Source: Methanosarcina horonobensis HB-1 = JCM 15518
GTDB taxonomy: Archaea > Halobacteriota > Methanosarcinia > Methanosarcinales > Methanosarcinaceae
Length of the DNA: 64,000 nt
NCBI RefSeq assembly: GCF_000970285.1
Contig: NZ_CP009516.1
Coordinates: 1,963,036-2,027,035 of the forward strand
Reading direction: 5' to 3'
Part shown: in pieces, positions 1 to 64,000 of the stretch
Position numbering within the stretch: position 1 is the first letter of the stretch
Layout: each line of letters begins with the position of its first letter
The notes under the pieces: generated by a model
Database searches by the model: none
What the model saw: the letters and a program-made list of their open reading frames with translations, nothing else
Told to the model about the DNA's origin: nothing
Made by a program: the position numbers and the translations under genes

Positions 1-202
1 AATGAACCTTTAAAAAGGTAACCTGAAATCCGTGTCTGAAGTAAGAAGTTTAGATTTAAACATTCCATTGCAGATCCATGTATACCTCCCTCCATATCTC
101 ACAAAACCGATAAAACAATAGCCTTTGAAGCAGGGAACTTTGCCAGCAGGATTCTTAGAAAAGGTAAATTCTTTATAGCTGATATGTGTAAAATAATTTA
201 CG

Positions 203-1723
203 ATGTTAGTTGGAACCCGAAATCTCAAACCATTCTCAATTCTTTATTTACTTACAATTGCACTGCTAATCTTCTCTGCGGCTTTTTCATTTCCGGCCTG
301 CGCACTTACCGAAGTAGATGTAAGTCCTGTCAATACACCTGATGGTGCAGTCGTGCTGATCATAGACGGCTTAAGCTCGCCTTTTATCTATTCTGAACTT
401 ACGCCGCATGCACTTGACGGCGCAACGCTTGAAAAAGCAAGGCTTGAGAATATTCCTGAGATAGGAAAAAATAGTGCCAGGATTCTCGAATTTCGTGCTC
501 CTCAGACCTTTACCGAAGGAGGGCACTCGGTTCTTGTTACCGGAAACCGGGGTGCAGACAGTGAATTTGTCAGTTTTAAAGACGCAAACATTTTCGATAT
601 CTTACATAGCAGGGGATATCTCTGCATCGCAGTAATGGAAAAAGGAGATTCCTGGTCAATCTGTGCAGAGCAGGATGCTGTCCTGAGAGATGAAAACAAC
701 TCCATAAAGAATATGGAAATAGTACTTGACCAGTATGAACATTCTCAGGATCTTTCCGTACCATCCGGGCTTTTGCAGTTAATGCAGGGCAGAGCTGACA
801 GGGCTCCCGGATATGTTACTTCTAAAGAGACAAGGGACAGGTATAACGGGTATAACAGGTGGGGTATTGAAACCGCCTGCGCTGTTGTGGAGTACATGGC
901 AAAAAACAGTCCAGAACAGAAGTACCTGCTGACCGTCAACGTGGGGGCAGTCGACATGAGTGGGCATTACAGAGACAATTATGGGTACATAGACTGCATT
1001 GAAAGCCTTGACTCCGAACTTCTGCCTCTCTACAACCTGTGCGAAAAAAACAACCTTGCCTTTGTCCTGACCGCAGACCACGGGATGGCTTTTCCGGCAG
1101 AGGGTTCCAAGGGAGGTCACCAGTCCGAAAAATACTCCGTTTCGGACGAAGCGCAACTGGTTCCACTCATCGTATCTGCGCAGGATGTTGAAATCGGGGT
1201 TATCGAAGGAGAGTTCGGACAGGAGGACTTTGCTCCGACTCTGCTTGGAATCCTTGATATCCCGGACAGGCCCAGGTTTGCCGAAGGAGAACAGATCCTG
1301 CTTACAGGGCACGTAAACCTTGAAGTCATACTCCCGGAAAAAGGAACTGTAGAAATCAGGAAAGATGGAAAAGTTCTCGAATCTTCAGGAAGCGATAACC
1401 AGTTCGTTTTCTACGGACTTGAGCCGGAGAAATCATATACGATCAGGGCTGTGCTTGATTCCGGAAAGGGCCTTGCAGAAAAGGAAAAAGAGGTTTTTCT
1501 TAAAACTGACTCCGTGATCGATTTCGGCAAAAAAGGAACCGGGGAAGGGAAAAGCGCGTACTCGTCGACGGAATCAAAAGCAGGAATAAACTTTGCGGGT
1601 ATTTCAGAAGAAGGAAATTCAATTTTTGGCAGGAACTCAAATCACCTGATAGGATATTTCCTGATAGGAGCAATAAACCTTGCAGGATTTTTTATCATCA
1701 TGAAAATTCTAAAAAAATACTGA
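203..1723 (+). CDS. Membrane-anchored alkaline-phosphatase-superfamily metalloenzyme
   Basis: 506 residues. An N-terminal hydrophobic signal segment (about residues 12-34) is followed by a phosphodiesterase/sulfatase-like fold: VVLIIDG near residue 50 supplies the first metal-binding Asp, a TFTEGGHS segment near 103 could carry the nucleophile, VDMSGH near 250 and LTADHGM near 290 supply further Asp/His ligands. A small beta-type domain follows and the protein ends in a transmembrane helix (about 483-501) with a basic tail. I infer an enzyme facing outside the cell and held by its C-terminus, hydrolysing phosphate or sulfate esters of unknown identity. No clear Shine-Dalgarno precedes the ATG, so the mRNA may be leaderless or start slightly elsewhere. 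It stands alone. Confidence 0.75.
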   Translation: MLVGTRNLKPFSILYLLTIALLIFSAAFSFPACALTEVDVSPVNTPDGAVVLIIDGLSSPFIYSELTPHALDGATLEKARLENIPEIGKNSARILEFRAPQTFTEGGHSVLVTGNRGADSEFVSFKDANIFDILHSRGYLCIAVMEKGDSWSICAEQDAVLRDENNSIKNMEIVLDQYEHSQDLSVPSGLLQLMQGRADRAPGYVTSKETRDRYNGYNRWGIETACAVVEYMAKNSPEQKYLLTVNVGAVDMSGHYRDNYGYIDCIESLDSELLPLYNLCEKNNLAFVLTADHGMAFPAEGSKGGHQSEKYSVSDEAQLVPLIVSAQDVEIGVIEGEFGQEDFAPTLLGILDIPDRPRFAEGEQILLTGHVNLEVILPEKGTVEIRKDGKVLESSGSDNQFVFYGLEPEKSYTIRAVLDSGKGLAEKEKEVFLKTDSVIDFGKKGTGEGKSAYSSTESKAGINFAGISEEGNSIFGRNSNHLIGYFLIGAINLAGFFIIMKILKKY

Positions 1724-2403
1724 AGAACCACTTAAGACCATTAAAAAACTTCATATCTCTTAAAAAGCCTCAAACCTTAAAAAACTGTTCTGAAAAACGG
1801 AAACATCTGTCTTTCGGTTAAGATTCCTGGATTCCCTGTTAAGATTTCCGAATAAAAGTTCCTGTTCAGTTAATGCTTTCGTTTTTTACAAATGGTAAAG
1901 TTGAAGAAATAGTAAAGCGATCAAAGTGGTTAAAATATATAACATAAATTTTACATTTTTGTTATATAAGATATGAGCCTATCCCAAAACTCTAAATTTC
2001 CTCCCTTAATCTCGAGTTTGGAATAACCACTCCCCCCTCTGACAATGAACACAATTATGAAACTCTTATTGATATGAAAATAAAATTGGTTTTGGGATGA
2101 GCTTTATATTTAATATAGCTTGTAGAGACATATATATTATGTCCCCATTGAGCGAAAATCATTTAGCGAATGTTATAGAGCAAATACTATTGAGCCAATC
2201 TGAAGTTGCCTGATACTGATTGGCCTTAAAATGCTGAATATCCCTGGCTTCCTGGAGTGGCCATTGAAGATAAGTTCCTGACTCAGCTGCAGTACAACCC
2301 GGCTGTGTACATCACTTTATGGTTCTAATATAAAGACCTGCAGAACCGCAGAGATGGAAAAAAAGCCCGAAAAATTGATTCCCTTCAGCGGAAGTGACCA
2401 AAA
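1724..2403. other. Intergenic region with a MITE-like element
   Basis: 680 bases without a convincing gene. It is AT-rich, holds the inverted-repeat element at 1975-2104, and a more GC-balanced stretch at 2200-2330 that has stops in every frame and may be decayed coding sequence. No family recognised. Confidence 0.5.
1975..2104. mobile_element. MITE-like element with terminal inverted repeats
   Basis: GAGCCTATCCCAAAAC at 1975-1990 is mirrored by the complement of GTTTTGGGATGAGC at 2089-2102 with a few mismatches. The interior of about 100 bases has no ORF. Termini of this GAGCC..CCCAAAAC type resemble those of IS elements common in Methanosarcina (family knowledge). Flanks are TATA-like, so any target duplication is hard to define. 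Confidence 0.6.
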
Positions 2404-3414
2404 ATGGAATATGAAGAAAGATTTGAGAAGGCTGTCCAGGTTACAGGCGTCGGGCTCCTTGTGAATCTCGGGCTAACTCTTTTCAAGTTATTTGCAGGAA
2501 TTCTTGGGAGCAGTGCGGCAATGGTCGCAGATGCTGTCCATTCCCTTTCGGATTTTCTGACCGACATTGTGGTGATCTTTGGCTTCAAGGTCGCAAAAAA
2601 ACCGGTAGACAAAAGTCATAACTACGGGCACGGAAAAATTGAAACTCTGAGTGCAAGCCTTGTCGGGCTCATGCTTTTAATTGTAGCCGGGCAGATTTTA
2701 TTTTACGGACTCCGGAAAATTCTGCTGTTCGTGGAAGGAGAAAACCTTGAGCAGCCTGCTCTTATTGCCCTGTATGCAGCTCTGCTTTCCGTAATCTTAA
2801 AAGAGCTCATGTACCACTATACAATCCTTGAGTCCCGAAAGATCAACAGCATGGCCCTGACCGCGAATGCCTGGCACCACCGCTCTGATGCTTTTTCTTC
2901 TCTTTGCACCATGATTGGGATCGGGGCTGCAATCTTCCTGGGAGGAAAATGGGTTGTGCTAGACCCTCTTATGGCGGTTTTTCTGAGTTTCATCATCCTT
3001 AAAGTCGCCCTGAAGATATTCCGTAGCAGCATAAACGAACTCATAGAAGCATCACTTGATGAGGAAACCGAGGGCAAGATCAGGCAGATTATCCAGAATA
3101 CCGAAGGAGTAAAAGCTCTTTCAAACCTCAAGACACGGAGAATAGGAAATAATATTGCAGTGGATATCCGCATCAAAGTTGACAGTGCCCTAGACATCGG
3201 AGAAGCAAACCGTATTTCCATTCATGTAGAACACAACCTGAAAAAAGCCTTCGGGCCCTATACCTATGTCCTTGTGAAAGCCGAGCCCTATGAACGCGAA
3301 CCCGCAGGAAAACCTGAGGACGGGAAAATTCCCGAACATGCAGAGCATTCTGAAAAACATGACATCTGCCTTAGAAAGCAGCCGATAAAAGAGGGCAAAA
3401 ACAACAGGTTCTAA
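2404..3414 (+). CDS. Cation diffusion facilitator (CDF) family transporter
   Basis: 336 residues. The TM2 metal site reads DAVHSLSD (residues 43-50) and is followed by the CDF hallmark HNYGHGKIE near residue 72. TM5 carries HHRSD near 157, the second half of the zinc-type site. About six membrane helices are followed by a cytoplasmic ferredoxin-like domain (about 210-300) and a hydrophilic, His-containing tail (EHAEHSEKHD) that may bind metal. Family members export Zn2+, Fe2+, Mn2+ or similar divalent ions in exchange for protons. The site composition points to zinc-like selectivity, but this cannot be fixed from sequence alone. It appears monocistronic. Confidence 0.9.
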   Translation: MEYEERFEKAVQVTGVGLLVNLGLTLFKLFAGILGSSAAMVADAVHSLSDFLTDIVVIFGFKVAKKPVDKSHNYGHGKIETLSASLVGLMLLIVAGQILFYGLRKILLFVEGENLEQPALIALYAALLSVILKELMYHYTILESRKINSMALTANAWHHRSDAFSSLCTMIGIGAAIFLGGKWVVLDPLMAVFLSFIILKVALKIFRSSINELIEASLDEETEGKIRQIIQNTEGVKALSNLKTRRIGNNIAVDIRIKVDSALDIGEANRISIHVEHNLKKAFGPYTYVLVKAEPYEREPAGKPEDGKIPEHAEHSEKHDICLRKQPIKEGKNNRF

Positions 3415-3473
3415 GGATTCAAAAATGCCGCAAAGTTCACAGAATCGTGAGCCTCAAAAAGATCACTTTCATC

Positions 3474-3752
3474 TCAGGAAAGATCATATACATTTCCCAG
3501 GGCTTCTTTAAAGGTAACATCAACATCTTCTACGTGGGCAAAAGTCGGCCCTCTTCGAAGCTCGTTTATCAGGAGTTCAAGAGCTTCCCGCCTGCCTTCA
3601 GCGAGAATAAAAACCCTCCCGTTCCTGAGGTTTATGGGGTTGCAGTCCACTCCAAAGCGCTCGGCAGCATTTCTTGCAAACCTTCGAAAACCAACGCCCT
3701 GTACCCTGCCGGATACAAGGATTTCCGCCCGCACAGTTTCTCCAGAGGTCAC
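3474..3752 (-). CDS. acyP: Acylphosphatase
   Basis: 92 residues, the normal length for the family. The signature GRVQGVGFRRF (residues 15-25) holds the phosphate-binding loop and catalytic Arg, and NLRNGRV (about 41-47) holds the catalytic Asn. The enzyme hydrolyses acyl phosphates such as acetyl phosphate or carbamoyl phosphate in the cytoplasm. In an acetate-using methanogen acetyl phosphate is a central metabolite, which makes the gene plausible there (inference). It lies tail-to-tail with the CDF transporter and is not in an operon. Confidence 0.92.
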   Translation of the reverse strand: MTSGETVRAEILVSGRVQGVGFRRFARNAAERFGVDCNPINLRNGRVFILAEGRREALELLINELRRGPTFAHVEDVDVTFKEALGNVYDLS

Positions 3753-3767
3753 AACTGGCTATTTTGA

Positions 3768-4323
3768 ATAACCCTGATATATATCTATGGTTATTTCAAG
3801 ACCGGGAATCTGGCGGGAAGTGGTTTTTGGGATAAGAGAAAAAGATACTTAATATAAAAATAAAATAAGTAAATGTTTTCTTAACCTATATTAGAAAGAT
3901 CAATCGAGAATAAACAGGTTGGAAATGTACTAAATACAGGATCGAGTACCAAAGAGGATGTATGCAATTGTTTTGGGCAGCTACACAAATCATGCGATTT
4001 GACAAGTTCCCGATAACCCCTAACTCTTAAAAAAGATTCCTTAAATTCTACAGAATTTTTCCTGCTCTTTCTCTAATTCTCCTAAAATTCTTTAATTCTC
4101 CTAAAAAGCCCTATTTCTTCGCCTACATAATCTTTTCCGGATACGCATATCCAGAGGTAAGAACAGCATGTCACTGCTTTTACTCGCTCCATAATTCTGC
4201 TTGAGCTCTTTCCAGGCTGCCTTATCCAGTGAATGAAATTTTTTAGATAGTTTTTCAGTTATTATTTTTCAGGAAGATAAGGAATGAAAAATAACGGTGC
4301 TGGATAATTCAACCAGCTTGTAA
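3768..4323. other. Intergenic region, no gene recognised
   Basis: AT-rich with short repeated bits such as the TTCTCCTAAAA motif near 4075-4105. No ORF with coding character and no recognised RNA. Confidence 0.5.
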
Positions 4324-4539
4324 TCAGGATATCTCACTCCTTGGGACCCCACTATCCAGATAGTGGAGTGTAATGTCATCTCCATTACGGTCAACCTGAA
4401 CAAGTTCGTATATCTCTGCAAACATTAAAATATCCAATTCAAAATCGTTATCACTTATAGGGACATCTTCAGGAACAATTATTCCAGCTTTAGAGAGTTC
4501 TTCTGCATCATTATATAGTTTTATTGTTACCGCCCTCAT
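4324..4539 (-). CDS. Small acidic hypothetical protein
   Basis: 71 residues, not recognised. The sequence is acidic and soluble, with a predicted mix of helix and strand (MRAVTIKLYNDAEELSKAG at the start, ITLHYLDSG near the end). It has no Cys and no membrane segment. The start lacks an obvious Shine-Dalgarno. Codon use looks like that of its neighbours, so I think it is a real gene. No neighbour suggests a role. Confidence 0.5.
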   Translation of the reverse strand: MRAVTIKLYNDAEELSKAGIIVPEDVPISDNDFELDILMFAEIYELVQVDRNGDDITLHYLDSGVPRSEIS

Positions 4540-4699
4540 TTTTTAGCACACCCATACCAGTAATTTTCTTCCACGCAGTTTGGCTTACTGCAGTACACTA
4601 TATAGTATCATTTCTATATAAGCAAAGCATTAGATATTAATTCTAAAAGAGTTCAGATAGTAAAAAGACGAGGGATGGCGGGAAATTTATTATGGGCAG

Positions 4700-4733
4700 A
4701 AGGAGATAATATATTAAAGGAGATAATATATTA
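4700..4733. repeat. Tandem duplication of a 17-base unit
   Basis: Two perfect, adjacent copies of AAGGAGATAATATATTA. The unit contains both a GGAG and a TATA-like stretch. Confidence 0.8.
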
Positions 4734-4883
4734 ATATTGTTGGTACTCGGGTAACGGGTGCGAGTTATTGAAAAACAGTAAACATAAGAATCTCTACGTT
4801 TTTCTTAAACATGGGAGATATGCTCACTTTTTCGGAATTGATCAATAACTCACTGACACGACCCATAATTTGGAGGAGAAATT

Positions 4884-4925
4884 ATGAGTATTGGGACGAG
4901 CTCAGTAAAAAATAATGTCAGCTAA
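4884..4925 (+). CDS. Possible 13-residue mini-ORF with strong RBS
   Basis: TTTGGAGGAGAAATT stands directly before an ATG that opens a 13-codon frame, MSIGTSSVKNNVS, then TAA. The Shine-Dalgarno is among the strongest in the window. It could be a real micropeptide, or the start of a gene whose remainder has been lost. No homologue recognised. Confidence 0.35.
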   Translation: MSIGTSSVKNNVS

Positions 4926-4950
4926 CTTCCTTTAAGTAAAAGACAAATGT

Positions 4951-5535
4951 TTACACCTCAAAAGAGTGGCCATGCCCGGGATTTACACGTTTGGCTCCAA
5001 GTTCTTTAAGCTTAAGCCAGCTGTTTTTTGATACAATATCATCTTCCATTATTTGATTTTCCGGCCGGAGGTCACCTATAAAGGCATCTCCTGAGTCAAG
5101 AAAGACAGAAATGCTATCGCCGGAATGTCCTGGTGTATGAATAACTTCTCCTGACAGGCCTATGCTCTGCAGAACCTTTCTGGACTCTGATAGAGTTATT
5201 ATAATGTTATCCTCCAAATTGATCGGCTTATAACTCATTTTCTTTTGTATCACAGCTTCCATTTGAGCTATACTTTGGATTTGCATATCAAATAAAATAA
5301 ACTTAACACCTTTATCTTTGAGTTCTTGAACTAAACCTGCATGATCAACGTGGAAGTGGGTAACAATTAGATAATTTATTTCCTGCACCCTTTTTCCTGC
5401 AGGGCGTAGTTGCCTGCCGTAATCGTTTATTGTTCCAGGCCATCCGATATCAATTGCCAAACAGTATTGATCAGCATCAATCAGATAATAATTGGAGGAT
5501 TTATAGCCAACGTTAAATATTTTCATTATCCTCAA
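4951..5535 (-). CDS. MBL-fold metallo-hydrolase
   Basis: 194 residues, a short single-domain metallo-beta-lactamase fold. The zinc motif THFHVDHAG lies near residue 60, HTPGHSGDS near 134 adds the next His, and GDLRPE and NPGHG near the C-terminus give the remaining Asp and His ligands. All five canonical ligand positions are present, so a dinuclear metal hydrolase is likely. The subfamily includes glyoxalase II-like thioesterases and other hydrolases; the substrate is not evident. The protein begins directly with the core strand and has no export signal, so it is cytoplasmic. Confidence 0.85.
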   Translation of the reverse strand: MRIMKIFNVGYKSSNYYLIDADQYCLAIDIGWPGTINDYGRQLRPAGKRVQEINYLIVTHFHVDHAGLVQELKDKGVKFILFDMQIQSIAQMEAVIQKKMSYKPINLEDNIIITLSESRKVLQSIGLSGEVIHTPGHSGDSISVFLDSGDAFIGDLRPENQIMEDDIVSKNSWLKLKELGAKRVNPGHGHSFEV

Positions 5536-5817
5536 CTAAACTAACACATTTATTCATAATTGTTTCAAACTCTTTTTATTCAAATTTACCCCTATTATTA
5601 AGAAGATAAATCATTTGTCTGTTATATACTTTTTATGTTGATTTTGCAAAAACACCTTTATTCTACTGTATTTTGTAATCTTCACTTGTGAAACAATTCT
5701 TATTGGGCTGATAACGTTTATGAAATAGAATTGTTTAAATTAAAGGCGCTAAATGGCAAAACAGCAAAAAGGAACAGTAAGTACTGATTATAGAGAAAAT
5801 TTAAGGTGGGGGATCAT

Positions 5818-6225
5818 ATGAAGCTAAAACAAACGATTGGTATAGTTTTAATCAGCATTCTTTTATTATCTGCAACTGCAATTGCAGCACCTACGAAATA
5901 TAAAACAAGGTATGACACAACAACGCTTACATCTAACCCTGAAGTCGTTGCCCCAAATCTTATTGCTGCTTTTACTGCAACTCATGACCCAAATAGACCA
6001 TTGACAATAAGATTCAAAGAAGAGTGTATTGGGGAACCAGTTCCGTACAAGTGGGGCGAGAGAGAATGGACATACTACTGGGGCTTTGGAGATAATACTA
6101 CAGCAAATCAAAAGAACCCTGTACATCCATTCAAAGAACCAGGAAGGTATAAAGTTAATTTAAGGATAAGAAACGCTGAGGGTCAAGAGAGCAAAGCAGT
6201 AATGTACATTAATGTAAAATGGTGA
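5818..6225 (+). CDS. Secreted PKD-domain protein
   Basis: 135 residues from the ATG at 5818. That start is preferred over an in-frame GTG at 5806 because the GTG lies within the Shine-Dalgarno AAGGTGGGGG. A signal peptide (about residues 1-24, ending AIAA) precedes one PKD-like fold: YYWGFGDNTTANQKNPVHPF is the typical W-x-F-G-D motif and YKVNLRIRNAEGQ the following strand. PKD domains are common in Methanosarcina surface proteins and act in adhesion or matrix contacts. With only one domain and no anchor it is likely released or bound to other surface proteins. Confidence 0.8.
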   Translation: MKLKQTIGIVLISILLLSATAIAAPTKYKTRYDTTTLTSNPEVVAPNLIAAFTATHDPNRPLTIRFKEECIGEPVPYKWGEREWTYYWGFGDNTTANQKNPVHPFKEPGRYKVNLRIRNAEGQESKAVMYINVKW

Positions 6226-6842
6226 AAAAATAAATTCTCAAAATTGAAAAAAATTATACGAATGAAATTATATATGCAGGGAATTGGTGTGTCAGAAGAT
6301 TTGGGAGCGTCTAAGGCTAATTCCCGTCATTTTAATGGCAGGATACAGCCGTCAACTCTCCTTTAATATGGTTACAGATAACGTTTTTCTACTTACAAAT
6401 CTATACTTTATTGTTAAGTTTTGTTCTGGGAGCTGTAAACGCTACAGAAGCCGCTTAACTTTGCTCTGAAACTCCAAGTATAGGGTTCTTTGAAGTAGTT
6501 TCAAAGGTAAAACTTGAAACGATTGCTCTTGATGTATAGCTTATCTCAAAAATTTATCATTCTTTTTAAACTTCATCTAGAAGATTAAACTCAGTAATAA
6601 ACGTTTTTTCTAAGTCAAGTTTTTGTACACAATACATAGAATTGGTCTACTAATATTGGATTTTTGATTAGGTACCTTTTTAAAATTTATACTTTTACGG
6701 ATAAACAGGCATATCGCCTTAGATTACTAGTTTAAAAGTTAATATGTGATTAATCTCATAAATATATTTAGACAATGTATGGACGATTCGTAGAAAAACA
6801 AAATATGTGTACCCTACTTTGAAACAGGGTTGCTGGGGAATT
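6226..6842. other. Intergenic region with possible decayed secreted-protein fragment
   Basis: No intact gene. Around 6385-6535 one frame reads LLLSFVLGAVNATEAA, stop, then TPSIGFFEVVSKVKLETIALDV, which looks like a signal peptide end and mature start broken by a stop codon. This is weak evidence for a decayed gene. The rest is AT-rich and includes the upstream region of the kinase gene. Confidence 0.3.
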
Positions 6843-9320
6843 ATGACTACTTCTGAACGCCTGAGTGCCGACGAACTGGGAACTCGAGTGCAGGAACAGA
6901 TCGCCGAACTGGAAAAAGCCAATCAAGCTTTACATACCGAGATTCTCGAATGTAAGAAAGCTAAAGAGGATTTGCGCGCCAGCGAGGAAAGGCTACGCTT
7001 CATGAGCGATAATCTACCGGACAGTGCAGTTTATCAGTATACCCATGAGCCCGATGGAAGTGTCCGTTTTCTTTACTGCAGCGCGGGTATTGAGCAGCTT
7101 AACGGCGTCAGCCCCACGGACGTACTTCGAGACCCAGGTACACTGCACCGGCAAATCCCTCCGGAATATTTCGAACGGCTCGTAGAAGCCGAGGCACGCA
7201 GCGCCCGCGAGCTTTCTGACTTCGACATGGAAACACCTATGCTGCGACCCGATGGTCAGGTGCGCTGGATGAGATTGCATTCCCATCCTCGCCGGCTTCC
7301 CGATGGTCGAACAGTCTGGGACGGTGTACAAACCGACATTACCAAATACAAGCTCACTGAGGAAGCTCTTAAAGAAGCATATCAGAGTTTGGAAAAGAAA
7401 GTAAAGGAACGTACATCTGAACTTGAAGAAGCTTATAAATCATTAAAAGAGAACGAAAGAAGGCTCTCTGAAGCTCAAAAAATGGCTCATCTCGGAAGCT
7501 GGGATCGAAATTTTGCAACTAATGAAATATACTGGTCTGATGAAGCTTATCGTATTTATGGTTATAAACCTCAGGAATTCGAAGTAACTTACAACACATT
7601 TTTAGGTCACGTACATCCCGATGATCGGGACTATGTAGCTAATGCTGCTAAAAAAGCTGTAAATGGAAAAACCTACAGTATTGATTTTAGAATAACACGT
7701 GCTGATGGAGAAGAGCGTATAGTTCATTCACAGGGTGAAGTCACTTTTGATGAGCAGAATAACCCTGTTCGAGCGAAAGGAACAGTTCAGGATATTACGG
7801 GACGCAAAAAAGCAGAAGAGAAGATTCAGGGCCTGGCAAACATAGTGGAGTCATCAAATGATGGAATTATAACTGAGTCTCTCGATAGTGTTATTACCAG
7901 CTGGAACAGAGGAGCAGAGCAAATTTTTGGCTACTTGGCAGAAGAAATTCTTGGAAAGCCCATATCCGTGCTGGAACCATCCATATTGGCCGGAGAAACA
8001 AAAGAATTGGTCGAACTGGTTAAACAGGGAGAAATGATCCAGCAGTATGAGACTTTAAGGTTAAGAAAGGATGGTAGCATAATAAATGTTTCAATAACTC
8101 TGTCTCCGGTTTTTGATATTTATGGAAAGCTTACCAATATCTCGGTTATTTATCGAGATATAACCGAAAGGAAAAGAACAGAAGAAAAGCTTCGAGAAAG
8201 TGAGGAAAGATATCGCAACATCGTAGAGACAGCAAACGAAGGCATACTCACAATTAACGATAAAGCCGTAATCACTTACGCTAATAAAAAAATAACGGAT
8301 ATGTTAGGATACAGTATGGAAGAAGGTATCGGTAGACCGATATGGGACTTCATCAGTGAAGAAAGTAAGGCGCTCGCCAAACTGAATCAGGAAAAGAGGC
8401 GAGAGGGTATCAATGGGAGCTATGAATTGAAATTAGTACATAAAAATGGCTTACCATTATGGGTGCATATAAACGCTAAATCTCTTTTTGATAAGGATGG
8501 CAAGTTTATGGGCTCTCTGAGCATGCTCACTGACATCACCAAGCGAAAAGAAGCTGAAAGAGCTCTCGCAAATATCGGGATAGCCCGCCAGAAGGAAATC
8601 CATCACAGGATTAAAAATAACCTTCAGGTAATTTCTTCTCTTCTCGACCTTGAGGCTGAAAAATTCAACAGTAAAAAGCACATTCAGGATTCTGAAGTTC
8701 TCGAAGCCTTCAGAGAAAGCCAGGATAGAGTAACATCCATTGCTCTGATCCATGAAGAACTGCACGAAGAGGACGGAACCACCGATGCCCTGAATTTCCC
8801 TCTATACTTGCAGAGACTTGTAGAAAACCTTTTCCGGACATACACTCTTGGAAATATCGATATCAGTTTAAACACGGACCTGGAAGAGAATATCTTTTTT
8901 GATATGGACACTGCGGTTCCGTTAGGGATAATTGTTAACGAACTTGTTTCAAATTCATTAAAACACGCATTTTCAGGCAGGAAAACGGGGACAATTAAAA
9001 TTAAACTCTTTAGTGAAGAGGCTGGAGATGAACCTTACGCTGGAAATGAGCCTAAGAGTAAAGAAAAGCTTACTAAAGAGGAGCTTAAGAAAGAAAAGCT
9101 TGCTAAAGTGAAATCTGCCAGAAAAGGTGCTGCATATACTCTCATAGTTTCAGACAACGGAACTGGCATTCCAGAAGAAATCGATTTTGAGAACCCGAAA
9201 ACCCTTGGTCTGCAGCTTGTAAACATTCTGGTGGATCAATTGGACGGTGAAATAAAGCTTGATAAAAGCCACGGAACTGAATTTATCATAGGGTTCAATG
9301 TAAAAGAAAAAAGGAATTAA
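6843..9320 (+). CDS. Multi-PAS sensor histidine kinase (HisKA_2 type)
   Basis: 825 residues from the ATG at 6843, chosen over an in-frame GTG at 6807 because TGGGGAATT precedes it and the paralogue at 9663 has the same context. A coiled coil leads in; four PAS domains follow (about 45-170, 225-335, 340-460, 465-585). The dimerisation domain contains HHRIKNNLQVISSLLDLE, with the phospho-acceptor His. The ATPase domain has NELVSNSLKHAF (N box) and DNGTGIPEE (G1). A Lys/Glu-rich insert (about 745-770) sits between these boxes and is unusual. There are no membrane helices, so it is a cytoplasmic sensor, perhaps of redox or small ligands. Receivers downstream are candidate partners. Confidence 0.9.
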   Translation: MTTSERLSADELGTRVQEQIAELEKANQALHTEILECKKAKEDLRASEERLRFMSDNLPDSAVYQYTHEPDGSVRFLYCSAGIEQLNGVSPTDVLRDPGTLHRQIPPEYFERLVEAEARSARELSDFDMETPMLRPDGQVRWMRLHSHPRRLPDGRTVWDGVQTDITKYKLTEEALKEAYQSLEKKVKERTSELEEAYKSLKENERRLSEAQKMAHLGSWDRNFATNEIYWSDEAYRIYGYKPQEFEVTYNTFLGHVHPDDRDYVANAAKKAVNGKTYSIDFRITRADGEERIVHSQGEVTFDEQNNPVRAKGTVQDITGRKKAEEKIQGLANIVESSNDGIITESLDSVITSWNRGAEQIFGYLAEEILGKPISVLEPSILAGETKELVELVKQGEMIQQYETLRLRKDGSIINVSITLSPVFDIYGKLTNISVIYRDITERKRTEEKLRESEERYRNIVETANEGILTINDKAVITYANKKITDMLGYSMEEGIGRPIWDFISEESKALAKLNQEKRREGINGSYELKLVHKNGLPLWVHINAKSLFDKDGKFMGSLSMLTDITKRKEAERALANIGIARQKEIHHRIKNNLQVISSLLDLEAEKFNSKKHIQDSEVLEAFRESQDRVTSIALIHEELHEEDGTTDALNFPLYLQRLVENLFRTYTLGNIDISLNTDLEENIFFDMDTAVPLGIIVNELVSNSLKHAFSGRKTGTIKIKLFSEEAGDEPYAGNEPKSKEKLTKEELKKEKLAKVKSARKGAAYTLIVSDNGTGIPEEIDFENPKTLGLQLVNILVDQLDGEIKLDKSHGTEFIIGFNVKEKRN

Positions 9321-9662
9321 TAAATTTCTGTTCTTTTACTTTCGATATCCCCTTTACATAAAATATAATTTTGATCGGATATTTTCAATTTTTTATGTAA
9401 TATGGATATAACATCGTATTATTCATCATAAATAATATTTTATTTATCATCTTAAAAATTAATATATGATAAGTATCATAAAATATATCTAAAGCTTAAT
9501 TGATGATTGCCAGAAAGGCAAATTTGCTTTGAGAGAATTCTGGTACGATATTATTGGGGAGTCGCCTGGATCATATTCTTGTCAATTCTATCAGGCAAGA
9601 AGATCAGACAAAAAGGGTTTAATTGAGGTACTAATGCCCATTTAAAGCAGGGTTGGGGACTT
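9321..9662. other. Intergenic region upstream of kinase remnant
   Basis: Very AT-rich with no coding signal. The last 50 bases resemble the region before the kinase at 6843, so the duplication included some upstream DNA. Confidence 0.5.
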
Positions 9663-9964
9663 ATGGTTACTTCTAAAAGCATAGCTGCTGACGAACTGGA
9701 TATCCTGATGAAGGAACGGATTGCCGAATTGGAAAAGTCCAACCAAGAGTTGCGCGCAGAACTTCTTGAACGCATGCGCTCTGAAAAAGCCATGCGTAAA
9801 TCAGAAGAAAAATACCGCATGCTGTTATCGCCAGGTTTGACAGGCAGAATCGCCACCTGTATGCTAATCCTGCAGCCAGATTACCTTATGGCTGGCTTCC
9901 AGAAGAGATCATTGGGAAAACTCACAGCGAACTGGGTATGGACACTGCAAAGGTAAGGTTATGA
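9663..9964 (+). pseudogene. Frameshifted N-terminal remnant of a PAS histidine kinase
   Basis: The first 55 codons (MVTSKSIAADELDILMKERI onward) match the start of the kinase at 6843 in both protein and upstream sequence, including the same GGGTTGGGGACTT context. After SEEKYRM the frame shifts: the annotated frame becomes nonsense, whereas another frame continues as a PAS domain (RQNRHLYANPAARLPYGWLP, then EEIIGKTHSELGM) before a stop at 9962-9964. The rest of the kinase is missing. This is a decayed paralogue. Confidence 0.75.
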
Positions 9965-9993
9965 GAAGAACACCATGAGAAGGGGTTTTAGAA

Positions 9994-10440
9994 ATGAGAA
10001 CAAAAATAGCAGCTAAACCAGTGGAGATTCTTTTAGTAGAAGATGGTGAAGGAGATGTCGGATTAATCGAAGAAGTTTTTGAAGATGCAAAAATTCGAAA
10101 TAATCTTCATGTTGTGGCGGACGGAGAAGATGCGATACTCTTTTTACGTGGTGAAGGACAGTTTTCAGATGCCCCCCGCCCGGACATAATACTCCTGGAT
10201 TTGAATTTGCCGAAAAAAGACGGACGTGAAATTCTTGAAGAAGTAAAGGAAGACGATGACCTTAAAAATATACCAATAGTGGTCTTAACCACCTCCAAAG
10301 CTGAAGAAGACATACTTAAGTCTTACAATCTTCATTCTAACGCCTATATTACTAAACCTGTTGACTTTGATCAGTTCATAAAGGTAATTAAATCCATAGA
10401 AGACTTCTGGCTTGAAGTTGTGAAATTACCGCCAAAATAA
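9994..10440 (+). CDS. Stand-alone response regulator receiver (Rcp1-like)
   Basis: 148 residues forming one receiver domain. The acidic pair E16-D17, the phospho-acceptor D69 within IILLDLNLP, a conserved Thr in VVLTTS and K121 in ITKPVD are all visible. The long loop before the active-site strand (LRGEGQFSDAPRPD) is typical of Rcp1/CheY-like receivers paired with PAS or phytochrome kinases. There is no output domain, so it passes phosphate on or acts by protein contact. AAGGGGTTTTAGAA precedes the ATG. It lies 32 bases before the hybrid kinase and is probably co-transcribed with it. Confidence 0.92.
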   Translation: MRTKIAAKPVEILLVEDGEGDVGLIEEVFEDAKIRNNLHVVADGEDAILFLRGEGQFSDAPRPDIILLDLNLPKKDGREILEEVKEDDDLKNIPIVVLTTSKAEEDILKSYNLHSNAYITKPVDFDQFIKVIKSIEDFWLEVVKLPPK

Positions 10441-10472
10441 GATCAACATGACCCGGATAGGACGGTTCAGTT

Positions 10473-12002
10473 ATGGATGAAAAAGTTGAAATCTTGCTTT
10501 TTGAGGATAACCCAGGGGATGCAGGTCTGATTGAAGAGATGCTCGAAGAATTCGCCAGTTTCCCATATGAGTTTAAAAATGTCGAAACACTGAATGAGGG
10601 TTTGAGTCTTCTTAAAGAGCATCCGTTTGATGTTATACTATCAGATCTGAGATTGCCAGATAGCGACGGCATCGACACTTTTCTTGATATTTATGCAGTA
10701 AATCCACGAATTCCCATAATAATTTTAACTGGCATGAATGATGAAAAAATTGGAATTGATGCTGTAAAAAGGGGTGCCCAGGATTATCTGGTCAAAGGAC
10801 AAATAGATGGCAGATTATTAGGACGTTCTATCCGGTATTCTATTGAGCGTAAAAAAACAGAAGAGAGAATTCGAAACCTGGCAAATATAGTGGAATCATC
10901 AAATGACGCTATTATAACCGAATCTTTTGATGGTGTTATTATCAGCTGGAATAAAGGGGCAGAGCAGATTTATGGTTATCTGGCTGAAGAAGTTCTGGGA
11001 AAAAACGTGTCCATACTTGAACCAGATTATCTTAAAGGAGAAATAAAGCAATTAGCTGACAAGATTAAACAGGGAAAAAGGGTCAAGCATCACGAAACTT
11101 TACGGTTGAAAAAGGACGGCACAATATTAAATATTTTATTAACTTTGTCTCCGGTTTTTGACGTATCTGGAAAGCTTGTTGCAATCAGTAATATTGCCGG
11201 AGATATCACGGAAAAGAAAATCTCAGAAAACCTGCTTCGTGAAAAACAATTGGCTGAAATCGCAAACCGTACCAAGAGTGAGTTTCTGGCAAATATGAGT
11301 CATGAACTTAGAACTCCGCTTAACTCAATAATAGGTTTTTCTGACATGCTCTATGAGCAGGTATACGGAGAATTGAACAAAAAACAGCTGAGAGCCGTAG
11401 GAAATATTTCTAACAGCGGAAAGCATCTTCTGAACTTGATCAACGGCATTCTGGACCTTTCTAAAATAGAAGCAAACAAAATGGAGTTTAATTATAGAGA
11501 ATTTGAGCTTGCTACCAAGCTTGATCTGGTACGGAATGTGCTGTATCCAATAGCAGAGAAGAAAAGTATAGAAATTGAAATAGATATGGATAGCAAGCTT
11601 ACGAAAATCCGTGCAGATGAGGACAAGTTTACCCGGATAATGTATAACCTTGTAGACAATGCTGTAAAGTTCTCCTATGAAAACAGCCTTGTAAAAATAG
11701 GAGCAAGAAAAAAAGGTGATATGGTCGAAATAATGGTGAAGGATACTGGAATAGGAATAAAAGCTGAAGACCAGCATAAACTTTTCAAGCCATTCAGCCA
11801 GGTTAACTCATTATCTTCGAAAAAATCCCAGGGCACCGGGCTTGGTCTCTCGCTGGTTAAACAAATTGTTAACTTGCATGGAGGTTATGTTTGGTTCAGA
11901 AGCGAGGAGGGAGAGGGAAGCACTTTTGCTTTTGTGATTCCGATAACAGCAAAAAAGTGTTCGCCGGCTGCCATTAAAAAAGTGATTATATGTCCAATGT
12001 GA
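10473..12002 (+). CDS. REC-PAS hybrid histidine kinase
   Basis: 509 residues. Receiver domain first (about 1-125; D58 in DVILSDLRLP is the likely phosphorylation site), then one PAS domain (about 140-250) closely related to PAS3 of the kinase at 6843, then a classical HisKA box (SHELRTPLNSIIGFSDML, His near 277) and an HATPase domain with DNAVKFS, DTGIGI and GTGLGLSLV. The receiver at the N-terminus suggests it is an intermediate that receives phosphate and then signals through its own kinase core. No membrane segment. The last residues (CSPAAIKKVIICPM) extend past the ATPase fold and are not recognised. Confidence 0.92.
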   Translation: MDEKVEILLFEDNPGDAGLIEEMLEEFASFPYEFKNVETLNEGLSLLKEHPFDVILSDLRLPDSDGIDTFLDIYAVNPRIPIIILTGMNDEKIGIDAVKRGAQDYLVKGQIDGRLLGRSIRYSIERKKTEERIRNLANIVESSNDAIITESFDGVIISWNKGAEQIYGYLAEEVLGKNVSILEPDYLKGEIKQLADKIKQGKRVKHHETLRLKKDGTILNILLTLSPVFDVSGKLVAISNIAGDITEKKISENLLREKQLAEIANRTKSEFLANMSHELRTPLNSIIGFSDMLYEQVYGELNKKQLRAVGNISNSGKHLLNLINGILDLSKIEANKMEFNYREFELATKLDLVRNVLYPIAEKKSIEIEIDMDSKLTKIRADEDKFTRIMYNLVDNAVKFSYENSLVKIGARKKGDMVEIMVKDTGIGIKAEDQHKLFKPFSQVNSLSSKKSQGTGLGLSLVKQIVNLHGGYVWFRSEEGEGSTFAFVIPITAKKCSPAAIKKVIICPM

Positions 12003-12215
12003 TATTGAGAATAAATGACGAATCCCGGGAAACTCTCAAAGCCCGGCCAGAAGATATTCAAAACACTGCTTGAAATTATAAATGGACTTCAGGCTTTGAG
12101 CTCTCGAAATCGAGAACCAGTTTCAGCTATAAAAAAAATCAGACCTGAGCGCTCACTTATCCATACCCGCAACAATTCAGATGTTTGATATTCCGTATAC
12201 TTCTCCTTTCAGGTG

Positions 12216-13118
12216 TTATATGCTCTCGGTTTCCGGCGGCAAAACAGTTTGTAACCTGACTGCTTCTCGCCAGCGCAGCCAGAGAATTACCAGTCCAACA
12301 ATACCGATCACACCATCGGTGATGAATACGGCTAACACCGGATTTAAGACAGAACTGATGACCAGGGGCAGCCCGTTCCACATCGCGTGCAGGATAGAAA
12401 CGAGAATGTAGGCGCCAATTACTTGCAGGTTGATCCGGAAGCAGCAGTTTCTGCTTTCACGGAACAGTACACTGGCTAAAATCGCTGTCCAGGTTCCGTG
12501 CCCCAGCGGAGAAAGCAGCCCACGGAGCAGGGTCACTGCCACTGTTGCCGAAACGCTACCATTGCTCGCCAGAAAGGCGGTAAAGGCGTAACCGTTGCTT
12601 TCCAGAGCTGCAAATCCCATACCAGACGCTGCGCCCAGGATCAATCCATCCATTTCCGAGTCATGTCGCATGTGGCGTGCAATCACCAGTACTCCGAGGA
12701 TTTTGGCAAATTCTTCGATGAGTCCTATTCTTAGATTGGCGCCAAGATACAACCTGGGAATAAAAAACGGTTCAAGAAGAGAAGCGGCCAGGACACCCAC
12801 CAGCCCGCCATACAGGAAAGCCAGGGAAACCGTAGACATTGTCAGAAGGCTGAGATGCCTGCGCTCATAAAAGAATGACACGTAGGCGACAGGAACCATA
12901 AAGTTACCGACCATTACCACGGTAGGGAACAGGTTGGGGTTGTTGGTCAACAGCAAGGCTACTAGCAAGAGAACATAGAAAACTGATGAAGTGACTAATA
13001 CTTTTAGCCAGGCATTCCGCCGAATCACGGGTGCAGGCGGCTGAACTTTTGGCGCATTGTCCGTGGTTTCTTCCCTATTCAATTCGTTCATCTCATCCGG
13101 TAAATCAGATTCCTCCAA
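12216..13118 (-). CDS. PrsW-family intramembrane metalloprotease
   Basis: 300 residues with about eight hydrophobic segments after a hydrophilic N-terminus of 35 residues. Family motifs are visible: GLIEEFAKILG (EExxK), GFAALESNGYAF, LGHGTWTA and LHAMWNGLP, supplying the Glu and His residues thought to bind zinc. Bacterial PrsW cleaves anti-sigma factors; archaea lack those, so the substrate is unknown. The longest frame starts with TTG at 13118; an in-frame ATG at 13091 is an alternative and neither has a well-placed ribosome site. It is monocistronic. Confidence 0.85.
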   Translation of the reverse strand: MEESDLPDEMNELNREETTDNAPKVQPPAPVIRRNAWLKVLVTSSVFYVLLLVALLLTNNPNLFPTVVMVGNFMVPVAYVSFFYERRHLSLLTMSTVSLAFLYGGLVGVLAASLLEPFFIPRLYLGANLRIGLIEEFAKILGVLVIARHMRHDSEMDGLILGAASGMGFAALESNGYAFTAFLASNGSVSATVAVTLLRGLLSPLGHGTWTAILASVLFRESRNCCFRINLQVIGAYILVSILHAMWNGLPLVISSVLNPVLAVFITDGVIGIVGLVILWLRWREAVRLQTVLPPETESI

Positions 13119-13555
13119 TCTGCTTGCCTCAGTGAGGAAATTGATGCCATAATGTAGATTGATGTCATGATATAGATCAGTAAATCAATTATTGATGACT
13201 TATCTAGCGAGGGTCTCGCCTTGTATCAATTAACAGGACCCAAAACATCGTTCCCCCTGTTATCAGATAGTAGTATGAGTGGGGCTTTAAATATTACACC
13301 TCTGATAGCCGTTTCCAGCAATAACACTTCCAATAAATTTATGGTATTTGAGTAGGATTGGGAGGTTTGAGTAGAAGCGTGAAGCAGTGAAGTAAAGAGT
13401 ATCCTTATGGTGGTATCGAGAAGCTCGCTAAAGAATTTAGTGCCTTGAAAAGTGAGAGGACCTCTAGAAATACTGGAGAGAGGATTTCTAGCAATAATGC
13501 TGGAGAGAAGCTTCATCGGCACTACATAATGTTCAGGATTAATATCATGAAGTAC
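13119..13555. other. Intergenic region with short internal repeats
   Basis: A 98-codon minus-strand frame spans 13226-13522 but shows low-complexity, non-globular content and I do not accept it. At about 13462-13512 two imperfect copies of a CTAGAAATACTGGAGAGAGG-like unit lie side by side. Confidence 0.4.
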
Positions 13556-14038
13556 TCATTTTCCTTGAATATAGGACATCAGTTTCGTTAAAATTTCTGT
13601 TCCACGTCTACGTAATTCTTTGATATTTTCCTGGTATACGACAGCTGCCGGCACTAACAGTAATGGAATAGTTGCTGCAGCTTTAATTCCTTCCGAAACA
13701 GGCAGTGCGGCTAAAAAGCTCGCTCCGGTAACACCATAAATAGGAACTATAGGAAATAGCATAGCTAAACCAAACGCTCTTCTGAAATGGATACCTAGTT
13801 TTGCAGCTAGAAAACCGTTGGAGCCTATGACCACACCAATGCCGATACTGGGCCCTATAGTCTGAAACGGATTGTATGACGGCCCGATATAGAGTCCAAA
13901 ATCGATGCCAAAAAACGAAACAAGGCCGTTTAATTGATTCCTTCCCTCATTGGAGTTTCCTCCAAGGCCTGATACAACTATACCTATGTCCAGCTGCAGA
14001 GGCCCTCTTCCTCTTTCCCTTCCACCCGTTATATCCAT
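13556..14038 (-). CDS. Hypothetical Gly/Ile-rich membrane-associated protein
   Basis: 160 residues from the ATG at 14038; an in-frame TTG lies eight codons upstream. Not recognised. The first third is Gly-rich (GIVVSGLGGNSNEG), the centre is strongly hydrophobic with repeated Gly and Ile (about 60-130), and the end is basic (ELRRRGTEILTKL). It may insert in the membrane or form a glycine-rich oligomer. It lies downstream of the permease-less ABC pair and on the same strand, but 250 bases away and beyond a T-rich terminator. Confidence 0.45.
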   Translation of the reverse strand: MDITGGRERGRGPLQLDIGIVVSGLGGNSNEGRNQLNGLVSFFGIDFGLYIGPSYNPFQTIGPSIGIGVVIGSNGFLAAKLGIHFRRAFGLAMLFPIVPIYGVTGASFLAALPVSEGIKAAATIPLLLVPAAVVYQENIKELRRRGTEILTKLMSYIQGK

Positions 14039-14228
14039 TATACTATTACTTTCTCTGATCAATAATATAATTTACCTATCTTCCTATTTTCCAAAAAAGG
14101 TACAGCCCTTATCTTGATATTTAGATCTCGTAAAAAATTATTGGAACCAGCTTCCGGATGCTCGAAATAATTGCTTTAAGCTTTTCGGTTCAAAAGAATG
14201 GAAGTTTACTATAAATAGAATCCAAGAT

Positions 14229-14240
14229 TCAAAAAAAATG
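14229..14240 (-). terminator. Oligo-T terminator after COG1361/ABC pair
   Basis: On the minus strand the COG1361 gene is followed within 60 bases by a run of eight T inside the arms AAGATTC/GAATCTT. Archaeal termination depends mainly on such T tracts. Confidence 0.45.
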
Positions 14241-14290
14241 CTCGAAAACAGAATCTTGCATCTTTTTTTTCTCTATTCGTGCTGCTCTTT

Positions 14291-15667
14291 TCAGTCCTGC
14301 CGGTCTTCTGGGTTTTTGTTTCCGGACTGCATCTTTCCTTTTGCTTGCTGTTTCTTCCGATATACAAATATCCCTATTCCTGCAAGCACTATCAGCACAA
14401 TGTATGAAATGTATGAACCGATACCATTACTGTTCCCAGGACTCTCGGTTCCCCGTACAGTCATATTATCGGTCGTCATTTCAAGTTCTACTTCCTTATC
14501 TACTGTTATTCTTTCTCCTTTTGCATCCGTGTACTCGATTCGAACTTTTAAAGGATCTTCGTTCATTGAATATTCATTCATTGAAGCAAAAGTTATATCT
14601 CCGGTTTCATCGGTATCTGTCGCTTCTGCACTACCTTCTTCAGTTTCCCCGGTAACCTGTGTGCTCATAATGTCAAAGGAAGCGATTGTATAGTCACCTT
14701 TCTCAAGATTTCCAACGATAGTAGAAGAGCTTCCCAATACCGTATAGCTGTCCTGTTTCGGGATTGATACTTTCACTGAGTATGCGATATTGTTCCCCAC
14801 ATTTGCAACTGAAAGAGAAATCTCTCCAGAGTCGCTTTCCGAAAAGGAAACATCAAAGTCCGTTTCTCCACCTACGAAAAGCCCTGCAGTGGTCTGGATG
14901 GTTTGTTCACTGGATTCATAGTCTTCATAGCTTAGATTTACATCCAGAGTATATAGGCCAGGGGCTGCGTTTACGTCTGCCATTACAGCGTAAACAACGT
15001 TTACTGATTCACCTGCATCCAGGTATTTAATGTACTTGGTGTTATCGGAGTATACAGGGAGAATCACGCTCTTAGGATCATTCCATGATACTACCATATT
15101 CTTTATGGAGGAACTTCCGGTGTTTGTGATGATAAATTCCAGAGGTTCTTCTTTTGCGATATCAATATTTGCCTTGCTTATAGTCACCACCTGAGCGTAT
15201 TCTTTACCCCTTACATCAATAGTAACGGTTTTTGTAGTTGTGTATGTGGTTGACGAGGATCCGGAACCGCTTTTATAGGTACTGACAATGTCTATATCGT
15301 ATGTTCCTGCAGATGCATTTGAATCTGTCATGAGCTTGAATTTAAGGACAGCTCCTTCATTGTCATCCTGCCGTGCATTCAGATAGGAGATTTCTTTTAC
15401 AAGATTTTCCCCGGAAATCTTGGTAAAAGGATATTCGGGGTTCACAGCAATAGTAATCTCACTCAGGTCCTTTGTTCCTGTATTCTGTACGCTGACAGTT
15501 AGTTCGACAGGCTCTCCGGGACGAGCATAATCAGGGTTCTGATTGGTTAGATTTACCTGCATGGATGGAGAATTTATGTTTCCGTTTGAGCCAAGTGATG
15601 TTCCGGTTCCAAAGAGTAAGAATGATGAAAACAGTAGTAAAAATGTTAGTAAAGAGAACTTTTTCAC
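14291..15667 (-). CDS. COG1361-type surface protein, partner of ABC ATPase
   Basis: 458 residues. A signal peptide (about 1-26) leads to four or so immunoglobulin-like CARDB repeats (for example NTGTKDLSEITIAVNPEYPF and ITNTGSSSIKNMVVSWNDP) and a C-terminal membrane helix (about 425-445) with a basic cytoplasmic tail. It closely resembles the protein at 23170-24498. Proteins of this type accompany MacB-like ABC systems in Methanosarcina and may act like a periplasmic adaptor or surface receptor (inference). The ATG overlaps the stop of the ATPase gene by four bases (ATGA), indicating translational coupling. No permease gene follows. Confidence 0.85.
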   Translation of the reverse strand: MKKFSLLTFLLLFSSFLLFGTGTSLGSNGNINSPSMQVNLTNQNPDYARPGEPVELTVSVQNTGTKDLSEITIAVNPEYPFTKISGENLVKEISYLNARQDDNEGAVLKFKLMTDSNASAGTYDIDIVSTYKSGSGSSSTTYTTTKTVTIDVRGKEYAQVVTISKANIDIAKEEPLEFIITNTGSSSIKNMVVSWNDPKSVILPVYSDNTKYIKYLDAGESVNVVYAVMADVNAAPGLYTLDVNLSYEDYESSEQTIQTTAGLFVGGETDFDVSFSESDSGEISLSVANVGNNIAYSVKVSIPKQDSYTVLGSSSTIVGNLEKGDYTIASFDIMSTQVTGETEEGSAEATDTDETGDITFASMNEYSMNEDPLKVRIEYTDAKGERITVDKEVELEMTTDNMTVRGTESPGNSNGIGSYISYIVLIVLAGIGIFVYRKKQQAKGKMQSGNKNPEDRQD

Positions 15668-16590
15668 TTTAATTCCTCAGGTTCGCTTTTAGTTCGTTTT
15701 TCGATTTTTTCTATCTCTCCGTCCCTGATGTACACAACTCTTGTTGCGTACTTTACCAGGTCAAGGTCATGGGTTACAACGATAACCGTCTTTCCTTCTC
15801 TTTCGTGCAAACCGTGCAGAAATTCCAGTATATAGTTCCCTGTTTTTGTGTCCAGATTTCCAGTAGGTTCATCTGCCAGAATTATAGGCGGGTTTACAGC
15901 AAGGGAACGAGCTATTGCAACTCGCTGTTTTTGCCCACCTGAAAGCTGGGAAGGCAGGTTGTGTTTTTTGTCCGAGAGCCCTACTATGTCAAGCAGGTAT
16001 GATGCTTTTTTTCGAGCTATCTGTATGTCTTCCTCCTGGAACTCCATAGGTAAGAGCACATTTTCTTCCGTACGGAGAGTTGGAAGGAGATTAAAACTCT
16101 GAAAAATGAATCCTATCATCTGTCCCCGAATACGGGCAAGCTCAGACTCGTCAAACCCTGAAATATCTTCTGAGTTCAGGTAAACTGTGCCTTCTGATGG
16201 TATGTCAAGGCAGCCCAGCAGGTTCATAAGAGTGCTTTTACCACTTCCGCTGGGACCCAGAACCACCAGGAACTCCCCTTCGTAGATCTCCAGATTGATT
16301 CCTCTAAGGGCTGCAAACTCGACCTCACCCATCTGGTAAATTTTCCAGACGTCAGTTAGTTTGATAAGTGGTTCTTTTTCATCCCGTGTAATTTTGGTAA
16401 GTCCAGAGCTTTTGACAGAGTCGCTCGCTGAGTTACTATAGGGGTTATTTTTTAGATCATCCCCGGAATCATCCTCCCCAAAATCGTTATCCGATTCATC
16501 GTAGAAACTCGCTGTTTTTTCGAGAGAATCCATAATTTTTGAGGGATTCAGCTTCGTCTTGAACGTCTCTATAATTTCAGTGAGTGTCAT
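15664..16590 (-). CDS. ABC transporter ATP-binding protein (LolD/MacB type)
   Basis: 308 residues. Walker [11 protein letters not shown]-loop [10 protein letters not shown], signature [14 protein letters not shown], Walker [12 protein letters not shown] and the H-loop VVTHD are intact, so the ATPase should work. An acidic extension of about 75 residues precedes the core, which is unusual for this roughly 230-residue family, and it is shared with the ATPase at 24547. AGAGGTATTTAATTT precedes the ATG. It would normally drive a FtsX-like permease; none is encoded next to it, so it may share the permease at 21886-23136. Confidence 0.9.
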
Positions 16591-17294
16591 AAATTAAATA
16601 CCTCTAAAAAGCTGGTCATATTTCAGCTGAAGTTTTCAGGCTTAAGCTAAACCTTTTCAGGGTAGCTTGAGCTCAATTTTCTACCTTCCGCAGTTTCAAT
16701 TGTTCTCCTTAACGATTTTTGAAAATTCTGTACCCCTCAAAAACAAAAACTTGGACTGCATTGCATTATAAGTGCCAGACAATCTGAAATCGTGAAAGCC
16801 TCCCAAGCCCTACCACCAATCAGACTGAAAATCCTCTGATTTTTTTATTTCTCCGCAACTGCTCCCGCAATCAAGACTCTTTATACCCCCTATCTATTAT
16901 ATCAAGCCTGATATTATTAAGCCTGATATACTTGCGGTTTTAACATTGGTATTAAATATGCTTGAAACTACATAAGGATGTACAAAATTAATTATAATAA
17001 AAGGTACCGATTCAAAGAAACTGAACTTATATGCCAAATCAACGGACAGATCACTTACAAACAACTTTTTCGTTCACTCTAGAATCTCTTATTGTGCAGT
17101 ATTAAATATATTGTTATATAGTTGACTAAAGTAACAATTATGTATCTTCAGATAACTCAATAAAAATATTAAGCATAATAATTCTTGAATATATTTATAG
17201 AATTAATGTTGTGTTTATTTTATCGCTTTCAATCAAGAATTTACTTTCAAAACCTTTTCAAGATTGAGGTTTATATCTCACAGTAGGAGATAAT
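16591..17294. other. Divergent promoter region
   Basis: 704 bases between divergent genes. Two copies of AAGCCTGATAT lie near 16904-16929. A TATA-like ATATTTATAG at 17191-17200 could serve the beta-helix gene. No ORF or RNA recognised. Confidence 0.45.
17189..17200 (+). promoter_or_regulatory. TATA-like box for beta-helix gene
   Basis: ATATATTTATAG about 95 bases before the start codon, in an AT-rich context. Position would give a leader of roughly 70 bases. Confidence 0.35.
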
Positions 17295-18761
17295 ATGAAT
17301 GAAAAACATTTTAGATATTTACGGCAAAACAGAAAAAAGATAGGAGTTTCCATTGTAGTTCTTGTTTTCCTGACTGCACTGGGAGTATTCTTTCTTTATA
17401 CCACACAATCCGACTATTCTCTTATTCCGTTAAATAAGACTGTGTATATAGCTTGCGATGGGAGTGGAAACTTCACATGTGATGGGAGTGATGATCAGGT
17501 AGAGATCAATAAAGCCCTTGAATACGTTGCAAAAAACCGACACTATTCAACCGTTCATTTAAAGGGTCCACATATATACGTTATCTCTGACAGTATTTTA
17601 ATTGGAAGCAATACAGTCCTTGAAGGGGACTCTACAGCCGTAATTAAACTTAAAGACAAAGCAGGCTGGCCAGCGGGTAAGCCGATTATAACTCAGATGG
17701 ACAGTGCAGGAATCCAAGGAGTTACTATAAAAGGATTTGAAATCAACGGAAATCATGACCAGAATGAGGACAAAAAGAAAGGGGAAGGATATTACAATAT
17801 GATCAGTTTCCTCGATTCAAAGAACATACAGGTTCATAATATGTACATGCATGATGGGCACGGAGACGGGCTGAAAGTAGAGAGGGGATCCAACATCCAA
17901 TTTTACAATAATACCGTGTATAAGCTCGGCCATGATGGTTTTTATGCCATTGACTGCCAGAATATAGAAGCATGGAACAATACAATAACTTGCAGGACCA
18001 ACAGCGGTCTTAGAATATGGAACTCAAACTATGTAAAATTCCACGATAATGTAATCGACTCCTTTTACCACTGGAGTGCAGGCGGTCCGGGACTCCTGAT
18101 CGAGAAATCAACACGTATCGTGAACTGCGTAGAGGTCTATAATAACACTATCCATAACACTTATGGACCTGGAATCTGGCTGATAGGTTATGGAGAGCCT
18201 TATCCCGAGGAAGAGGCACAGAATGTCCATATTCATCATAATACCTTTTACAGCACTGGTACGAACCCAAGTATTGACTGGGTAGGAGGTATAGTAACAA
18301 GTGGATTTTACGATACTCTCATTGAGAATAACGTATTTGACAGCATATATCATGCTGCCATTCTCAACACGTACCCTTCGGCTTCCACAGGCACAAGTGA
18401 TCCCGTCGATCTTTCCCCTCAAGGTACGGGATATACAACGATTATCCGCAACAATATAATTGTAAATACCCGGAAACGTACAAAAGATCCTGATGGAACA
18501 GGATATGCAACGATCAATTATTTCCCTGAAACTCATACCTTTGTGTTGCAAAATAACTGCCTTTACAATAACTCTGCAGGGGACTATAGAAATGCGAGCT
18601 CAAGCACTGATATCTATGCGGATCCTCTCTTTGTAGATCAGAAGAAACATGACTACCACCTGAAACCAGGTTCTCTTTGCATCGGTGCCGGGTATACTAC
18701 ATCAACTTCTTCAATAGCTGGAGAAAATGGTAGCCAGATCAACATAGGGAGATATTGTTAA
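17295..18761 (+). CDS. Membrane-anchored right-handed beta-helix protein
   Basis: 488 residues. A basic start and one transmembrane helix (about 18-38) anchor a large extracellular parallel beta-helix. The repeats are seen as recurring N-N-T/I turns: IQFYNNTVYKLGHDGFYAID, IEAWNNTITCRTNSGLRIW, VKFHDNVIDSFYHWSAGG, VHIHHNTFYSTG. A CDGSGNFTCDGSDDQVEIN start is typical of Methanosarcina pectate-lyase-like/NosD-like surface proteins. It probably binds or modifies polysaccharide; catalytic residues cannot be assigned. TAGGAGATAAT precedes the ATG. Confidence 0.85.
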   Translation: MNEKHFRYLRQNRKKIGVSIVVLVFLTALGVFFLYTTQSDYSLIPLNKTVYIACDGSGNFTCDGSDDQVEINKALEYVAKNRHYSTVHLKGPHIYVISDSILIGSNTVLEGDSTAVIKLKDKAGWPAGKPIITQMDSAGIQGVTIKGFEINGNHDQNEDKKKGEGYYNMISFLDSKNIQVHNMYMHDGHGDGLKVERGSNIQFYNNTVYKLGHDGFYAIDCQNIEAWNNTITCRTNSGLRIWNSNYVKFHDNVIDSFYHWSAGGPGLLIEKSTRIVNCVEVYNNTIHNTYGPGIWLIGYGEPYPEEEAQNVHIHHNTFYSTGTNPSIDWVGGIVTSGFYDTLIENNVFDSIYHAAILNTYPSASTGTSDPVDLSPQGTGYTTIIRNNIIVNTRKRTKDPDGTGYATINYFPETHTFVLQNNCLYNNSAGDYRNASSSTDIYADPLFVDQKKHDYHLKPGSLCIGAGYTTSTSSIAGENGSQINIGRYC

Positions 18762-19051
18762 TAGTGCAGGAATTATGCAATAAAACTGGGATATAAAATA
18801 GAATTTCAAAAAACCTGAATTATACAGGACTTGTGCAGTTGAACGAAAAATCAAGAGCGTTAATCTTTAAAACATTTATGTACAGCTTTTACTATGAAAG
18901 CTATTATACTTGATTTTGTATCTCAACTGTGTAAGTTCTAATAATTTTTGAGGTGAAATTGTCAGATTCAGAATGTGATCAGAAACTATTATATATTTAA
19001 TACACAGCATAAATATATATTCTTTTAATTGTCGCAAACAGGGAGAATCAT

Positions 19052-19312
19052 ATGCATGTTATAGACGAACACATCGTTGACCAGAGTAAGTATATTGTCG
19101 ATGTTGCTTTGAAACTACGAAATCTCGATCTTGAAATCGCCAAAAATCCAAACTGCCACGAGCTTAAGGCTAGGCGGTTTAAAGTACTGGAAGACCTCCA
19201 TGACAAAACCCGTGCAGAGATGGTGCAGGCTGCAGCCGAGCTCCGTAAAAACAGGAATCAGGAACATTGTGCTGATTGTATGAGATGTGATTATTATAAG
19301 GAGTTTGTTTGA
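19052..19312 (+). CDS. Small Cys-rich-tail hypothetical protein
   Basis: 86 residues, not recognised by family. It is largely helical and charged (VALKLRNLDLEIAKNP, then LHDKTRAEMVQAAAEL) and ends with HCADCMRCDYYKEFV, a C-x2-C-x2-C cluster that could bind a metal ion. GGGAGAATCAT is well placed before the ATG, and a TATA-like TTATATATTTAA near 18990 precedes it, so it is likely expressed as a single gene. No neighbour suggests its role. Confidence 0.65.
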   Translation: MHVIDEHIVDQSKYIVDVALKLRNLDLEIAKNPNCHELKARRFKVLEDLHDKTRAEMVQAAAELRKNRNQEHCADCMRCDYYKEFV

Positions 19313-19420
19313 AGTATAACAATGTATCAACTCCCCATCACATCCATAAGTACAGTGGTAGAAGGTAATATCCCCTAAAACACTATATTTGGACTTGCCA
19401 TTTCCGGACAATCTCACCTT

Positions 19421-20050
19421 TTACGGGATTTGCGCACGCACAATCCTTACGGTCTTTCTATTCTGCGATTCGTTCACAGTTTCATATTCAAACCCCATGA
19501 CGCCTAAATCCGTGAGAAACCACTTTGGAACATGACTGCAAATGACATCCAGCCTGTTGAATTCTCCTTTTTTCAGATAGGGGATCAGGATTTTCTTTGA
19601 ACTCAAATCCGGATTTTTAAACATGATATCTTCGATATTGATCGAAAAATCACCTTTGTTCTCACCGGGTTCCAGAAATTCCATGATATCAAACTTGCGG
19701 GGTTCTTCCTTCCGTTTCTCAATTGTCTCAAGCATTTCTTTTTTGATTGAATCAAGGACATCCAGCACGCCACTGTCCACAAGGAAGATGTCAAAGCCCG
19801 CTGCCTGAAAAGTGCCGGATGCAATTCCCGGAATTTCACTTGCAACCACTACTTTTACATCACCAAGCTGCTTTACGGTATCAGCTACAACCGTGCGTAC
19901 CGCAGCTATGCCTTTTGCATTGCAAACTTTATTTTCGAAACGGTTCAGAGTCTTCCATTCCCCGGCTTCTTCCTCATATACTGCAATGAATCCGGGTTCA
20001 AATATTGAACTCGTTTTTTGGTTCTCATTTTCCACAACTGCGATTTTCAA
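19421..20050 (-). CDS. AnfO-like Fe-only nitrogenase accessory protein
   Basis: 209 residues from a TTG start at 20050. The strong Shine-Dalgarno AAAGGAGGAAGAGCC ends just before this TTG, and the in-frame ATG ten codons upstream would place that site inside the coding region. The N-terminal part (KIAVVENENQKTSSIFEPGF, later VKVVVASEIPG and GFDIFLVDSG) has the layout of the AnfO/dinitrogenase-cofactor-binding family. AnfO accompanies iron-only nitrogenase in bacteria and some methanogens. No nitrogenase genes lie in this window, so it is an orphan here. The C-terminal half is family-typical but of unknown function. Confidence 0.7.
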   Translation of the reverse strand: MKIAVVENENQKTSSIFEPGFIAVYEEEAGEWKTLNRFENKVCNAKGIAAVRTVVADTVKQLGDVKVVVASEIPGIASGTFQAAGFDIFLVDSGVLDVLDSIKKEMLETIEKRKEEPRKFDIMEFLEPGENKGDFSINIEDIMFKNPDLSSKKILIPYLKKGEFNRLDVICSHVPKWFLTDLGVMGFEYETVNESQNRKTVRIVRAQIP

Positions 20051-20451
20051 GGCTCTTCCTCCTTTAGTATTACAATTCATGATGGTTTCAGGCTGTGATT
20101 AAAGCAATTGATCGCCTCTTGAACTTTTGCCCTATTTGCATAAGCGATGCAGAATTAGTTCTGCAATCAAAAGAATATAGTGTTTACGGACGTGTAATTA
20201 AAGTTATACCGCCAATCATTGCCAGCAAAAAGACAAAGATGTAAACGTTGAGGCATTCCCAAATCAGGAGTCAGTATTGAGACTGCGAGTCTCAATACTC
20301 ATTGATATAAATGAGGATTGGATTACTGGAAATAAGTATATAGTAATAATGGAACAGTAATCAGAAAAGAAGACTTTGGGATGGAGAGCAAATTTTACAG
20401 AATTTTCGGTACCTACCAATTTCAATCAAGGAGCTTATTTTTTGTATTTGA
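20051..20451. other. Intergenic region with a strong perfect palindrome
   Basis: Contains no gene. Its notable content is the hairpin at 20273-20299. Confidence 0.5.
20273..20299. promoter_or_regulatory. Perfect 12-bp inverted repeat (hairpin or operator)
   Basis: AGTATTGAGACT, the loop GCG, then AGTCTCAATACT: twelve pairs without mismatch. There is no T tract directly after it on either strand, so it is not a classical terminator. It lies about 220 bases upstream of the AnfO-like gene and downstream of the regulator gene at 20452. Confidence 0.6.
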
Positions 20452-20724
20452 CTAAAGATCAAAATCTTCTATAATTTTTAAGATCACTTTGTATTTATTG
20501 ATATATTCAAAACCCTTCTTCGTAAGTTTATAATATTTTTTTGAATCAACAACTGAAAATTCAATAAATTTTTTTTCAAGAAGTTCTCGAATATATTTAT
20601 CGAATTGGCTTGAAGAAAGATTGGATTTTCTAAGGAGTGGAGTAGGTTTCATTTGATTATGATTATTGTTTATTAGAACCAATATATCATATATTATCTC
20701 CAGTCTTTCTCGTTTTTTAATCAA
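20452..20724 (-). CDS. Winged-helix DNA-binding protein
   Basis: 90 residues, a single winged helix of the archaeal type often compared with ArnR1-like/HTH_45 domains. Helices LEIIYDILVLI and PTPLLRKSNLSSSQFDKYIRELL form the helix-turn-helix and IEFSVVDSKKYYKLTKKGFEYI the wing. Its start overlaps the stop of the membrane-protein gene at 20721 by four bases, so the two are translationally coupled and probably function together, perhaps as a membrane sensor and its regulator (inference). Confidence 0.8.
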   Translation of the reverse strand: MIKKRERLEIIYDILVLINNNHNQMKPTPLLRKSNLSSSQFDKYIRELLEKKFIEFSVVDSKKYYKLTKKGFEYINKYKVILKIIEDFDL

Positions 20725-21419
20725 TTCTTAACCTCATTCCAGATTTTCAAATAAATAAAAATTTGAAATATGTACATTATAATATTAATAAAAACAAGTT
20801 TTCCCTTTATGATCGGAAAGAACTCCTCGACTAAATGTATTGTATAAATTAACTGGATTAATTCTATTGTATAAAACAGTATTAGCAGGTTATATATGAG
20901 AAAATAATTTAAGCTTTTTTGGCTTTGTTTCATTTTCCTATAAACAAGATAAAAAGCAAAGCATGGGAATAATAAAAATGAAGCTCTGATTACAGGAGTA
21001 AAAATTATCCCTAATATAATTACGAATAAGAAAATTAACTTTTCATTCTTTAATACAAAATAGAATATCTTGTTTTTTTCATTTATATCATTAAAATAAA
21101 AGGACATATAATAGTAATACCAGAATAAAAAAATGGAGATTGTGAGTGAACTATGTAATAATAACTCATCATTAATCATACTGTGGATATTAAAGAATGA
21201 ATCAAAATTATTCAAAATTTCAATTGTTTTCCAGACATAAATAGTAATGAAAGAAAATAGCAGAGTTATGAATGAGTTTTTAAAATATTTCAAGCCCTCA
21301 TAGGCTGTTAGCTCATAATAATTATTGAGTTTTGAATAAATTAAAAAAGAAATTACAAATATAACCAACGTATATGCGGAATCAATCAAGAATAAAGGTT
21401 CTAAGAGAATGGGATGCAT
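20721..21419 (-). CDS. Polytopic membrane protein coupled to a winged-helix regulator
   Basis: 232 residues with about seven hydrophobic helices and short loops, no recognised enzymatic motif. Composition is strikingly rich in Ile, Phe, Leu and Tyr with AT-rich codons. The seven-helix arrangement and its coupling to the regulator suggest a membrane sensor, but the family is not recognised. Start chosen as the first ATG of the frame; no clear Shine-Dalgarno is visible. Confidence 0.65.
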   Translation of the reverse strand: MHPILLEPLFLIDSAYTLVIFVISFLIYSKLNNYYELTAYEGLKYFKNSFITLLFSFITIYVWKTIEILNNFDSFFNIHSMINDELLLHSSLTISIFLFWYYYYMSFYFNDINEKNKIFYFVLKNEKLIFLFVIILGIIFTPVIRASFLLFPCFAFYLVYRKMKQSQKSLNYFLIYNLLILFYTIELIQLIYTIHLVEEFFPIIKGKLVFINIIMYIFQIFIYLKIWNEVKN

Positions 21420-21540
21420 ACCAACACTTCATAAAATTTTAATATGTCTATTTGATAAATACTAGTTGAAGAACTGATTCGACAAATGTCATAAGATACA
21501 GAACTGTAGTAGCTGTCTACATGAACAGCAATTAGGGGTT

Positions 21541-21757
21541 GTAACGAAATAACCTAAGTGATACATATAATTATGGAAGCAAATCGATTGAATCACTAGT
21601 GTCATGAAAATTTAATTGTGGATCATCAATTTAAGATCAAAACAATATCAACTGATGAAAGCCACCAAAATATATGTTCCATATTTGAATTTTCACTATA
21701 CTGGTGAAAATGTAAAGTACAGTGTAAAAATGTACTTAAGTTATTTCGTCGCAGGTA
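21541..21757. mobile_element. MITE-like element or IS remnant with inverted ends
   Basis: GTAACGAAATAACCTAAGTG at the left end is matched on the opposite strand by GCGACGAAATAACTTAAGT at the right end (about 21731-21752). The interior of about 170 bases has no convincing ORF. The surrounding 21420-21885 gap is otherwise AT-rich and empty. Confidence 0.5.
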
Positions 21758-21885
21758 CTTTAGTATAATTTTATGGTTTCTCTCCAAACTATTTCTATAT
21801 TCTCCAAAGTTCATTCAAAAATTACTTTAAATATTTTTTCCTAATCCCGTATCTTTAAGGAACTTAAAACTAGCAAATACTCCGA

Positions 21886-23136
21886 TTATTCGTACCTCAA
21901 AGCATCTACAGGTTTCAATTTTGAAGCCCTGTAAGCAGGGATAACTCCAGAGGTCACTCCTGTCAAAACTGCAAGGATAAGTCCTCCAACTATCAGGTAA
22001 GGGCTTACTCCACCTCCTAATGTCGTATTTCCCATCATCGACTGAAGACCACTTGAAAGAATCGACCCCAGAAAAACTCCAAGGAAACCGCCAACAAGAC
22101 CTACCATTGCTGAGTTAAAAAGGAAAATCATAAGGATATCCCTGTTTTTCGCTCCTATGGCTTTCATAGTTCCTATTTCCTTTGTCTTTTCAAGGACAGA
22201 GGTAAACATAGTGTTGGCAATACCAACGGATCCTACAAGAATTGACACTGCTGCGATGGCTCCAAGGAAAAGAGTTAATGAACTTAACATTTCGTTGATA
22301 GAATCAGCCATAGACTTTGAAGCTGTTACTGAAAAGTCCCTGTCATCTTCCTGGATAATATGTCTTGAAATCATGAGCTTATCTATGATCTCTTCTGATA
22401 GTCCATCTACCAGATCTTCATTCTTTGCTTTTACAGTGATGCTATCGTAAACATCATCTTCTGCATCCTCAATAAGCTCTACTGCTCCATCTATTGGCAT
22501 GTAGATATTTGAGTCGTCCCCCATACCTCCTTCTTTCAGGATTCCGACAACCCGGACCGATTTATTGTTTATAGTTATTACCTGGTTAACTCCAATATCA
22601 TGGTCAAAAGTTTCACTGGCAATGTCGCTTCCTATGACTGCGACATACTTATCAGCTGGTTCGAGCAATCTTCCTGATTGTGTTTTCAGGGTAGTCATGT
22701 ATTTCCAAACCTGGGGGTCTACACCTGTAATCGAAAGGGTTGCAGATTTTCCTATATATTTCACCTTTTCACTGCCAGAAATTTCACCAGAAATGTACTG
22801 GATACTATCTAAGCCTTGAAGAGCGTCAATGTTATCATCTGTCAATTCAGCATCCGTTGTTGAAGCGCCCGCTCCACTTGTTCCAGGACCGTTTGTAGGA
22901 TCTCCATCCATCATAGTATTAGATGAAGCCCTGGTATACCCCGGACTTATGGTTATTTTTGTCAGATCAAGATCGGCTAGATTGCTCTGGACGTTTGCCT
23001 TCATGGCATCCCCTAAAGAGACAATGCCAATTACGGATCCGACTCCTATTACTATCCCGATAATGGTCAGCCAGCTTCTGAGCTTACTGTGAACAAGCAT
23101 GTTCATGCCCATTTTCAGATAGGTTGAATTTCTCAT
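21886..23136 (-). CDS. MacB/FtsX-family ABC transporter permease
   Basis: 416 residues. An N-terminal helix (LRSWLTIIGIVIGVGSVIGIV) is followed by a large extracytoplasmic MacB_PCD domain (about 50-265) and three C-terminal helices carrying the FtsX signature (EKTKEIGTMKAIGAKNRDIL). Acts as the membrane part of a mechanotransmission-type ABC system, probably handling envelope proteins or peptides rather than bulk import. It is the third gene of a co-directional set with the COG1361 protein and ATPase (34- and 48-base gaps). GGAAGGATGCAAT precedes the ATG. Confidence 0.92.
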   Translation of the reverse strand: MRNSTYLKMGMNMLVHSKLRSWLTIIGIVIGVGSVIGIVSLGDAMKANVQSNLADLDLTKITISPGYTRASSNTMMDGDPTNGPGTSGAGASTTDAELTDDNIDALQGLDSIQYISGEISGSEKVKYIGKSATLSITGVDPQVWKYMTTLKTQSGRLLEPADKYVAVIGSDIASETFDHDIGVNQVITINNKSVRVVGILKEGGMGDDSNIYMPIDGAVELIEDAEDDVYDSITVKAKNEDLVDGLSEEIIDKLMISRHIIQEDDRDFSVTASKSMADSINEMLSSLTLFLGAIAAVSILVGSVGIANTMFTSVLEKTKEIGTMKAIGAKNRDILMIFLFNSAMVGLVGGFLGVFLGSILSSGLQSMMGNTTLGGGVSPYLIVGGLILAVLTGVTSGVIPAYRASKLKPVDALRYE

Positions 23137-23169
23137 ATTGCATCCTTCCGCTTTACACTTGTGCTGTTT

Positions 23170-24498
23170 TCAGTCCTTCTTATCTTCAGGCTTCGGAACA
23201 CCGGATTTTTCCGCTTTAATTACCTGTATTTTTTCCTGAATATTTTTGCGGAACATGAATACCCCTCCAGCAAGTGCTATTATTGCGATGTATAACAGGT
23301 ATGAACTAACTCCGCCGCTTCTTGATCCTCCGGCTTCTCCCTGAGTAGTCATATTTCCAGAGTTTACATCTACTTCTTTATCTACCGTTATCCTTTCTCC
23401 TTTCGCATCTGTATACTCAATCTGAACTTTTAGCGGATTAGAAGTAGAAGCGCTTTCTCTTTCGTCCTCTGTTCCTTCGATGTTCTTTGTGTTTGTAATG
23501 TTAAAGGAAGCAATTGTATAATCTCCTTTCTCGAGGTTTCCTACAATTGTAGATGAACTTCCCGATACCTTGTAGTTGTCCTGTTTCGGAACCGATACTT
23601 TCACTGAATATGCAATGTTGTTTCCTACGTTTGCAACTGAAAGCGAGATCTCTCCTTCATCGCTTTCAGAGAACGATACGTCGAAATCAGTTTCTCCGCC
23701 TACAAAAACTCCTGCCGTAGTGTTGATAGTTTGCTCGTTTGAGTCGTAGTCTTCAAGTTTGAGATTTATATCCAGAGTGTAAAGTCCAGGATCTGCATTT
23801 ACATCCGCCATTACGTTGTAAACAACGGTCACTGATTCACCTGCATCCAGGTACTTGATATACTTTGTATTGTCTGAGTATACGGGGAGAATCACTCCAT
23901 CCAGATCATTCCATGAAACAACCATGTTTTTCAAGGGAGAAGTTCCGGTGTTTGTTACTATGAACTCCAGAGTCTCTTCTTTTGCAATGTCAATATTTGC
24001 TTTGTCTATGGTTACAATTTGAGCGTATTCTTTGCCTCTTACATCAATAGTGACAGTTTTTGTGGTCGTGTATGTGGTCGACGAAGATCCGGACCCGCTT
24101 TTATAGGTAGTAACGATGTCCACATCGTATGTACCTGCAGATGCGTTGGAATCTGTCATGAGCTTGAACTTAAGGACTCCTCCCTCATTCTTATCCTGCC
24201 TCGCATTCAGGTAGGAGATGCTTTTTTCAAGGGATTCTCCAGAAATTTTGGTGAAAGGATATTCCGGATTGACTGTGACTGTAATATCTTTTACATCCTT
24301 TGTACCCACATTCTGCACGCTGACAGTGAGTTCAATAGGCTCTCCGGGACGAGCAGCATCAGGGTTTTGATTGGTCAGATTTATATCCAGATTTGAAGAG
24401 GTTATGTATCCGTTTGATGCACCAAGTGCTGTTCCAGCTCCAAGGCATGTGAATATTGAAAATAGCAGTAAGATTATAAGTAAAGAAAATTTTTTCAT
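23170..24498 (-). CDS. COG1361-type surface protein of ABC operon
   Basis: 442 residues with the same plan as the protein at 14291: signal peptide (about 1-26), CARDB-like repeats (QNVGTKDVKDITVTVNPEYP, VTNTGTSPLKNMVVSWND) and a C-terminal helix followed by a basic tail. Long stretches are nearly identical between the two, while the linker before the helix differs. It lies between the ATPase and permease genes, which supports a complex of the three products. GAGGAATTCGAA precedes the ATG. Confidence 0.87.
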   Translation of the reverse strand: MKKFSLLIILLLFSIFTCLGAGTALGASNGYITSSNLDINLTNQNPDAARPGEPIELTVSVQNVGTKDVKDITVTVNPEYPFTKISGESLEKSISYLNARQDKNEGGVLKFKLMTDSNASAGTYDVDIVTTYKSGSGSSSTTYTTTKTVTIDVRGKEYAQIVTIDKANIDIAKEETLEFIVTNTGTSPLKNMVVSWNDLDGVILPVYSDNTKYIKYLDAGESVTVVYNVMADVNADPGLYTLDINLKLEDYDSNEQTINTTAGVFVGGETDFDVSFSESDEGEISLSVANVGNNIAYSVKVSVPKQDNYKVSGSSSTIVGNLEKGDYTIASFNITNTKNIEGTEDERESASTSNPLKVQIEYTDAKGERITVDKEVDVNSGNMTTQGEAGGSRSGGVSSYLLYIAIIALAGGVFMFRKNIQEKIQVIKAEKSGVPKPEDKKD

Positions 24499-24546
24499 TT
24501 CGAATTCCTCTATTTAACGTTTTGTGAGTTTCGTACTATTTATCGG

Positions 24547-25491
24547 TTAATTTTCATTTTTTGATTCAATTTTCAAGTCGGATTCATTTTTCATTCGCGT
24601 TTCTATTTTTTCAATTTCCCCATCTCTAATGTACACAACTCTTGTTGCATATTTTACCAGGTCTAGGTCATGTGTTACGATAATGATTGTTTTGCCTTCT
24701 CTTTCGTGGAGCCCGTCCAGAAATTCCAGAATATAGTCTCCGGTCTTGGTGTCCAGGTTTCCTGTAGGCTCGTCTGCCAGAATTATAGGAGGGTTAACAG
24801 CCAGAGAACGGGCTATGGCAACTCTCTGCCTCTGTCCGCCTGAGAGCTGAGAAGGAAGGTTTTTCTTCTTGTTCGTAAGTCCGACAATGTCCAGCAAGTA
24901 TGCTGCTTTTTGTCTGGCTATTTGCCTGTCCTCTTCCTGAAATTCCATGGGTAAGAGTACGTTTTCTTCTGTACTGAGGGTGGGAATGAGGTTGAAACTC
25001 TGGAATATGAAACCGATCATCTGCCCTCTTATGAGAGCAAGCTCAGATTCGTCAAGTTTTGAGATATCCTTTGAATTCAGGTAGACACTGCCTTTTGATG
25101 GTATATCCAGGCAACCCAGCAGGTTCATAAGAGTACTTTTTCCACTTCCACTGGGTCCAAGAATAATCAGAAATTCCCCCTCGTAAATCTCCAGATTTAT
25201 TCCTTTAAGAGCTGCAAATTCAACCTCTCCCATCTGGTAAATTTTCCAGACATTGGTTAACTTGATTAGTGGACTTTCCCCGTTTTGATAAATCTTTACT
25301 GCACCAGAACTTTTATCAGAATAATCGACTAAATTGCAGTGTGGATTATTTTTTAGATCTTCCCCTAGATCACTCTCCTCGAAATTATCATCTAATTCGT
25401 TATAGAAACTGACCGTTCTATCAAGCGAATTAATAACTTTTAAGGAACCAAATTTCATTTTAAATTTATCTATGATTTCAGTAAATGTCAT
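24547..25491 (-). CDS. ABC transporter ATP-binding protein (LolD/MacB type)
   Basis: 314 residues with all ABC motifs intact: Walker [45 protein letters not shown] and IVTHD. It shares the acidic N-terminal extension of about 75 residues with the ATPase at 15664 and is otherwise about 80 percent alike by eye. First gene of the complete three-gene set. AGAGGCTATGT precedes the ATG. The extension could dock the surface protein or regulate ATPase activity; no domain is recognised in it. Confidence 0.92.
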
Positions 25492-25691
25492 ACATAGCCT
25501 CTAATCTTACCTGCCACAATATTTTTGGTTTACATCCATTATAGTAGAACCAATATATACTAAAAGTGGAGAAGAAATCCACATTTTCATTTTTGATTAA
25601 TAATTAGCCCTTTTAAGCTCTGGAACAGATTCACATCATCGTTTCAATTTCACAAAAGAAGAAAACAAATCGTATTTTCACTTATTTTTAT

Positions 25692-25710
25692 GGTTCCGTT
25701 GCAAAGAGTC
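25692..25710 (+). mobile_element. Possible IS6-type terminal repeat remnant
   Basis: GGTTCCGTTGCAAAGAGTC resembles the end of IS6-family elements (GGTTCTGTTGCAAAG, from memory) with one mismatch over the first fifteen bases. No transposase is present beside it. Confidence 0.35.
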
Positions 25711-25723
25711 TTTTCTAATCAGG

Positions 25724-25875
25724 CTGTCTCAAAACTCGACCCATTTCTACAATTGGATAATAGACATTGTTGACATTAAATGCCTGTAGGAAGTTATTCC
25801 AAAATTCAGGTATAACTTAACCTTATTGTGAAATAAATTACCCCAATTGTAGAATTAAATGTAGTTTTGAGACAG
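25724..25875. mobile_element. 152-bp MITE-like element
   Basis: The left end CTGTCTCAAAACT, followed by TTTCTACAATTGG, is repeated in inverted form at the right end (CCAATTGTAGAA and AGTTTTGAGACAG). The arms of about 33 bases match apart from a few central differences. No ORF inside. It lies between the ABC set and a decayed regulator gene. Confidence 0.75.
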
Positions 25876-25879
25876 TTTG

Positions 25880-26110
25880 TATTATTATATTTTAATTTCC
25901 GGAAACTGGAAATTGGATTAAAAATTATTGTAAACTTATTTATCCGAACATTGTTGAAAAGATGGAACTGGACAATTCAATTGCTTCAGTCATTCCTTAA
26001 AGGTAGGTTGGTTCGTTCTGATAGTCCAGTCTTCAGGTACTCTAAATTCCCAATTCCACAAGAGAAAACTGAACTCAAGAATCTGCTGATTATCCTCTTA
26101 GAAACTTTTG
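25880..26110 (-). pseudogene. Decayed winged-helix regulator gene
   Basis: On the minus strand one frame reads LDYQNEPTYL, stop, GMTEAIELS, which aligns with LIENQNEPTYLSGIAEETGL of the regulator at 26742-27086; the nucleotides GGTTCGTTCTG are shared. Stops interrupt every frame. It is a remnant of a paralogous regulator. The limits are approximate. Confidence 0.5.
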
Positions 26111-26208
26111 GTTGAACTCTTTTTATATAATTGTCAATATAATATTTAATCGAGGGTAGACAACCAGTGGGAAAGGTAATAGCTACCTGAATCTATGGAG
26201 GTGAACTT

Positions 26209-26442
26209 ATTAAAAGAAGTCCAAGCCAGATTGAAGAGATTATAATCGGCAGGGATATGGATTATCCTGCGACCAGAGATGACCTCGTAAAGTTTGCTGA
26301 AGGAAAGAAGGCAGAGAGTGATGTTCTGGACCTTTTGAAAGGGATACCTGAGATAGAGTATAATACCCCTGCAGATGTTACTAGAGAAATCGAACATCTG
26401 GAAAGACAGCGTAGTAGAGAGTATACTAAACTAGAGTATTAA
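26209..26442 (+). CDS. DUF2795 protein with AUU start
   Basis: 77 residues if read from ATT at 26209. DUF2795 core: MDYPATRDDLVKFAEGKKAE, then DVLDLLKGIPEIEYNTPADV, covers most of the protein. GGAGG at 26198-26202 is followed by a six-base spacer to ATT and no in-frame ATG, GTG or TTG lies between the upstream stop (TGA at 26188) and M17 at 26257. Starting at that ATG would drop the conserved RSPSQIEEII helix and ignore the ribosome site. DUF2795 proteins are small, often stress-associated in bacteria; their role is unknown. Confidence 0.75.
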   Translation: MKRSPSQIEEIIIGRDMDYPATRDDLVKFAEGKKAESDVLDLLKGIPEIEYNTPADVTREIEHLERQRSREYTKLEY

Positions 26443-26741
26443 ATCAGAGTACAGAGTCTATTGGATAGGTTTTTTCTCAGGTAAACTCGTTCAAGAGTAC
26501 ATTATAATACGTTATAGTACATTATATAACTTAGCAACAGAAAGAGAATTTCAGAGAAAAACTTCTGAAAGAGTAGAAACGGATCTTAAGTTTTGAGATC
26601 GGCTCTTAATAAAAAAAGTAATAAAAAGATATCCAGAATATACAATTATGTAAGTCCGATATCTACGTAAAGCCTGGAAAGAGAGATCACTATGTCTGTT
26701 CAATCTCAAATTTCAATTTTCCATTCTTCTTTTGTTTGTAC

Positions 26742-27086
26742 TTAATCTAGCAGCTGGTTGATTTTATTGTGAAAATCCACTATTAACTTTGCTGCCTCGC
26801 TTTCCATGTTCAGCTGGAAAGTTCTGATTTGTTTTCCGAGGGGTTTTTCCAGGACAACGCCTGACTCGATCAAAGGTGTGATAACCCTTGATACGCTGGA
26901 ATTGGATAACCCGGTTTCCTCAGCTATTCCTGAAAGGTAAGTCGGTTCGTTCTGGTTTTCGATCAGATTCTTAAGAACTGTCATCTGTGCAGTTTTCCCG
27001 AAGATTTTTTCTAGTGGGTCCATTGATTTCATCTCAGAGGTGGCTTTCTCTATAAGTGACTTTCTTCTGTCCCAATAACTATCCAC
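26742..27086 (-). CDS. Winged-helix transcriptional regulator
   Basis: 114 residues. A charged N-terminal helix is followed by a helix-turn-helix (EPTYLSGIAEETGLSNSSVS, RVITPLIESGVV) and a wing, then a C-terminal helix for dimerisation. It resembles MarR/ArsR-type archaeal regulators. The frame begins with GTG. No ligand-binding residues are obvious. It sits alone; the remnant at 25880-26110 is a decayed relative, and the DUF2795 gene is divergently oriented next to it. Confidence 0.8.
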   Translation of the reverse strand: MDSYWDRRKSLIEKATSEMKSMDPLEKIFGKTAQMTVLKNLIENQNEPTYLSGIAEETGLSNSSVSRVITPLIESGVVLEKPLGKQIRTFQLNMESEAAKLIVDFHNKINQLLD

Positions 27087-27312
27087 GGTTATAAACTTAT
27101 CTCTTCAATAAATAGATTAAAAATTTATAGCCTTACGAATTGCCAAAATTTTTATTTTTTAGTTTTCCGGATAGAATGAAATCTTTTTCTTAATTTTTCA
27201 AGCTATTTCGTTTAAAAGAGACTGCTGCTTCGTCTTATCTTTAAGTAGTATTCTTCGATTTGCGATTTTCATTAAATCTTTGAGAAAAAAATCCCGCTAT
27301 TCAGTTTTATAC

Positions 27313-28332
27313 TCAACCTTTTTTAGGATCGGTATACTTCCCCCTGTGCCCCTCAAAAAATCTGCAGTAATCTTCAGGGCACTGCTCCTCAGGGCACTCG
27401 CGGAGATACTTCATGATATCGTCCATTTTTGCGCGTGCCAGGGATACGGAGGTATCCGCGCCTCCGTAATAGATGCGTAATTCATCATTCACCACGACCC
27501 ACCCGCAGGGGAAAACAACATCATTAACATCTCCACTGCGCTCATAGGATTCGTGAGGCCCGAAGACCCAGCCTTCTGACCTGCGGAGCACTTTTCTGGG
27601 ATCTTCAAGGTCAAGGAGAGCTAATCCAAGCCGGTAACTTATTTTCGGCGTTGTCTGGCGCACTCCGTGGTACATAATCAGCCATCCCTCGGATGTACGC
27701 ATTGGCTGCGGGGATAAGCCTATTTTGTAGGCATCCCACCATCCCCCTTCCCGGGCGTACAGAAGGACCTCGTGCCATCCCCAGGCTTTCATATCCGGGG
27801 AAAAAGAGATCCAGATATTTGCTTTCATAGTGTGGCCAGTAGGTGCAGGCCTGTGCAGCACTGCCCATTTGCCATTAAAGCTTACAGGGAAAATAGCAGC
27901 ATCTTTGTTATCAGGCGGCAGGATAGAACCTACTCGCTCAAAGGTATGAAAATCTTCTGTAAGAGCAAGAGCTGGTAAGGGACCGGAATCAGAAAAAGCC
28001 GTATATGTCACAGCCCATTTTTTTATCTCATCCATGTAAGTTATACGCGGGTCTTCAATGCCATATATCTCTTCAGGGTATTTTGCAGGCTCAGGAAAGA
28101 ATGTTGGTTGACTGTCAATTTCCCAGCCATCTACCCCGTTTTTACTCCGGGCTGCCGTAAAATGAGAAAAGCCCCTGTGGTCTTCAACCCTCACCAGCAA
28201 TAGAGTTATACCATCAACTATAGTGGCTGCGGGATTAAAAACCGAATTAGCCTGATAGGGCCAATCTTCAACGGTAAGTATAGGGTTTCTATTATATCTT
28301 ACGAAAAGTTCTCCATGGTCTTTCCAGGTCAT
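27313..28332 (-). CDS. GH130-like glycoside phosphorylase/hydrolase
   Basis: 339 residues with the five-bladed propeller pattern of GH130: NPILTVEDWPYQANSVFNPA at the start, EDPRITYMDE near 90, and VVFPCGWVVVNDELRIYYGG near 280. Family members phosphorolyse or hydrolyse beta-mannosides; the exact substrate is not visible. GAGGGGATAGT precedes the ATG. It follows two amylo-alpha-1,6-glucosidase genes on the same strand (gap 143 bases), which suggests a shared role in storage or compatible-solute carbohydrate turnover. Confidence 0.85.
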   Translation of the reverse strand: MTWKDHGELFVRYNRNPILTVEDWPYQANSVFNPAATIVDGITLLLVRVEDHRGFSHFTAARSKNGVDGWEIDSQPTFFPEPAKYPEEIYGIEDPRITYMDEIKKWAVTYTAFSDSGPLPALALTEDFHTFERVGSILPPDNKDAAIFPVSFNGKWAVLHRPAPTGHTMKANIWISFSPDMKAWGWHEVLLYAREGGWWDAYKIGLSPQPMRTSEGWLIMYHGVRQTTPKISYRLGLALLDLEDPRKVLRRSEGWVFGPHESYERSGDVNDVVFPCGWVVVNDELRIYYGGADTSVSLARAKMDDIMKYLRECPEEQCPEDYCRFFEGHRGKYTDPKKG

Positions 28333-28475
28333 ACTATCCCCTCATTTCCCTTCAACATTATGTTATTCCCTCATTTCTCCTGATTTACTAAAAAACAGAT
28401 TATTTCTTTTTTAATGGCTTTTTTCCTCTTTCCCTAATTTTAACTAAGATATGGAAACTGTATGTAAACTCCTTT

Positions 28476-30455
28476 TCAGGGCTTGATCCCGAGTACATCC
28501 TCTACATATGCCCTGAAAATTTCTGCAACACTCCATGCCTGGGCAATAGTACCGCCTGGAGAGTGGGGGTAATCTCCATCAAACACCTCAGAGATGGTGC
28601 CTATACCTGCCGTTTCAAGATGCTCATCAAAGCCCTCAAGAAGATCTCTCATATATTCAAGACTGCTGTTCGAATAGTCATGTACTTTCAGGTAAGCTTT
28701 CACATAAGCTCCAAGGAGCCAGGGCCAGACTGTCCCATTATGATAGGCTGTGTCCCTGTTTAAGGCGTCTCCGAGGTACTGCCCTTTATATAGAGGATGA
28801 TCACTCGATAGACTTTTGAGCCCGAAGGGGGTAAGAAGATCAGTCTCAACCCTGTCAACGATCGCTTTTTCTTTCTCAGGGGAAAGCATAGTGTAAGGGA
28901 GCGAGACAGCAAAGATTTGATTGGGGCGAATTGCAGGGTCTTTAATCTGGTTTCCTGCCTCGTCCTGATATACAAGGTCAAAGAGACAGTTAGTCTCCGG
29001 GTTCCAGAAAGCGTTCTCAAAACTCAAAGCTACCCCATCTGCAAGAGTCTCATATAAAGAGACGTCTTCGCCAAGAAGCGTACCAAGGTAGGAAGCCGTT
29101 TTCAGGGCATTATACCAGAGGGCATTCACCTCACAGGCTTTACCTACCCTCGGAGTCACAGCCCATTCCCCGATTTTCGCGTCCATCCAGGTCAGTTGAG
29201 GTCCCTGCCGAATAAGGTAATCGGAATCCATGCCTATTCCGAAATCCGTACTATTACAATAGTTGTTTATAATCTCATCTACATTGTCCCAGATATCCGA
29301 AAGGAAAAGGAAGTCTTTGGTATATGCGAAATAGCGGTCAAGGGCATGAACAAACCAGAGAGATGCATCGACTGTATTATAGACCGGGTCTCCTCCAAAA
29401 GCCGGAAAGGTGTTAGGGACCAGACCTCTTCGACAATACCTGGCAAAGTTTCTGAGAGTTGACCTTGCCTCCTGGAAACGGTATGGAATTAAAAGCAATC
29501 CGGGTAGAGAAATCATGGCATCTCTCCCCCAGTCAGAGTACCAGTGATATCCCGCAATTACTGTATTTTCCCCTGTAACTCGGTTTTTCACTACAAAAGA
29601 GTCGGTTGCCTTTAGAAGTTTGAGAGCAAAAGGCTCGACAAGCTTCGAATCGAGAGCTAGAAGGTTCTGCCGATTTGCTTCCCTTATATAGAGTTTATCA
29701 ACCTTCTCGAGGGTAAGAGAAGAAATATCTCCTGTTGAAGCAGCAACAAAAAAGCGGGAAGTCCCGGGTTCGAGTTTGCCTTCAAAATAACCAGGATTGA
29801 AGTTATCCTCCTGAAAATTAAGCCCCCGTTGCTTCTCGGTATCGTACTCAAGGTTATAGTACCATACAGGAGCAGGGTGATACTGAAGATTGGATGAAAT
29901 CGAGAAAGTAAAACCAGTAGAGCTTGCCAGCCGTACTTCCGTAGACCCGGATCTCTGGAAGAAAGAAAGGTATCCTGAACGAGCAGTCAGATTAAAATCT
30001 CTTGAGCTTACCAGAGGGAAAATTTTCAGCAAAGCTCCCTCTCTTCTGGATGTAATATCATAGAGGACATAGGTTGTGTTACTGTTATGGGCCATGAAGA
30101 CCTTTTTCTTTATGGTAAAATCACCGGGATGGTAAACCCAGAGAGGAAACGGGTTACGAATAAATTCAGAAAGATACTCAAAGCCTGTAGGACTGATAGT
30201 ATCCGGATATTTATGGACGGCAAGTTTATAAATTTCTTCATTAATAGAAATTTCCTCATCAAGGGAAGAAAGCAGCAAAAGCCTTCCAGGAGAATTCTCC
30301 GGAGTTGCTACAAGCAGTCCGTGATAAGTCCTTGTCCCTGCCCCGATAATTGTAGAAGAAGCATATCCTCCAAGCCCGTTTCCTATAACCCATTCTCTTT
30401 TTATTCCTTCTTCGTATGTTGAAAGAAAATCTGTTCCAAACCTGCCCCCATTCAT
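28476..30455 (-). CDS. Amylo-alpha-1,6-glucosidase (glycogen debranching), copy 1
   Basis: 659 residues. The N-terminal beta-sandwich (GDE_N-like; GNGLGGYASSTIIGAGTRTY, YHGLLVATPENSPGR) is followed by an (alpha/alpha)6 barrel with GYHWYSDWGRDAMISLPGLL near 305 and the acidic catalytic region (HNGTVWPWLLGAY, about 600). It removes alpha-1,6 branch glucose from glycogen in the cytoplasm. It is about 80 percent alike to the neighbour at 30738, and the same length, a tandem duplication that also copied the flanks. Both copies keep the Asp/Glu-bearing motifs, so both may be active. Confidence 0.92.
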   Translation of the reverse strand: MNGGRFGTDFLSTYEEGIKREWVIGNGLGGYASSTIIGAGTRTYHGLLVATPENSPGRLLLLSSLDEEISINEEIYKLAVHKYPDTISPTGFEYLSEFIRNPFPLWVYHPGDFTIKKKVFMAHNSNTTYVLYDITSRREGALLKIFPLVSSRDFNLTARSGYLSFFQRSGSTEVRLASSTGFTFSISSNLQYHPAPVWYYNLEYDTEKQRGLNFQEDNFNPGYFEGKLEPGTSRFFVAASTGDISSLTLEKVDKLYIREANRQNLLALDSKLVEPFALKLLKATDSFVVKNRVTGENTVIAGYHWYSDWGRDAMISLPGLLLIPYRFQEARSTLRNFARYCRRGLVPNTFPAFGGDPVYNTVDASLWFVHALDRYFAYTKDFLFLSDIWDNVDEIINNYCNSTDFGIGMDSDYLIRQGPQLTWMDAKIGEWAVTPRVGKACEVNALWYNALKTASYLGTLLGEDVSLYETLADGVALSFENAFWNPETNCLFDLVYQDEAGNQIKDPAIRPNQIFAVSLPYTMLSPEKEKAIVDRVETDLLTPFGLKSLSSDHPLYKGQYLGDALNRDTAYHNGTVWPWLLGAYVKAYLKVHDYSNSSLEYMRDLLEGFDEHLETAGIGTISEVFDGDYPHSPGGTIAQAWSVAEIFRAYVEDVLGIKP

Positions 30456-30737
30456 GTATATTTGATTAGAGTTGATTTATTAAATAGCTGTACGTTTGGA
30501 AAAAGCTAGCTCGGTCTTCGGTAGTATCGCAATTTTACTGTAATTCTAAGTCAAATTTTGCATATTGCAATTTGGCTCCTATGATATCCGCACACTGTCA
30601 CCAGAGTGCATTATTTTAGGGGGCGGAGTTAGGAACGATCCATAATGCTTCCGTTGATCCGAGACGAGGTAAAAAAACTGCCGAATAATTATGTCAACAA
30701 ACCAGAGATTACAAAAAGTTGTACACAAACTCCTTTT

Positions 30738-32717
30738 TCAAGGCTTGATCTCAATTATATCCTCTACATATGCCCTGAGAATTTCTGCAACGCTCCAAGC
30801 CTGGGCAATAGTACCTCCAGGAGAGTGAGGGTAGTCACCATCAAACACTTCGGAAATGGTACCTATGCCTGCGGTTTCAAGATGTATGTCAAAGCCCTGG
30901 AGAAGAGCCTTCATATCCTCAAGGCTGCTTTCCGAATAATTATTTACCTTTCTGTAAGCTTTCACGTAAGCTCCGAGGAGCCAAGGCCAGACTGTCCCGT
31001 TGTGGTAGGCTGTATCTCTGGTAAGGGCGTCTCCGCGATACTGTCCTTTATATAAAAGATGATCTCTCGAGAGAGTTCTGAGCCCGAAAGGAGTAAGAAG
31101 ATCGCTTTTAACCCGATCTACGATAGTTCTTTCTTTTTCAGGAGAAAGCATGGTATAGGGAAGTGATACAGCAAATATCTGGTTCGGGCGGATTGCAGGG
31201 TCTTTAATCTGGTTTCCTGCTTCATCCTGATATACGAGATCGAAGAGACAGTTAGCCTCAGGGTTCCAGAATACGTTCTCGAAATTTGAAGCGACTCCAG
31301 CTGCAAGAGTCTCATATAAGGAGGTATCCTTGCCGAGAAGGGTACCCAGGTAGGAAGCCGTTTTTAAGGCGTTATACCAGAGAGCATTTATCTCACAGGC
31401 TTTACCTGCTCTTGGAGTCACTGCCCACTCTCCAATCTTCGCATCCATCCAGGTTAGTTGGGGTCCCTGCTTAATAAGGTAATCTGAATCCATACCTATT
31501 CCAAAATCCGTGCCATTACGGTAGTTGTCTATAATATTGTCTACAGTGTCCCAGATGTCCGTGAGGAAAAGGAAGTCTTTGGTATATGCGAAATAGCGGC
31601 AAAGGGCATGGATAAACCAGAGAGAAGCGTCCACTGCATTGTAGACCGGCTCTCCTCCAAAAGATGAGTAAGTGTTGGGAATCAAGCCTTTTCGAGAGTG
31701 TCTGGAAAAATATTCGAGAGCGGATCTGGCTTCTTTGAAACGATACGGAATTAAAAACAGGCCAGGCAGAGAAATCATGGCATCCCTTCCCCAATCAGAG
31801 TACCAGTGATATCCTGCAATCACTGTATTTTCACCTGAAGAAGGATGTTTTACTATAAAAAGATCAGTTGCTTTTAGAAGTTTGAGAGCAAAAGGTTCGG
31901 TAAGCTTCGAATTGAGAGCAAGAAGGTTCTGCCGATTTGCTTCTCTTGAATAAAGTTCGTCAACATGCTCGAGGGTAAAAGAAGAAATATCTCCTGTTGA
32001 AGCAGCAATAAAGAAGTGGGAAGTCCCGGGTTCGAGTTTGCTTTCAAAATAGCCGGGAGTGAAATCGTCTTCTTCGAAGTTGCATGCCCGTTGTTTCTCG
32101 ATATCATATTCTAAATTATAGTACCATTTGGGGTCAGCATGATACTCGAGATTGGATGAAAGAGAGAAAATAAAACCATTGGAGCTTTCCAGTTCTACTC
32201 CCGCAGGGTTAGTTTTCTGGGAAAAGGAAAGGTATCCTGAGCGAATAGTATAATGGAAGTCTCTTGAGTTTACCAGAGGGTAAATTCTTAACATAGCTCC
32301 TTCTTTTCTGGATGTAATATCATAGAGAATACAGGTTGTATTACTATTATGCACCATGAAAACTTTTTTCTTTACAGTAAAATCCCCGGGCTGGTAAACC
32401 CAGAGAGGAAATGGGTTGGGGATAAATTCGGAAAGATAATTAAAGCCCTCAGGAGAAATTATGTCCGGGTATTTATGGGCTGCAAGTTTATAAATTTCTT
32501 CGTTGATAGAGATTTCCTCGTCAAGGGAAGAAAGAAACAAAAACCTTCCAGGGGGATTTTCGGAAGCTGCTACAAGCAGCCCGTGGTAAGTCCTTGTCCC
32601 TGCCCCGATGACCGTAGAGGAAGCATATCCTCCAAGTCCGTTTCCTGTAACCCATTCTCTTTTTATTCCTTCTTCGTATGTTGAAAGAAAATCTGCTCCA
32701 AACCTGCCCTCACTCAT
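30738..32717 (-). CDS. Amylo-alpha-1,6-glucosidase (glycogen debranching), copy 2
   Basis: 659 residues, same domain plan as copy 1. Differences are spread over the whole length (for example VKHPSSGENTVIAGYHWYSD versus VKNRVTGENTVIAGYHWYSD), which suggests an old duplication with retained function rather than recent conversion. Catalytic barrel motifs SDWGRDAMISLPGLFLIPYR and YHNGTVWPWLLGAY are intact. Upstream sequence of about 95 bases is shared with copy 1, so promoter control is probably the same. Confidence 0.92.
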   Translation of the reverse strand: MSEGRFGADFLSTYEEGIKREWVTGNGLGGYASSTVIGAGTRTYHGLLVAASENPPGRFLFLSSLDEEISINEEIYKLAAHKYPDIISPEGFNYLSEFIPNPFPLWVYQPGDFTVKKKVFMVHNSNTTCILYDITSRKEGAMLRIYPLVNSRDFHYTIRSGYLSFSQKTNPAGVELESSNGFIFSLSSNLEYHADPKWYYNLEYDIEKQRACNFEEDDFTPGYFESKLEPGTSHFFIAASTGDISSFTLEHVDELYSREANRQNLLALNSKLTEPFALKLLKATDLFIVKHPSSGENTVIAGYHWYSDWGRDAMISLPGLFLIPYRFKEARSALEYFSRHSRKGLIPNTYSSFGGEPVYNAVDASLWFIHALCRYFAYTKDFLFLTDIWDTVDNIIDNYRNGTDFGIGMDSDYLIKQGPQLTWMDAKIGEWAVTPRAGKACEINALWYNALKTASYLGTLLGKDTSLYETLAAGVASNFENVFWNPEANCLFDLVYQDEAGNQIKDPAIRPNQIFAVSLPYTMLSPEKERTIVDRVKSDLLTPFGLRTLSRDHLLYKGQYRGDALTRDTAYHNGTVWPWLLGAYVKAYRKVNNYSESSLEDMKALLQGFDIHLETAGIGTISEVFDGDYPHSPGGTIAQAWSVAEILRAYVEDIIEIKP

Positions 32718-32892
32718 GTATATTGATAAGAGTCGATTTATTAAATAAATGCACGTTTGAAAAACTAGCCGGGTCTTCGGCAGTATCGCAATTTTGCTGT
32801 AAATGCCAAGGGACCCTTACCTGAAATATCACATCCTCAAGTGCTTTCTTTCATGCTAAACAGCCAGCTTACAGCAAGCAAGAGCTGCAAAA

Positions 32893-33858
32893 TTACGATC
32901 TGGCAAAAACGATCTTGAGATTTTCATTCGCCAGACCGACTGCGCTGCAGGTTGCAGGCGTGCCTGCAAGTGCGTTTAGCATCACGAAATCGTGTATAGT
33001 TCCCATGTATCGAACGGCTGTAACATTGACCCCTGCCTGAATCAGTTTATGTGCGTATGCCTCGCCTTCGTCGCGAAGCACATCATTTTCATCAGTAATA
33101 ATAAGAGCCGGAGGCTGTCCCTTAAGCTGTTCAATAGATGCCTGTAGAGGAGATGCTGTCGGCTGCTTTCGTGCTTCTTCATCAGGTAAATAATTGTCCC
33201 AGAACCACTTCATTGCTTCCCTGGTAAGCCAGATTCCGGTTGAATACTGCTGATATGACTGAGTATCAAAATTAGCATCAGTCACAGGATAGAAGAGCAC
33301 CTGATAATCAATTTTAGGCCCACCCCTCTCTTTTACCAGGAGCATGACAGCTGCAACCATATTCCCGCCTACACTGTCTCCAGCAACTGCAAGCCGTGAG
33401 CTGTCCAGTCTGAGTTCTTTTCCGTTTTCAGCAATATATTTAGTCGCAGCATATGCCTCTTCGATCTGCGCAGGATACTTTGCCTCAGGAGCCGGCGTGA
33501 AATTGACAAATACAACCGCAGCGTTAGCTCCATTGGCGATTTCCCTGACCAGCCGATCATGCGTATCTTTTCCCCCGAGAACCCAGCCGGCGCCATGAAA
33601 ATACATCACGACCGGTAAGTTTTCCTTACTTCCTTCTGGTCTTAGTATTCTAATCGAAACTTTTCCCTGAGGACCGACCGGAATATCCATGTCTTCGATG
33701 TCTGCAGGCAGTTTTGCGACATCACTAGCCTGCAAATCTGAAAGAACTTTACGGGCATCTTTCGGAGAAAGTTTGTAGATTGGCGTTCCACCCTGCTTGT
33801 TGACATTTTCTACAAATTCTCTGGTAGCTGGTTCGAGTAGCTCAATAGTATGATTCAT
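32893..33858 (-). CDS. Alpha/beta hydrolase, HSL-type esterase
   Basis: 321 residues. YFHGAGWVLGG (about 92-102) is the oxyanion HG(G/A)xW motif of hormone-sensitive-lipase-type esterases; AGDSVGGNM (about 165) holds the nucleophile Ser; ITDENDVLRDEG supplies the Asp and TIHDFVML the His. All three triad residues are present. It hydrolyses short acyl esters; no natural substrate can be named. GGAGGATTATCA precedes the ATG. It lies 90 bases upstream of a second hydrolase gene on the same strand, and the two may be co-expressed. Bacterial-like sequence suggests transfer. Confidence 0.88.
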   Translation of the reverse strand: MNHTIELLEPATREFVENVNKQGGTPIYKLSPKDARKVLSDLQASDVAKLPADIEDMDIPVGPQGKVSIRILRPEGSKENLPVVMYFHGAGWVLGGKDTHDRLVREIANGANAAVVFVNFTPAPEAKYPAQIEEAYAATKYIAENGKELRLDSSRLAVAGDSVGGNMVAAVMLLVKERGGPKIDYQVLFYPVTDANFDTQSYQQYSTGIWLTREAMKWFWDNYLPDEEARKQPTASPLQASIEQLKGQPPALIITDENDVLRDEGEAYAHKLIQAGVNVTAVRYMGTIHDFVMLNALAGTPATCSAVGLANENLKIVFARS

Positions 33859-33939
33859 TGATAATCCTCCTGTATGAAAATCTGATTAAGCTGACAATCA
33901 TACCTGGTTTTTATTCGGTTTATTGTATTACCTCATTGC

Positions 33940-34749
33940 CTAGCACTTTGTCGTGGCATTTGCTGCATCTGTTATCAGCCTGGTTACCTCATCAGGATGT
34001 GAGACTAAAGAGGCGTGGTCGGATGATATTGAGACAACTTCCCTTGCTCCAATGCGTTCTGCCATAAAACGCTCCAGGTCGGGATTGATAATCCTGTCGT
34101 TCTCTGATATCAGGTACCAGGAAGGCTTGGACTTCCATGCTGCCTGAGTGGTTTTTTCGCCGAAAATGCTTGCTGGGACAGGTTTTTGTACTGCGGCCAT
34201 CACCCTGGCCTGAACAGGATCGACATCCTGAGCAAACGATTCCGGAAAAGCCTCTGGATCAATCCATAGAAAGCCCTCGGAGTCAGGGAGAAGATTTGCC
34301 ATGCCAGGTGCAGCGGGCATTCGCTCATTGAGCTCACCAAGGACTTCTCCTTCGTCAGGAGCAAATGCAGAAATATAAACCAACCCGACAACATTGGACG
34401 CATTAGCCCCCGCCTCAGTAATCACCGCGCCACCGTATGAGTGGCCGACAAGGATTGTAGGGCCGCTTTGCATAGCTAATACGCGGCGTGTTACTGCAGC
34501 ATCCTCAGCTAGTGAGGTCAAAGGGATCTGGACAGCTGTAACATTATACCCTTTTTCCTGAAGTAGCGGAATAACCTTGCTCCAGCTTGACCCATCAGCC
34601 CAGGCACCGTGCACCAGGACAATGTTCGGTTTGGAGAGCGTTTCGGAATCTCTGGAGACGTTAGCAGGTTGTGCCTGAGCATTTATGAAAGCAATACTTA
34701 CTACAAAAATGATCGCGGATAATGCGACAAGTAAATACTTCTTTGTCAT
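33940..34749 (-). CDS. Secreted alpha/beta hydrolase
   Basis: 269 residues from the ATG at 34749. GGGGATGGATTCAG lies just upstream, so this is preferred over the longer frame. A signal peptide (about 1-26, ending AQAQ) precedes a classical fold: VLVHGAWADGSSW oxyanion region, VGHSYGGAV nucleophile elbow, and ISSDHASLVSHPDEV with the catalytic His. Similar proteins are widespread in soil bacteria, usually annotated as EstC-like hydrolases. The export signal suggests an extracellular or cell-surface substrate. Possibly acquired from bacteria. Confidence 0.85.
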   Translation of the reverse strand: MTKKYLLVALSAIIFVVSIAFINAQAQPANVSRDSETLSKPNIVLVHGAWADGSSWSKVIPLLQEKGYNVTAVQIPLTSLAEDAAVTRRVLAMQSGPTILVGHSYGGAVITEAGANASNVVGLVYISAFAPDEGEVLGELNERMPAAPGMANLLPDSEGFLWIDPEAFPESFAQDVDPVQARVMAAVQKPVPASIFGEKTTQAAWKSKPSWYLISENDRIINPDLERFMAERIGAREVVSISSDHASLVSHPDEVTRLITDAANATTKC

Positions 34750-35348
34750 CTGAATCCATCCCCATTCGTTATAGCTGAATGACCAAATATAAATCATGGA
34801 ATTAAAGAAATATGCGAACGATCAAACCCCACATCAAATGACAGCCTTATATCCCGCGATCGTTCACTGATTGATGTTTCAAATTTTAATTATAGTCCTC
34901 ACAGTAAACATCCACAGTAAAAATTCACAATAAATATTTACAGTAAACATTGACACTTCATAATCCAGCACTGTGCTGTGGAGTGACAGTTAAAATGTAC
35001 TTAATTCGTGAGTTGACTATTAATCACTCTCACTTTTAACTAACTACTTTCATTTTTGACTAAAAATTTAAATTTCGATTGCTGATGAATAGTGTATAAA
35101 TTACTGGAAAATATATAAATTAAATCGAATAAATTTTCCTTATAATTAACAATTCTGGAAAGTATGGACAAAAGAAATCAAAAAATATTTGCCATTTGTC
35201 AACTGCATTTTTATGCACCGGTTTCAGAAACCCTATCCCGGAGCAAAACTTTAATAGCTTTCGGGAAAAATCATTTCCATTAATATTCTGTATTTTTAAT
35301 AAAAATTTTAGGAAGATATAAAGGATTTCTAAAGGGGAGTAGAAAAGC
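34750..35348. other. Intergenic region with degenerate CAGTAAA repeats
   Basis: Between 34897 and 34952 CACAGTAAACAT-like units recur four times imperfectly. The rest is AT-rich. AAAGGGGAGTAGAAAAGC before 35349 is the ribosome site of the dehydrogenase gene. Confidence 0.5.
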
Positions 35349-36509
35349 GTGGCAGAAAACAGGACATACACTTACCTGAACCCAAAAGTAGCCCTTATGG
35401 GGCCTGGATGCGTAAAAGAAATCGGCAGGCATGCAAAAGACTTTGGGGCTACGAAAGCCCTAATAGTTTCAGGGAAAAGCAGACATGGAGAAGAGCTTGC
35501 ACTGGACATATATAAAATTCTTGAAAAAGCAGGCATAGAAGCAGTAATCTTTCCGGGAGCGGACCCGAACCCTACTGATACGTCAGTTATGGAAGGAGCA
35601 GATCTTTACAGGAAAGAAGACTGTAATGTGATAGTTGCTGTCGGGGGAGGAAGCCCTATGGATTGTGCAAAAGCGGTCGGCATTGTGGTATATAATGGTA
35701 AAAGGATTAATGATTACGAAGGTGTGGGAAAAGTTACGAAAGGAATTCCTCCTCTTATTACAGTAAATACGACTGCGGGTACTGCGAGTGAAATGACGAG
35801 TTTTACAATTATTACGGATACGGATAGGCACATCAAAATGGCTATTGTTGACCCGCGGATCACACCCGATGTAGCAGTCAACGACCCCGAATTAATGGTA
35901 AGCATGCCTCCTGCGCTAACGGCTGCAACAGGAATGGACGCGCTGACACACGCAGTCGAAGCTTATGTTTCCACAATGGCTACCCCGACAACAGACGCAG
36001 CTGCTATCAAGTCCATAGAACTCATTTCAAAATATTTACGTGAAGCCGTTGCCCATGGGGAAGATGTGCAGACAAGGGACATGATGGCACACGCCGAATA
36101 TCTTGCAGGCATCGCTTTCAATAATGCAAGCCTTGGTTATGTACATTCTATGGCTCACCAGCTAGGAGGTTTTTATAACCTTCCGCACGGGGTCTGCAAT
36201 GCTATCCTTCTGCCTTATGTCGAGGCATACAGTAAGCAGGTTGTCCCGGAACGCTTTGCCGATATCGCAAAAGCAATGGGAGAAAAAGTTGAAGGGCTAA
36301 GTCCGGAAGAGGCTGCAGACCGGGCTATAGACGTAATCAGGAAACTTGCATCCGATATAGGAATTCCTTCAGGCTTAAAAGAGCTTGGCGCAAAAGAAGA
36401 AGATCTCGAACTTCTGGCGAAAAATGCCATGCAGGATGTTTGCCGCCTCACAAGTCCAAGAGAATTCTCGAAAGAGGAGATTATTGAGATTTACCAGAAA
36501 GCTATGTAA
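35349..36509 (+). CDS. Iron-containing (type III) alcohol dehydrogenase
   Basis: 386 residues with GTG start. The nucleotide-binding GGGSPMDCAKA (about 97-107), TAGTASEMT, and metal-ligand region GMDALTHAVEAY (about 197) and AHQLGGFYNLPHGVCNAI (about 262-280) with three His are intact. The family reduces aldehydes or oxidises alcohols with NAD(P)H and an Fe2+ ion in the cytoplasm. It begins the island and is followed by a LURP-one-like gene after 70 bases. GGGGAGTAGAAAAGC gives a good start signal. The true substrate is unclear; butanol/1,3-propanediol-type enzymes are near relatives. Confidence 0.92.
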   Translation: MAENRTYTYLNPKVALMGPGCVKEIGRHAKDFGATKALIVSGKSRHGEELALDIYKILEKAGIEAVIFPGADPNPTDTSVMEGADLYRKEDCNVIVAVGGGSPMDCAKAVGIVVYNGKRINDYEGVGKVTKGIPPLITVNTTAGTASEMTSFTIITDTDRHIKMAIVDPRITPDVAVNDPELMVSMPPALTAATGMDALTHAVEAYVSTMATPTTDAAAIKSIELISKYLREAVAHGEDVQTRDMMAHAEYLAGIAFNNASLGYVHSMAHQLGGFYNLPHGVCNAILLPYVEAYSKQVVPERFADIAKAMGEKVEGLSPEEAADRAIDVIRKLASDIGIPSGLKELGAKEEDLELLAKNAMQDVCRLTSPREFSKEEIIEIYQKAM

Positions 36510-36579
36510 CCTGAAAGAGTACCTTATGAACGATCTGGAATCAAAAATCAGGGTTGAAGATAAAAAAGAGAGGAATTTT

Positions 36580-37104
36580 ATGATCGGTTATGGTGGGCTT
36601 AAAGGCCGTGGGGGAGAAAGCAGGCACATCTACAGGATGCATGAAAAACTCATTTCCATTGGAGACGATTACTGGATTGAGGACGAAAACGGAAAAAAAG
36701 CTTTCTATGTGGATGGAAAAGCCCTCAGCCTGCGCAATACCCTGGTTTTAAAAGATACACAGGGAAATGATCTTTACAAAATTCAGAAAAGATTGCTTAA
36801 AATAAGGGATACGATGGATATCAAGCGGGCTGACGGTGGTCTCGCAGCAACAATTAAAAAAGCCTTCATTAAGATTTTACGGGGCAGATGGATAGTTGAA
36901 GTTCCAGACGGGCCAAATATGGAGATCCGGGGCAATATTCTGGATTACAATTATGAGATTGATTCCAATGGACAGAGAATTGCACAGGTCTCAAAAAAAT
37001 GGTTCCGCATGCGGGATACCTACGGAGTGGAGATTGAGCCCGGACAGGATGCTGCTCTGATCCTGGCAATTGCAGCTACTCTTGACCAGATGGAGCATGA
37101 TTGA
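36580..37104 (+). CDS. LURP-one-related protein
   Basis: 174 residues from ATG 36580, preceded by GAGAGGAATTTT; an ATG 54 bases upstream is possible but has no ribosome site. The repeated strand pattern DDYWIEDENGKKAFYVDGKA, LVLKDTQGNDLYKIQKRLLK and DTMDIKRADGGLAATIKKAF is the tubby-like LURP-one barrel. Such proteins in plants and prokaryotes are linked to stress or membrane attachment, but the biochemical role is unknown. A second copy lies at 54291-54818, about 60 percent alike. It probably shares a transcript with the dehydrogenase. Confidence 0.85.
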   Translation: MIGYGGLKGRGGESRHIYRMHEKLISIGDDYWIEDENGKKAFYVDGKALSLRNTLVLKDTQGNDLYKIQKRLLKIRDTMDIKRADGGLAATIKKAFIKILRGRWIVEVPDGPNMEIRGNILDYNYEIDSNGQRIAQVSKKWFRMRDTYGVEIEPGQDAALILAIAATLDQMEHD

Positions 37105-37257
37105 TAGGACTACAATTTTGAGATAGACTACTATTGATATCGGAGAGCATACTGTTGTAATCTTCTCTTCCATGATAGTCTTTTCTTCCATGCGAATCTT
37201 ATTGACAAGTTAGAAAAGAAACACCTTAATGAAAATAAATACGTGGGAGGTATGGAC

Positions 37258-38274
37258 ATAAATGTAAGCAATTTTTCAATGCAAACTAAAGTTATGATCT
37301 ACAGTATTGCTGCGGTTATCCTGACAATCGGAATGCGAGATATAGCCACTATACTCATACCTATTTTTTTCTCGGTTTTTATTTTTCTAATCTTTGCCCC
37401 TCTCATCTACTGGCTCAAGAGGAAAGGAATTCCGGGGGGAGTAAGTATTGGTCTGGTAATCCTCTTCTTTATCATGGTTTTTACTGGTACCGGAGTTCTG
37501 CTTATGGAATTTTTACCTCAATTCACCAGCCAGATCCCTGACTATCAGATCCAATTAACGGAAAGCATGGAAAGCCTTGCAGGATATCTGCCGGTAGGAA
37601 TGCCACTGGAAGGATTTCTACCTGATATAGGAGTGTTTATTGTTGGCCTGACAGCTGGACTCCTTACAACGATTTTGAATGCCGGAACCACCGTAGGCCT
37701 CATTATCATAACGACAATTTTTTTACTTCTGGACATTGCAGTCCCGGGAAAAATTCGAAAAGAAGCTAAAAAACACCCTTTCCTGTTATCCCGAACTAAT
37801 GATCTTGGGAGTAAGCTTGTGGACTATATCGTTATAAGAACAGGAATTAACCTGGTAGGAGGTATAGGGGCTGCCCTAATTCTTTTCATAGGTGGTATAG
37901 ATTTTGCGATTCTCTGGGGTATATTAACATTTATTCTCGGTTACATTCCTTACATTGGATTTTTTCTGGCCGTTCTTCCACCGACACTCCTCGGATTATT
38001 TAAGTACGGAATTGCAGGAGCGATGGCCGTTTTTGTCGCTATATGGCTTCTTAACCTGCTTATAGAAAACATCCTTTTTCCATCCGTTGCAGGGAAAGGT
38101 TTTGAATTACCTCCGTCAATCATTTTTATATCTCTTATGTACTGGACTTATGTACTGGGTACTCCTGGTGCACTTATAGCCGTACCCCTTACAATGGTTG
38201 TGAAAATGGTCATAGAAAGTTCCGGTGATATGCGATGGAGGACAGAGTTGAGAGAGTCTGAAAAAGAGGATTAA
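37258..38274 (+). CDS. AI-2E-family membrane protein, possible AUA start
   Basis: 338 residues from ATA. The AI-2E family pattern is visible: two N-terminal helices, an ARWLKRKGIP-like loop (YWLKRKGIPGG), a central periplasmic-type domain, then GGIDFAILWGILTFILGYIPYIG and a Pro/Gly-rich C-terminal helical set. GGGAGG at 37245-37250 is seven bases before ATA 37258; the in-frame GTG 37243 overlaps the ribosome site and ATG 37252 lies one base after it, so neither is well placed. Comparison with the paralogue at 39512 (METNSS..) supports a start here. AI-2E proteins include exporters and Na+/H+ antiporters. Confidence 0.85.
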   Translation: MNVSNFSMQTKVMIYSIAAVILTIGMRDIATILIPIFFSVFIFLIFAPLIYWLKRKGIPGGVSIGLVILFFIMVFTGTGVLLMEFLPQFTSQIPDYQIQLTESMESLAGYLPVGMPLEGFLPDIGVFIVGLTAGLLTTILNAGTTVGLIIITTIFLLLDIAVPGKIRKEAKKHPFLLSRTNDLGSKLVDYIVIRTGINLVGGIGAALILFIGGIDFAILWGILTFILGYIPYIGFFLAVLPPTLLGLFKYGIAGAMAVFVAIWLLNLLIENILFPSVAGKGFELPPSIIFISLMYWTYVLGTPGALIAVPLTMVVKMVIESSGDMRWRTELRESEKED

Positions 38275-38793
38275 TAAAAAGGAGATTAGTAAAAAGAGGT
38301 AAATAAAAAGGATTAATAAAAAAGAGCAAGCGGAGTAAATGTAAGAGAGCAAGCGGAGTAACTGCAAGCAAAAATAATTTTTTGAAAAATCCGAAGATTT
38401 TTCGACAGGACAGGATGGAAATCAGTTGATTATCTGGCACTTCTTTCAAATCTATTTTTTCTCAAAAGACATATAAATAGATGCAAAATTATAAATCGAG
38501 TAAATATATTTATTAATATATCTGTAATTAGGATAGGAAATATCTTTGACCGATTCAGGGTAACTTTTACTACCGATATCCAGAAGAGTATGCCTCGTTG
38601 GATACCGAAACCAAGGTATTTACTAAGTTCATATGGGAAAAAGGATCAGAGGAAAATAAGGAATCCTTTAGCATATCAGGAAAGTTCAGGACTGAGATAA
38701 AACAGAGGGAGTAACTTTCAAAGAATAGAGATGGATGAGCTGAAGCGGTAGACTACACAACAATGAGAGCAACCTGAGACAAAAGGAATTTCC
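38275..38793. other. Intergenic region with short repeats
   Basis: Direct repeat AGAGCAAGCGGAGTAA at 38323-38338 and 38346-38361. Further on AT-rich, including ATATTTATTAATATATC near 38504. No gene recognised. Confidence 0.5.
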
Positions 38794-39454
38794 ATGACAT
38801 CAGAAATTGCAAATTTTGTCATAGCTTTTGCAGTGTTGCTCTTTGTCTTTGGCATTGTCTCCCGAAAGATCTCAGGTACTGCAGTCACCGCCCCCATGAT
38901 TTTTGTAGCAGCTGGAATGTTGCTCAGCCCTGAGGGGCTTGACCCTGCAGGTCTCACTCCAAGAAGCAGTCTAGTTCTCATGATAGCTGAGCTTGCACCT
39001 GTCCTGACTTTATTTCCGGATGCCTCAAAAATTGAACTTCAGACACTGTTGCGTGAAGAGAAACTTCCAGGCCGGCTTCTTATTTCTTGGAACGTCACTT
39101 ACAATTGCCTTTGGGGCTATTGTTGCTGCTTTTCTTTTAAAAGGTATTACACTTGCAAAAGCGGTACTGAGCCTCACGCTTATTTGTATGATACCTGTGG
39201 CAATCTCCCTGATTGGCATGAAGTTGAATACTGAAACCGTATTTTTCCTGGGCTGGTTTGGGCCCGGAGGCCTTGCATCCGTTGTTCTGTTATTGACTGC
39301 TATGGAAGAAACGGGAGGAATTGGGGGAAGTGAAACTGTAAGTCTTTCAGTGATCACGACTGTTTTTCTAAATGTTTTTGTCCAGGGGGCTACAGATAAA
39401 AGAACATCAGATAGTTGTTTATCTGAAAACGTGAACCAATCAAATTTGCATTAA
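38794..39454 (+). pseudogene. Broken cation/proton antiporter (NhaP/CPA1-like), copy 1
   Basis: The first 97 codons (MTSEIANFVIAFAVLLFVFG, SGTAVTAPMIFVAAGMLLSP) are a normal antiporter start with AAAGGAATTTCC before the ATG. Near 39085 the frame shifts; the sequence continues in another frame (LTIAFGAIVAAFLLKGITLA), then jumps directly to a C-terminal segment (TEETGGIGGSETVSLSVITT-like) with roughly 200 residues missing. Two events mean it cannot make a functional transporter. The copy at 58722 lacks different parts. Confidence 0.8.
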
Positions 39455-39511
39455 CTGATTATGAAAGAAAAGGATTAGTTACTATAAACCGACATGGGGG
39501 AGTTGTAAAAT

Positions 39512-40561
39512 ATGGAAACAAATAGCAGTACAGTACCAGCCAAGATTTTAGTATACACTACTTTTGCTGTTGTCCTTACAATCGGAATGAGAGAAATATC
39601 TTCTATACTCACAACCGTTATCTTTTCTATATTCGTTGCACTGCTTTTCACCCCGCTCGTTCGCTGGCTAAAACAAAAGGGAGTTCCAGGTTGGTTGAGC
39701 ATTATTATGGCAATTTCTTTATTCACTGTAATTATCCTGGTCCTCGGGGTAATAGTTGTCAGAGCAGCATTTCAGTTTGGGAGCCAGATCCCTATTTACC
39801 AGGATCAATTAACTGCTTTAGCGAACAACTATGCAAAATACATTCCTTCATACGAAGGTTTTTCCATACAGTCAATTGTTCGCGGTATCGTGTCAATCAC
39901 GATTTCTCTTATGATAAACATCGTTAACGGGATTGTGAACGCTTCGACAACAGCTGGAATCGTCATAGTCACAGCAGCCTTCTTGCTAATAGATGCCGCT
40001 AATGCTCCTGAAAAAGTAAATCAGGAAATTGGGAAGCAATCTGAACTCCGATTTAGGCTGAGTAATTTTAGCAAGAAGCTGGTAAAATTTATTGTCATAA
40101 GAGCAGAAGTAAACATTATCACATCCTTTGTAATTGCTCTTCTTCTCTTTATAGGTGGTATAGACTATGCTGTCCTCTGGGGAGTTCTTATATTCCTGCT
40201 AAGTTATATCCCCTATATTGGTCTGGTTATAGCTTCTATTCCTCCCATAATGCTTGCACTTTTCAAGTATGGGCCTTTAGGGGCTCTTGCAGTCATTATC
40301 ATTATCTTTGCTGTCGATGCGCTTACAGAAAATGTTCTTTTCCCGTCAATGATGGGAAAAGGCCTGCAATTATCCCCTGCTTTTTTATTTGTTGCTCTTC
40401 TCTACTGGAATTTCGTACTTGGACTTGGAGGTGTGCTGCTTTCCATACCTCTTACATTAGTTTTGAAGATTTTACTTGAGAGTTTTGAGGAAACAAAATG
40501 GATGGCCAGATTAATGGGTCCGGCAGAAGATATGGACGAGGGAGAAATAAGCAGCGGGTGA
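39512..40561 (+). CDS. AI-2E-family membrane protein (canonical AUG start)
   Basis: 349 residues. GGGGGAG is placed nine bases before ATG. Same family as 37258 and 43079, with first helix KILVYTTFAVVLTIGMREIS, WLKQKGVPG loop, the GGIDYAVLWGVLIFLLSYIPYIG core and an acidic C-terminal tail. It is the member that shows where the family N-terminus lies, so it helps place the odd starts of the paralogues. Function may be small-molecule or ion export; transport substrate unknown. Confidence 0.9.
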   Translation: METNSSTVPAKILVYTTFAVVLTIGMREISSILTTVIFSIFVALLFTPLVRWLKQKGVPGWLSIIMAISLFTVIILVLGVIVVRAAFQFGSQIPIYQDQLTALANNYAKYIPSYEGFSIQSIVRGIVSITISLMINIVNGIVNASTTAGIVIVTAAFLLIDAANAPEKVNQEIGKQSELRFRLSNFSKKLVKFIVIRAEVNIITSFVIALLLFIGGIDYAVLWGVLIFLLSYIPYIGLVIASIPPIMLALFKYGPLGALAVIIIIFAVDALTENVLFPSMMGKGLQLSPAFLFVALLYWNFVLGLGGVLLSIPLTLVLKILLESFEETKWMARLMGPAEDMDEGEISSG

Positions 40562-40839
40562 GGATAAGAAAGAGGGAAATTGCAAAAACAAGAAAATAGA
40601 AGGGGGGAGACGAATGGGATGGCAATTGTGCAGAGAATTGTCGCCCTGGCGTCAAAAGCACGTGGTTATTAAGCAGCCGATCGTCTCACTGGCAGACAGG
40701 ACGAAATCCCGATTATAACTGGTAGCTGCAAGTTTCCTCATTGCACATGTTATATACGTTTTGCATTTAAGCCATAGGATGAAAGACCTCCGCTTCTGGG
40801 AGCGGAAGCAAATCAAATATTAACCGGGTTTTGTCCATA

Positions 40840-42732
40840 TTAGTCTACTTTTGTAATCGGCGGACATTTCCATTCCGCATTGATCACCTCAGCGTGTGGA
40901 ATGTACATGCGCAGAATGATGAACCACGCTTCACTGCCAGTCGGCAGCCAGTTCGACTCTTTATCTGGGCCAGGCGACCCGTTCTGGAAGTAAAAGGTTG
41001 TCCCCCCGTCAGCATTCTTCTTGACGCCCGGGGTACGGTCACCGATAGAGTAGCGGTTGATCTGGTTGGGAATTAAGTTATAATCGTTACCGTAGACGGT
41101 CATCGACCAGAATGCATCTACGGGCGGCTCGTAGCCCTTGGTGAAAGTTATCTCATACCTGTGAGCGCCCGTCAGCGGCTCGCCGAAATTGTCAGTAAGG
41201 TTGACAAGATAGACCGCCTCTACAGGGTCGTTGGCAGCGATCCCGGCCAGAGATTGGTCCGCAGCACGCTTCAGGAGCTCATCCCCAAAGCGGCCCATAT
41301 TGGATGGAGGGTAGCGCCAGCCGTTGACAAACTTTGCCCAGACCCCACTCATGAACTGCTGCCTGAGCAACGGTATGCCGATGCCCAGCACACGCTGCAG
41401 CGCCTTCTTCACTACCTCTGGCTGCTGCTCTACATCCATATCCGGCCCGATCCCGATAGATGCGAACTGTTTGAGTAACACTTCATGGTGGGCTGCCGGG
41501 GGGTTCTCAGCCAGCATGGCGTTGAGCGTCTTCCACGGCCCTAGCGGGTCCTCGGTCCCGGCGGGCGCAACAACTGGCTTGTAGACGTCGCGGCTTTCGG
41601 GCAGCTTTGCCTCGGGTTTGCCCCAGAAACTCAGTGGTGTCAGCCTGTACTGTGCCTGTAGCGCATGCACGGCTGGCAGGTCATCGATGCCATCCGCCAG
41701 AGTGCGGCCAAGAATTAATATCCACGACGTCGGGGAGGACGGCGTAACGGCGGTTACATCCTCAGGTAGATTACCGTGCCAGCCAGGGCCAATGAGAGCA
41801 TAATTGCCAGCCCTGGAGCCAACCCTCTGGCCGACATAGGCAAAGTTGTCCGAAGTAAAAGACATTAGTTCAAACGTCCAGTAGCGATCAGCCGGGATCT
41901 CGGGCACGGTGAGAATTACTGGCTCTTTGCTTAGATCTACCCAGGCGAGTGAGTACAGTGTGTCGTTGTTCGGGCAACCGCCGTCGCGGTAAGTGGCGTC
42001 CATGAGTTCGTCAGCATGCCAGAAATGGTTGACAGGCGCGTAAGGAACACGCTTTGGATCCTGCGGGATGTTTGTCCATTTATAGCGTGTGAGAGCATTG
42101 TAGACATACGGGAAACCATATATGAACGCCTGCAGGCCCAGCGAGTATGCATATTCCTCCTGCCAGTCAAAAACCAAGGTAGCTGTCTGTGGCTCTGCAT
42201 GTGGCACTTCAGCTGCCTTAACTGCAAGGTCATTTGTACCCTCAGCCGCACCCGAACCTGCGCCAATTCGCTTCAGATCTTCGACTGTAAGAACCTGGGC
42301 ACCTGTCTTCCTGATACCGTCCTCGATCTTACCAGCATATTGCGGGTCCATGAACAGGCCGATAGCCACTGCGCCAGGGTTTAAAGCGTGACCCAGGTGA
42401 GTTGCCTGTACATTTAGCTCAGTTGGGCTACCCACTGGCTTGTCAGCAACGGCAATCAGGTTCCCTGCAATACGTTCAGCCAGCGCAGCTATATTAACGC
42501 CGGAAGTCGAACCAATATCAATGATGCTTGTATCGACTTTGCCCTTATCGTTCTTAGCGAGGACAAGGATGTTGCTGGCGTTCATCATCTGAAGCTGGGA
42601 ACTAAGACTCTTAATCTTCTCCATAGCAGCGTCTGCAGCCGTCTTGCTGGCGAAGACTCCTGCCACCAGTTGTTGCTTCTCAGATAGAAGCATGTTAGCT
42701 TTCGAGACTTCTGTTGTTGGATTTTCTACCAC
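40840..42732 (-). CDS. DUF1269-like domain fused to DUF1254-DUF1214 protein
   Basis: 630 residues from GTG 42732; GGGTGGT lies six bases upstream, so the nine codons before it are excluded. The first 155 residues (VAGVFASKTAADAAMEKIKS, later GALNPGAVAIGLFMDPQYAG-like) form a DUF1269-type domain. The rest is a DUF1254 domain (VYNALTRYKWTNIPQDPK, CPNNDTLYSLAWVDL) and a DUF1214 domain (KGYEPPVDAFWSMTVYGNDY, NRYSIGDRTPG). DUF1254/1214 proteins are common in bacteria and some hydrolyse or bind small ligands; function here unknown. The fusion links two families that are also neighbours in this island. Confidence 0.82.
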   Translation of the reverse strand: MVENPTTEVSKANMLLSEKQQLVAGVFASKTAADAAMEKIKSLSSQLQMMNASNILVLAKNDKGKVDTSIIDIGSTSGVNIAALAERIAGNLIAVADKPVGSPTELNVQATHLGHALNPGAVAIGLFMDPQYAGKIEDGIRKTGAQVLTVEDLKRIGAGSGAAEGTNDLAVKAAEVPHAEPQTATLVFDWQEEYAYSLGLQAFIYGFPYVYNALTRYKWTNIPQDPKRVPYAPVNHFWHADELMDATYRDGGCPNNDTLYSLAWVDLSKEPVILTVPEIPADRYWTFELMSFTSDNFAYVGQRVGSRAGNYALIGPGWHGNLPEDVTAVTPSSPTSWILILGRTLADGIDDLPAVHALQAQYRLTPLSFWGKPEAKLPESRDVYKPVVAPAGTEDPLGPWKTLNAMLAENPPAAHHEVLLKQFASIGIGPDMDVEQQPEVVKKALQRVLGIGIPLLRQQFMSGVWAKFVNGWRYPPSNMGRFGDELLKRAADQSLAGIAANDPVEAVYLVNLTDNFGEPLTGAHRYEITFTKGYEPPVDAFWSMTVYGNDYNLIPNQINRYSIGDRTPGVKKNADGGTTFYFQNGSPGPDKESNWLPTGSEAWFIILRMYIPHAEVINAEWKCPPITKVD

Positions 42733-42982
42733 TGATATACCACCCACATAACAAACCAATCAAACTGCGTTTTTTCTTTGTTAAATCTTAATTACAATAG
42801 TATATATGCGAACTCATATATATTTTAAATTTTATATATATTTTTTATATTAGAGTACCTCAACTGTTTTTTAACTGCAGAGTTTTCAATAAGGGGAAAG
42901 AAATATCGGAAGAAAATGAGGATCAAATGGACTATTCATGTGACACAACAAGGTAGAACTTGCTTCTGGATGTCTGCCAACT

Positions 42983-42999
42983 CTAATTTATACATAAAA
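42983..42999 (+). promoter_or_regulatory. TATA-like box before AI-2E gene
   Basis: ATTTATACATAAAAAG about 80 bases upstream of the ATA start, in the divergent region shared with the DUF1254 gene. The remaining 42733-43078 is AT-rich with many TATATA runs that may serve the divergent gene. Confidence 0.35.
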
Positions 43000-43078
43000 A
43001 GATTCAGCACCTAAGCTTTGCTTCAAATCATTATTATAGAAGAAAGTTAGCAGCAAGAGAAAGATTGGGGATGTAAAC

Positions 43079-44134
43079 ATAAATACAAATATTTCAATAC
43101 CAGCCAAAATTCTAATTTACAGCACTGCTGCAGTTCTCCTTACACTTGGTATGAGGGCGATTTCACCAATACTTGTACCGGTCTTTTTCGCTCTTTTTGC
43201 CTTTCTAATCTTTGCTCCTCTGGTTCGCTGGCTCATGAGGAAAGGGGTTCCTGGAAAGGCTAGTGTTTTTCTGGTGATCATTCTTTTCATGTTTGTTTTT
43301 TTTGGAACCGCAATTCTGTTTGTAAGCTCTTTACTCCAGCTCAGCGACAGGATTCCAAGTTATGATGTTCAGTTGCAGAGTATTCTGAACAGTATTTCAA
43401 CATATTTGCCTGTATCTGGAGAATCCGTAGAATCAATACTGCGCAGTATTGCAGCATTTGCTTTCAGTGCGAGTGCGGGAATTATTACAGGAGCCTTAAA
43501 CGCCGGATCAACAGTTGTGCTTATTTTTATCACGACAACATTTTTACTTCTGGATGCTGCAGGTGCTCCAGAAAAAGTGCAAAGAGGAGCTGAAAATCAA
43601 CCAGTCCACCTTTCACGGTTTGCCGAATTAAGCAGAACCGTCGTAAACTACATGCTCCTGAGGACTGAGACCAATCTGGCTGGGGGTATTGGAGTTGCCA
43701 TACTTCTCCTCATCGGAGGTATAGATTTTGCTATTCTCTGGGGCCTCCTGTTTTTCCTGTTCGGTTATATCCCTTATCTGGGCTTTTATCTTGCAGCTAT
43801 TCCACCTATGCTCCTTGGCCTGTTTAAATACGGGCCTATAGGGGCACTGGGCGTCCTTATCGCCATCACCATTGTTAATGCACTGGTAGAAAATGTCGTA
43901 TTCCCATCTATTGCAGGAAAAGGCCTTAAATTGTCTCCGACGCTGGTATTTCTTTCTTTGTTTTACTGGTCTTATGTGCTTGGGACAGCAGGTGCCCTGA
44001 TTGCCGTACCCCTTACAATAGTTGTAAAGATAATTCTGGAAAGTTCCGAGGACACACGCCTGATGGCTAAACTGATGGAATCAAGTGGAGATAGAGGTCA
44101 GGATGAAGAAAATGCAGGAAAAAACGTACTCTAA
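43079..44134 (+). CDS. AI-2E-family membrane protein with AUA start
   Basis: 351 residues from ATA 43079. GGGG at 43067-43070 is followed by ATGTAAAC and ATA. Upstream in frame the codons run from a TAG at 43037 without any ATG, GTG or TTG; the next ATG is 43151, inside the first helix, which would destroy the conserved segment KILIYSTAAVLLTLGMRAIS. So the start must be ATA or similar. Otherwise it matches the family: WLMRKGVPG loop and GGIDFAILWGLLFFLFGYIP core. Acidic/charged tail GDRGQDEENAGK. A strong case for non-canonical initiation. Confidence 0.87.
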   Translation: MNTNISIPAKILIYSTAAVLLTLGMRAISPILVPVFFALFAFLIFAPLVRWLMRKGVPGKASVFLVIILFMFVFFGTAILFVSSLLQLSDRIPSYDVQLQSILNSISTYLPVSGESVESILRSIAAFAFSASAGIITGALNAGSTVVLIFITTTFLLLDAAGAPEKVQRGAENQPVHLSRFAELSRTVVNYMLLRTETNLAGGIGVAILLLIGGIDFAILWGLLFFLFGYIPYLGFYLAAIPPMLLGLFKYGPIGALGVLIAITIVNALVENVVFPSIAGKGLKLSPTLVFLSLFYWSYVLGTAGALIAVPLTIVVKIILESSEDTRLMAKLMESSGDRGQDEENAGKNVL

Positions 44135-44329
44135 AATTATCCCTGCTAGAGGTTATGTACCTGGAACCTAAGGGTGCTGCATCTACATCTCTATACCTGG
44201 TTCTGAAGAATCCCTGGAAAAGTTGATCCCAGAATAGGGAGTCACATCCGATCTTTCCAGTTCTTCGGTAAGTTTTAATCTTACATGCATTTTTACATAT
44301 GCCCAATTTTATATAAACTCGAGTATATG

Positions 44330-44361
44330 TCATTGATAGTACTGCTCATTGATAGTACTGC
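44330..44361. repeat. Tandem 16-base repeat
   Basis: Two perfect copies of TCATTGATAGTACTGC, just after a TATA-like TTTTATATAAAC (44307-44318) and upstream of the DUF6325-like gene. The rest of 44135-44555 has no clear gene apart from the doubtful small ORF at 44380. Confidence 0.8.
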
Positions 44362-44379
44362 TGAAACTGTTTTTCGGAC

Positions 44380-44514
44380 ATGGAATTACAGATCAGGGGA
44401 AAAAAGAGGGTTACCATTGAAAATATGAGGGAAGATTTCATGGCTTATCCAGATAGCTACTGGACTACCGATGAGAAAAGAGGAAACGGATGGAAATTAA
44501 CGAAGAACTGGTAA
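44380..44514 (+). CDS. Doubtful 44-residue ORF
   Basis: MELQIRGKKRVTIENM followed by REDFMAYPDSYWTTDEKRG. Charged, soluble, without a ribosome site. Composition looks plausible for protein but no family is recognised; it may be a fragment. Confidence 0.25.
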   Translation: MELQIRGKKRVTIENMREDFMAYPDSYWTTDEKRGNGWKLTKNW

Positions 44515-44555
44515 GCAGAAGAAGAGAAAGAAGAATTTCAACAGGGGGAAAATAA

Positions 44556-45113
44556 ATGGCCGAAGTAATGTATGGACCTATGCAAATGTTAGTTATCGCG
44601 TTCGATAAACCGGAATTTCACGGCAAGATCCGCCGCGAACTTGAATCAGTCATGGAAAAGGGAGTGATCAGGCTCATTGACCTGCTCTTACTGTGGAAGG
44701 ACAATGATGGAAATGTCACGGCTCTGGAGGCGTCACAGCTGGACGAAGAAGAGAGAAGGCGTTTCGGAGCGGTTATAGGAGGACTCATCGGTTTTGGAGC
44801 AGGAGGGGAAGAGGGAGCCAGAACAGGCACGGAAGAAGGAGCTCTGGCAGCAGCCCAGGAGAACTACGGAATCACTGAAGAAGATATGCTGGAAATAACA
44901 GACGCTATCCCTGAAGGGACTGCGGCTCTTATCCTTATTATTGAACATCTCTGGGCAAAAAAGCTTAAACAGGCGCTCCGTGATGCAGGAGGGGTTCTGG
45001 TCTCTCAAGGTATGATCACACCCGAACTGCTGATTCTGGTTGGGGAGGAACTGGCAGAAGCAGTTAAATTCGCGGAGAAGAAACGGGGATCTGAGGCAGC
45101 ACCTGCCGTCTGA
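44556..45113 (+). CDS. DUF6325/DUF1269-like protein
   Basis: 185 residues. The start YGPMQMLVIAFDKPEFHGKI and the central glycine zipper VIGGLIGFGAGGEEGARTG match the DUF6325-type relatives of DUF1269, and the tail (LWAKKLKQALRDAGGVLVSQ, GMITPELLILVGEELAEA) has the usual second half. Family proteins are membrane-associated, small and stress-linked in bacteria. AACAGGGGGAAAATAA precedes a normal ATG, in contrast to the three DUF1269 paralogues further on. Its function is not known. Confidence 0.8.
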   Translation: MAEVMYGPMQMLVIAFDKPEFHGKIRRELESVMEKGVIRLIDLLLLWKDNDGNVTALEASQLDEEERRRFGAVIGGLIGFGAGGEEGARTGTEEGALAAAQENYGITEEDMLEITDAIPEGTAALILIIEHLWAKKLKQALRDAGGVLVSQGMITPELLILVGEELAEAVKFAEKKRGSEAAPAV

Positions 45114-45480
45114 AAGACTGCCAGAAAACGGAAGAAACATGGCAAAATGTCCAGAGAAGAATAGTCCTTCTAAAAAGGGGACTATTCACCTGTAGCTTGC
45201 GGAATTTCTACATAATCTTACGGAATTTTTACACAATCCGCATTCATAATAAAAAAGGAAGAAAGTAAAGGTTTAATATTCTATTTTTAAGTGCAGTGAA
45301 TATTTGAAGGTGTAAAATTACTTATTTTTCTTTATTTTCATTATCTGGAATGAGGAAATCAGGCCGCAGGATAGAGAATTTTAGTCTGTACTTGTTGATT
45401 CCACGGTTTTCGATTCATTGTTTATCTTGCTGGCCTGGAAAATGGGCTGATAATTTCCGACAGAACAAGAATCTGATAAG

Positions 45481-45540
45481 AGAATGAGCTTAATAATAAA
45501 AAACGAGAGAAGAATGAGCTTAATAATAAAAAACGAGAGA
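45481..45540. repeat. Perfect 30-base tandem duplication
   Basis: Two adjacent identical units beginning AGAATGAGCTTAATAATAAA and ending AACGAGAGA. Lies upstream of the conserved leader of module A; the remaining part of 45114-45571 is AT-rich and empty. Confidence 0.85.
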
Positions 45541-45742
45541 GTCTCAAATTATAAAAAATAATCATGTTCAGCAGACCCGATAAAATAAGTAAACATGCAT
45601 AGAATAATATGTATAAAAGAAGAATTATATAAAGCAGATTGTTGAACAACGAGGTTGGGGGGCGGTCTCGAAGATCACTATCAGGGGTTAACAACATCAA
45701 AACTTATCGGTAGATGTCTGGAAGGTTGTTTTTTAACAGGAA

Positions 45743-45882
45743 TGAAAAAATCATACTGTGGATTTCCCTGCCAGAAGCCAGATTATTCTTCGACCCCCGA
45801 AACAAAAGTATTTGTGGATTTTGAGCAAGGCTTTTTCCCGGCTATTATTTTACTGCATGCTCAGACAGCAGAAAGTGTGTAA
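45743..45882 (+). CDS. Possible short ORF in leader A (MKKSYC...)
   Basis: ATG AAA AAA TCA TAC TGT opens 46 codons: MKKSYCGFPCQKPDYSSTPE, then TKVFVDFEQGFFPAIILLHA. In leader C the same start is followed by a stop after MKKSY, and leader B has MKKAYC joined to another tail. So it is either a decayed gene or a variable leader peptide. No ribosome site stands out. Confidence 0.25.
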
Positions 45883-45895
45883 CCAGGGGAAGAAG

Positions 45896-45976
45896 ATATG
45901 GTTAACCCAGCTTTTTCAAGATTTACAAAATAACAGTGAAGATTATGGCTTCGCCTCTATTGGCGAACTAACATAA
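45896..45976 (+). CDS. Conserved 26-residue mini-ORF with AUA start (leader A)
   Basis: ATA TGG TTA ACC CAG CTT TTT, 26 codons, ending DYGFASIGELT and TAA. Aligned with the mini-ORF at 60866 the two have the same length; differences are largely at third positions, and stops differ (TAA versus TGA) while remaining stops. This pattern fits selection on the peptide. The start is ATA here but ATG in the other copy. GGGG lies six bases upstream. Confidence 0.5.
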   Translation: MWLTQLFQDLQNNSEDYGFASIGELT

Positions 45977-46035
45977 AAACACAATAAACAACAAAATATT
46001 TGACATAAAATTTGACATAAAAGGAGGCTCGAATT

Positions 46036-46548
46036 ATAGCAACGTTAACAGTTCTGAAGTTTGAGACTGCTGGTGGTGCTGAAAAGGCACTTCATGTGGT
46101 AGAGGATTTGAGCAAGAAACAGTTGATTACCCTGCAGGATGCAGCTATAGTCACCTGGCCTGAGGGGAAAAATAAACCAAAAACCAAGCAATTAACCAGT
46201 ATGTCCGGGGTAGGTGCGCTTAGCGGAGCCTTTTGGGGTATGCTGTTTGGTCTGATTTTCTTTGTCCCGATATTTGGTATGGTTGTTGGAGCTGCACTGG
46301 GCGCACTAACCGGTTCCATGGCTGATGTGGGGATCAGTGACGATTTTATCCGGTCGGTCCGCAGCAAAGTGACAGAAGGCACATCAGCCCTCTTCTTGAT
46401 GACCAGCGATGCCGTACTTGATAAGGTAAAGGAAGCCTTCAAAGGAATGGACTTTGAACTCATTGCTTCCAACCTGTCCAAAGAAGAAGAGGACAAGCTG
46501 CGTGCAGCCTTTGCAGAAGAAGGAGAAGAAGTAGCTCCAGCATACTGA
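46036..46548 (+). CDS. DUF1269 protein, AUA start (paralogue A)
   Basis: 170 residues from ATA. AAAAGGAGG ends eight bases before ATA, and an in-frame TAA at 46018-46020 lies just ahead of the ribosome site; the next canonical start is GTG at 46096, twenty codons in, which would delete the conserved ATLTVLKFETAGGAEKAL. The body has SWPEGKKKPKT-like motif (TWPEGKNKPKTKQ), a glycine-zipper hydrophobic hairpin (GALSGAFWGMLFGLIFFVPI, GMVVGAALGALTGS) and a stress-type tail. Likely a membrane-inserted small protein. Near-identical to 47829 and 60993. Confidence 0.85.
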   Translation: MATLTVLKFETAGGAEKALHVVEDLSKKQLITLQDAAIVTWPEGKNKPKTKQLTSMSGVGALSGAFWGMLFGLIFFVPIFGMVVGAALGALTGSMADVGISDDFIRSVRSKVTEGTSALFLMTSDAVLDKVKEAFKGMDFELIASNLSKEEEDKLRAAFAEEGEEVAPAY

Positions 46549-46873
46549 ATATTGACCTGAAAACCGCCTTTCCGGGAATTAAAGTATTTTCGGAAATTGG
46601 TTGTAAGTAAAGAACAATGATTTCCGAATAGAGTTAAGCTTGAGGTGGGAGCGAAAAGTCAGTCTTTCCCTCTACTCTTATTTTTCCCTCCATTCTGTAT
46701 TTTATACTTTTCTTAAAGTTTCAAAGCTCTTTTATAGATCAACTCAACTGCGTAAGTTATTTCTTTATTTCAGCCATGTATTTAAGTCCTGCTTTCCTGG
46801 TCCCGGCACAAAATCAATTATTAGCCAGAATTGAGGTGAAAACTCATCCACACCCATATTCCATCATCTTCAA

Positions 46874-46938
46874 TTTCTGTTACTGATTTCTATTACTGAT
46901 TTCTGTTACTGATTTCTGTTACTGATTTCTGTTACTGA
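46874..46938. repeat. Five tandem 13-base repeats
   Basis: TTTCTGTTACTGA five times in a row, the second unit with one change (TATTACTGA). Lies in the otherwise unassigned 46549-46950 region. Confidence 0.85.
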
Positions 46939-46950
46939 TTTGATATTACA

Positions 46951-47168
46951 GCATGATCGTTTCGGTGCACCGAAGTTCATCCCACTCAAATCTGACAAAG
47001 CTGACAAACTTGCCAGGCTCGTTCTTGACAGTTTTAAGAGTACATGTCAACCAGGTCTTCCAGGGAGAAGTCGACAGCATTGCTCAGATCGAAGGGCTCT
47101 GGCTCATTGACTACGCAAATGCAATTACCATCGAGTCTGATGACGAATTCGACGACAAGCGAACATGA
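46951..47168 (+). pseudogene. Possible frameshifted hypothetical gene
   Basis: In one frame from 46954 the DNA reads DRFGAPKFIPLKSDKADKLA, and in another near 47058 GEVDSIAQIEGLWLIDYANA. Both look protein-like but are in different frames, which suggests a frameshift. Family not recognised. Confidence 0.25.
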
Positions 47169-47228
47169 AATTCTTAGAATAACAGGCACAAACAAATGAA
47201 AGTGCTTAAAAGCATTTTCATACTAAAT
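47158..47228. repeat. Intergenic repeat, copy 1 (partner at 55802)
   Basis: CGAACATGAAATTCTTAGAA, then TAACAGGCA and after a variable centre ATTTTCATACTAAA. The flanks ATGAAA and TTTCAT are complementary. The same pieces occur at 55802-55873 with a different centre. The DNA to 47345 adds hairpins (TTTTTCTGA..TCAGAAAAA at about 47298-47340). Confidence 0.6.
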
Positions 47229-47389
47229 TAGTTTGCTTGAGCGAAGCGAAACAGACCTCTGTTTTTGCACTTGCAGTGCAACTAAAAGAAAAATCATAGA
47301 TTTTTCTGATCCCGAAGCGAGACTCGGACAGGTCAGAAAAAACTGCAACTTAATCATCTTTTCCAATAGAAAGGAGCAATCCATTTCAT

Positions 47390-47828
47390 CAGACCCGATA
47401 AAATAAATCAACATGCATAGGATAATATATATAAAAGAATAATTATATAAAGCAAAATATTAATATCGAGCTTGGGGGGAGCAGGCTCGAAGGTTCCTTA
47501 GGGGTTAACAGCATCAAAATTTACGGTAGATACCTGGCAAGCAGTTTTCAGAGTAATAAAAGACATCTGACAAAATCTCAAGCTTTCAGGTTCAAACCGA
47601 TAATCAAAAAGGCATTTTAATGGAATTTATTTCGCTCAGGATAGCTTTGTCTATGGCAGGATACCAGTATCTCTAGATACCAGTATCTATGAACCGTAAG
47701 GCCATGAGGAAACAACCCATGAAGAAAGCATACTGCATTAATGGAGATAACGGTTACACCTTGATTGGCGAGCTGGCATAAAAACAAAGCAACGAAGAAA
47801 AAAAGTGAATATAAAAGGAGGTTTAAAC
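47390..47828 (+). promoter_or_regulatory. Conserved promoter and long leader, DUF1269 module B
   Basis: CAGACCCGATAAAATAAATC, GATAATATATATAAAAG, then ATCGAGC-TTGGGGGGAGCAG-GCTCGAA, a seven-pair version of the hairpin, and AGGGGTTAACAGCATCAAAA. Leader about 370 nt with a mini-ORF at 47704/47719. Confidence 0.65.
47704..47781 (+). CDS. Conserved 25-residue mini-ORF (leader B)
   Basis: MRKQPMKKAYCINGD, then NGYTLIGELA and TAA; an internal ATG at 47719 with GAGG nine bases upstream would give 20 residues. Its tail GxxxIGEL[AT] matches the mini-ORFs of leaders A and C, and its stop lies 47 bases before the AUA start of the next gene. Confidence 0.45.
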   Translation: MRKQPMKKAYCINGDNGYTLIGELA

Positions 47829-48317
47829 ATAGCAACTCTAACAGTTCTAAAATTTAACACTCCTCGCGGTGCAGAAGATGCACTTGCAGTGGTAGAGGAT
47901 TTAAGTAAGAGGCAACTGATCACTCTGCAAGACGCAGCCATCGTCTCCTGGCCTGAGGGAAAAAAGAAGCCAGAGACAAGCCAATTAACCAGCATGGCCG
48001 GGGCAGGCGCACTGAGCGGGGCATTCTGGGGCATGCTGTTAGGCCTGATCTTTCTGGTTCCGATCTTCGGGATAGTCGTCGGAACAGCTATTGGTGCACT
48101 GTCCGGCTCCTTTGCCGACGTGGGGATCAGTGATGATTTCATAAAGTCGGTCCGCAGCAAAGTGACAGAAGGCACATCAGCCCTGTTTTTGATGACCAGC
48201 GATGCCGTACAGGATAAGGTAAAGGAAGCTTTCAAAGGAATGGACTTTGAGCTCATTGCTTCCAACCTGTCCAAAGAAGAAGAAGACAAATTGCGTGAAG
48301 CCTTTGCTGAAGAATAA
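47829..48317 (+). CDS. DUF1269 protein, AUA start (paralogue B)
   Basis: 162 residues from ATA 47829. AAAAGGAGG ends seven bases upstream. An in-frame GTG at 47805 exists but lies before the ribosome site, which would then be inside the gene. Same domains as paralogue A: ATLTVLKFNTPRGAEDALAV, SWPEGKKKPETSQL, zipper GALSGAFWGMLLGLIFLVPI. The 3' part is almost identical to A, with many third-position changes, so the duplication is old enough for drift but the protein is conserved. Followed by an arylsulfatase-C-terminal-like gene. Confidence 0.83.
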   Translation: MATLTVLKFNTPRGAEDALAVVEDLSKRQLITLQDAAIVSWPEGKKKPETSQLTSMAGAGALSGAFWGMLLGLIFLVPIFGIVVGTAIGALSGSFADVGISDDFIKSVRSKVTEGTSALFLMTSDAVQDKVKEAFKGMDFELIASNLSKEEEDKLREAFAEE

Positions 48318-48512
48318 ACTTAGTATATAAAATCAGGTTTGACCAGGGAGAATCTCTCTGGAAACCACTTTAGATTTCTCGAAATTGATAGTTAGGCAAG
48401 AAAATTGCTGATTATAAATAAAAAGGATGTAGAGAGGAAAAAAGTTCACTTTCTATTTGCTTTTGTTCCAGAATTTTTCAAAACATCAACTAACAATCGG
48501 GAGGAAACAGAT

Positions 48513-48833
48513 ATACCGCTTAAAGAATACCGCTTCGAGTTCGAGGTGACCGGGGAACCGGATGTTGCCAGCGGAAAAGGCGCACCTGGAAGGGCTCAGC
48601 TCTATATAGACGAAAACTTAGTCGGGCAGGCTGAGGTCCCGGTAACGACCCCACTTATGCTTGGGCTAACAAGCGAGGTTACCTGCGGGTCAGCTCCCGG
48701 GGCTCCGGTCACACCCGACTACCAGCCTCCCTTTGAGTTTACAGGCAAAATTTACAGCGTGACCGTGGATGTGAGCGGCAAACTGATCGAGGACAAAGAA
48801 GCTGAAACACGCATGGTCATGGCGAGGCAGTAA
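48513..48833 (+). CDS. Stand-alone arylsulfatase C-terminal-like domain, AUA start
   Basis: 106 residues from ATA 48513. GGGAGG at 48499-48504 is eight bases before ATA. The sequence APGRAQLYIDENLVGQAEVP, then APVTPDYQPPFEFTGKIYSV is the beta-sandwich end of large bacterial-type arylsulfatases. No catalytic part is present. The frame is open back to TTG 48405 but that part is unlike any sulfatase. It may be a fragment kept for binding, or a remnant. A decayed trace of the same domain lies after the third DUF1269 gene (61700-61775). Confidence 0.6.
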   Translation: MPLKEYRFEFEVTGEPDVASGKGAPGRAQLYIDENLVGQAEVPVTTPLMLGLTSEVTCGSAPGAPVTPDYQPPFEFTGKIYSVTVDVSGKLIEDKEAETRMVMARQ

Positions 48834-48891
48834 AGATAGGATAGAGGCCTGGCGGTCCGGTAACTGCCAGACCTATCACAGGGGAGAAATC

Positions 48892-49326
48892 ATCACGGAC
48901 AAAGGTCATCGAAGCGAATTTTCCAGAAGCACACCATACTGGCTGCGTCGAGCAGGCATTATGAGCTGGCTCTTCCTGGGCATCTTGCTCGCCGCTAGCA
49001 CAATATTAAGCATCATTACAACGGTGAGCGGTATTATAGTCCCGTTGCTCGTTGCTGTAGTGATAGGAATTGTTTTCAGGCCGCTGGTAGACATGCTGGA
49101 ACGGCGGCATGTTCAACGTAATACTGGCACGGTGCTGACAATGTTTCTTATATTTCTGGGTGCCGCTATCCTGTTTATGGTCCTGGTCAGAGGTTTCATT
49201 GATCAGGGAGCCGAGATCGTTCGCCAGCTCAATGCCGGATGGGCCAGCCTTGAGGCATGGTTACTGCAGTTCGAGGTACAAACAGTGCACCGCTTACAGG
49301 AGGAGGGAGTTTTTGCGGAGGACTAA
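48892..49326 (+). pseudogene. Truncated AI-2E-family gene, possible AUC start
   Basis: 144 residues: N-terminal hydrophobic part (IMSWLFLGILLAASTILSII, VVIGIVFRPLVDMLERRHVQ) and the beginning of the central domain, then a stop at 49324-49326. Full proteins of this type have about 340 residues. GGGGAG at 48881-48886 precedes ATC 48892 by five bases (ACG 48895 by eight); an ATG at 48961 is an alternative but lacks a good ribosome site. The DNA to 49476 has no clear continuation. Confidence 0.55.
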
Positions 49327-49476
49327 GCGGTTCGGATACACGGGACAAAAGGAGAATATCGAGTGGCAGAAAACACAGGAAGATCTTACGAAACCCGAAT
49401 CATGGCCCAAATGATTATCCGAGTCATGGAGTTAAAATCCAAGCAGGGAACCCAGGCTCAGGGGAGGGACTGCTAA

Positions 49477-50793
49477 ATGACAAACTCTCTACCCCCCCGA
49501 ATCCACGTGCTGGCCAAGCCGACAGGAGCTATCTGCAACCTGGCTTGTTCCTACTGCTTCTACCTGCATAAAAAGCTACTCTATCCTGAAAGCAGGTTCC
49601 GCATGTCAGACGAAGTGCTGGAGAACTACATCCGGCAGCTTATCGCAGCCCACCGCAGCCAGCAGGTAACTGTTGCCTGGCAGGGAGGAGAACCCACCCT
49701 GATGGGAATCGACTTTTACAGGCGTGCAATCGAACTTCAGGAAAAGTACAGAAAACCGGAAATGGTATTCGAAAACACGATGCAGACCAACGGCACGCTT
49801 CTGGACGACGAATGGTGCCGATTCTTTAAGGAAAATGACTTTCTCATTGGCATCAGCATCGACGGCCCGCGAGAACTACACGACGCCTGCCGGGTGGACA
49901 AAAAAGGGGAAGGAAGCTTCGAGCGGGTTATGGAGGGACTTCATCTCCTGCAAAAATACGGCGTAGAGTACAATGTCCTGACAACAGTAAACAGGGTCAA
50001 TGCCGATTATCCGCTGGAAGTCTATCGCTTCCTGCGGGATGAAGCCGGAACAGATTGGATTCAGTTTATTCCGGTTGTAGAACGAATCAATGAGGGAGGA
50101 CGTGCCCTTTACCAGAAAGGAGACACGGTCTCGGACCGCTCAGTCCAGCCCCAACAATTCGGAAAGTTTCTGAGCTGCATTTTTGACGAATGGGTGAGAG
50201 AGGATGTTGGAAAGGTCTTTGTGCAGACCTTTGAGGCTTCTGCACGCCGATGGCTCGGGCTGCCTTCAGGAATGTGCGTTTTTGAGGAAACATGCGGGAT
50301 GGGGCTTGCTCTGGAGCACAACGGAGACCTCTACTCATGCGACCATTTTGTAGAGCCGGACTATCTGCTGGGCAATATAATGGAAAAACAGATAGGCGAG
50401 CTTGCCGCTTCGGAAAAACAGTACAGGTTTGGGCAGGACAAACGCGACACTCTCCCGCAGACATGCCGGGAGTGTGAGGTGTTCTTTGCCTGCAGAGGGG
50501 AATGCCCTAAAAACCGCTTCCTCACCACTCCTGCCGGGGAACCCGGACTGAACTACCTCTGTGAGGGCTGGAAAGCTTTCTTCCGGCACATCGACTTTCC
50601 AATGAAGATCCTAGCAGGCCTGATACGCAGGGGCTACCCGGCATCAGAGGTGATGCAGGTCCTTGCTCTTGAAGACGCTTTTGCGAGGGCCGGACGAAAC
50701 GAGCCCTGTCCCTGCGGCAGCGGGCTCAAGTTCAAACGCTGTCACGGTAGCGAGAAAAAAGAATCTGGAAAGAAGGACCGGAAGGTTTCTTAA
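49477..50793 (+). CDS. Anaerobic sulfatase-maturating radical SAM enzyme
   Basis: 438 residues. C20-x3-C24-x2-C27 (GAICNLACSYCFYLHKK) binds the radical SAM cluster. The C-terminal SPASM cysteines appear in CVFEETCGMGL, DLYSCDHFVEP and CRECEVFFACRGECPKNRF. The enzyme oxidises a sulfatase Cys or Ser to formylglycine in the cytoplasm. An extra SEC-C-like zinc tail NEPCPCGSGLKFKRCH near 410-425 is typical of some relatives. It lies 69 bases before an arylsulfatase with a Cys-type motif, which fits its role. GGGAGGGACTGCTAA precedes the ATG. Confidence 0.95.
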   Translation: MTNSLPPRIHVLAKPTGAICNLACSYCFYLHKKLLYPESRFRMSDEVLENYIRQLIAAHRSQQVTVAWQGGEPTLMGIDFYRRAIELQEKYRKPEMVFENTMQTNGTLLDDEWCRFFKENDFLIGISIDGPRELHDACRVDKKGEGSFERVMEGLHLLQKYGVEYNVLTTVNRVNADYPLEVYRFLRDEAGTDWIQFIPVVERINEGGRALYQKGDTVSDRSVQPQQFGKFLSCIFDEWVREDVGKVFVQTFEASARRWLGLPSGMCVFEETCGMGLALEHNGDLYSCDHFVEPDYLLGNIMEKQIGELAASEKQYRFGQDKRDTLPQTCRECEVFFACRGECPKNRFLTTPAGEPGLNYLCEGWKAFFRHIDFPMKILAGLIRRGYPASEVMQVLALEDAFARAGRNEPCPCGSGLKFKRCHGSEKKESGKKDRKVS

Positions 50794-50862
50794 AAGAGCT
50801 GCCTCGAGACATCAATCATCAATTAGTCAATCAATAAACCAATTTATCCAGGGGGATTAAGA

Positions 50863-52353
50863 ATGACAGAAAAGAAACCGAATATTCTGGTCATATGGGG
50901 AGATGACATTGGCATTAGCAACCTTAGCTGCTACAGCGACGGTTTGATGGGCTACAGAACACCGAATATTGATAGAATTGCTGATGAAGGTATCAGGTTT
51001 ACGGACTCTTACGGAGAGCAGAGCTGCACTGCCGGCAGGGCATCTTTTATCACCGGGCAGAGTGCCTTCCGTACAGGGTTGAGCAAGGTGGGAATGCCAG
51101 GAGCCAAAGTGGGACTTCAGCCCGAAGACCCTACAATTGCCGAACTGCTTAAACCGCTGGGTTATGCGACTGGCCAGTTTGGAAAGAACCATCTCGGGGA
51201 CCGGGACGAACACCTGCCCACAAACCATGGTTTTGACGAGTTCTTTGGCAACCTTTATCATTTGAATGCTGAAGAGGAACCCGAAGAACGCGATTATCCG
51301 CCTGAAAAAGACTTTCCTAATTTCAGAAAGAACTATGGCCCAAGGGGTGTAATCCATAGTTATGCCGACGGCCGCATCGAGGATACCGGCCCGTTGACCA
51401 GAAAACGTATGGAAGAAGTAGACCAGGAGTTTCTGGATGCTGCCATCGATTTTATAAAACGTCAGCATGAGGCGGACAAGCCTTTCTTTGTCTGGTTCAA
51501 TACCACAAAAATGCATTTCAGGACACACATCCCGGACAGGATACGGGGACAGTCGGGGCGCTGGCAATCCGCGTACCATGACGCCATGATTGAGCACGAT
51601 CGGCAGGTAGGCGTGCTTCTCGACCTGCTGGACGAAATAGATATTGCGGATGATACCATTGTTATCTACAGTACGGACAACGGACCACATATGAACTCCT
51701 GGCCCGATGCGGCCATGACTCCGTTCCGCAACGAGAAAAACTCCTGCTGGGAGGGAGCTTTCCGTGTTCCTGAGGTAATACGCTGGCCTGGCAAGATCCC
51801 GGCAGGCACGATTTCTAATGAGATTGTGAGCCACCTGGACTGGCTGCCCACTTTGCTTGCCGCAGCAGGAGAACCGGATATTAAGGAGAAGCTCAAAAAA
51901 GGCCACAAAGAAGGAGACAAAACTTTCAAGGTGCATCTTGACGGTTATAACCTGCTTCCTTACCTGACCGGAAAGGAGAAAAAATCACCCCGGGATGAGT
52001 TCTTTTACTTCTCCGACGATGGAGATCTGGTAGCTCTACGGTACGACAACTGGAAAATGGTCTTTTTGGAGCAACGCGCCATCGGCACGCTCCTGGTCTG
52101 GGCAGAACCTTTTGTCCCTCTGCGTGTACCAAAAATATTCAACCTGCGTACTGACCCTTATGAAAGGGCGGATCGGACCTCAAACACTTATTACGACTGG
52201 TTGCTCGACCACGCATTCCTGCTGGTGCCTGCCCAGGGTGTAGTGGGAAACTTTCTGGCAACGTTTAAAGAATTCCCTCCACGCCAGAAAGCGGCAAGTT
52301 TTACCGTTGACAGGGTAATGGAAAAGCTTTTGCAGGGAATCGGGAGCACCTGA
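50863..52353 (+). CDS. Arylsulfatase (Cys-type, formylglycine-dependent)
   Basis: 496 residues. N-terminal metal site IWGDDIG (D14, D15), the modification motif C55-T-A-G-R59 within GEQSCTAGRASFITGQ, and the second metal site YSTDNGPHMNSW near 270. The Cys version is activated by the anaerobic maturase encoded just upstream. No signal peptide is visible, so a cytoplasmic location is likely. It releases sulfate from sulfate esters; substrate unknown. CCAGGGGGATTAAGA precedes the ATG. The pair is typical of anaerobic bacteria and probably acquired. Confidence 0.93.
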   Translation: MTEKKPNILVIWGDDIGISNLSCYSDGLMGYRTPNIDRIADEGIRFTDSYGEQSCTAGRASFITGQSAFRTGLSKVGMPGAKVGLQPEDPTIAELLKPLGYATGQFGKNHLGDRDEHLPTNHGFDEFFGNLYHLNAEEEPEERDYPPEKDFPNFRKNYGPRGVIHSYADGRIEDTGPLTRKRMEEVDQEFLDAAIDFIKRQHEADKPFFVWFNTTKMHFRTHIPDRIRGQSGRWQSAYHDAMIEHDRQVGVLLDLLDEIDIADDTIVIYSTDNGPHMNSWPDAAMTPFRNEKNSCWEGAFRVPEVIRWPGKIPAGTISNEIVSHLDWLPTLLAAAGEPDIKEKLKKGHKEGDKTFKVHLDGYNLLPYLTGKEKKSPRDEFFYFSDDGDLVALRYDNWKMVFLEQRAIGTLLVWAEPFVPLRVPKIFNLRTDPYERADRTSNTYYDWLLDHAFLLVPAQGVVGNFLATFKEFPPRQKAASFTVDRVMEKLLQGIGST

Positions 52354-52882
52354 AGGTTGAAGTCCCGTATCCGGAACATTCTACTCCTTCAGGGTAATGC
52401 TCAGTAACATGAGTAGACTGTTCTTATATGGAACCAAAAACAGATTTTCAGGAAATTCAAACTGGATAATGCCTGTTCGGGATTTCAGGAGCCCCTCATC
52501 ATTTGAGCCTTGCTTCGGTTCCTGTATAGGTGGTGGGCTATTGGTTGAGGAGTCGCTGCTTGCAAGTACTCCACCGACGGCCCGATAATAGGATGCGGAA
52601 TCTGTGAGTTGATGCAATTGGTTGCTCGCGGGTGTCGTTCTTCATCCAGCTTCCCAAAAGAACCGATTTCAGATTCAACGGCGTTTAGAAACGGGAGTGA
52701 ACCGCCAGTACGGGAAGTTGGATGGGCGATCGCATCGCAGGTGTTCCATACAGGGAATGTCAAATCGGCAGGGTAAGCCTCAGCCTTCACCAGCGAGTGC
52801 ACACTCCAGCACTTTACCTCCACCGCCACAAAAGGCAGTGGATTTTATGACTTCATCTGAAATAAAGTAAGAGGAATTGATA
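52354..52882. other. Unexplained GC-richer region between sulfatase and HAD gene
   Basis: 530 bases with open stretches on both strands but no consistent coding signal. One plus-strand frame reads PISDSTAFRNGSEPPVREVG, then WAIASQVFHTGNVKSAG, ending at a stop. The octamer GCGATCGC occurs at 52730. It may be decayed mobile or transferred DNA; not recognised. Confidence 0.3.
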
Positions 52883-53800
52883 ATGTCCGAAAGTCTCTCT
52901 TTGTGGAACGAAACACCAGCTAAGAAAGCAATCATCAATTACGTAAACGTCATCTCAAATCCTGAGAGCGCTGATTTTGTTCCAGAAGCCGAGCGAATTG
53001 CCGTCCTGGACAACGATGGAACCATGTGGGTGGAGAAGCCCGTCTATGTTCAGGTTTTCTTTGTCATAGACCGGCTGAAACAGCTGGCTGAGGCAGACCC
53101 TACACTCCTGGACCAGCCACATTTTAAGGCAGCAGCAACGGGCGACCTGACCTACTTTTTCAAGATTGATCCCCATGCTGGCGGCGATATTAAAGTGCTG
53201 ATGCAGATCGTCTTTGATTCTCACGCCGGCATGTCTCAGGACGATTTTATGCTTATGGCTAAAGAGTTTATGGAGACCGCCAAGCATCCCCGTTTTGGCG
53301 TGTTGTACAAGGACCTGACGTACAAGCCAATGGTTGAGCTTGCACGCTACCTTGGTGATAACGGCTTTAAGGTCTTCCTGGCTTCTGGAGGCGGCATGAG
53401 TTTTATGCGTACAGTCTCGGAGGAGATCTACAACATTCCAAGAGAGCGGGTTATCGGCAGCAACATCTCATTTGAGACCCGGATGACTGATAAGGGGCCG
53501 GTAGTTTTCCGCAGGAGAGGTCTGGTCGATCCCATCGACGACGGAGCAGGCAAGCCGGTCAATATCGAGCTGCATATCGGCCGCAAGCCCATCCTGGCCG
53601 CCGGCAATTCGGATGGAGATCTGCATATGCTGTGGCTGGCACAGAAAAGTGGTTACCGCTCTCTATCGTTGCTGCTCCGCCATGACGATGCAAAGCGCGA
53701 GTACGCCTATGACGAGGGAAGCGAGAAGACGCTGCAGATGGCAAAGGAACGTGGCTGGATCGTGGTCAGCATGAAGGATGATTGGAAGACTGTGTTCTGA
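52883..53800 (+). CDS. HAD-superfamily hydrolase
   Basis: 305 residues from ATG 52883 (GAGG eight bases upstream; an in-frame TTG lies two codons before). DNDGTMW near 43 is motif I with the nucleophile Asp; LASGGGMSFM near 170 is motif II; AAGNSDGDLHML near 235 is motif IV with two Asp. Family: phosphoserine-phosphatase-like phosphohydrolases. Similar proteins are found next to arylsulfatase and DUF1254 genes in bacteria. The substrate is not known. Confidence 0.88.
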   Translation: MSESLSLWNETPAKKAIINYVNVISNPESADFVPEAERIAVLDNDGTMWVEKPVYVQVFFVIDRLKQLAEADPTLLDQPHFKAAATGDLTYFFKIDPHAGGDIKVLMQIVFDSHAGMSQDDFMLMAKEFMETAKHPRFGVLYKDLTYKPMVELARYLGDNGFKVFLASGGGMSFMRTVSEEIYNIPRERVIGSNISFETRMTDKGPVVFRRRGLVDPIDDGAGKPVNIELHIGRKPILAAGNSDGDLHMLWLAQKSGYRSLSLLLRHDDAKREYAYDEGSEKTLQMAKERGWIVVSMKDDWKTVF

Positions 53801-53835
53801 GATATTTCAGTTCAACGCCAAAGAAGGTGCAAGGT

Positions 53836-53958
53836 ATGAAAACCACAAGAAACAGGATGAAAAGGACTACAATATCCCAGCAAATGTTAGTAAAAGAGAT
53901 TGAGCCTTTGAACAATAAGGAAGGGCGGCTATTCGATAGAATAAGTCACTTGATCTAG
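53836..53958 (+). CDS. Doubtful 40-residue basic ORF
   Basis: MKTTRNRMKRTTISQQMLVK followed by EIEPLNNKEGRLFDRI. AAGGTGCAAGGT precedes the ATG. Basic start, no family. Could be a small protein or chance. The rest of 53801-54290 has the promoter at 54070. Confidence 0.25.
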   Translation: MKTTRNRMKRTTISQQMLVKEIEPLNNKEGRLFDRISHLI

Positions 53959-54069
53959 CTTATGAATAAAAAAACGAAAATTTGTAATTAAATAATTCAT
54001 TATTTGTTGGATTGGACTGCTTACTTTAAAAAACTTCTGTACCATTATTGTAAATAATATAATTATATA

Positions 54070-54110
54070 TTATTGTATATATAAACTGTTTTGTATCCGT
54101 GGGGGGAACA
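54070..54110 (+). promoter_or_regulatory. TATA region for LURP-one gene
   Basis: ATTGTATATATAAAC with CGTGGGGGGAAC about 12 bases further on, similar in order to the TATA and G-rich element before the DUF1269 leaders. Implies a leader of nearly 200 nt. Confidence 0.4.
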
Positions 54111-54290
54111 ATCTGGAATAGTCCAAAGAGCCAGCAGCCTGGATCAGAAGCAGCCTGGACCAGACTTGGAAGTAAGTTCCAGTGTTACTACAGTTTCAGG
54201 CTAACCAGTATCATCCTCCTCTGGTCTATAACAAAAAATAGACACTGCAAGGCAGGTAAGTGAATTTAGTAAACAAAGGGAGTGATTTTG

Positions 54291-54818
54291 ATGAAGCGAA
54301 TCATGGGCGGTCTCAGGGGCCGTGGAGAAGAAAGCGTACAACGCTACAAAATGCACGAAAAACTTGTTACCATCGGAGACGACTACTGGATAGAAAACGA
54401 AGCTGGGGAGCGGGCATTCTATGTTGATGGTAAAGCTCTCCGGATTCGCGACACTCTGATCATCAAAGATGTGCAGGGAAATGAAGTGTATAAACTCAAG
54501 GAGAAACTTCTCAGGATAAAGGATACGATGGACATCGAGGATGCGGATGGAAAAACAGCCGCAACAATTAAAAAAGCCCTGGTTACACCTCTCCGAGACC
54601 GATTTAAAGTTGAAGTCGCAAATGGGCCTGAAATGGATGTACAGGGAAATATCCTGGATCATGAATACGAGATCAAGGAAGGGAGGGAAAAAGTTGCAGA
54701 GATTTCGAAAAAATGGTTCCGGATAAGAGATACCTATGGAGTGGAGGTTTCTCCGGGACAGGATGCTGCCCTGATCCTTGCAATTACTGCGGCACTTGAC
54801 CAGATGGTACATGACTGA
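54291..54818 (+). CDS. LURP-one-related protein, second copy
   Basis: 175 residues from ATG 54291, with GGGAG eight bases upstream, preferred to the GTG at 54282 that overlaps this site. Strands DDYWIENEAGERAFYVDGKA, LIIKDVQGNEVYKLKEKLL and DTMDIEDADGKTAATIKKAL match the copy at 36580. About 60 percent alike by eye. The downstream transporter gene follows after 20 bases, so the two are probably co-transcribed. The barrel fold may bind lipid or act as a membrane-stress protein (inference). Confidence 0.87.
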   Translation: MKRIMGGLRGRGEESVQRYKMHEKLVTIGDDYWIENEAGERAFYVDGKALRIRDTLIIKDVQGNEVYKLKEKLLRIKDTMDIEDADGKTAATIKKALVTPLRDRFKVEVANGPEMDVQGNILDHEYEIKEGREKVAEISKKWFRIRDTYGVEVSPGQDAALILAITAALDQMVHD

Positions 54819-54838
54819 AAAGAGATGGGGAGAGAAGA

Positions 54839-55750
54839 ATGGTTGAGACCGTTTCCTTTTTGAACTTTCTTGAAACCATTGGTGTCCTTGCGACTCTGAT
54901 CTTTGTTCTCACCAGCATGCTTGGCATGGGCTTCTCCCTCACAGTTCAGCAGATACTCGTCCCATTGAGAAACAGGAATCTGGTTATCTTCTCGCTGGCA
55001 GCCAATTTTGTACTCGTCCCTCTGCTCGCCCTCGTTATACTTCTGATCTTCCCGCTTTCCGACGGACTTTCCATCGGGCTTTTCCTTCTCGGCACTTCCG
55101 CTGGAGCCCCGTTTCTTCCGAAACTTGCACAGGTGGCAAAGGGTGACACCGCTTTTGCAGTCGGGCTAATGGTGCTCCTGATGGTAGTGACTATTATTTA
55201 CGTCCCTATAGTCCTCCCACTTTTGCTCTCAGGGGTTACAATCAACCCCTGGGATATAGCAAAGTCCCTTATCCTGTTAATGCTCCTCCCACTTGCAATT
55301 GCCCTGTTCATCAGAGCCAGGTACGAAGAAGTAACCGATGGGCTCCTGCCCATAATGACCCAGGCTACCAACCTTTCTCTGCTTGTTCTTTTCGTGGCTT
55401 TCTTTGTGGTCTACTTCTCTGACCTCATAGGCGTTATCGGCAGCACCGCAATTATGGCGGCAGTAGTTTTTGTGCTTGTTTCATTTATCACAGGCTACTT
55501 CCTCGGAGGACCCAGCAGGCCTATCAGGAGAGTGCTTGCCCTCGGGACCGCCCAGCGCAACCTTTCGGCAGCCCTGGCAATTGCCACGCTCAATTTCACA
55601 GACCCGGACGTAATGGTCATGATCCTGGTAGTGGCACTGGCAGGCCTTATACTGCTGATGTTTATAGGAGGAGAGATGGGGAAAAAGGCAAAAATGCCTG
55701 GAGGGGAGATCCGGGAGCAAGAAAACCTTTCTTCAGCACCGGGAAAGTAA
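54839..55750 (+). CDS. Bile acid:sodium symporter family protein
   Basis: 303 residues, about nine hydrophobic helices. LLGTSAGAPFLPKLAQVAKG (near 86) and LALGTAQRNLSAALAIATLN (near 238) match the crossing-helix motifs of the BASS/SBF superfamily, which moves organic anions with Na+. In archaea the substrate is unknown. It follows the LURP-one gene closely. GAGAGAAGA precedes ATG. C-terminal tail is charged and cytoplasmic. Confidence 0.85.
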   Translation: MVETVSFLNFLETIGVLATLIFVLTSMLGMGFSLTVQQILVPLRNRNLVIFSLAANFVLVPLLALVILLIFPLSDGLSIGLFLLGTSAGAPFLPKLAQVAKGDTAFAVGLMVLLMVVTIIYVPIVLPLLLSGVTINPWDIAKSLILLMLLPLAIALFIRARYEEVTDGLLPIMTQATNLSLLVLFVAFFVVYFSDLIGVIGSTAIMAAVVFVLVSFITGYFLGGPSRPIRRVLALGTAQRNLSAALAIATLNFTDPDVMVMILVVALAGLILLMFIGGEMGKKAKMPGGEIREQENLSSAPGK

Positions 55751-55801
55751 AAAGAGATATAGAAATCTAAAAAAAGCGATCATCTATAAGGATGACAAAA
55801 C

Positions 55802-55873
55802 GAGCATGAAATTCTTTGAATAACAGGCATACTTAACGAGAATACCTGCAGGTAATAGGATTTTCATACTAAA
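55802..55873. repeat. Intergenic repeat, copy 2 (partner at 47158)
   Basis: CGAGCATGAAATTCTTTGAA, TAACAGGCA, centre with palindrome TACCTGCAGGTA, then GGATTTTCATACTAAA, followed at once by the ribosome site of the next gene. Confidence 0.6.
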
Positions 55874-55885
55874 GAAGGGGGGAAT

Positions 55886-57265
55886 ATGAGAAATATGGAA
55901 ACAAAATCAGTTTCAGGGCCTGTCACCGGAACACGTCTGACAGAAGAATACGTCAGGATGCTTGGACGGCTGGCTTACTTTATGACCTGGCCAATGGTGA
56001 ACATGCACAACCGCCACACCATTTTTCAGAAAGTTCCGGAGCCTGGCCTGGCTGGCGGGATTGTGCCTGTAGCACCTTTGAATCAGTTAAGCATGTTAAC
56101 CGATTACATAGACCCGATGGAACGGGTTGTCGCCTGCCCGAATCAGGACGTAGTATATGGTTTAGGTATTACTTCTCTTGACCGTGAGCCTGTGATCGTT
56201 CAGGTGCCGGACTTCGGGGACAGGTTCTGGGTCTATCAGGCATGTGACCAGCGTACTGACGGCTTTACAAGGCTTGGGAAAATGTATGGGACTGAACCTG
56301 GCTTTTACATGCTTGTCGGTCCGGAATGGAGAGGAGATCTACCAAAAAGCGTCAAAAATGTCTTTCGGTCACCTACCAATATTGGTGCCATTATTCCCCG
56401 CGTCTTTATGAACGATACCGCCGATGACAGGAAAAAAATCCAGCCACTTATCAGCCAGATCATGGCATATCCCCTGAGCCAGTTCACAGGAGAGATGAAA
56501 ACAAAAGACTGGTCAAAGACCCCTGAATTTCCGTCCATAGGCGGAGGCGAAGAAGAGGTACAGTGGGTTATGCCTGAGGCCTTTCCCGAAGTGCTGCCTC
56601 AGATTCTGGACGAGGTCCCACCGCTTCCAGGTGAGGAGACACTCTACGAACAAGTTCGTGCAGTCCTGAGGGCTGCAGCTGAGAATACGGCTCTCAAAAA
56701 TGTACTGCAGCAGGCCGCCATCGAGGCGGACAAAGAGCTTATCAAGCCACTTTTCCAGTTCCGGAACTATGGCATTCCCTGTCCGTATAACTGGACAACT
56801 ATAACAAACAGCGCTGCTTTCGGTACGGACTATTTTACACGCACAGCTGTTGCCAAATCAAATATTTTTGTTAACCAGCCACTGGAGACAAAGTACTTTT
56901 ACCAGGATCTCGATGCTGCCGGGGAACGGCTGAACGGAGGCCATTATTACACGGTCACCTTTTCCAGAGGCATGCTTCCACCGGTTAAAGGTTTCTGGTC
57001 GCTCACGCTTTATAACGAATATCACTTCTTTGCTCCAAATACTCTGAACCGCTACTCTCTGGGCACAAAGAACAGGAATCTACAGTATGAAAGCGACGGA
57101 TCACTAACTCTTTACGTGCAGGCTGAACCTCCGGAAGAGGAAAAACTTCCCAACTGGTTACCTGCACCAGAGACTGATTTCACATTATATCTCCGCACTT
57201 ACTGGCCCAAAACAGATATTCTTGAGAATAGGTGGACGCCACCTCCGGTAAAACGAATAAAGTAA
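55886..57265 (+). CDS. DUF1254/DUF1214 protein
   Basis: 459 residues. The DUF1254 part reads YFMTWPMVNMHNRHTIFQKV, CPNQDVVYGLGITSLDREPV and FWVYQACDQRTDGFTRLGKM; the DUF1214 part reads GHYYTVTFSRGMLPPVKGFW and ANTLNRYSLGTKNRNLQYES-like strands near the end. No signal peptide. It has the same two domains as the fusion at 40840 but no DUF1269-like head. AAGGGGGGAAT precedes ATG. Function unknown. Tail-to-tail with a GNAT remnant. Confidence 0.83.
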   Translation: MRNMETKSVSGPVTGTRLTEEYVRMLGRLAYFMTWPMVNMHNRHTIFQKVPEPGLAGGIVPVAPLNQLSMLTDYIDPMERVVACPNQDVVYGLGITSLDREPVIVQVPDFGDRFWVYQACDQRTDGFTRLGKMYGTEPGFYMLVGPEWRGDLPKSVKNVFRSPTNIGAIIPRVFMNDTADDRKKIQPLISQIMAYPLSQFTGEMKTKDWSKTPEFPSIGGGEEEVQWVMPEAFPEVLPQILDEVPPLPGEETLYEQVRAVLRAAAENTALKNVLQQAAIEADKELIKPLFQFRNYGIPCPYNWTTITNSAAFGTDYFTRTAVAKSNIFVNQPLETKYFYQDLDAAGERLNGGHYYTVTFSRGMLPPVKGFWSLTLYNEYHFFAPNTLNRYSLGTKNRNLQYESDGSLTLYVQAEPPEEEKLPNWLPAPETDFTLYLRTYWPKTDILENRWTPPPVKRIK

Positions 57266-57293
57266 AGAATTTCTAAGGGGAAAACGGATGCAT

Positions 57294-57496
57294 AATGCCC
57301 TGTAACACATAAAGCCAACAATTATTTCGTTCTCAATTGCAGCAACTCCTAAACCGTTGTCTGCAAAACTCGCTAAGTCCGGGAACATATCGACAGATGG
57401 TAATATCGGTACATGGCGGTGTTCTTCGGCATAACTGGATATAGCCAGAATAAGTGCTTCTTCAATGTGTACGTGTGTAAAATCAGTTATAATCAT
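57294..57496 (-). pseudogene. N-terminal fragment of GNAT acetyltransferase
   Basis: The minus strand from 57496 reads MIITDFTHVHIEEALILAIS, then FADNGLGVAAIENEIIVGFM, the normal opening of a GNAT acetyltransferase, but after about 67 residues it runs into the end of the DUF1254 gene, where similarity ends. The catalytic acetyl-CoA part is lost. Probably cut when the neighbour was inserted. Confidence 0.6.
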
Positions 57497-57629
57497 TTGT
57501 ATTCCTTCAGTCACAGTGTTCGCAGGTAGTCCATGTCTGTTTTGAGCCATATGTGAGCGCTACTGATCTCTGTAATTACTTCGGAACAAGCCAGAGCACA
57601 ACTCCCAGAAAGCAAAGATAATCCGCGAT

Positions 57630-57836
57630 ATGTTTAAATTGAGATATTTTGATGAGGAGTTCTCCACAGAAAGGCTGCAAAAGGAGAATCCTTTGAAGGA
57701 GTTTGTAATAATCGACGGGCTAATTGTCCCTGTTTCTGCAGTTATGAAGGTATTGGATGAAAAAGAAGCTCAATTGCAGAAAGAATCCGGATTGGAAGAT
57801 GAGAACCTGGAAACAAAAGAAAAAAGAGTCTCTTAA
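57630..57836 (+). CDS. Small hypothetical protein
   Basis: 68 residues: MFKLRYFDEEFSTERLQKEN, then PLKEFVIIDGLIVPVSAVMK and a Glu/Lys-rich tail. No recognised family, no clear ribosome site. Protein-like composition; possibly real. Confidence 0.4.
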   Translation: MFKLRYFDEEFSTERLQKENPLKEFVIIDGLIVPVSAVMKVLDEKEAQLQKESGLEDENLETKEKRVS

Positions 57837-58065
57837 ATTTCGGACTTCTCATTAAATATTGAGTTTAGCGGCGAAAAATAGCACAATTTGCATAGATTTA
57901 CAATAGAATCTGTGCATTGAATAAACCGCAAAAATATACAGATTTTATCCTAAAACTCCCTACATTAGCATATACTGTGAAGTCACTACGGGATAGACAT
58001 TTAATAGGGCAGATTAGCTGGAAAAAATTCAGATTCCACGCTGACCTTACATAACCTACACGGAT

Positions 58066-58080
58066 AATATTTATATCTGA
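58066..58080 (+). promoter_or_regulatory. TATA box for toxin-antitoxin genes
   Basis: ATATTTATATCTGAT centred about 28 bases before the ATG of the antitoxin gene, so the transcript would start at or very near the start codon (leaderless). Confidence 0.5.
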
Positions 58081-58099
58081 TAGTATCCTATAGGGCACT

Positions 58100-58381
58100 A
58101 TGGCAGCTACAACAACAATTTGTCTTGAGCCTGAAGTAAAAGAGTTACTTAATGGATTGAAGATCCATCCACAAGAATCTTACAACTCTGTCGTGAAAAG
58201 ATTGGCTACAAATGCTTATGACTGGGAGCCACTTAGCGAAGAGTCAATAAAACAAATCGAAGAAGGACTGCGTGATTATAGAGAAGGAAAATACTTTACT
58301 CGTGAGGAAGTCTGGGGAGAAATTGAAAGAGAACGGAGAGAAAGGGCTGGAAAAACAAAGGTTGAAGAATGTACCGAATAA
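58100..58381 (+). CDS. Antitoxin of RelE/ParE-type system
   Basis: 93 residues. Start TTTICLEPEVKELLNGLKIH is a short strand and helix like ribbon-helix-helix or VapB/ParD-type antitoxins; the acidic/charged C-terminal half (QIEEGLRDYREGKYFTREEV) should wrap the toxin. Overlaps the toxin frame by 13 bases, indicating coupled translation. It would repress its own promoter. Archaeal relatives of this type are common beside RelE toxins. Confidence 0.85.
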   Translation: MAATTTICLEPEVKELLNGLKIHPQESYNSVVKRLATNAYDWEPLSEESIKQIEEGLRDYREGKYFTREEVWGEIERERRERAGKTKVEECTE

Positions 58382-58632
58382 ATTATTCTCCTGCAGTTAA
58401 AAGAGATCTTAAAAGATTACCTATGGATGTTCAGGATCATGTACGCAACGCTCTGGATGAGATAGTTGATAATCCTTATGAGCATGTTAAAAAGTTAAAG
58501 ACTTCTTCGAACTCACCTATTTTTTCATATAGAATAGGATCTTATCGGGTTATTATATCGATTTATGATTTTGAATTGATAATCCTGGTTCTTGAAGTCG
58601 GAGATCGGAAAAATATCTATCGAAAATTTTGA
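58369..58632 (+). CDS. RelE/ParE-family toxin
   Basis: 87 residues. MYRINYSPAVKRDLKRLP, helix VQDHVRNALDEI, strands FSYRIGSYRVIISIY and LVLEVGDRKNIYRKF match the RelE microbial-RNase fold; basic residues (K, R at about 50-80) fit an mRNA interferase. All parts needed appear intact. It forms a two-gene module with the antitoxin and probably helps to keep the island. Confidence 0.9.
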   Translation: MYRINYSPAVKRDLKRLPMDVQDHVRNALDEIVDNPYEHVKKLKTSSNSPIFSYRIGSYRVIISIYDFELIILVLEVGDRKNIYRKF

Positions 58633-58721
58633 GTCAAACTTTAAGATGCACAGGTTTTACTATAAAACCTATGCATGAGTGAAAACATAACGTGGTAACT
58701 TTAAAAAAGAGAAATTATTTT

Positions 58722-59306
58722 GGGATGTCTCAAAAATTGAGCTACAAACACTCTTGCGTGAAGAGAAACTTCCAGGCCGGCTTCTAATGATTGGCACGCC
58801 GCTAACAATTGCCTTAGGGGCTATTGTTGCTGCTTTTCTTTTAAAGGACATAACACTTGCAGAAGCAGGCCTGATTGGAGCTATGCTTGCTCCTACAGAT
58901 GCAGGGCTTGGTCAGGCGATAGTTAACAATGCAAAAGTGCCTGCGAAAATCAGGCAGGCACTCAACGTGGAGAGTGGGCTTAATGATGGAGGTGCAATAC
59001 CTTTCTTCCTCTTTTTTCTGATACTGGCAGGTGGAGAGGCACTGGAACAGCCAGTAGGTAACCCTGATTGTCCTGGCGTTTGAACAGATAGGTATAGGGA
59101 TGCTTGTGGGCGCAGTTGTAGGGCTTGCAGGGGGATGGCTTTCTAGCAAAGCTGTAAGGGCCGGATGGATGTCAGGGCTTTACCGCAAAACGGGAGGAAT
59201 TGGGGGAAATGAAACTGTAAGTCTTGCCGTGATCACGACTGTTTTTCTAAGCGTTTTTGTCAGGGGGCTACAGCAGGCCCTGGAAGTGAGTGGTATGCCC
59301 GCATAG
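58722..59306 (+). pseudogene. Broken cation/proton antiporter (NhaP/CPA1-like), copy 2
   Basis: Starts in mid-gene at SKIELQTLLREEKLPGRLL, homologous to 39025 of copy 1, with no N-terminal part. It keeps LIGAMLAPTDAGLGQAIVNN and KIRQALNVESGLNDGGAIPF (the Asp-bearing ion-binding core) that copy 1 lacks. A frameshift near 59065 changes frame (VTLIVLAFEQIGIGMLVGAV), and at about 59190 it jumps to the same C-terminal segment TGGIGGNETVSLAVITTVF. The two copies thus kept different parts of one ancestral gene. Confidence 0.8.
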
Positions 59307-59427
59307 TAGCGGCACTGCCTACTGATGCACCTGAGAGGAAGAAAGTAGGATAATCTCTTACAAGCTCCGACAACACAGCTGTCAAGAATTCATCAAATAA
59401 TTCTGAGGGCAGGTTTTAGAAAATGTC

Positions 59428-60345
59428 TTGCTGCTTTATATCATTCTGCAGGGAATGCAGGCGATAGTAGGGCTGTTCAGTGAGTCTCTAGGTGTCTATT
59501 CAAAATTAGTAGACGATCTCTTCTTCCTTCTCTACTGGAGTATAGGAGTCTACATAATTATTCGCCTTATATCTATCACTTCAAACTGGTACTTATCCAA
59601 GGTACCTCTGCGGGATCGGGAAGAAATCGACCAGCGAGTTGTTCGCTCCGTACAATACATATTTCTGCTGGTTTTCAGTTTCCTAGCTATAGTTATACTC
59701 CTGAGACATTTCGGGATCACGGGGACTGTACTTACCGCATCACTTACAGCTCTCGGTCTCAGTGGAATAATCATTGGACTTGCAGCCCAGTCAACTATTG
59801 CTGATATAATTACCGGAATTGTGCTTCTTATTGACCGCCCCTTCAGAATTGGAGACCGTATTCGAATCGAAAAACTCGATACCTGGGGAGATGTGATAGA
59901 GATTGGGTGGAGGTCAACACGCATTCTAACAAGGGACAATCGGCTTGTAGTAATCCCCAATTCTGCCATCGGAATAGATATGATCACTAATTATTCCATA
60001 CTCGATAAGATATTCCGTGTCGAAACCGATGTAGTTGTATCCTATGGCCCGGATATAGAGTACGTACGAAACCTGATTATTGAAGCTATGAAGCACGAAG
60101 ACTGGATCATGTATGAAAATCCTGTACAGGTCCTCTTACTCGAGTTCACAGGGTCAGGAATGAAGTTCAAAGCCAGATGCTGGATCGAGAATTATGTGGA
60201 GACAAGGGTTTCAGAAGACCGACTGAATACGGCAATTTATAAAGCCCTGATAAATGCAAACATAGCAATGCCTTCTTCTGATATCATTATTCATTTTGCT
60301 GACCAGGGAATTGAGTTAACTATTTCCAAAAAGGACGATAATTGA
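59428..60345 (+). CDS. MscS-family mechanosensitive channel
   Basis: 305 residues. Three helices are followed by the pore-lining TM3 region LTALGLSGIIIGLAAQSTIA and the MscS beta domain DRPFRIGDRIRIEKLDTWGD, VIEIGWRSTRILTRDNRLVV, IPNSAIGIDMI. It opens on membrane tension to release solutes on osmotic downshock. TTG 59428 is chosen; ATG 59455 is an alternative, and no strong ribosome site lies at a proper distance from either. Its place next to antiporter remains fits an osmotic/ionic stress theme. Confidence 0.92.
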   Translation: MLLYIILQGMQAIVGLFSESLGVYSKLVDDLFFLLYWSIGVYIIIRLISITSNWYLSKVPLRDREEIDQRVVRSVQYIFLLVFSFLAIVILLRHFGITGTVLTASLTALGLSGIIIGLAAQSTIADIITGIVLLIDRPFRIGDRIRIEKLDTWGDVIEIGWRSTRILTRDNRLVVIPNSAIGIDMITNYSILDKIFRVETDVVVSYGPDIEYVRNLIIEAMKHEDWIMYENPVQVLLLEFTGSGMKFKARCWIENYVETRVSEDRLNTAIYKALINANIAMPSSDIIIHFADQGIELTISKKDDN

Positions 60346-60410
60346 AAAGGAAAATAAGATTTAGCAGAAAGAATAGAACAACTTCAATTTTAAAGAGTAA
60401 TCCTTCTCAG

Positions 60411-60992
60411 CAGACCTGATAAAATAAATCAACCTGCATAAAATAATATATATAAAAGAATGATTATATAAAGAAGAATATTGAACAACGAGCTTGGGGG
60501 AAATCTCGAAGGTTCAACTGGGGTTGACAGTATAAAAATTAACATATAGCTGTCTGCAAGCGGTTTTCTTAATTAAAGAGACGTTTGACATATCTCAGCA
60601 CCCGGGTTGAAATTGATAGTATTCAAAAAACAATTTTTAATTGATTCACCTACCTCTGGACAGCGTAGTCTGTGGAAGGATATCGGTATATCGAAACATG
60701 CAAGGTTACACTGCATGAAAAAATCATACTAAGGGCTTTCCTGCAATAAACTGGCTATTCCCTTGTCCCCACTACAAAAAGCTTGAGGGATTTAAGTAAG
60801 GCTCTTTCCCGGCTAAGATGCTGCTGCATGTTGAGACAGCAGAAAGTGTGTAGCCAGAGATGAAGATGAGATTAACCCGGCTTTTTCAAGATTTACAAAA
60901 CGATAATGGAGATGATGGTTTCACCTCTATTAACGAACTGACGTGAAAATATAATAACCAGCAAATATGTCGCATAAAAGGAGGTTTGAATT
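60411..60992 (+). promoter_or_regulatory. Conserved promoter and long leader, DUF1269 module C
   Basis: CAGACCTGATAAAATAAATC, ATAATATATATAAAAG, a second ATTATATAAAG, then ACGAG-CTTGGGGGAAAT-CTCG and GGGGTTGACAG. Longest of the three leaders (about 510 nt) with decayed MKKSY region and the mini-ORF at 60866. Confidence 0.65.
60866..60946 (+). CDS. Conserved 26-residue mini-ORF (leader C)
   Basis: ATG AGA TTA ACC CGG, 26 codons, MRLTRLFQDLQNDNGDDGFT and SINELT, TGA. Same length as the one in leader A, tail IxELT preserved. Stop 46 bases before the AUA of the DUF1269 gene. Confidence 0.5.
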   Translation: MRLTRLFQDLQNDNGDDGFTSINELT

Positions 60993-61499
60993 ATAGCAAC
61001 TTTAACAGTTCTGAAATTTGAGACCGCTTATGGTGCTGAACAGGCTCTTCAGGTGATTGAAGATTTAAGCAAAAAACAGTTGATTACCCTGCGCGATGCA
61101 GCCATAGTCAGCTGGCCTGAGGGGAAAAAGAAACCAAAAACTAAGCAGTTAACCAGTATGACCGGGGTAGGTGCACTGAGCGGTGCTTTTTGGGGCATGC
61201 TATTTGGGCTGATCTTTTTTATTCCTATATTTGGCCTTGTAGCCGGAGCCGCAATAGGGGCTCTTGCCGGTTCCCTGTCCCATGTTGGTATTGATGAAGA
61301 TTTCATAAAGTCTGTCCGCAGTAAAGTAACTGAAGGCACTTCAGCTCTCTTTCTGATGACCAGTGACATGGTGGAGGATAGGGTTGCAGATGCCATGAAG
61401 CAATTCAAGTTTGAAATTATTGCTACCAATCTGTCCAGGGAAGAAGAAGACAAGCTGCATGCTGCCTTTGCAGAAGAAGAAGCAGCGCCTGCACACTGA
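60993..61499 (+). CDS. DUF1269 protein, AUA start (paralogue C)
   Basis: 168 residues from ATA. AAAAGGAGG ends eight bases upstream. The codon two before ATA is TGA (60987-60989), so only ATT or ATA can open the frame; the next canonical start, ATT/GTG-type, would be 20 codons in (GTG 61053) and lose ATLTVLKFETAYGAEQALQV. Same zipper GALSGAFWGMLFGLIFFIPI and tail as paralogue A. More divergent at the end (MVEDRVADAMKQFKFEIIAT). The clearest case in the window for initiation at AUA or AUU. Confidence 0.87.
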   Translation: MATLTVLKFETAYGAEQALQVIEDLSKKQLITLRDAAIVSWPEGKKKPKTKQLTSMTGVGALSGAFWGMLFGLIFFIPIFGLVAGAAIGALAGSLSHVGIDEDFIKSVRSKVTEGTSALFLMTSDMVEDRVADAMKQFKFEIIATNLSREEEDKLHAAFAEEEAAPAH

Positions 61500-61699
61500 G
61501 TTTTGGACGAAAAATATCCCTTCATAGATGAAAATGTTCTCAGGAACTACCTTTAAAGCAGGGAAAGTGGTTCTTGAATTAAATGAATTGGGAGAGAGGA
61601 GTAAAAAGTAAACTCCTCTTCAGTTTTACACATTTATCCGAGAACTCCAAGTTGAGAGGAGAATGAACGCAATTTGGAGATTCCTTTTCTATCTGGGCT

Positions 61700-61785
61700 A
61701 TCCGGTGGGATGCCTGGCTGAGTTAAATAGAGTACCACTCACACCTGACTACAAACCCCCAGGTTCACTGGGAATACTACCTGCT
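61700..61785 (+). pseudogene. Trace of arylsulfatase C-terminal domain
   Basis: One frame has VPLTPDYKPPGSLG, which matches APVTPDYQPPFEFTG of the gene at 48513. The rest is decayed. It follows the third DUF1269 gene just as 48513 follows the second. The remaining DNA of 61500-61822 shows nothing else. Confidence 0.4.
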
Positions 61786-61822
61786 TTTGTCTGCTCGGAG
61801 TGTCACCTGAAGGAATCCACCT

Positions 61823-62374
61823 ATGAAAGTTGCGAGACTTATCACCGGAATGAGATACTTCGTGATGATCCCGGTCATCGGGCTGGCTATTGCCGCCTTT
61901 ACTTTGTTTATTATAGGCGGTGCAGATCTGGTTCGCTTCATGGTAGGTCTGGTTACCGGAATGGGAGGGGAAGGTCCGGATGTAGATATAATCGTTGAGA
62001 TTGTGGAGGCAGTCCATCTTTTCCTGGTCGGCACGGTGCTCTTCCTTACTTCTATCGGGTTCTACCAGTTGTTTATCGAGCCGGTCCCTTTACCGGGTTG
62101 GCTGGAGATAAATGATGTTGAGGAACTGGAGTTAAACCTGGTGGGGCTCACTATTGTCGTTCTGGGGGTTAACTTCTTGAGCGTGATCGAATCGCAGGAT
62201 ACAGGTCTGGCTATTTACGGGATAGGTTATGCCTTGCCCATTATAGCTCTGGCTTACTTTATGAAGGTACGCTCACAGATGAGCAGGCAAAAAAGAGAGG
62301 AAACAGATGCTGTTCATGGAGAATCAGCTTCTGAGGATAGTGATACAGGCAGGTTAACAAACAAAAAATATTGA
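61823..62374 (+). CDS. YqhA/UPF0114-family membrane protein
   Basis: 183 residues with about four helices: MRYFVMIPVIGLAIAAFTLF, IIVEIVEAVHLFLVGTVLFL, VVLGVNFLSVIE and GIGYALPIIALAYFMK. The arrangement matches the UPF0114 (YqhA) family, an uncharacterised inner-membrane protein. GAAGGAATCCACCT precedes ATG. Charged tail. It sits downstream of the DUF1269 gene and may be co-transcribed. Confidence 0.8.
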   Translation: MKVARLITGMRYFVMIPVIGLAIAAFTLFIIGGADLVRFMVGLVTGMGGEGPDVDIIVEIVEAVHLFLVGTVLFLTSIGFYQLFIEPVPLPGWLEINDVEELELNLVGLTIVVLGVNFLSVIESQDTGLAIYGIGYALPIIALAYFMKVRSQMSRQKREETDAVHGESASEDSDTGRLTNKKY

Positions 62375-62438
62375 AGTTGAATTTGTTAATTACCCAGCTT
62401 CTCTTTTTTCGGCATGTTCTTCAATAATGAAGTGTTAA

Positions 62439-63983
62439 TCACTGGTAAGGCGCATAACTTTTCAGCAGGTTTTCAAGGAAAAACCAGATTTTTTCAATCG
62501 AGGGAATAAAAACCCTCTCAGCCGGAGAATGAGGATCCTTGATAGTCGGCCCGAAGGATATCATTTCAATGCACTCGCATTTCGAGCCTATTACCCCGCA
62601 TTCAAGCCCGGCATGTACGACTTTGATTTCCGGTTCTTTCCCGAAGGTCCCAGCATAAGCCTGCTTGCACTTCATAAGCAGCTCTGATTGAAGGTCCGGT
62701 TCCCAGGCAGGATATCCGCATTCATGTTCAACCCTGGCTCCTGCCAGTTTTGCAACGGTTTCCACCTTTCCCGTGACTTCGGCAAGTCGTGACATGACAG
62801 AACTGCGCTGGCTCGATACGATTCTTATTTCGTTTTCTCCTGTTCTTACGATTGCCAGGTTATTTGAGGTCTCAACAAGTCCGGGGATAGTATCAGAGAC
62901 CCTGTGCACCCCATGAGGCATTCCGAGGAGAAGCCCGAAAAGCCTTTCTTCCGTCCCGGCTGAAAAGACCCTGTCTGAAGGCACTTCTCTTCTTGTAACC
63001 TTTTCTCTTGTAACCTTTCCTCCTGAAGTCTCAAAGATAACCCTGTTCTCAACCTCTTTAAGCTGGAGGGTAATTTCAGGATCAGACACTGCATACTCAT
63101 TCCTGAGCGTCTGCTTGAGTCCGGAGACAAAGTCTTCTGCCTGCTTTTCTTTACTCCTTGAGAGGGCGATAAATGCTTCTGCATGATTTGGAATTGCGTT
63201 ATGGACATTGCCTCCACTGAAGAAAACGATTCTGAGGTCTTCTTTTCCGACTTTTTCCTTAAGACTTACCAGCACTCTGGCAAGTAACTGAATCCCGTTT
63301 GCCCGCTGCCTGTGGATCTCAACTCCCGAGTGCCCTCCTTCAAGCCCCTCAACCGAGAGCCTGAATAGCCTGAACTCGTTTTCCTTGCTGTAGTTAAAAG
63401 GCTCCCATTCAACAGGCAGGTAAACCCTGGAGTTCTGCCCTCCTGCACATCCGACTATAAATATCCCTTCATCCTCCGAGTCCAGGTTCAGCAGGATTCT
63501 GCCTTCAAAGAAGCCTTCTTCAAGCCCACTGGCTCCTGTCAGTCCGGTTTCTTCGTCAACCGTGAAAAGAAGCTCCAGAGGCGGATGCTCAATCTCTCCG
63601 TTTATTCCGGATTCTGCAAGTACAAGCCCTATTACAATTGCAATCCCGTTGTCCGCCCCTATTGAAGTCCCATCTCCTCGCAACCATTCCCCGTCATACA
63701 CACATTTTATAGGATCTTTGGAAAAATCGTGTCCTGACTCTCTGCATTTCTCACATACCATATCCATATGCCCCTGCAGCACAATTCCCGGAGAATCTTC
63801 GTATCCCGGAGTGGGAGGGACTTTTATCAGGACATTGTTTAAAGCATCGGTTTTCGCTTCAAGATTATGATTTCCTGCCCATTCCAGTAGCCACAGGGCA
63901 AGTTTTTCTTCATTTTTAGAACGGCGAGGGATTTTATTGATTTCTTCAAACGTTTTCAGGATTTCTCGGGTTTTTGGGTGCAT
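62439..63983 (-). CDS. pepD: Aminoacyl-histidine dipeptidase (PepD, M20 family)
   Basis: 514 residues. GHMDMVCEK (near 70) gives the first metal-binding His/Asp, GADNGIAI the bridging Asp, DEETGLTGA the catalytic Glu pair and GLECG...G near 450 another His region. The insert domain (about 205-380) used for dimerisation is present. The enzyme hydrolyses Xaa-His dipeptides and related peptides in the cytoplasm. It lies at the window end; no partner is visible. Confidence 0.93.
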   Translation of the reverse strand: MHPKTREILKTFEEINKIPRRSKNEEKLALWLLEWAGNHNLEAKTDALNNVLIKVPPTPGYEDSPGIVLQGHMDMVCEKCRESGHDFSKDPIKCVYDGEWLRGDGTSIGADNGIAIVIGLVLAESGINGEIEHPPLELLFTVDEETGLTGASGLEEGFFEGRILLNLDSEDEGIFIVGCAGGQNSRVYLPVEWEPFNYSKENEFRLFRLSVEGLEGGHSGVEIHRQRANGIQLLARVLVSLKEKVGKEDLRIVFFSGGNVHNAIPNHAEAFIALSRSKEKQAEDFVSGLKQTLRNEYAVSDPEITLQLKEVENRVIFETSGGKVTREKVTRREVPSDRVFSAGTEERLFGLLLGMPHGVHRVSDTIPGLVETSNNLAIVRTGENEIRIVSSQRSSVMSRLAEVTGKVETVAKLAGARVEHECGYPAWEPDLQSELLMKCKQAYAGTFGKEPEIKVVHAGLECGVIGSKCECIEMISFGPTIKDPHSPAERVFIPSIEKIWFFLENLLKSYAPYQ

Positions 63984-64000
63984 GGGATCAGCTCATTTTT

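Follow-up and report, generated by a model that had tools for sequence, protein, structure and literature searches.

The window, a 64,000-nucleotide stretch of the Methanosarcina horonobensis HB-1 genome, holds three genes for DUF1269 membrane proteins, here called paralogues A, B and C (Table 1), and a genome search recovered exactly these three copies. Paralogue C resembles the rest of the family (PF06897) in its MATLTVLKF-type N-terminus, its glycine-rich membrane segment and its full match to the profile (130.9 bits against a curated cut-off of 26.9, positions 1-99 of 100 matched). It thus combines a match above cut-off across the whole domain with the conserved N-terminal strand of the family, which follows directly on the start and whose residues 1-8 are invariant in 16 sequences. 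Unlike other DUF1269 genes, which open with ATG in Methanolobus and nearly all bacterial homologues, it appears to start with ATA.

Table 1. Features of the three DUF1269 genes (window positions) and of further genes with putative near-cognate starts (positions prefixed G000:C1)
Feature	Position	Strand	Remarks
Shine-Dalgarno sequence (SD) AGGAGG, paralogue A	46022..46027	+	
DUF1269 paralogue A, probable ATA start 46036-46038	46036..46548	+	
SD AGGAGGT, paralogue B	47816..47822	+	
DUF1269 paralogue B, probable ATA start 47829-47831	47829..48317	+	sole other candidate GTG 47805-47807, 5' of SD
SD AGGAGGT, paralogue C	60979..60985	+	complementary to 16S rRNA 3' end ...GATCACCTCCT (read from L233)
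In-frame TGA, two codons 5' of paralogue C start	60987..60989	+	
Probable ATA start codon, paralogue C	60993..60995	+	evidence: sequence, SD spacing, homologue codon table, Ile-column control
DUF1269 membrane protein, paralogue C, 168 aa plus stop	60993..61499	+	PF06897 E 2.5e-38
cbiG (L234; orthologues L235-L263, L402-L430)	G000:C1:496598-497158		ATA behind AGGAGGT
NikA-like gene, 154 aa (L368; L369-L397)	G000:C1:974031 on		SD-led start
ABC transporter ATPase (L278; L279-L287)	G000:C1:626619-627548		SD-led ATT
ablB, beta-lysine acetyltransferase, TIGR03827 (L264; L265-L276)	G000:C1:562208-563179		

At the 5' end of paralogue C (leader AAAAGGAGGTTTGAATTATAGCAACTTTAACA) the in-frame TGA is followed by ATT (60990-60992), ATA and GCA (from 60996), exactly as the initial annotation had described it. 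The codons after ATA, GCA ACT TTA ACA GTT CTG AAA TTT, encode ATLTVLKF, and a perfect SD lies 7 nt 5' of ATA. No ATG, GTG or TTG occurs between the TGA and the conserved N-terminus IATLTVLKF, which bears out the earlier claim that only ATT or ATA can open the protein, a choice that can now be narrowed to AUA. The first canonical codon, GTG at 61053, falls within the conserved region and has no SD. The non-canonical start is shared by the other paralogues, as had been proposed: A (leader AAAAGGAGGCTCGAATTATAGCA) reads ATT-ATA, with a TAA seven codons before GCA, and B (leader AAAAGGAGGTTTAAACATAGCA) reads AAC-ATA, its only other candidate being a GTG that lies 5' of the SD, nine codons before GCA. 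Across 800 kb of this genome, the spacing from GGAGG to ATG is most often 6-8 nt (36 of 61 pairs), with four pairs at 1-2 nt, including one at 2 nt, and none at 5 nt. The ATA codons of A, B and C, at 7-8 nt from their SDs, match this optimum.

Further upstream, a leader of about 100 nt (AGCAGAAAGTGTGTA...CTTTTTCAAGATTTACAAAA; window 45850-46020 and 60830-60980) is common to A, C and most orthologues, in copies with ATA and copies with ATG alike. A conserved small ORF 5' of A and C was considered and rejected because reading frames are not kept, and for the same reason the shared stretch is probably a promoter or leader element. A local hairpin masking SD and AUA is predicted in all three copies, with z scores (-0.5, -1.7 and -2.1) not clearly beyond chance.

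The start position across DUF1269 homologues

DUF1269 relatives were gathered from the genus and the family, and for each the codon corresponding to the start was recorded, leaving out a copy at a contig edge (L029, AGG at the start place). ATA stands at this place in 15 distinct full-length copies from 13 genomes of Methanosarcina and a sister genus (g5, with UBA9310 and BL5_bin.6 as named members). In 14 further copies from the same set ATG takes this place, in the same position relative to the SD; no third codon occurs among archaeal full-length copies with a readable leader. Methanolobus copies have ATG in 8 of 8 cases, and bacterial homologues, with few exceptions, carry a start codon there as well, usually ATG and in a few cases GTG or TTG. 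Among the homologues examined, then, only Methanosarcina and its sister genus have the ATA start.

The initial annotation had suggested comparing the same locus in related Methanosarcina genomes and had stated that its reading would fall if every orthologue opened with a longer or a canonical N-terminus. What the comparison returned is ATA in orthologues from ten genomes (G004, G026, G028, G025, G018, G010, G022, G036, G038 and G039). Orthologues of C read TGA-ACT-ATA in G026 and G004 and TGA-ACC-ATA in G028, with ATA as the sole candidate. SD and ATA are fixed among the 15 copies, although the preceding codon may be ATT, AAT, AAC, ACT, ACC or GTT and neither the type of the upstream stop nor its distance is constant; a single sequencing error, as had been argued from A and C, is no explanation for this pattern, and neither is chance. 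In nine of the 15, not a single ATG, GTG or TTG occurs from the upstream stop to the conserved N-terminus. Two others, L162 (from the 5.75-Mb genome G001) and L164, carry an in-frame ATG two codons upstream, and L158, L155 and L168 a TTG at the same distance. These codons, 1-2 nt behind GGAGG, are too close to the SD by the spacing typical of this genome, yet could be usable, so that not every ATA copy is equally forced.

Is ATA kept more strictly than coding would require? In the 15 ATA-copy proteins six isoleucine columns are invariant, and each of them mixes ATC, ATT and/or ATA. A single codon is kept in only 7 of the 80 residue-invariant columns, whereas the start triplet is ATA in 15 of 15. 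The N-terminus just after ATA is apparently translated, since pN/pS over codons 2-20 is much the same in ATA copies (0.32) and ATG copies (0.31).

Copies with ATA have GGAGG in 14 of 15 cases, copies with ATG in 5 of 14 (Fisher p 0.0017). On the tree, four independent pairs mostly agree with this association and none oppose it (p 0.125), so that the link is suggestive but not significant once relatedness is removed; weak start codons have been linked to strong SDs elsewhere, a pattern that DUF1269 matches (PMC5622118). At least four changes are required to account for ATA on a codon tree, and a single clade of ATA copies is rejected (AU p 3e-63). The initial annotation had called the start in C independent of that in A. 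This is right only in part: A, B and C belong to one gene family in which gene conversion may have spread the 5' end between paralogues, and four independent origins are therefore not to be claimed. The ATG of bacterial and Methanolobus homologues suggests that the ancestral start codon was ATG.

Two further observations concern the history of the family. Many broken DUF1269 fragments occur in G002, G011, G016 and G017, with up to 13 matches in one genome, which suggests repeated duplication and decay. The closest bacterial homologues, L092 and L093, come from Anaerolineae MAGs and have 68-70% protein identity, a similarity that suggests horizontal transfer between Chloroflexi and methanogens.

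Other genes with near-cognate starts

A screen of 2.0 of the genome's 5.0 Mb for SD-led coding frames without a canonical start, with A, B and C left out, returned eight frames with near-cognate start codons (seven kinds) and five with all other sense codons together. Two of the matches are ATA genes unrelated to DUF1269, namely cbiG and a NikA-like gene. The signal emerged only when absence of canonical starts and coding potential were required; the bare combination of SD and ATA, unfiltered and genome-wide, is in no excess over SD and ATT.

The start of cbiG is ATA in 30 of 30 Methanosarcina genomes and in every Methanosarcinaceae locus examined, across nine genera. Its best NCBIfam match is cobalt-precorrin 5A hydrolase (NF004465), below the full-length cut-off because the frame stops early; the CbiG_N Pfam match is above cut-off. 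This start overlaps the end of the upstream gene, cbiF, in a different frame, so that the SD and the TA of the start are fixed by cbiF, but the A is the wobble base of a leucine codon. That codon is YTA (CTA or TTA) in 47 of 47 distinct contexts, compared with 8.8% of cbiF leucine codons elsewhere.

The NikA-like gene, whose label is a weak Pfam match below cut-off, starts with ATA in 26 of 29 Methanosarcina genomes, with ATT in two, including G007 (L373), and ATG in one, and the residues that follow vary; a relative in the sister genus, L397, has ATA too. The ABC transporter ATPase has a conserved ATT start, present in each of the 10 orthologues whose start is intact. As for ablB, the codon 7-8 nt behind the SD is ACG, GCG or ATG, mostly without a canonical start; initiation at GCG would be most unusual.

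Initiation at AUA and its alternatives

Could the DUF1269 genes be opened in some other way? One simple possibility is the ATT just upstream: it precedes ATA in both A and C, AUU starts are known, for example that of E. coli infC, and other Methanosarcina genes, such as the ABC ATPase, seem to use it. The initial annotation had accordingly proposed "AUA (or AUU)". Of the two only AUA stands, as the corresponding codon is AAC in B, ACT in L157 and L159, ACC in L163 and GTT in L030, and a codon that varies in this way cannot be a shared start. ATT would also sit 5 nt from GGAGG, a distance at which the 800 kb contain no ATG start. Initiation at ATT is, in our estimate, most improbable. The same holds for translation from GTG 61053 or another internal codon, with the upstream part untranslated. 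This GTG is canonical and the sole start listed by ORF calling, but it has no SD to lead it, 16 homologues agree in all of the eight residues after ATA, purifying selection acts on codons 2-20, and bacterial homologues almost always start at the ATA position.

It is also very unlikely that the protein is made without AUA, whether by stop-codon readthrough, by a frameshift from an upstream start or by editing of AUA to AUI/AUG in the RNA. Some DUF1269 copies do have an in-frame ATG, TTG or GTG upstream, but nine ATA copies lack any such codon, and upstream stops that change in type and distance contrast with a constant SD and ATA. AUU-started genes in the same genus disfavour A-to-I editing, pointing to a general tolerance instead. 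Finally, the ATA copies might be decaying pseudogenes or sequencing errors, and several genomes do contain degenerate DUF1269 fragments. We find this hardly credible, however, for 15 distinct full-length copies whose pN/pS (0.19-0.32) is the same as that of ATG copies and which have retained the SD better than the latter.

We therefore consider it highly probable that AUA 60993-60995 is a genuine, if inefficient, start of paralogue C, and likewise of A and B, read by the CAU initiator tRNA and rescued by the strong SD. Three hallmarks of near-cognate AUN starts of the infC type are found here: no canonical start in frame (in A, C and the orthologues of C), an SD at the preferred distance and a codon conserved beyond coding need. 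The near-perfect SD would position the small ribosomal subunit with AUA in its P site, at the spacing that this genome favours. There the usual initiator Met-tRNA would pair with A and U and tolerate a C-A mismatch at the third position, giving a product that begins Met-Ala-Thr-Leu-Thr-Val. Initiation would be weak, perhaps a tenth of that at AUG by analogy with bacteria, with the strong SD compensating, and the outcome could be stable low or condition-sensitive expression through start-codon discrimination by aIF1. At least two unrelated genes of the family, cbiG and the NikA-like gene, may use the same device. Initiation at AUA, methionine as the first residue, the low efficiency and any regulatory role are what we infer from these patterns.

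A special initiator tRNA reading AUA was considered and rejected: CAU is the anticodon in both initiator-type tRNA genes, and none of the 52 Rfam tRNA matches was recognised as having UAU, although a few of them, odd or with introns, were left unclassified by ARAGORN. Another match that ARAGORN left unclassified is L232 (G000:C1:2731810-2731892), tRNA-like but low-scoring at 33.6 bits.

Bacteria and mitochondria are both known to use AUA starts. In Staphylococcus aureus those of infC, ccpN and citZ have been proven by antibiotic-arrested profiling and reporters, extended SDs were noted for infC, ccpN and cvfC1, and expression from the AUA sites tested (ccpN and citZ) was about 10% of that from AUG, with as much as 30% in the case of ccpN (PMC13009471). 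As in infC, ccpN and citZ, the AUA described here is kept in evolution and is the sole plausible start, and its SD is strong, as are theirs in infC and ccpN. The present case differs in that it concerns an archaeon and three unrelated gene families, and in resting on sequence evidence. In E. coli, infC and pcnB have AUU starts that limit expression and are regulated by IF3, a factor absent from archaea. The likeness to these genes is an inefficient AUN start kept by selection; the differences are that the codon is AUA, not AUU, and that aIF1 would be the archaeal analogue of IF3. This genome has a single aIF1 gene. Sulfolobus aIF1 is reported to discriminate against non-canonical starts, which counts against the use of AUA (PMC6237735). 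Together with the efficiencies in S. aureus, this discrimination leads us to expect low or condition-dependent expression.

In archaeal genome annotation the starts are generally ATG, GTG and TTG. Among the open-access papers searched, none described AUA starts in archaea. A review of archaeal initiation names AUG, GUG and UUG only (PMC7531240), and no switch to AUA is listed for the 61,358 ancestral AUG starts of 36 groups of related prokaryote genomes (PMC5622118). Counting against the use of AUA, the starts reported for unannotated small ORFs in M. mazei Ribo-seq data are ATG, TTG, GTG and CTG (PMC11456600). From the comparisons presented here AUA, ignored by annotation programs, seems to be in regular use as an archaeal start signal. 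If a start codon is conserved across an archaeal family in several unrelated genes, N-termini and whole genes will have been mis-called. A more tentative idea, which we regard as possible but would not wager on, is that Methanosarcinaceae have a small regulon of unrelated genes in which AUA (AUU, perhaps ACG) starts are favoured by selection and not just tolerated. Coupled to strong SDs, these starts would tie output to initiation fidelity, through aIF1 or the state of growth, in the manner of bacterial IF3 control but on an archaeal ribosome. Conserved AUA starts would in any case offer a natural test of how strictly aIF1 and aIF2 select codons in archaea, and G018, with AUA- and AUG-started paralogues in tandem, supplies a ready-made comparison.
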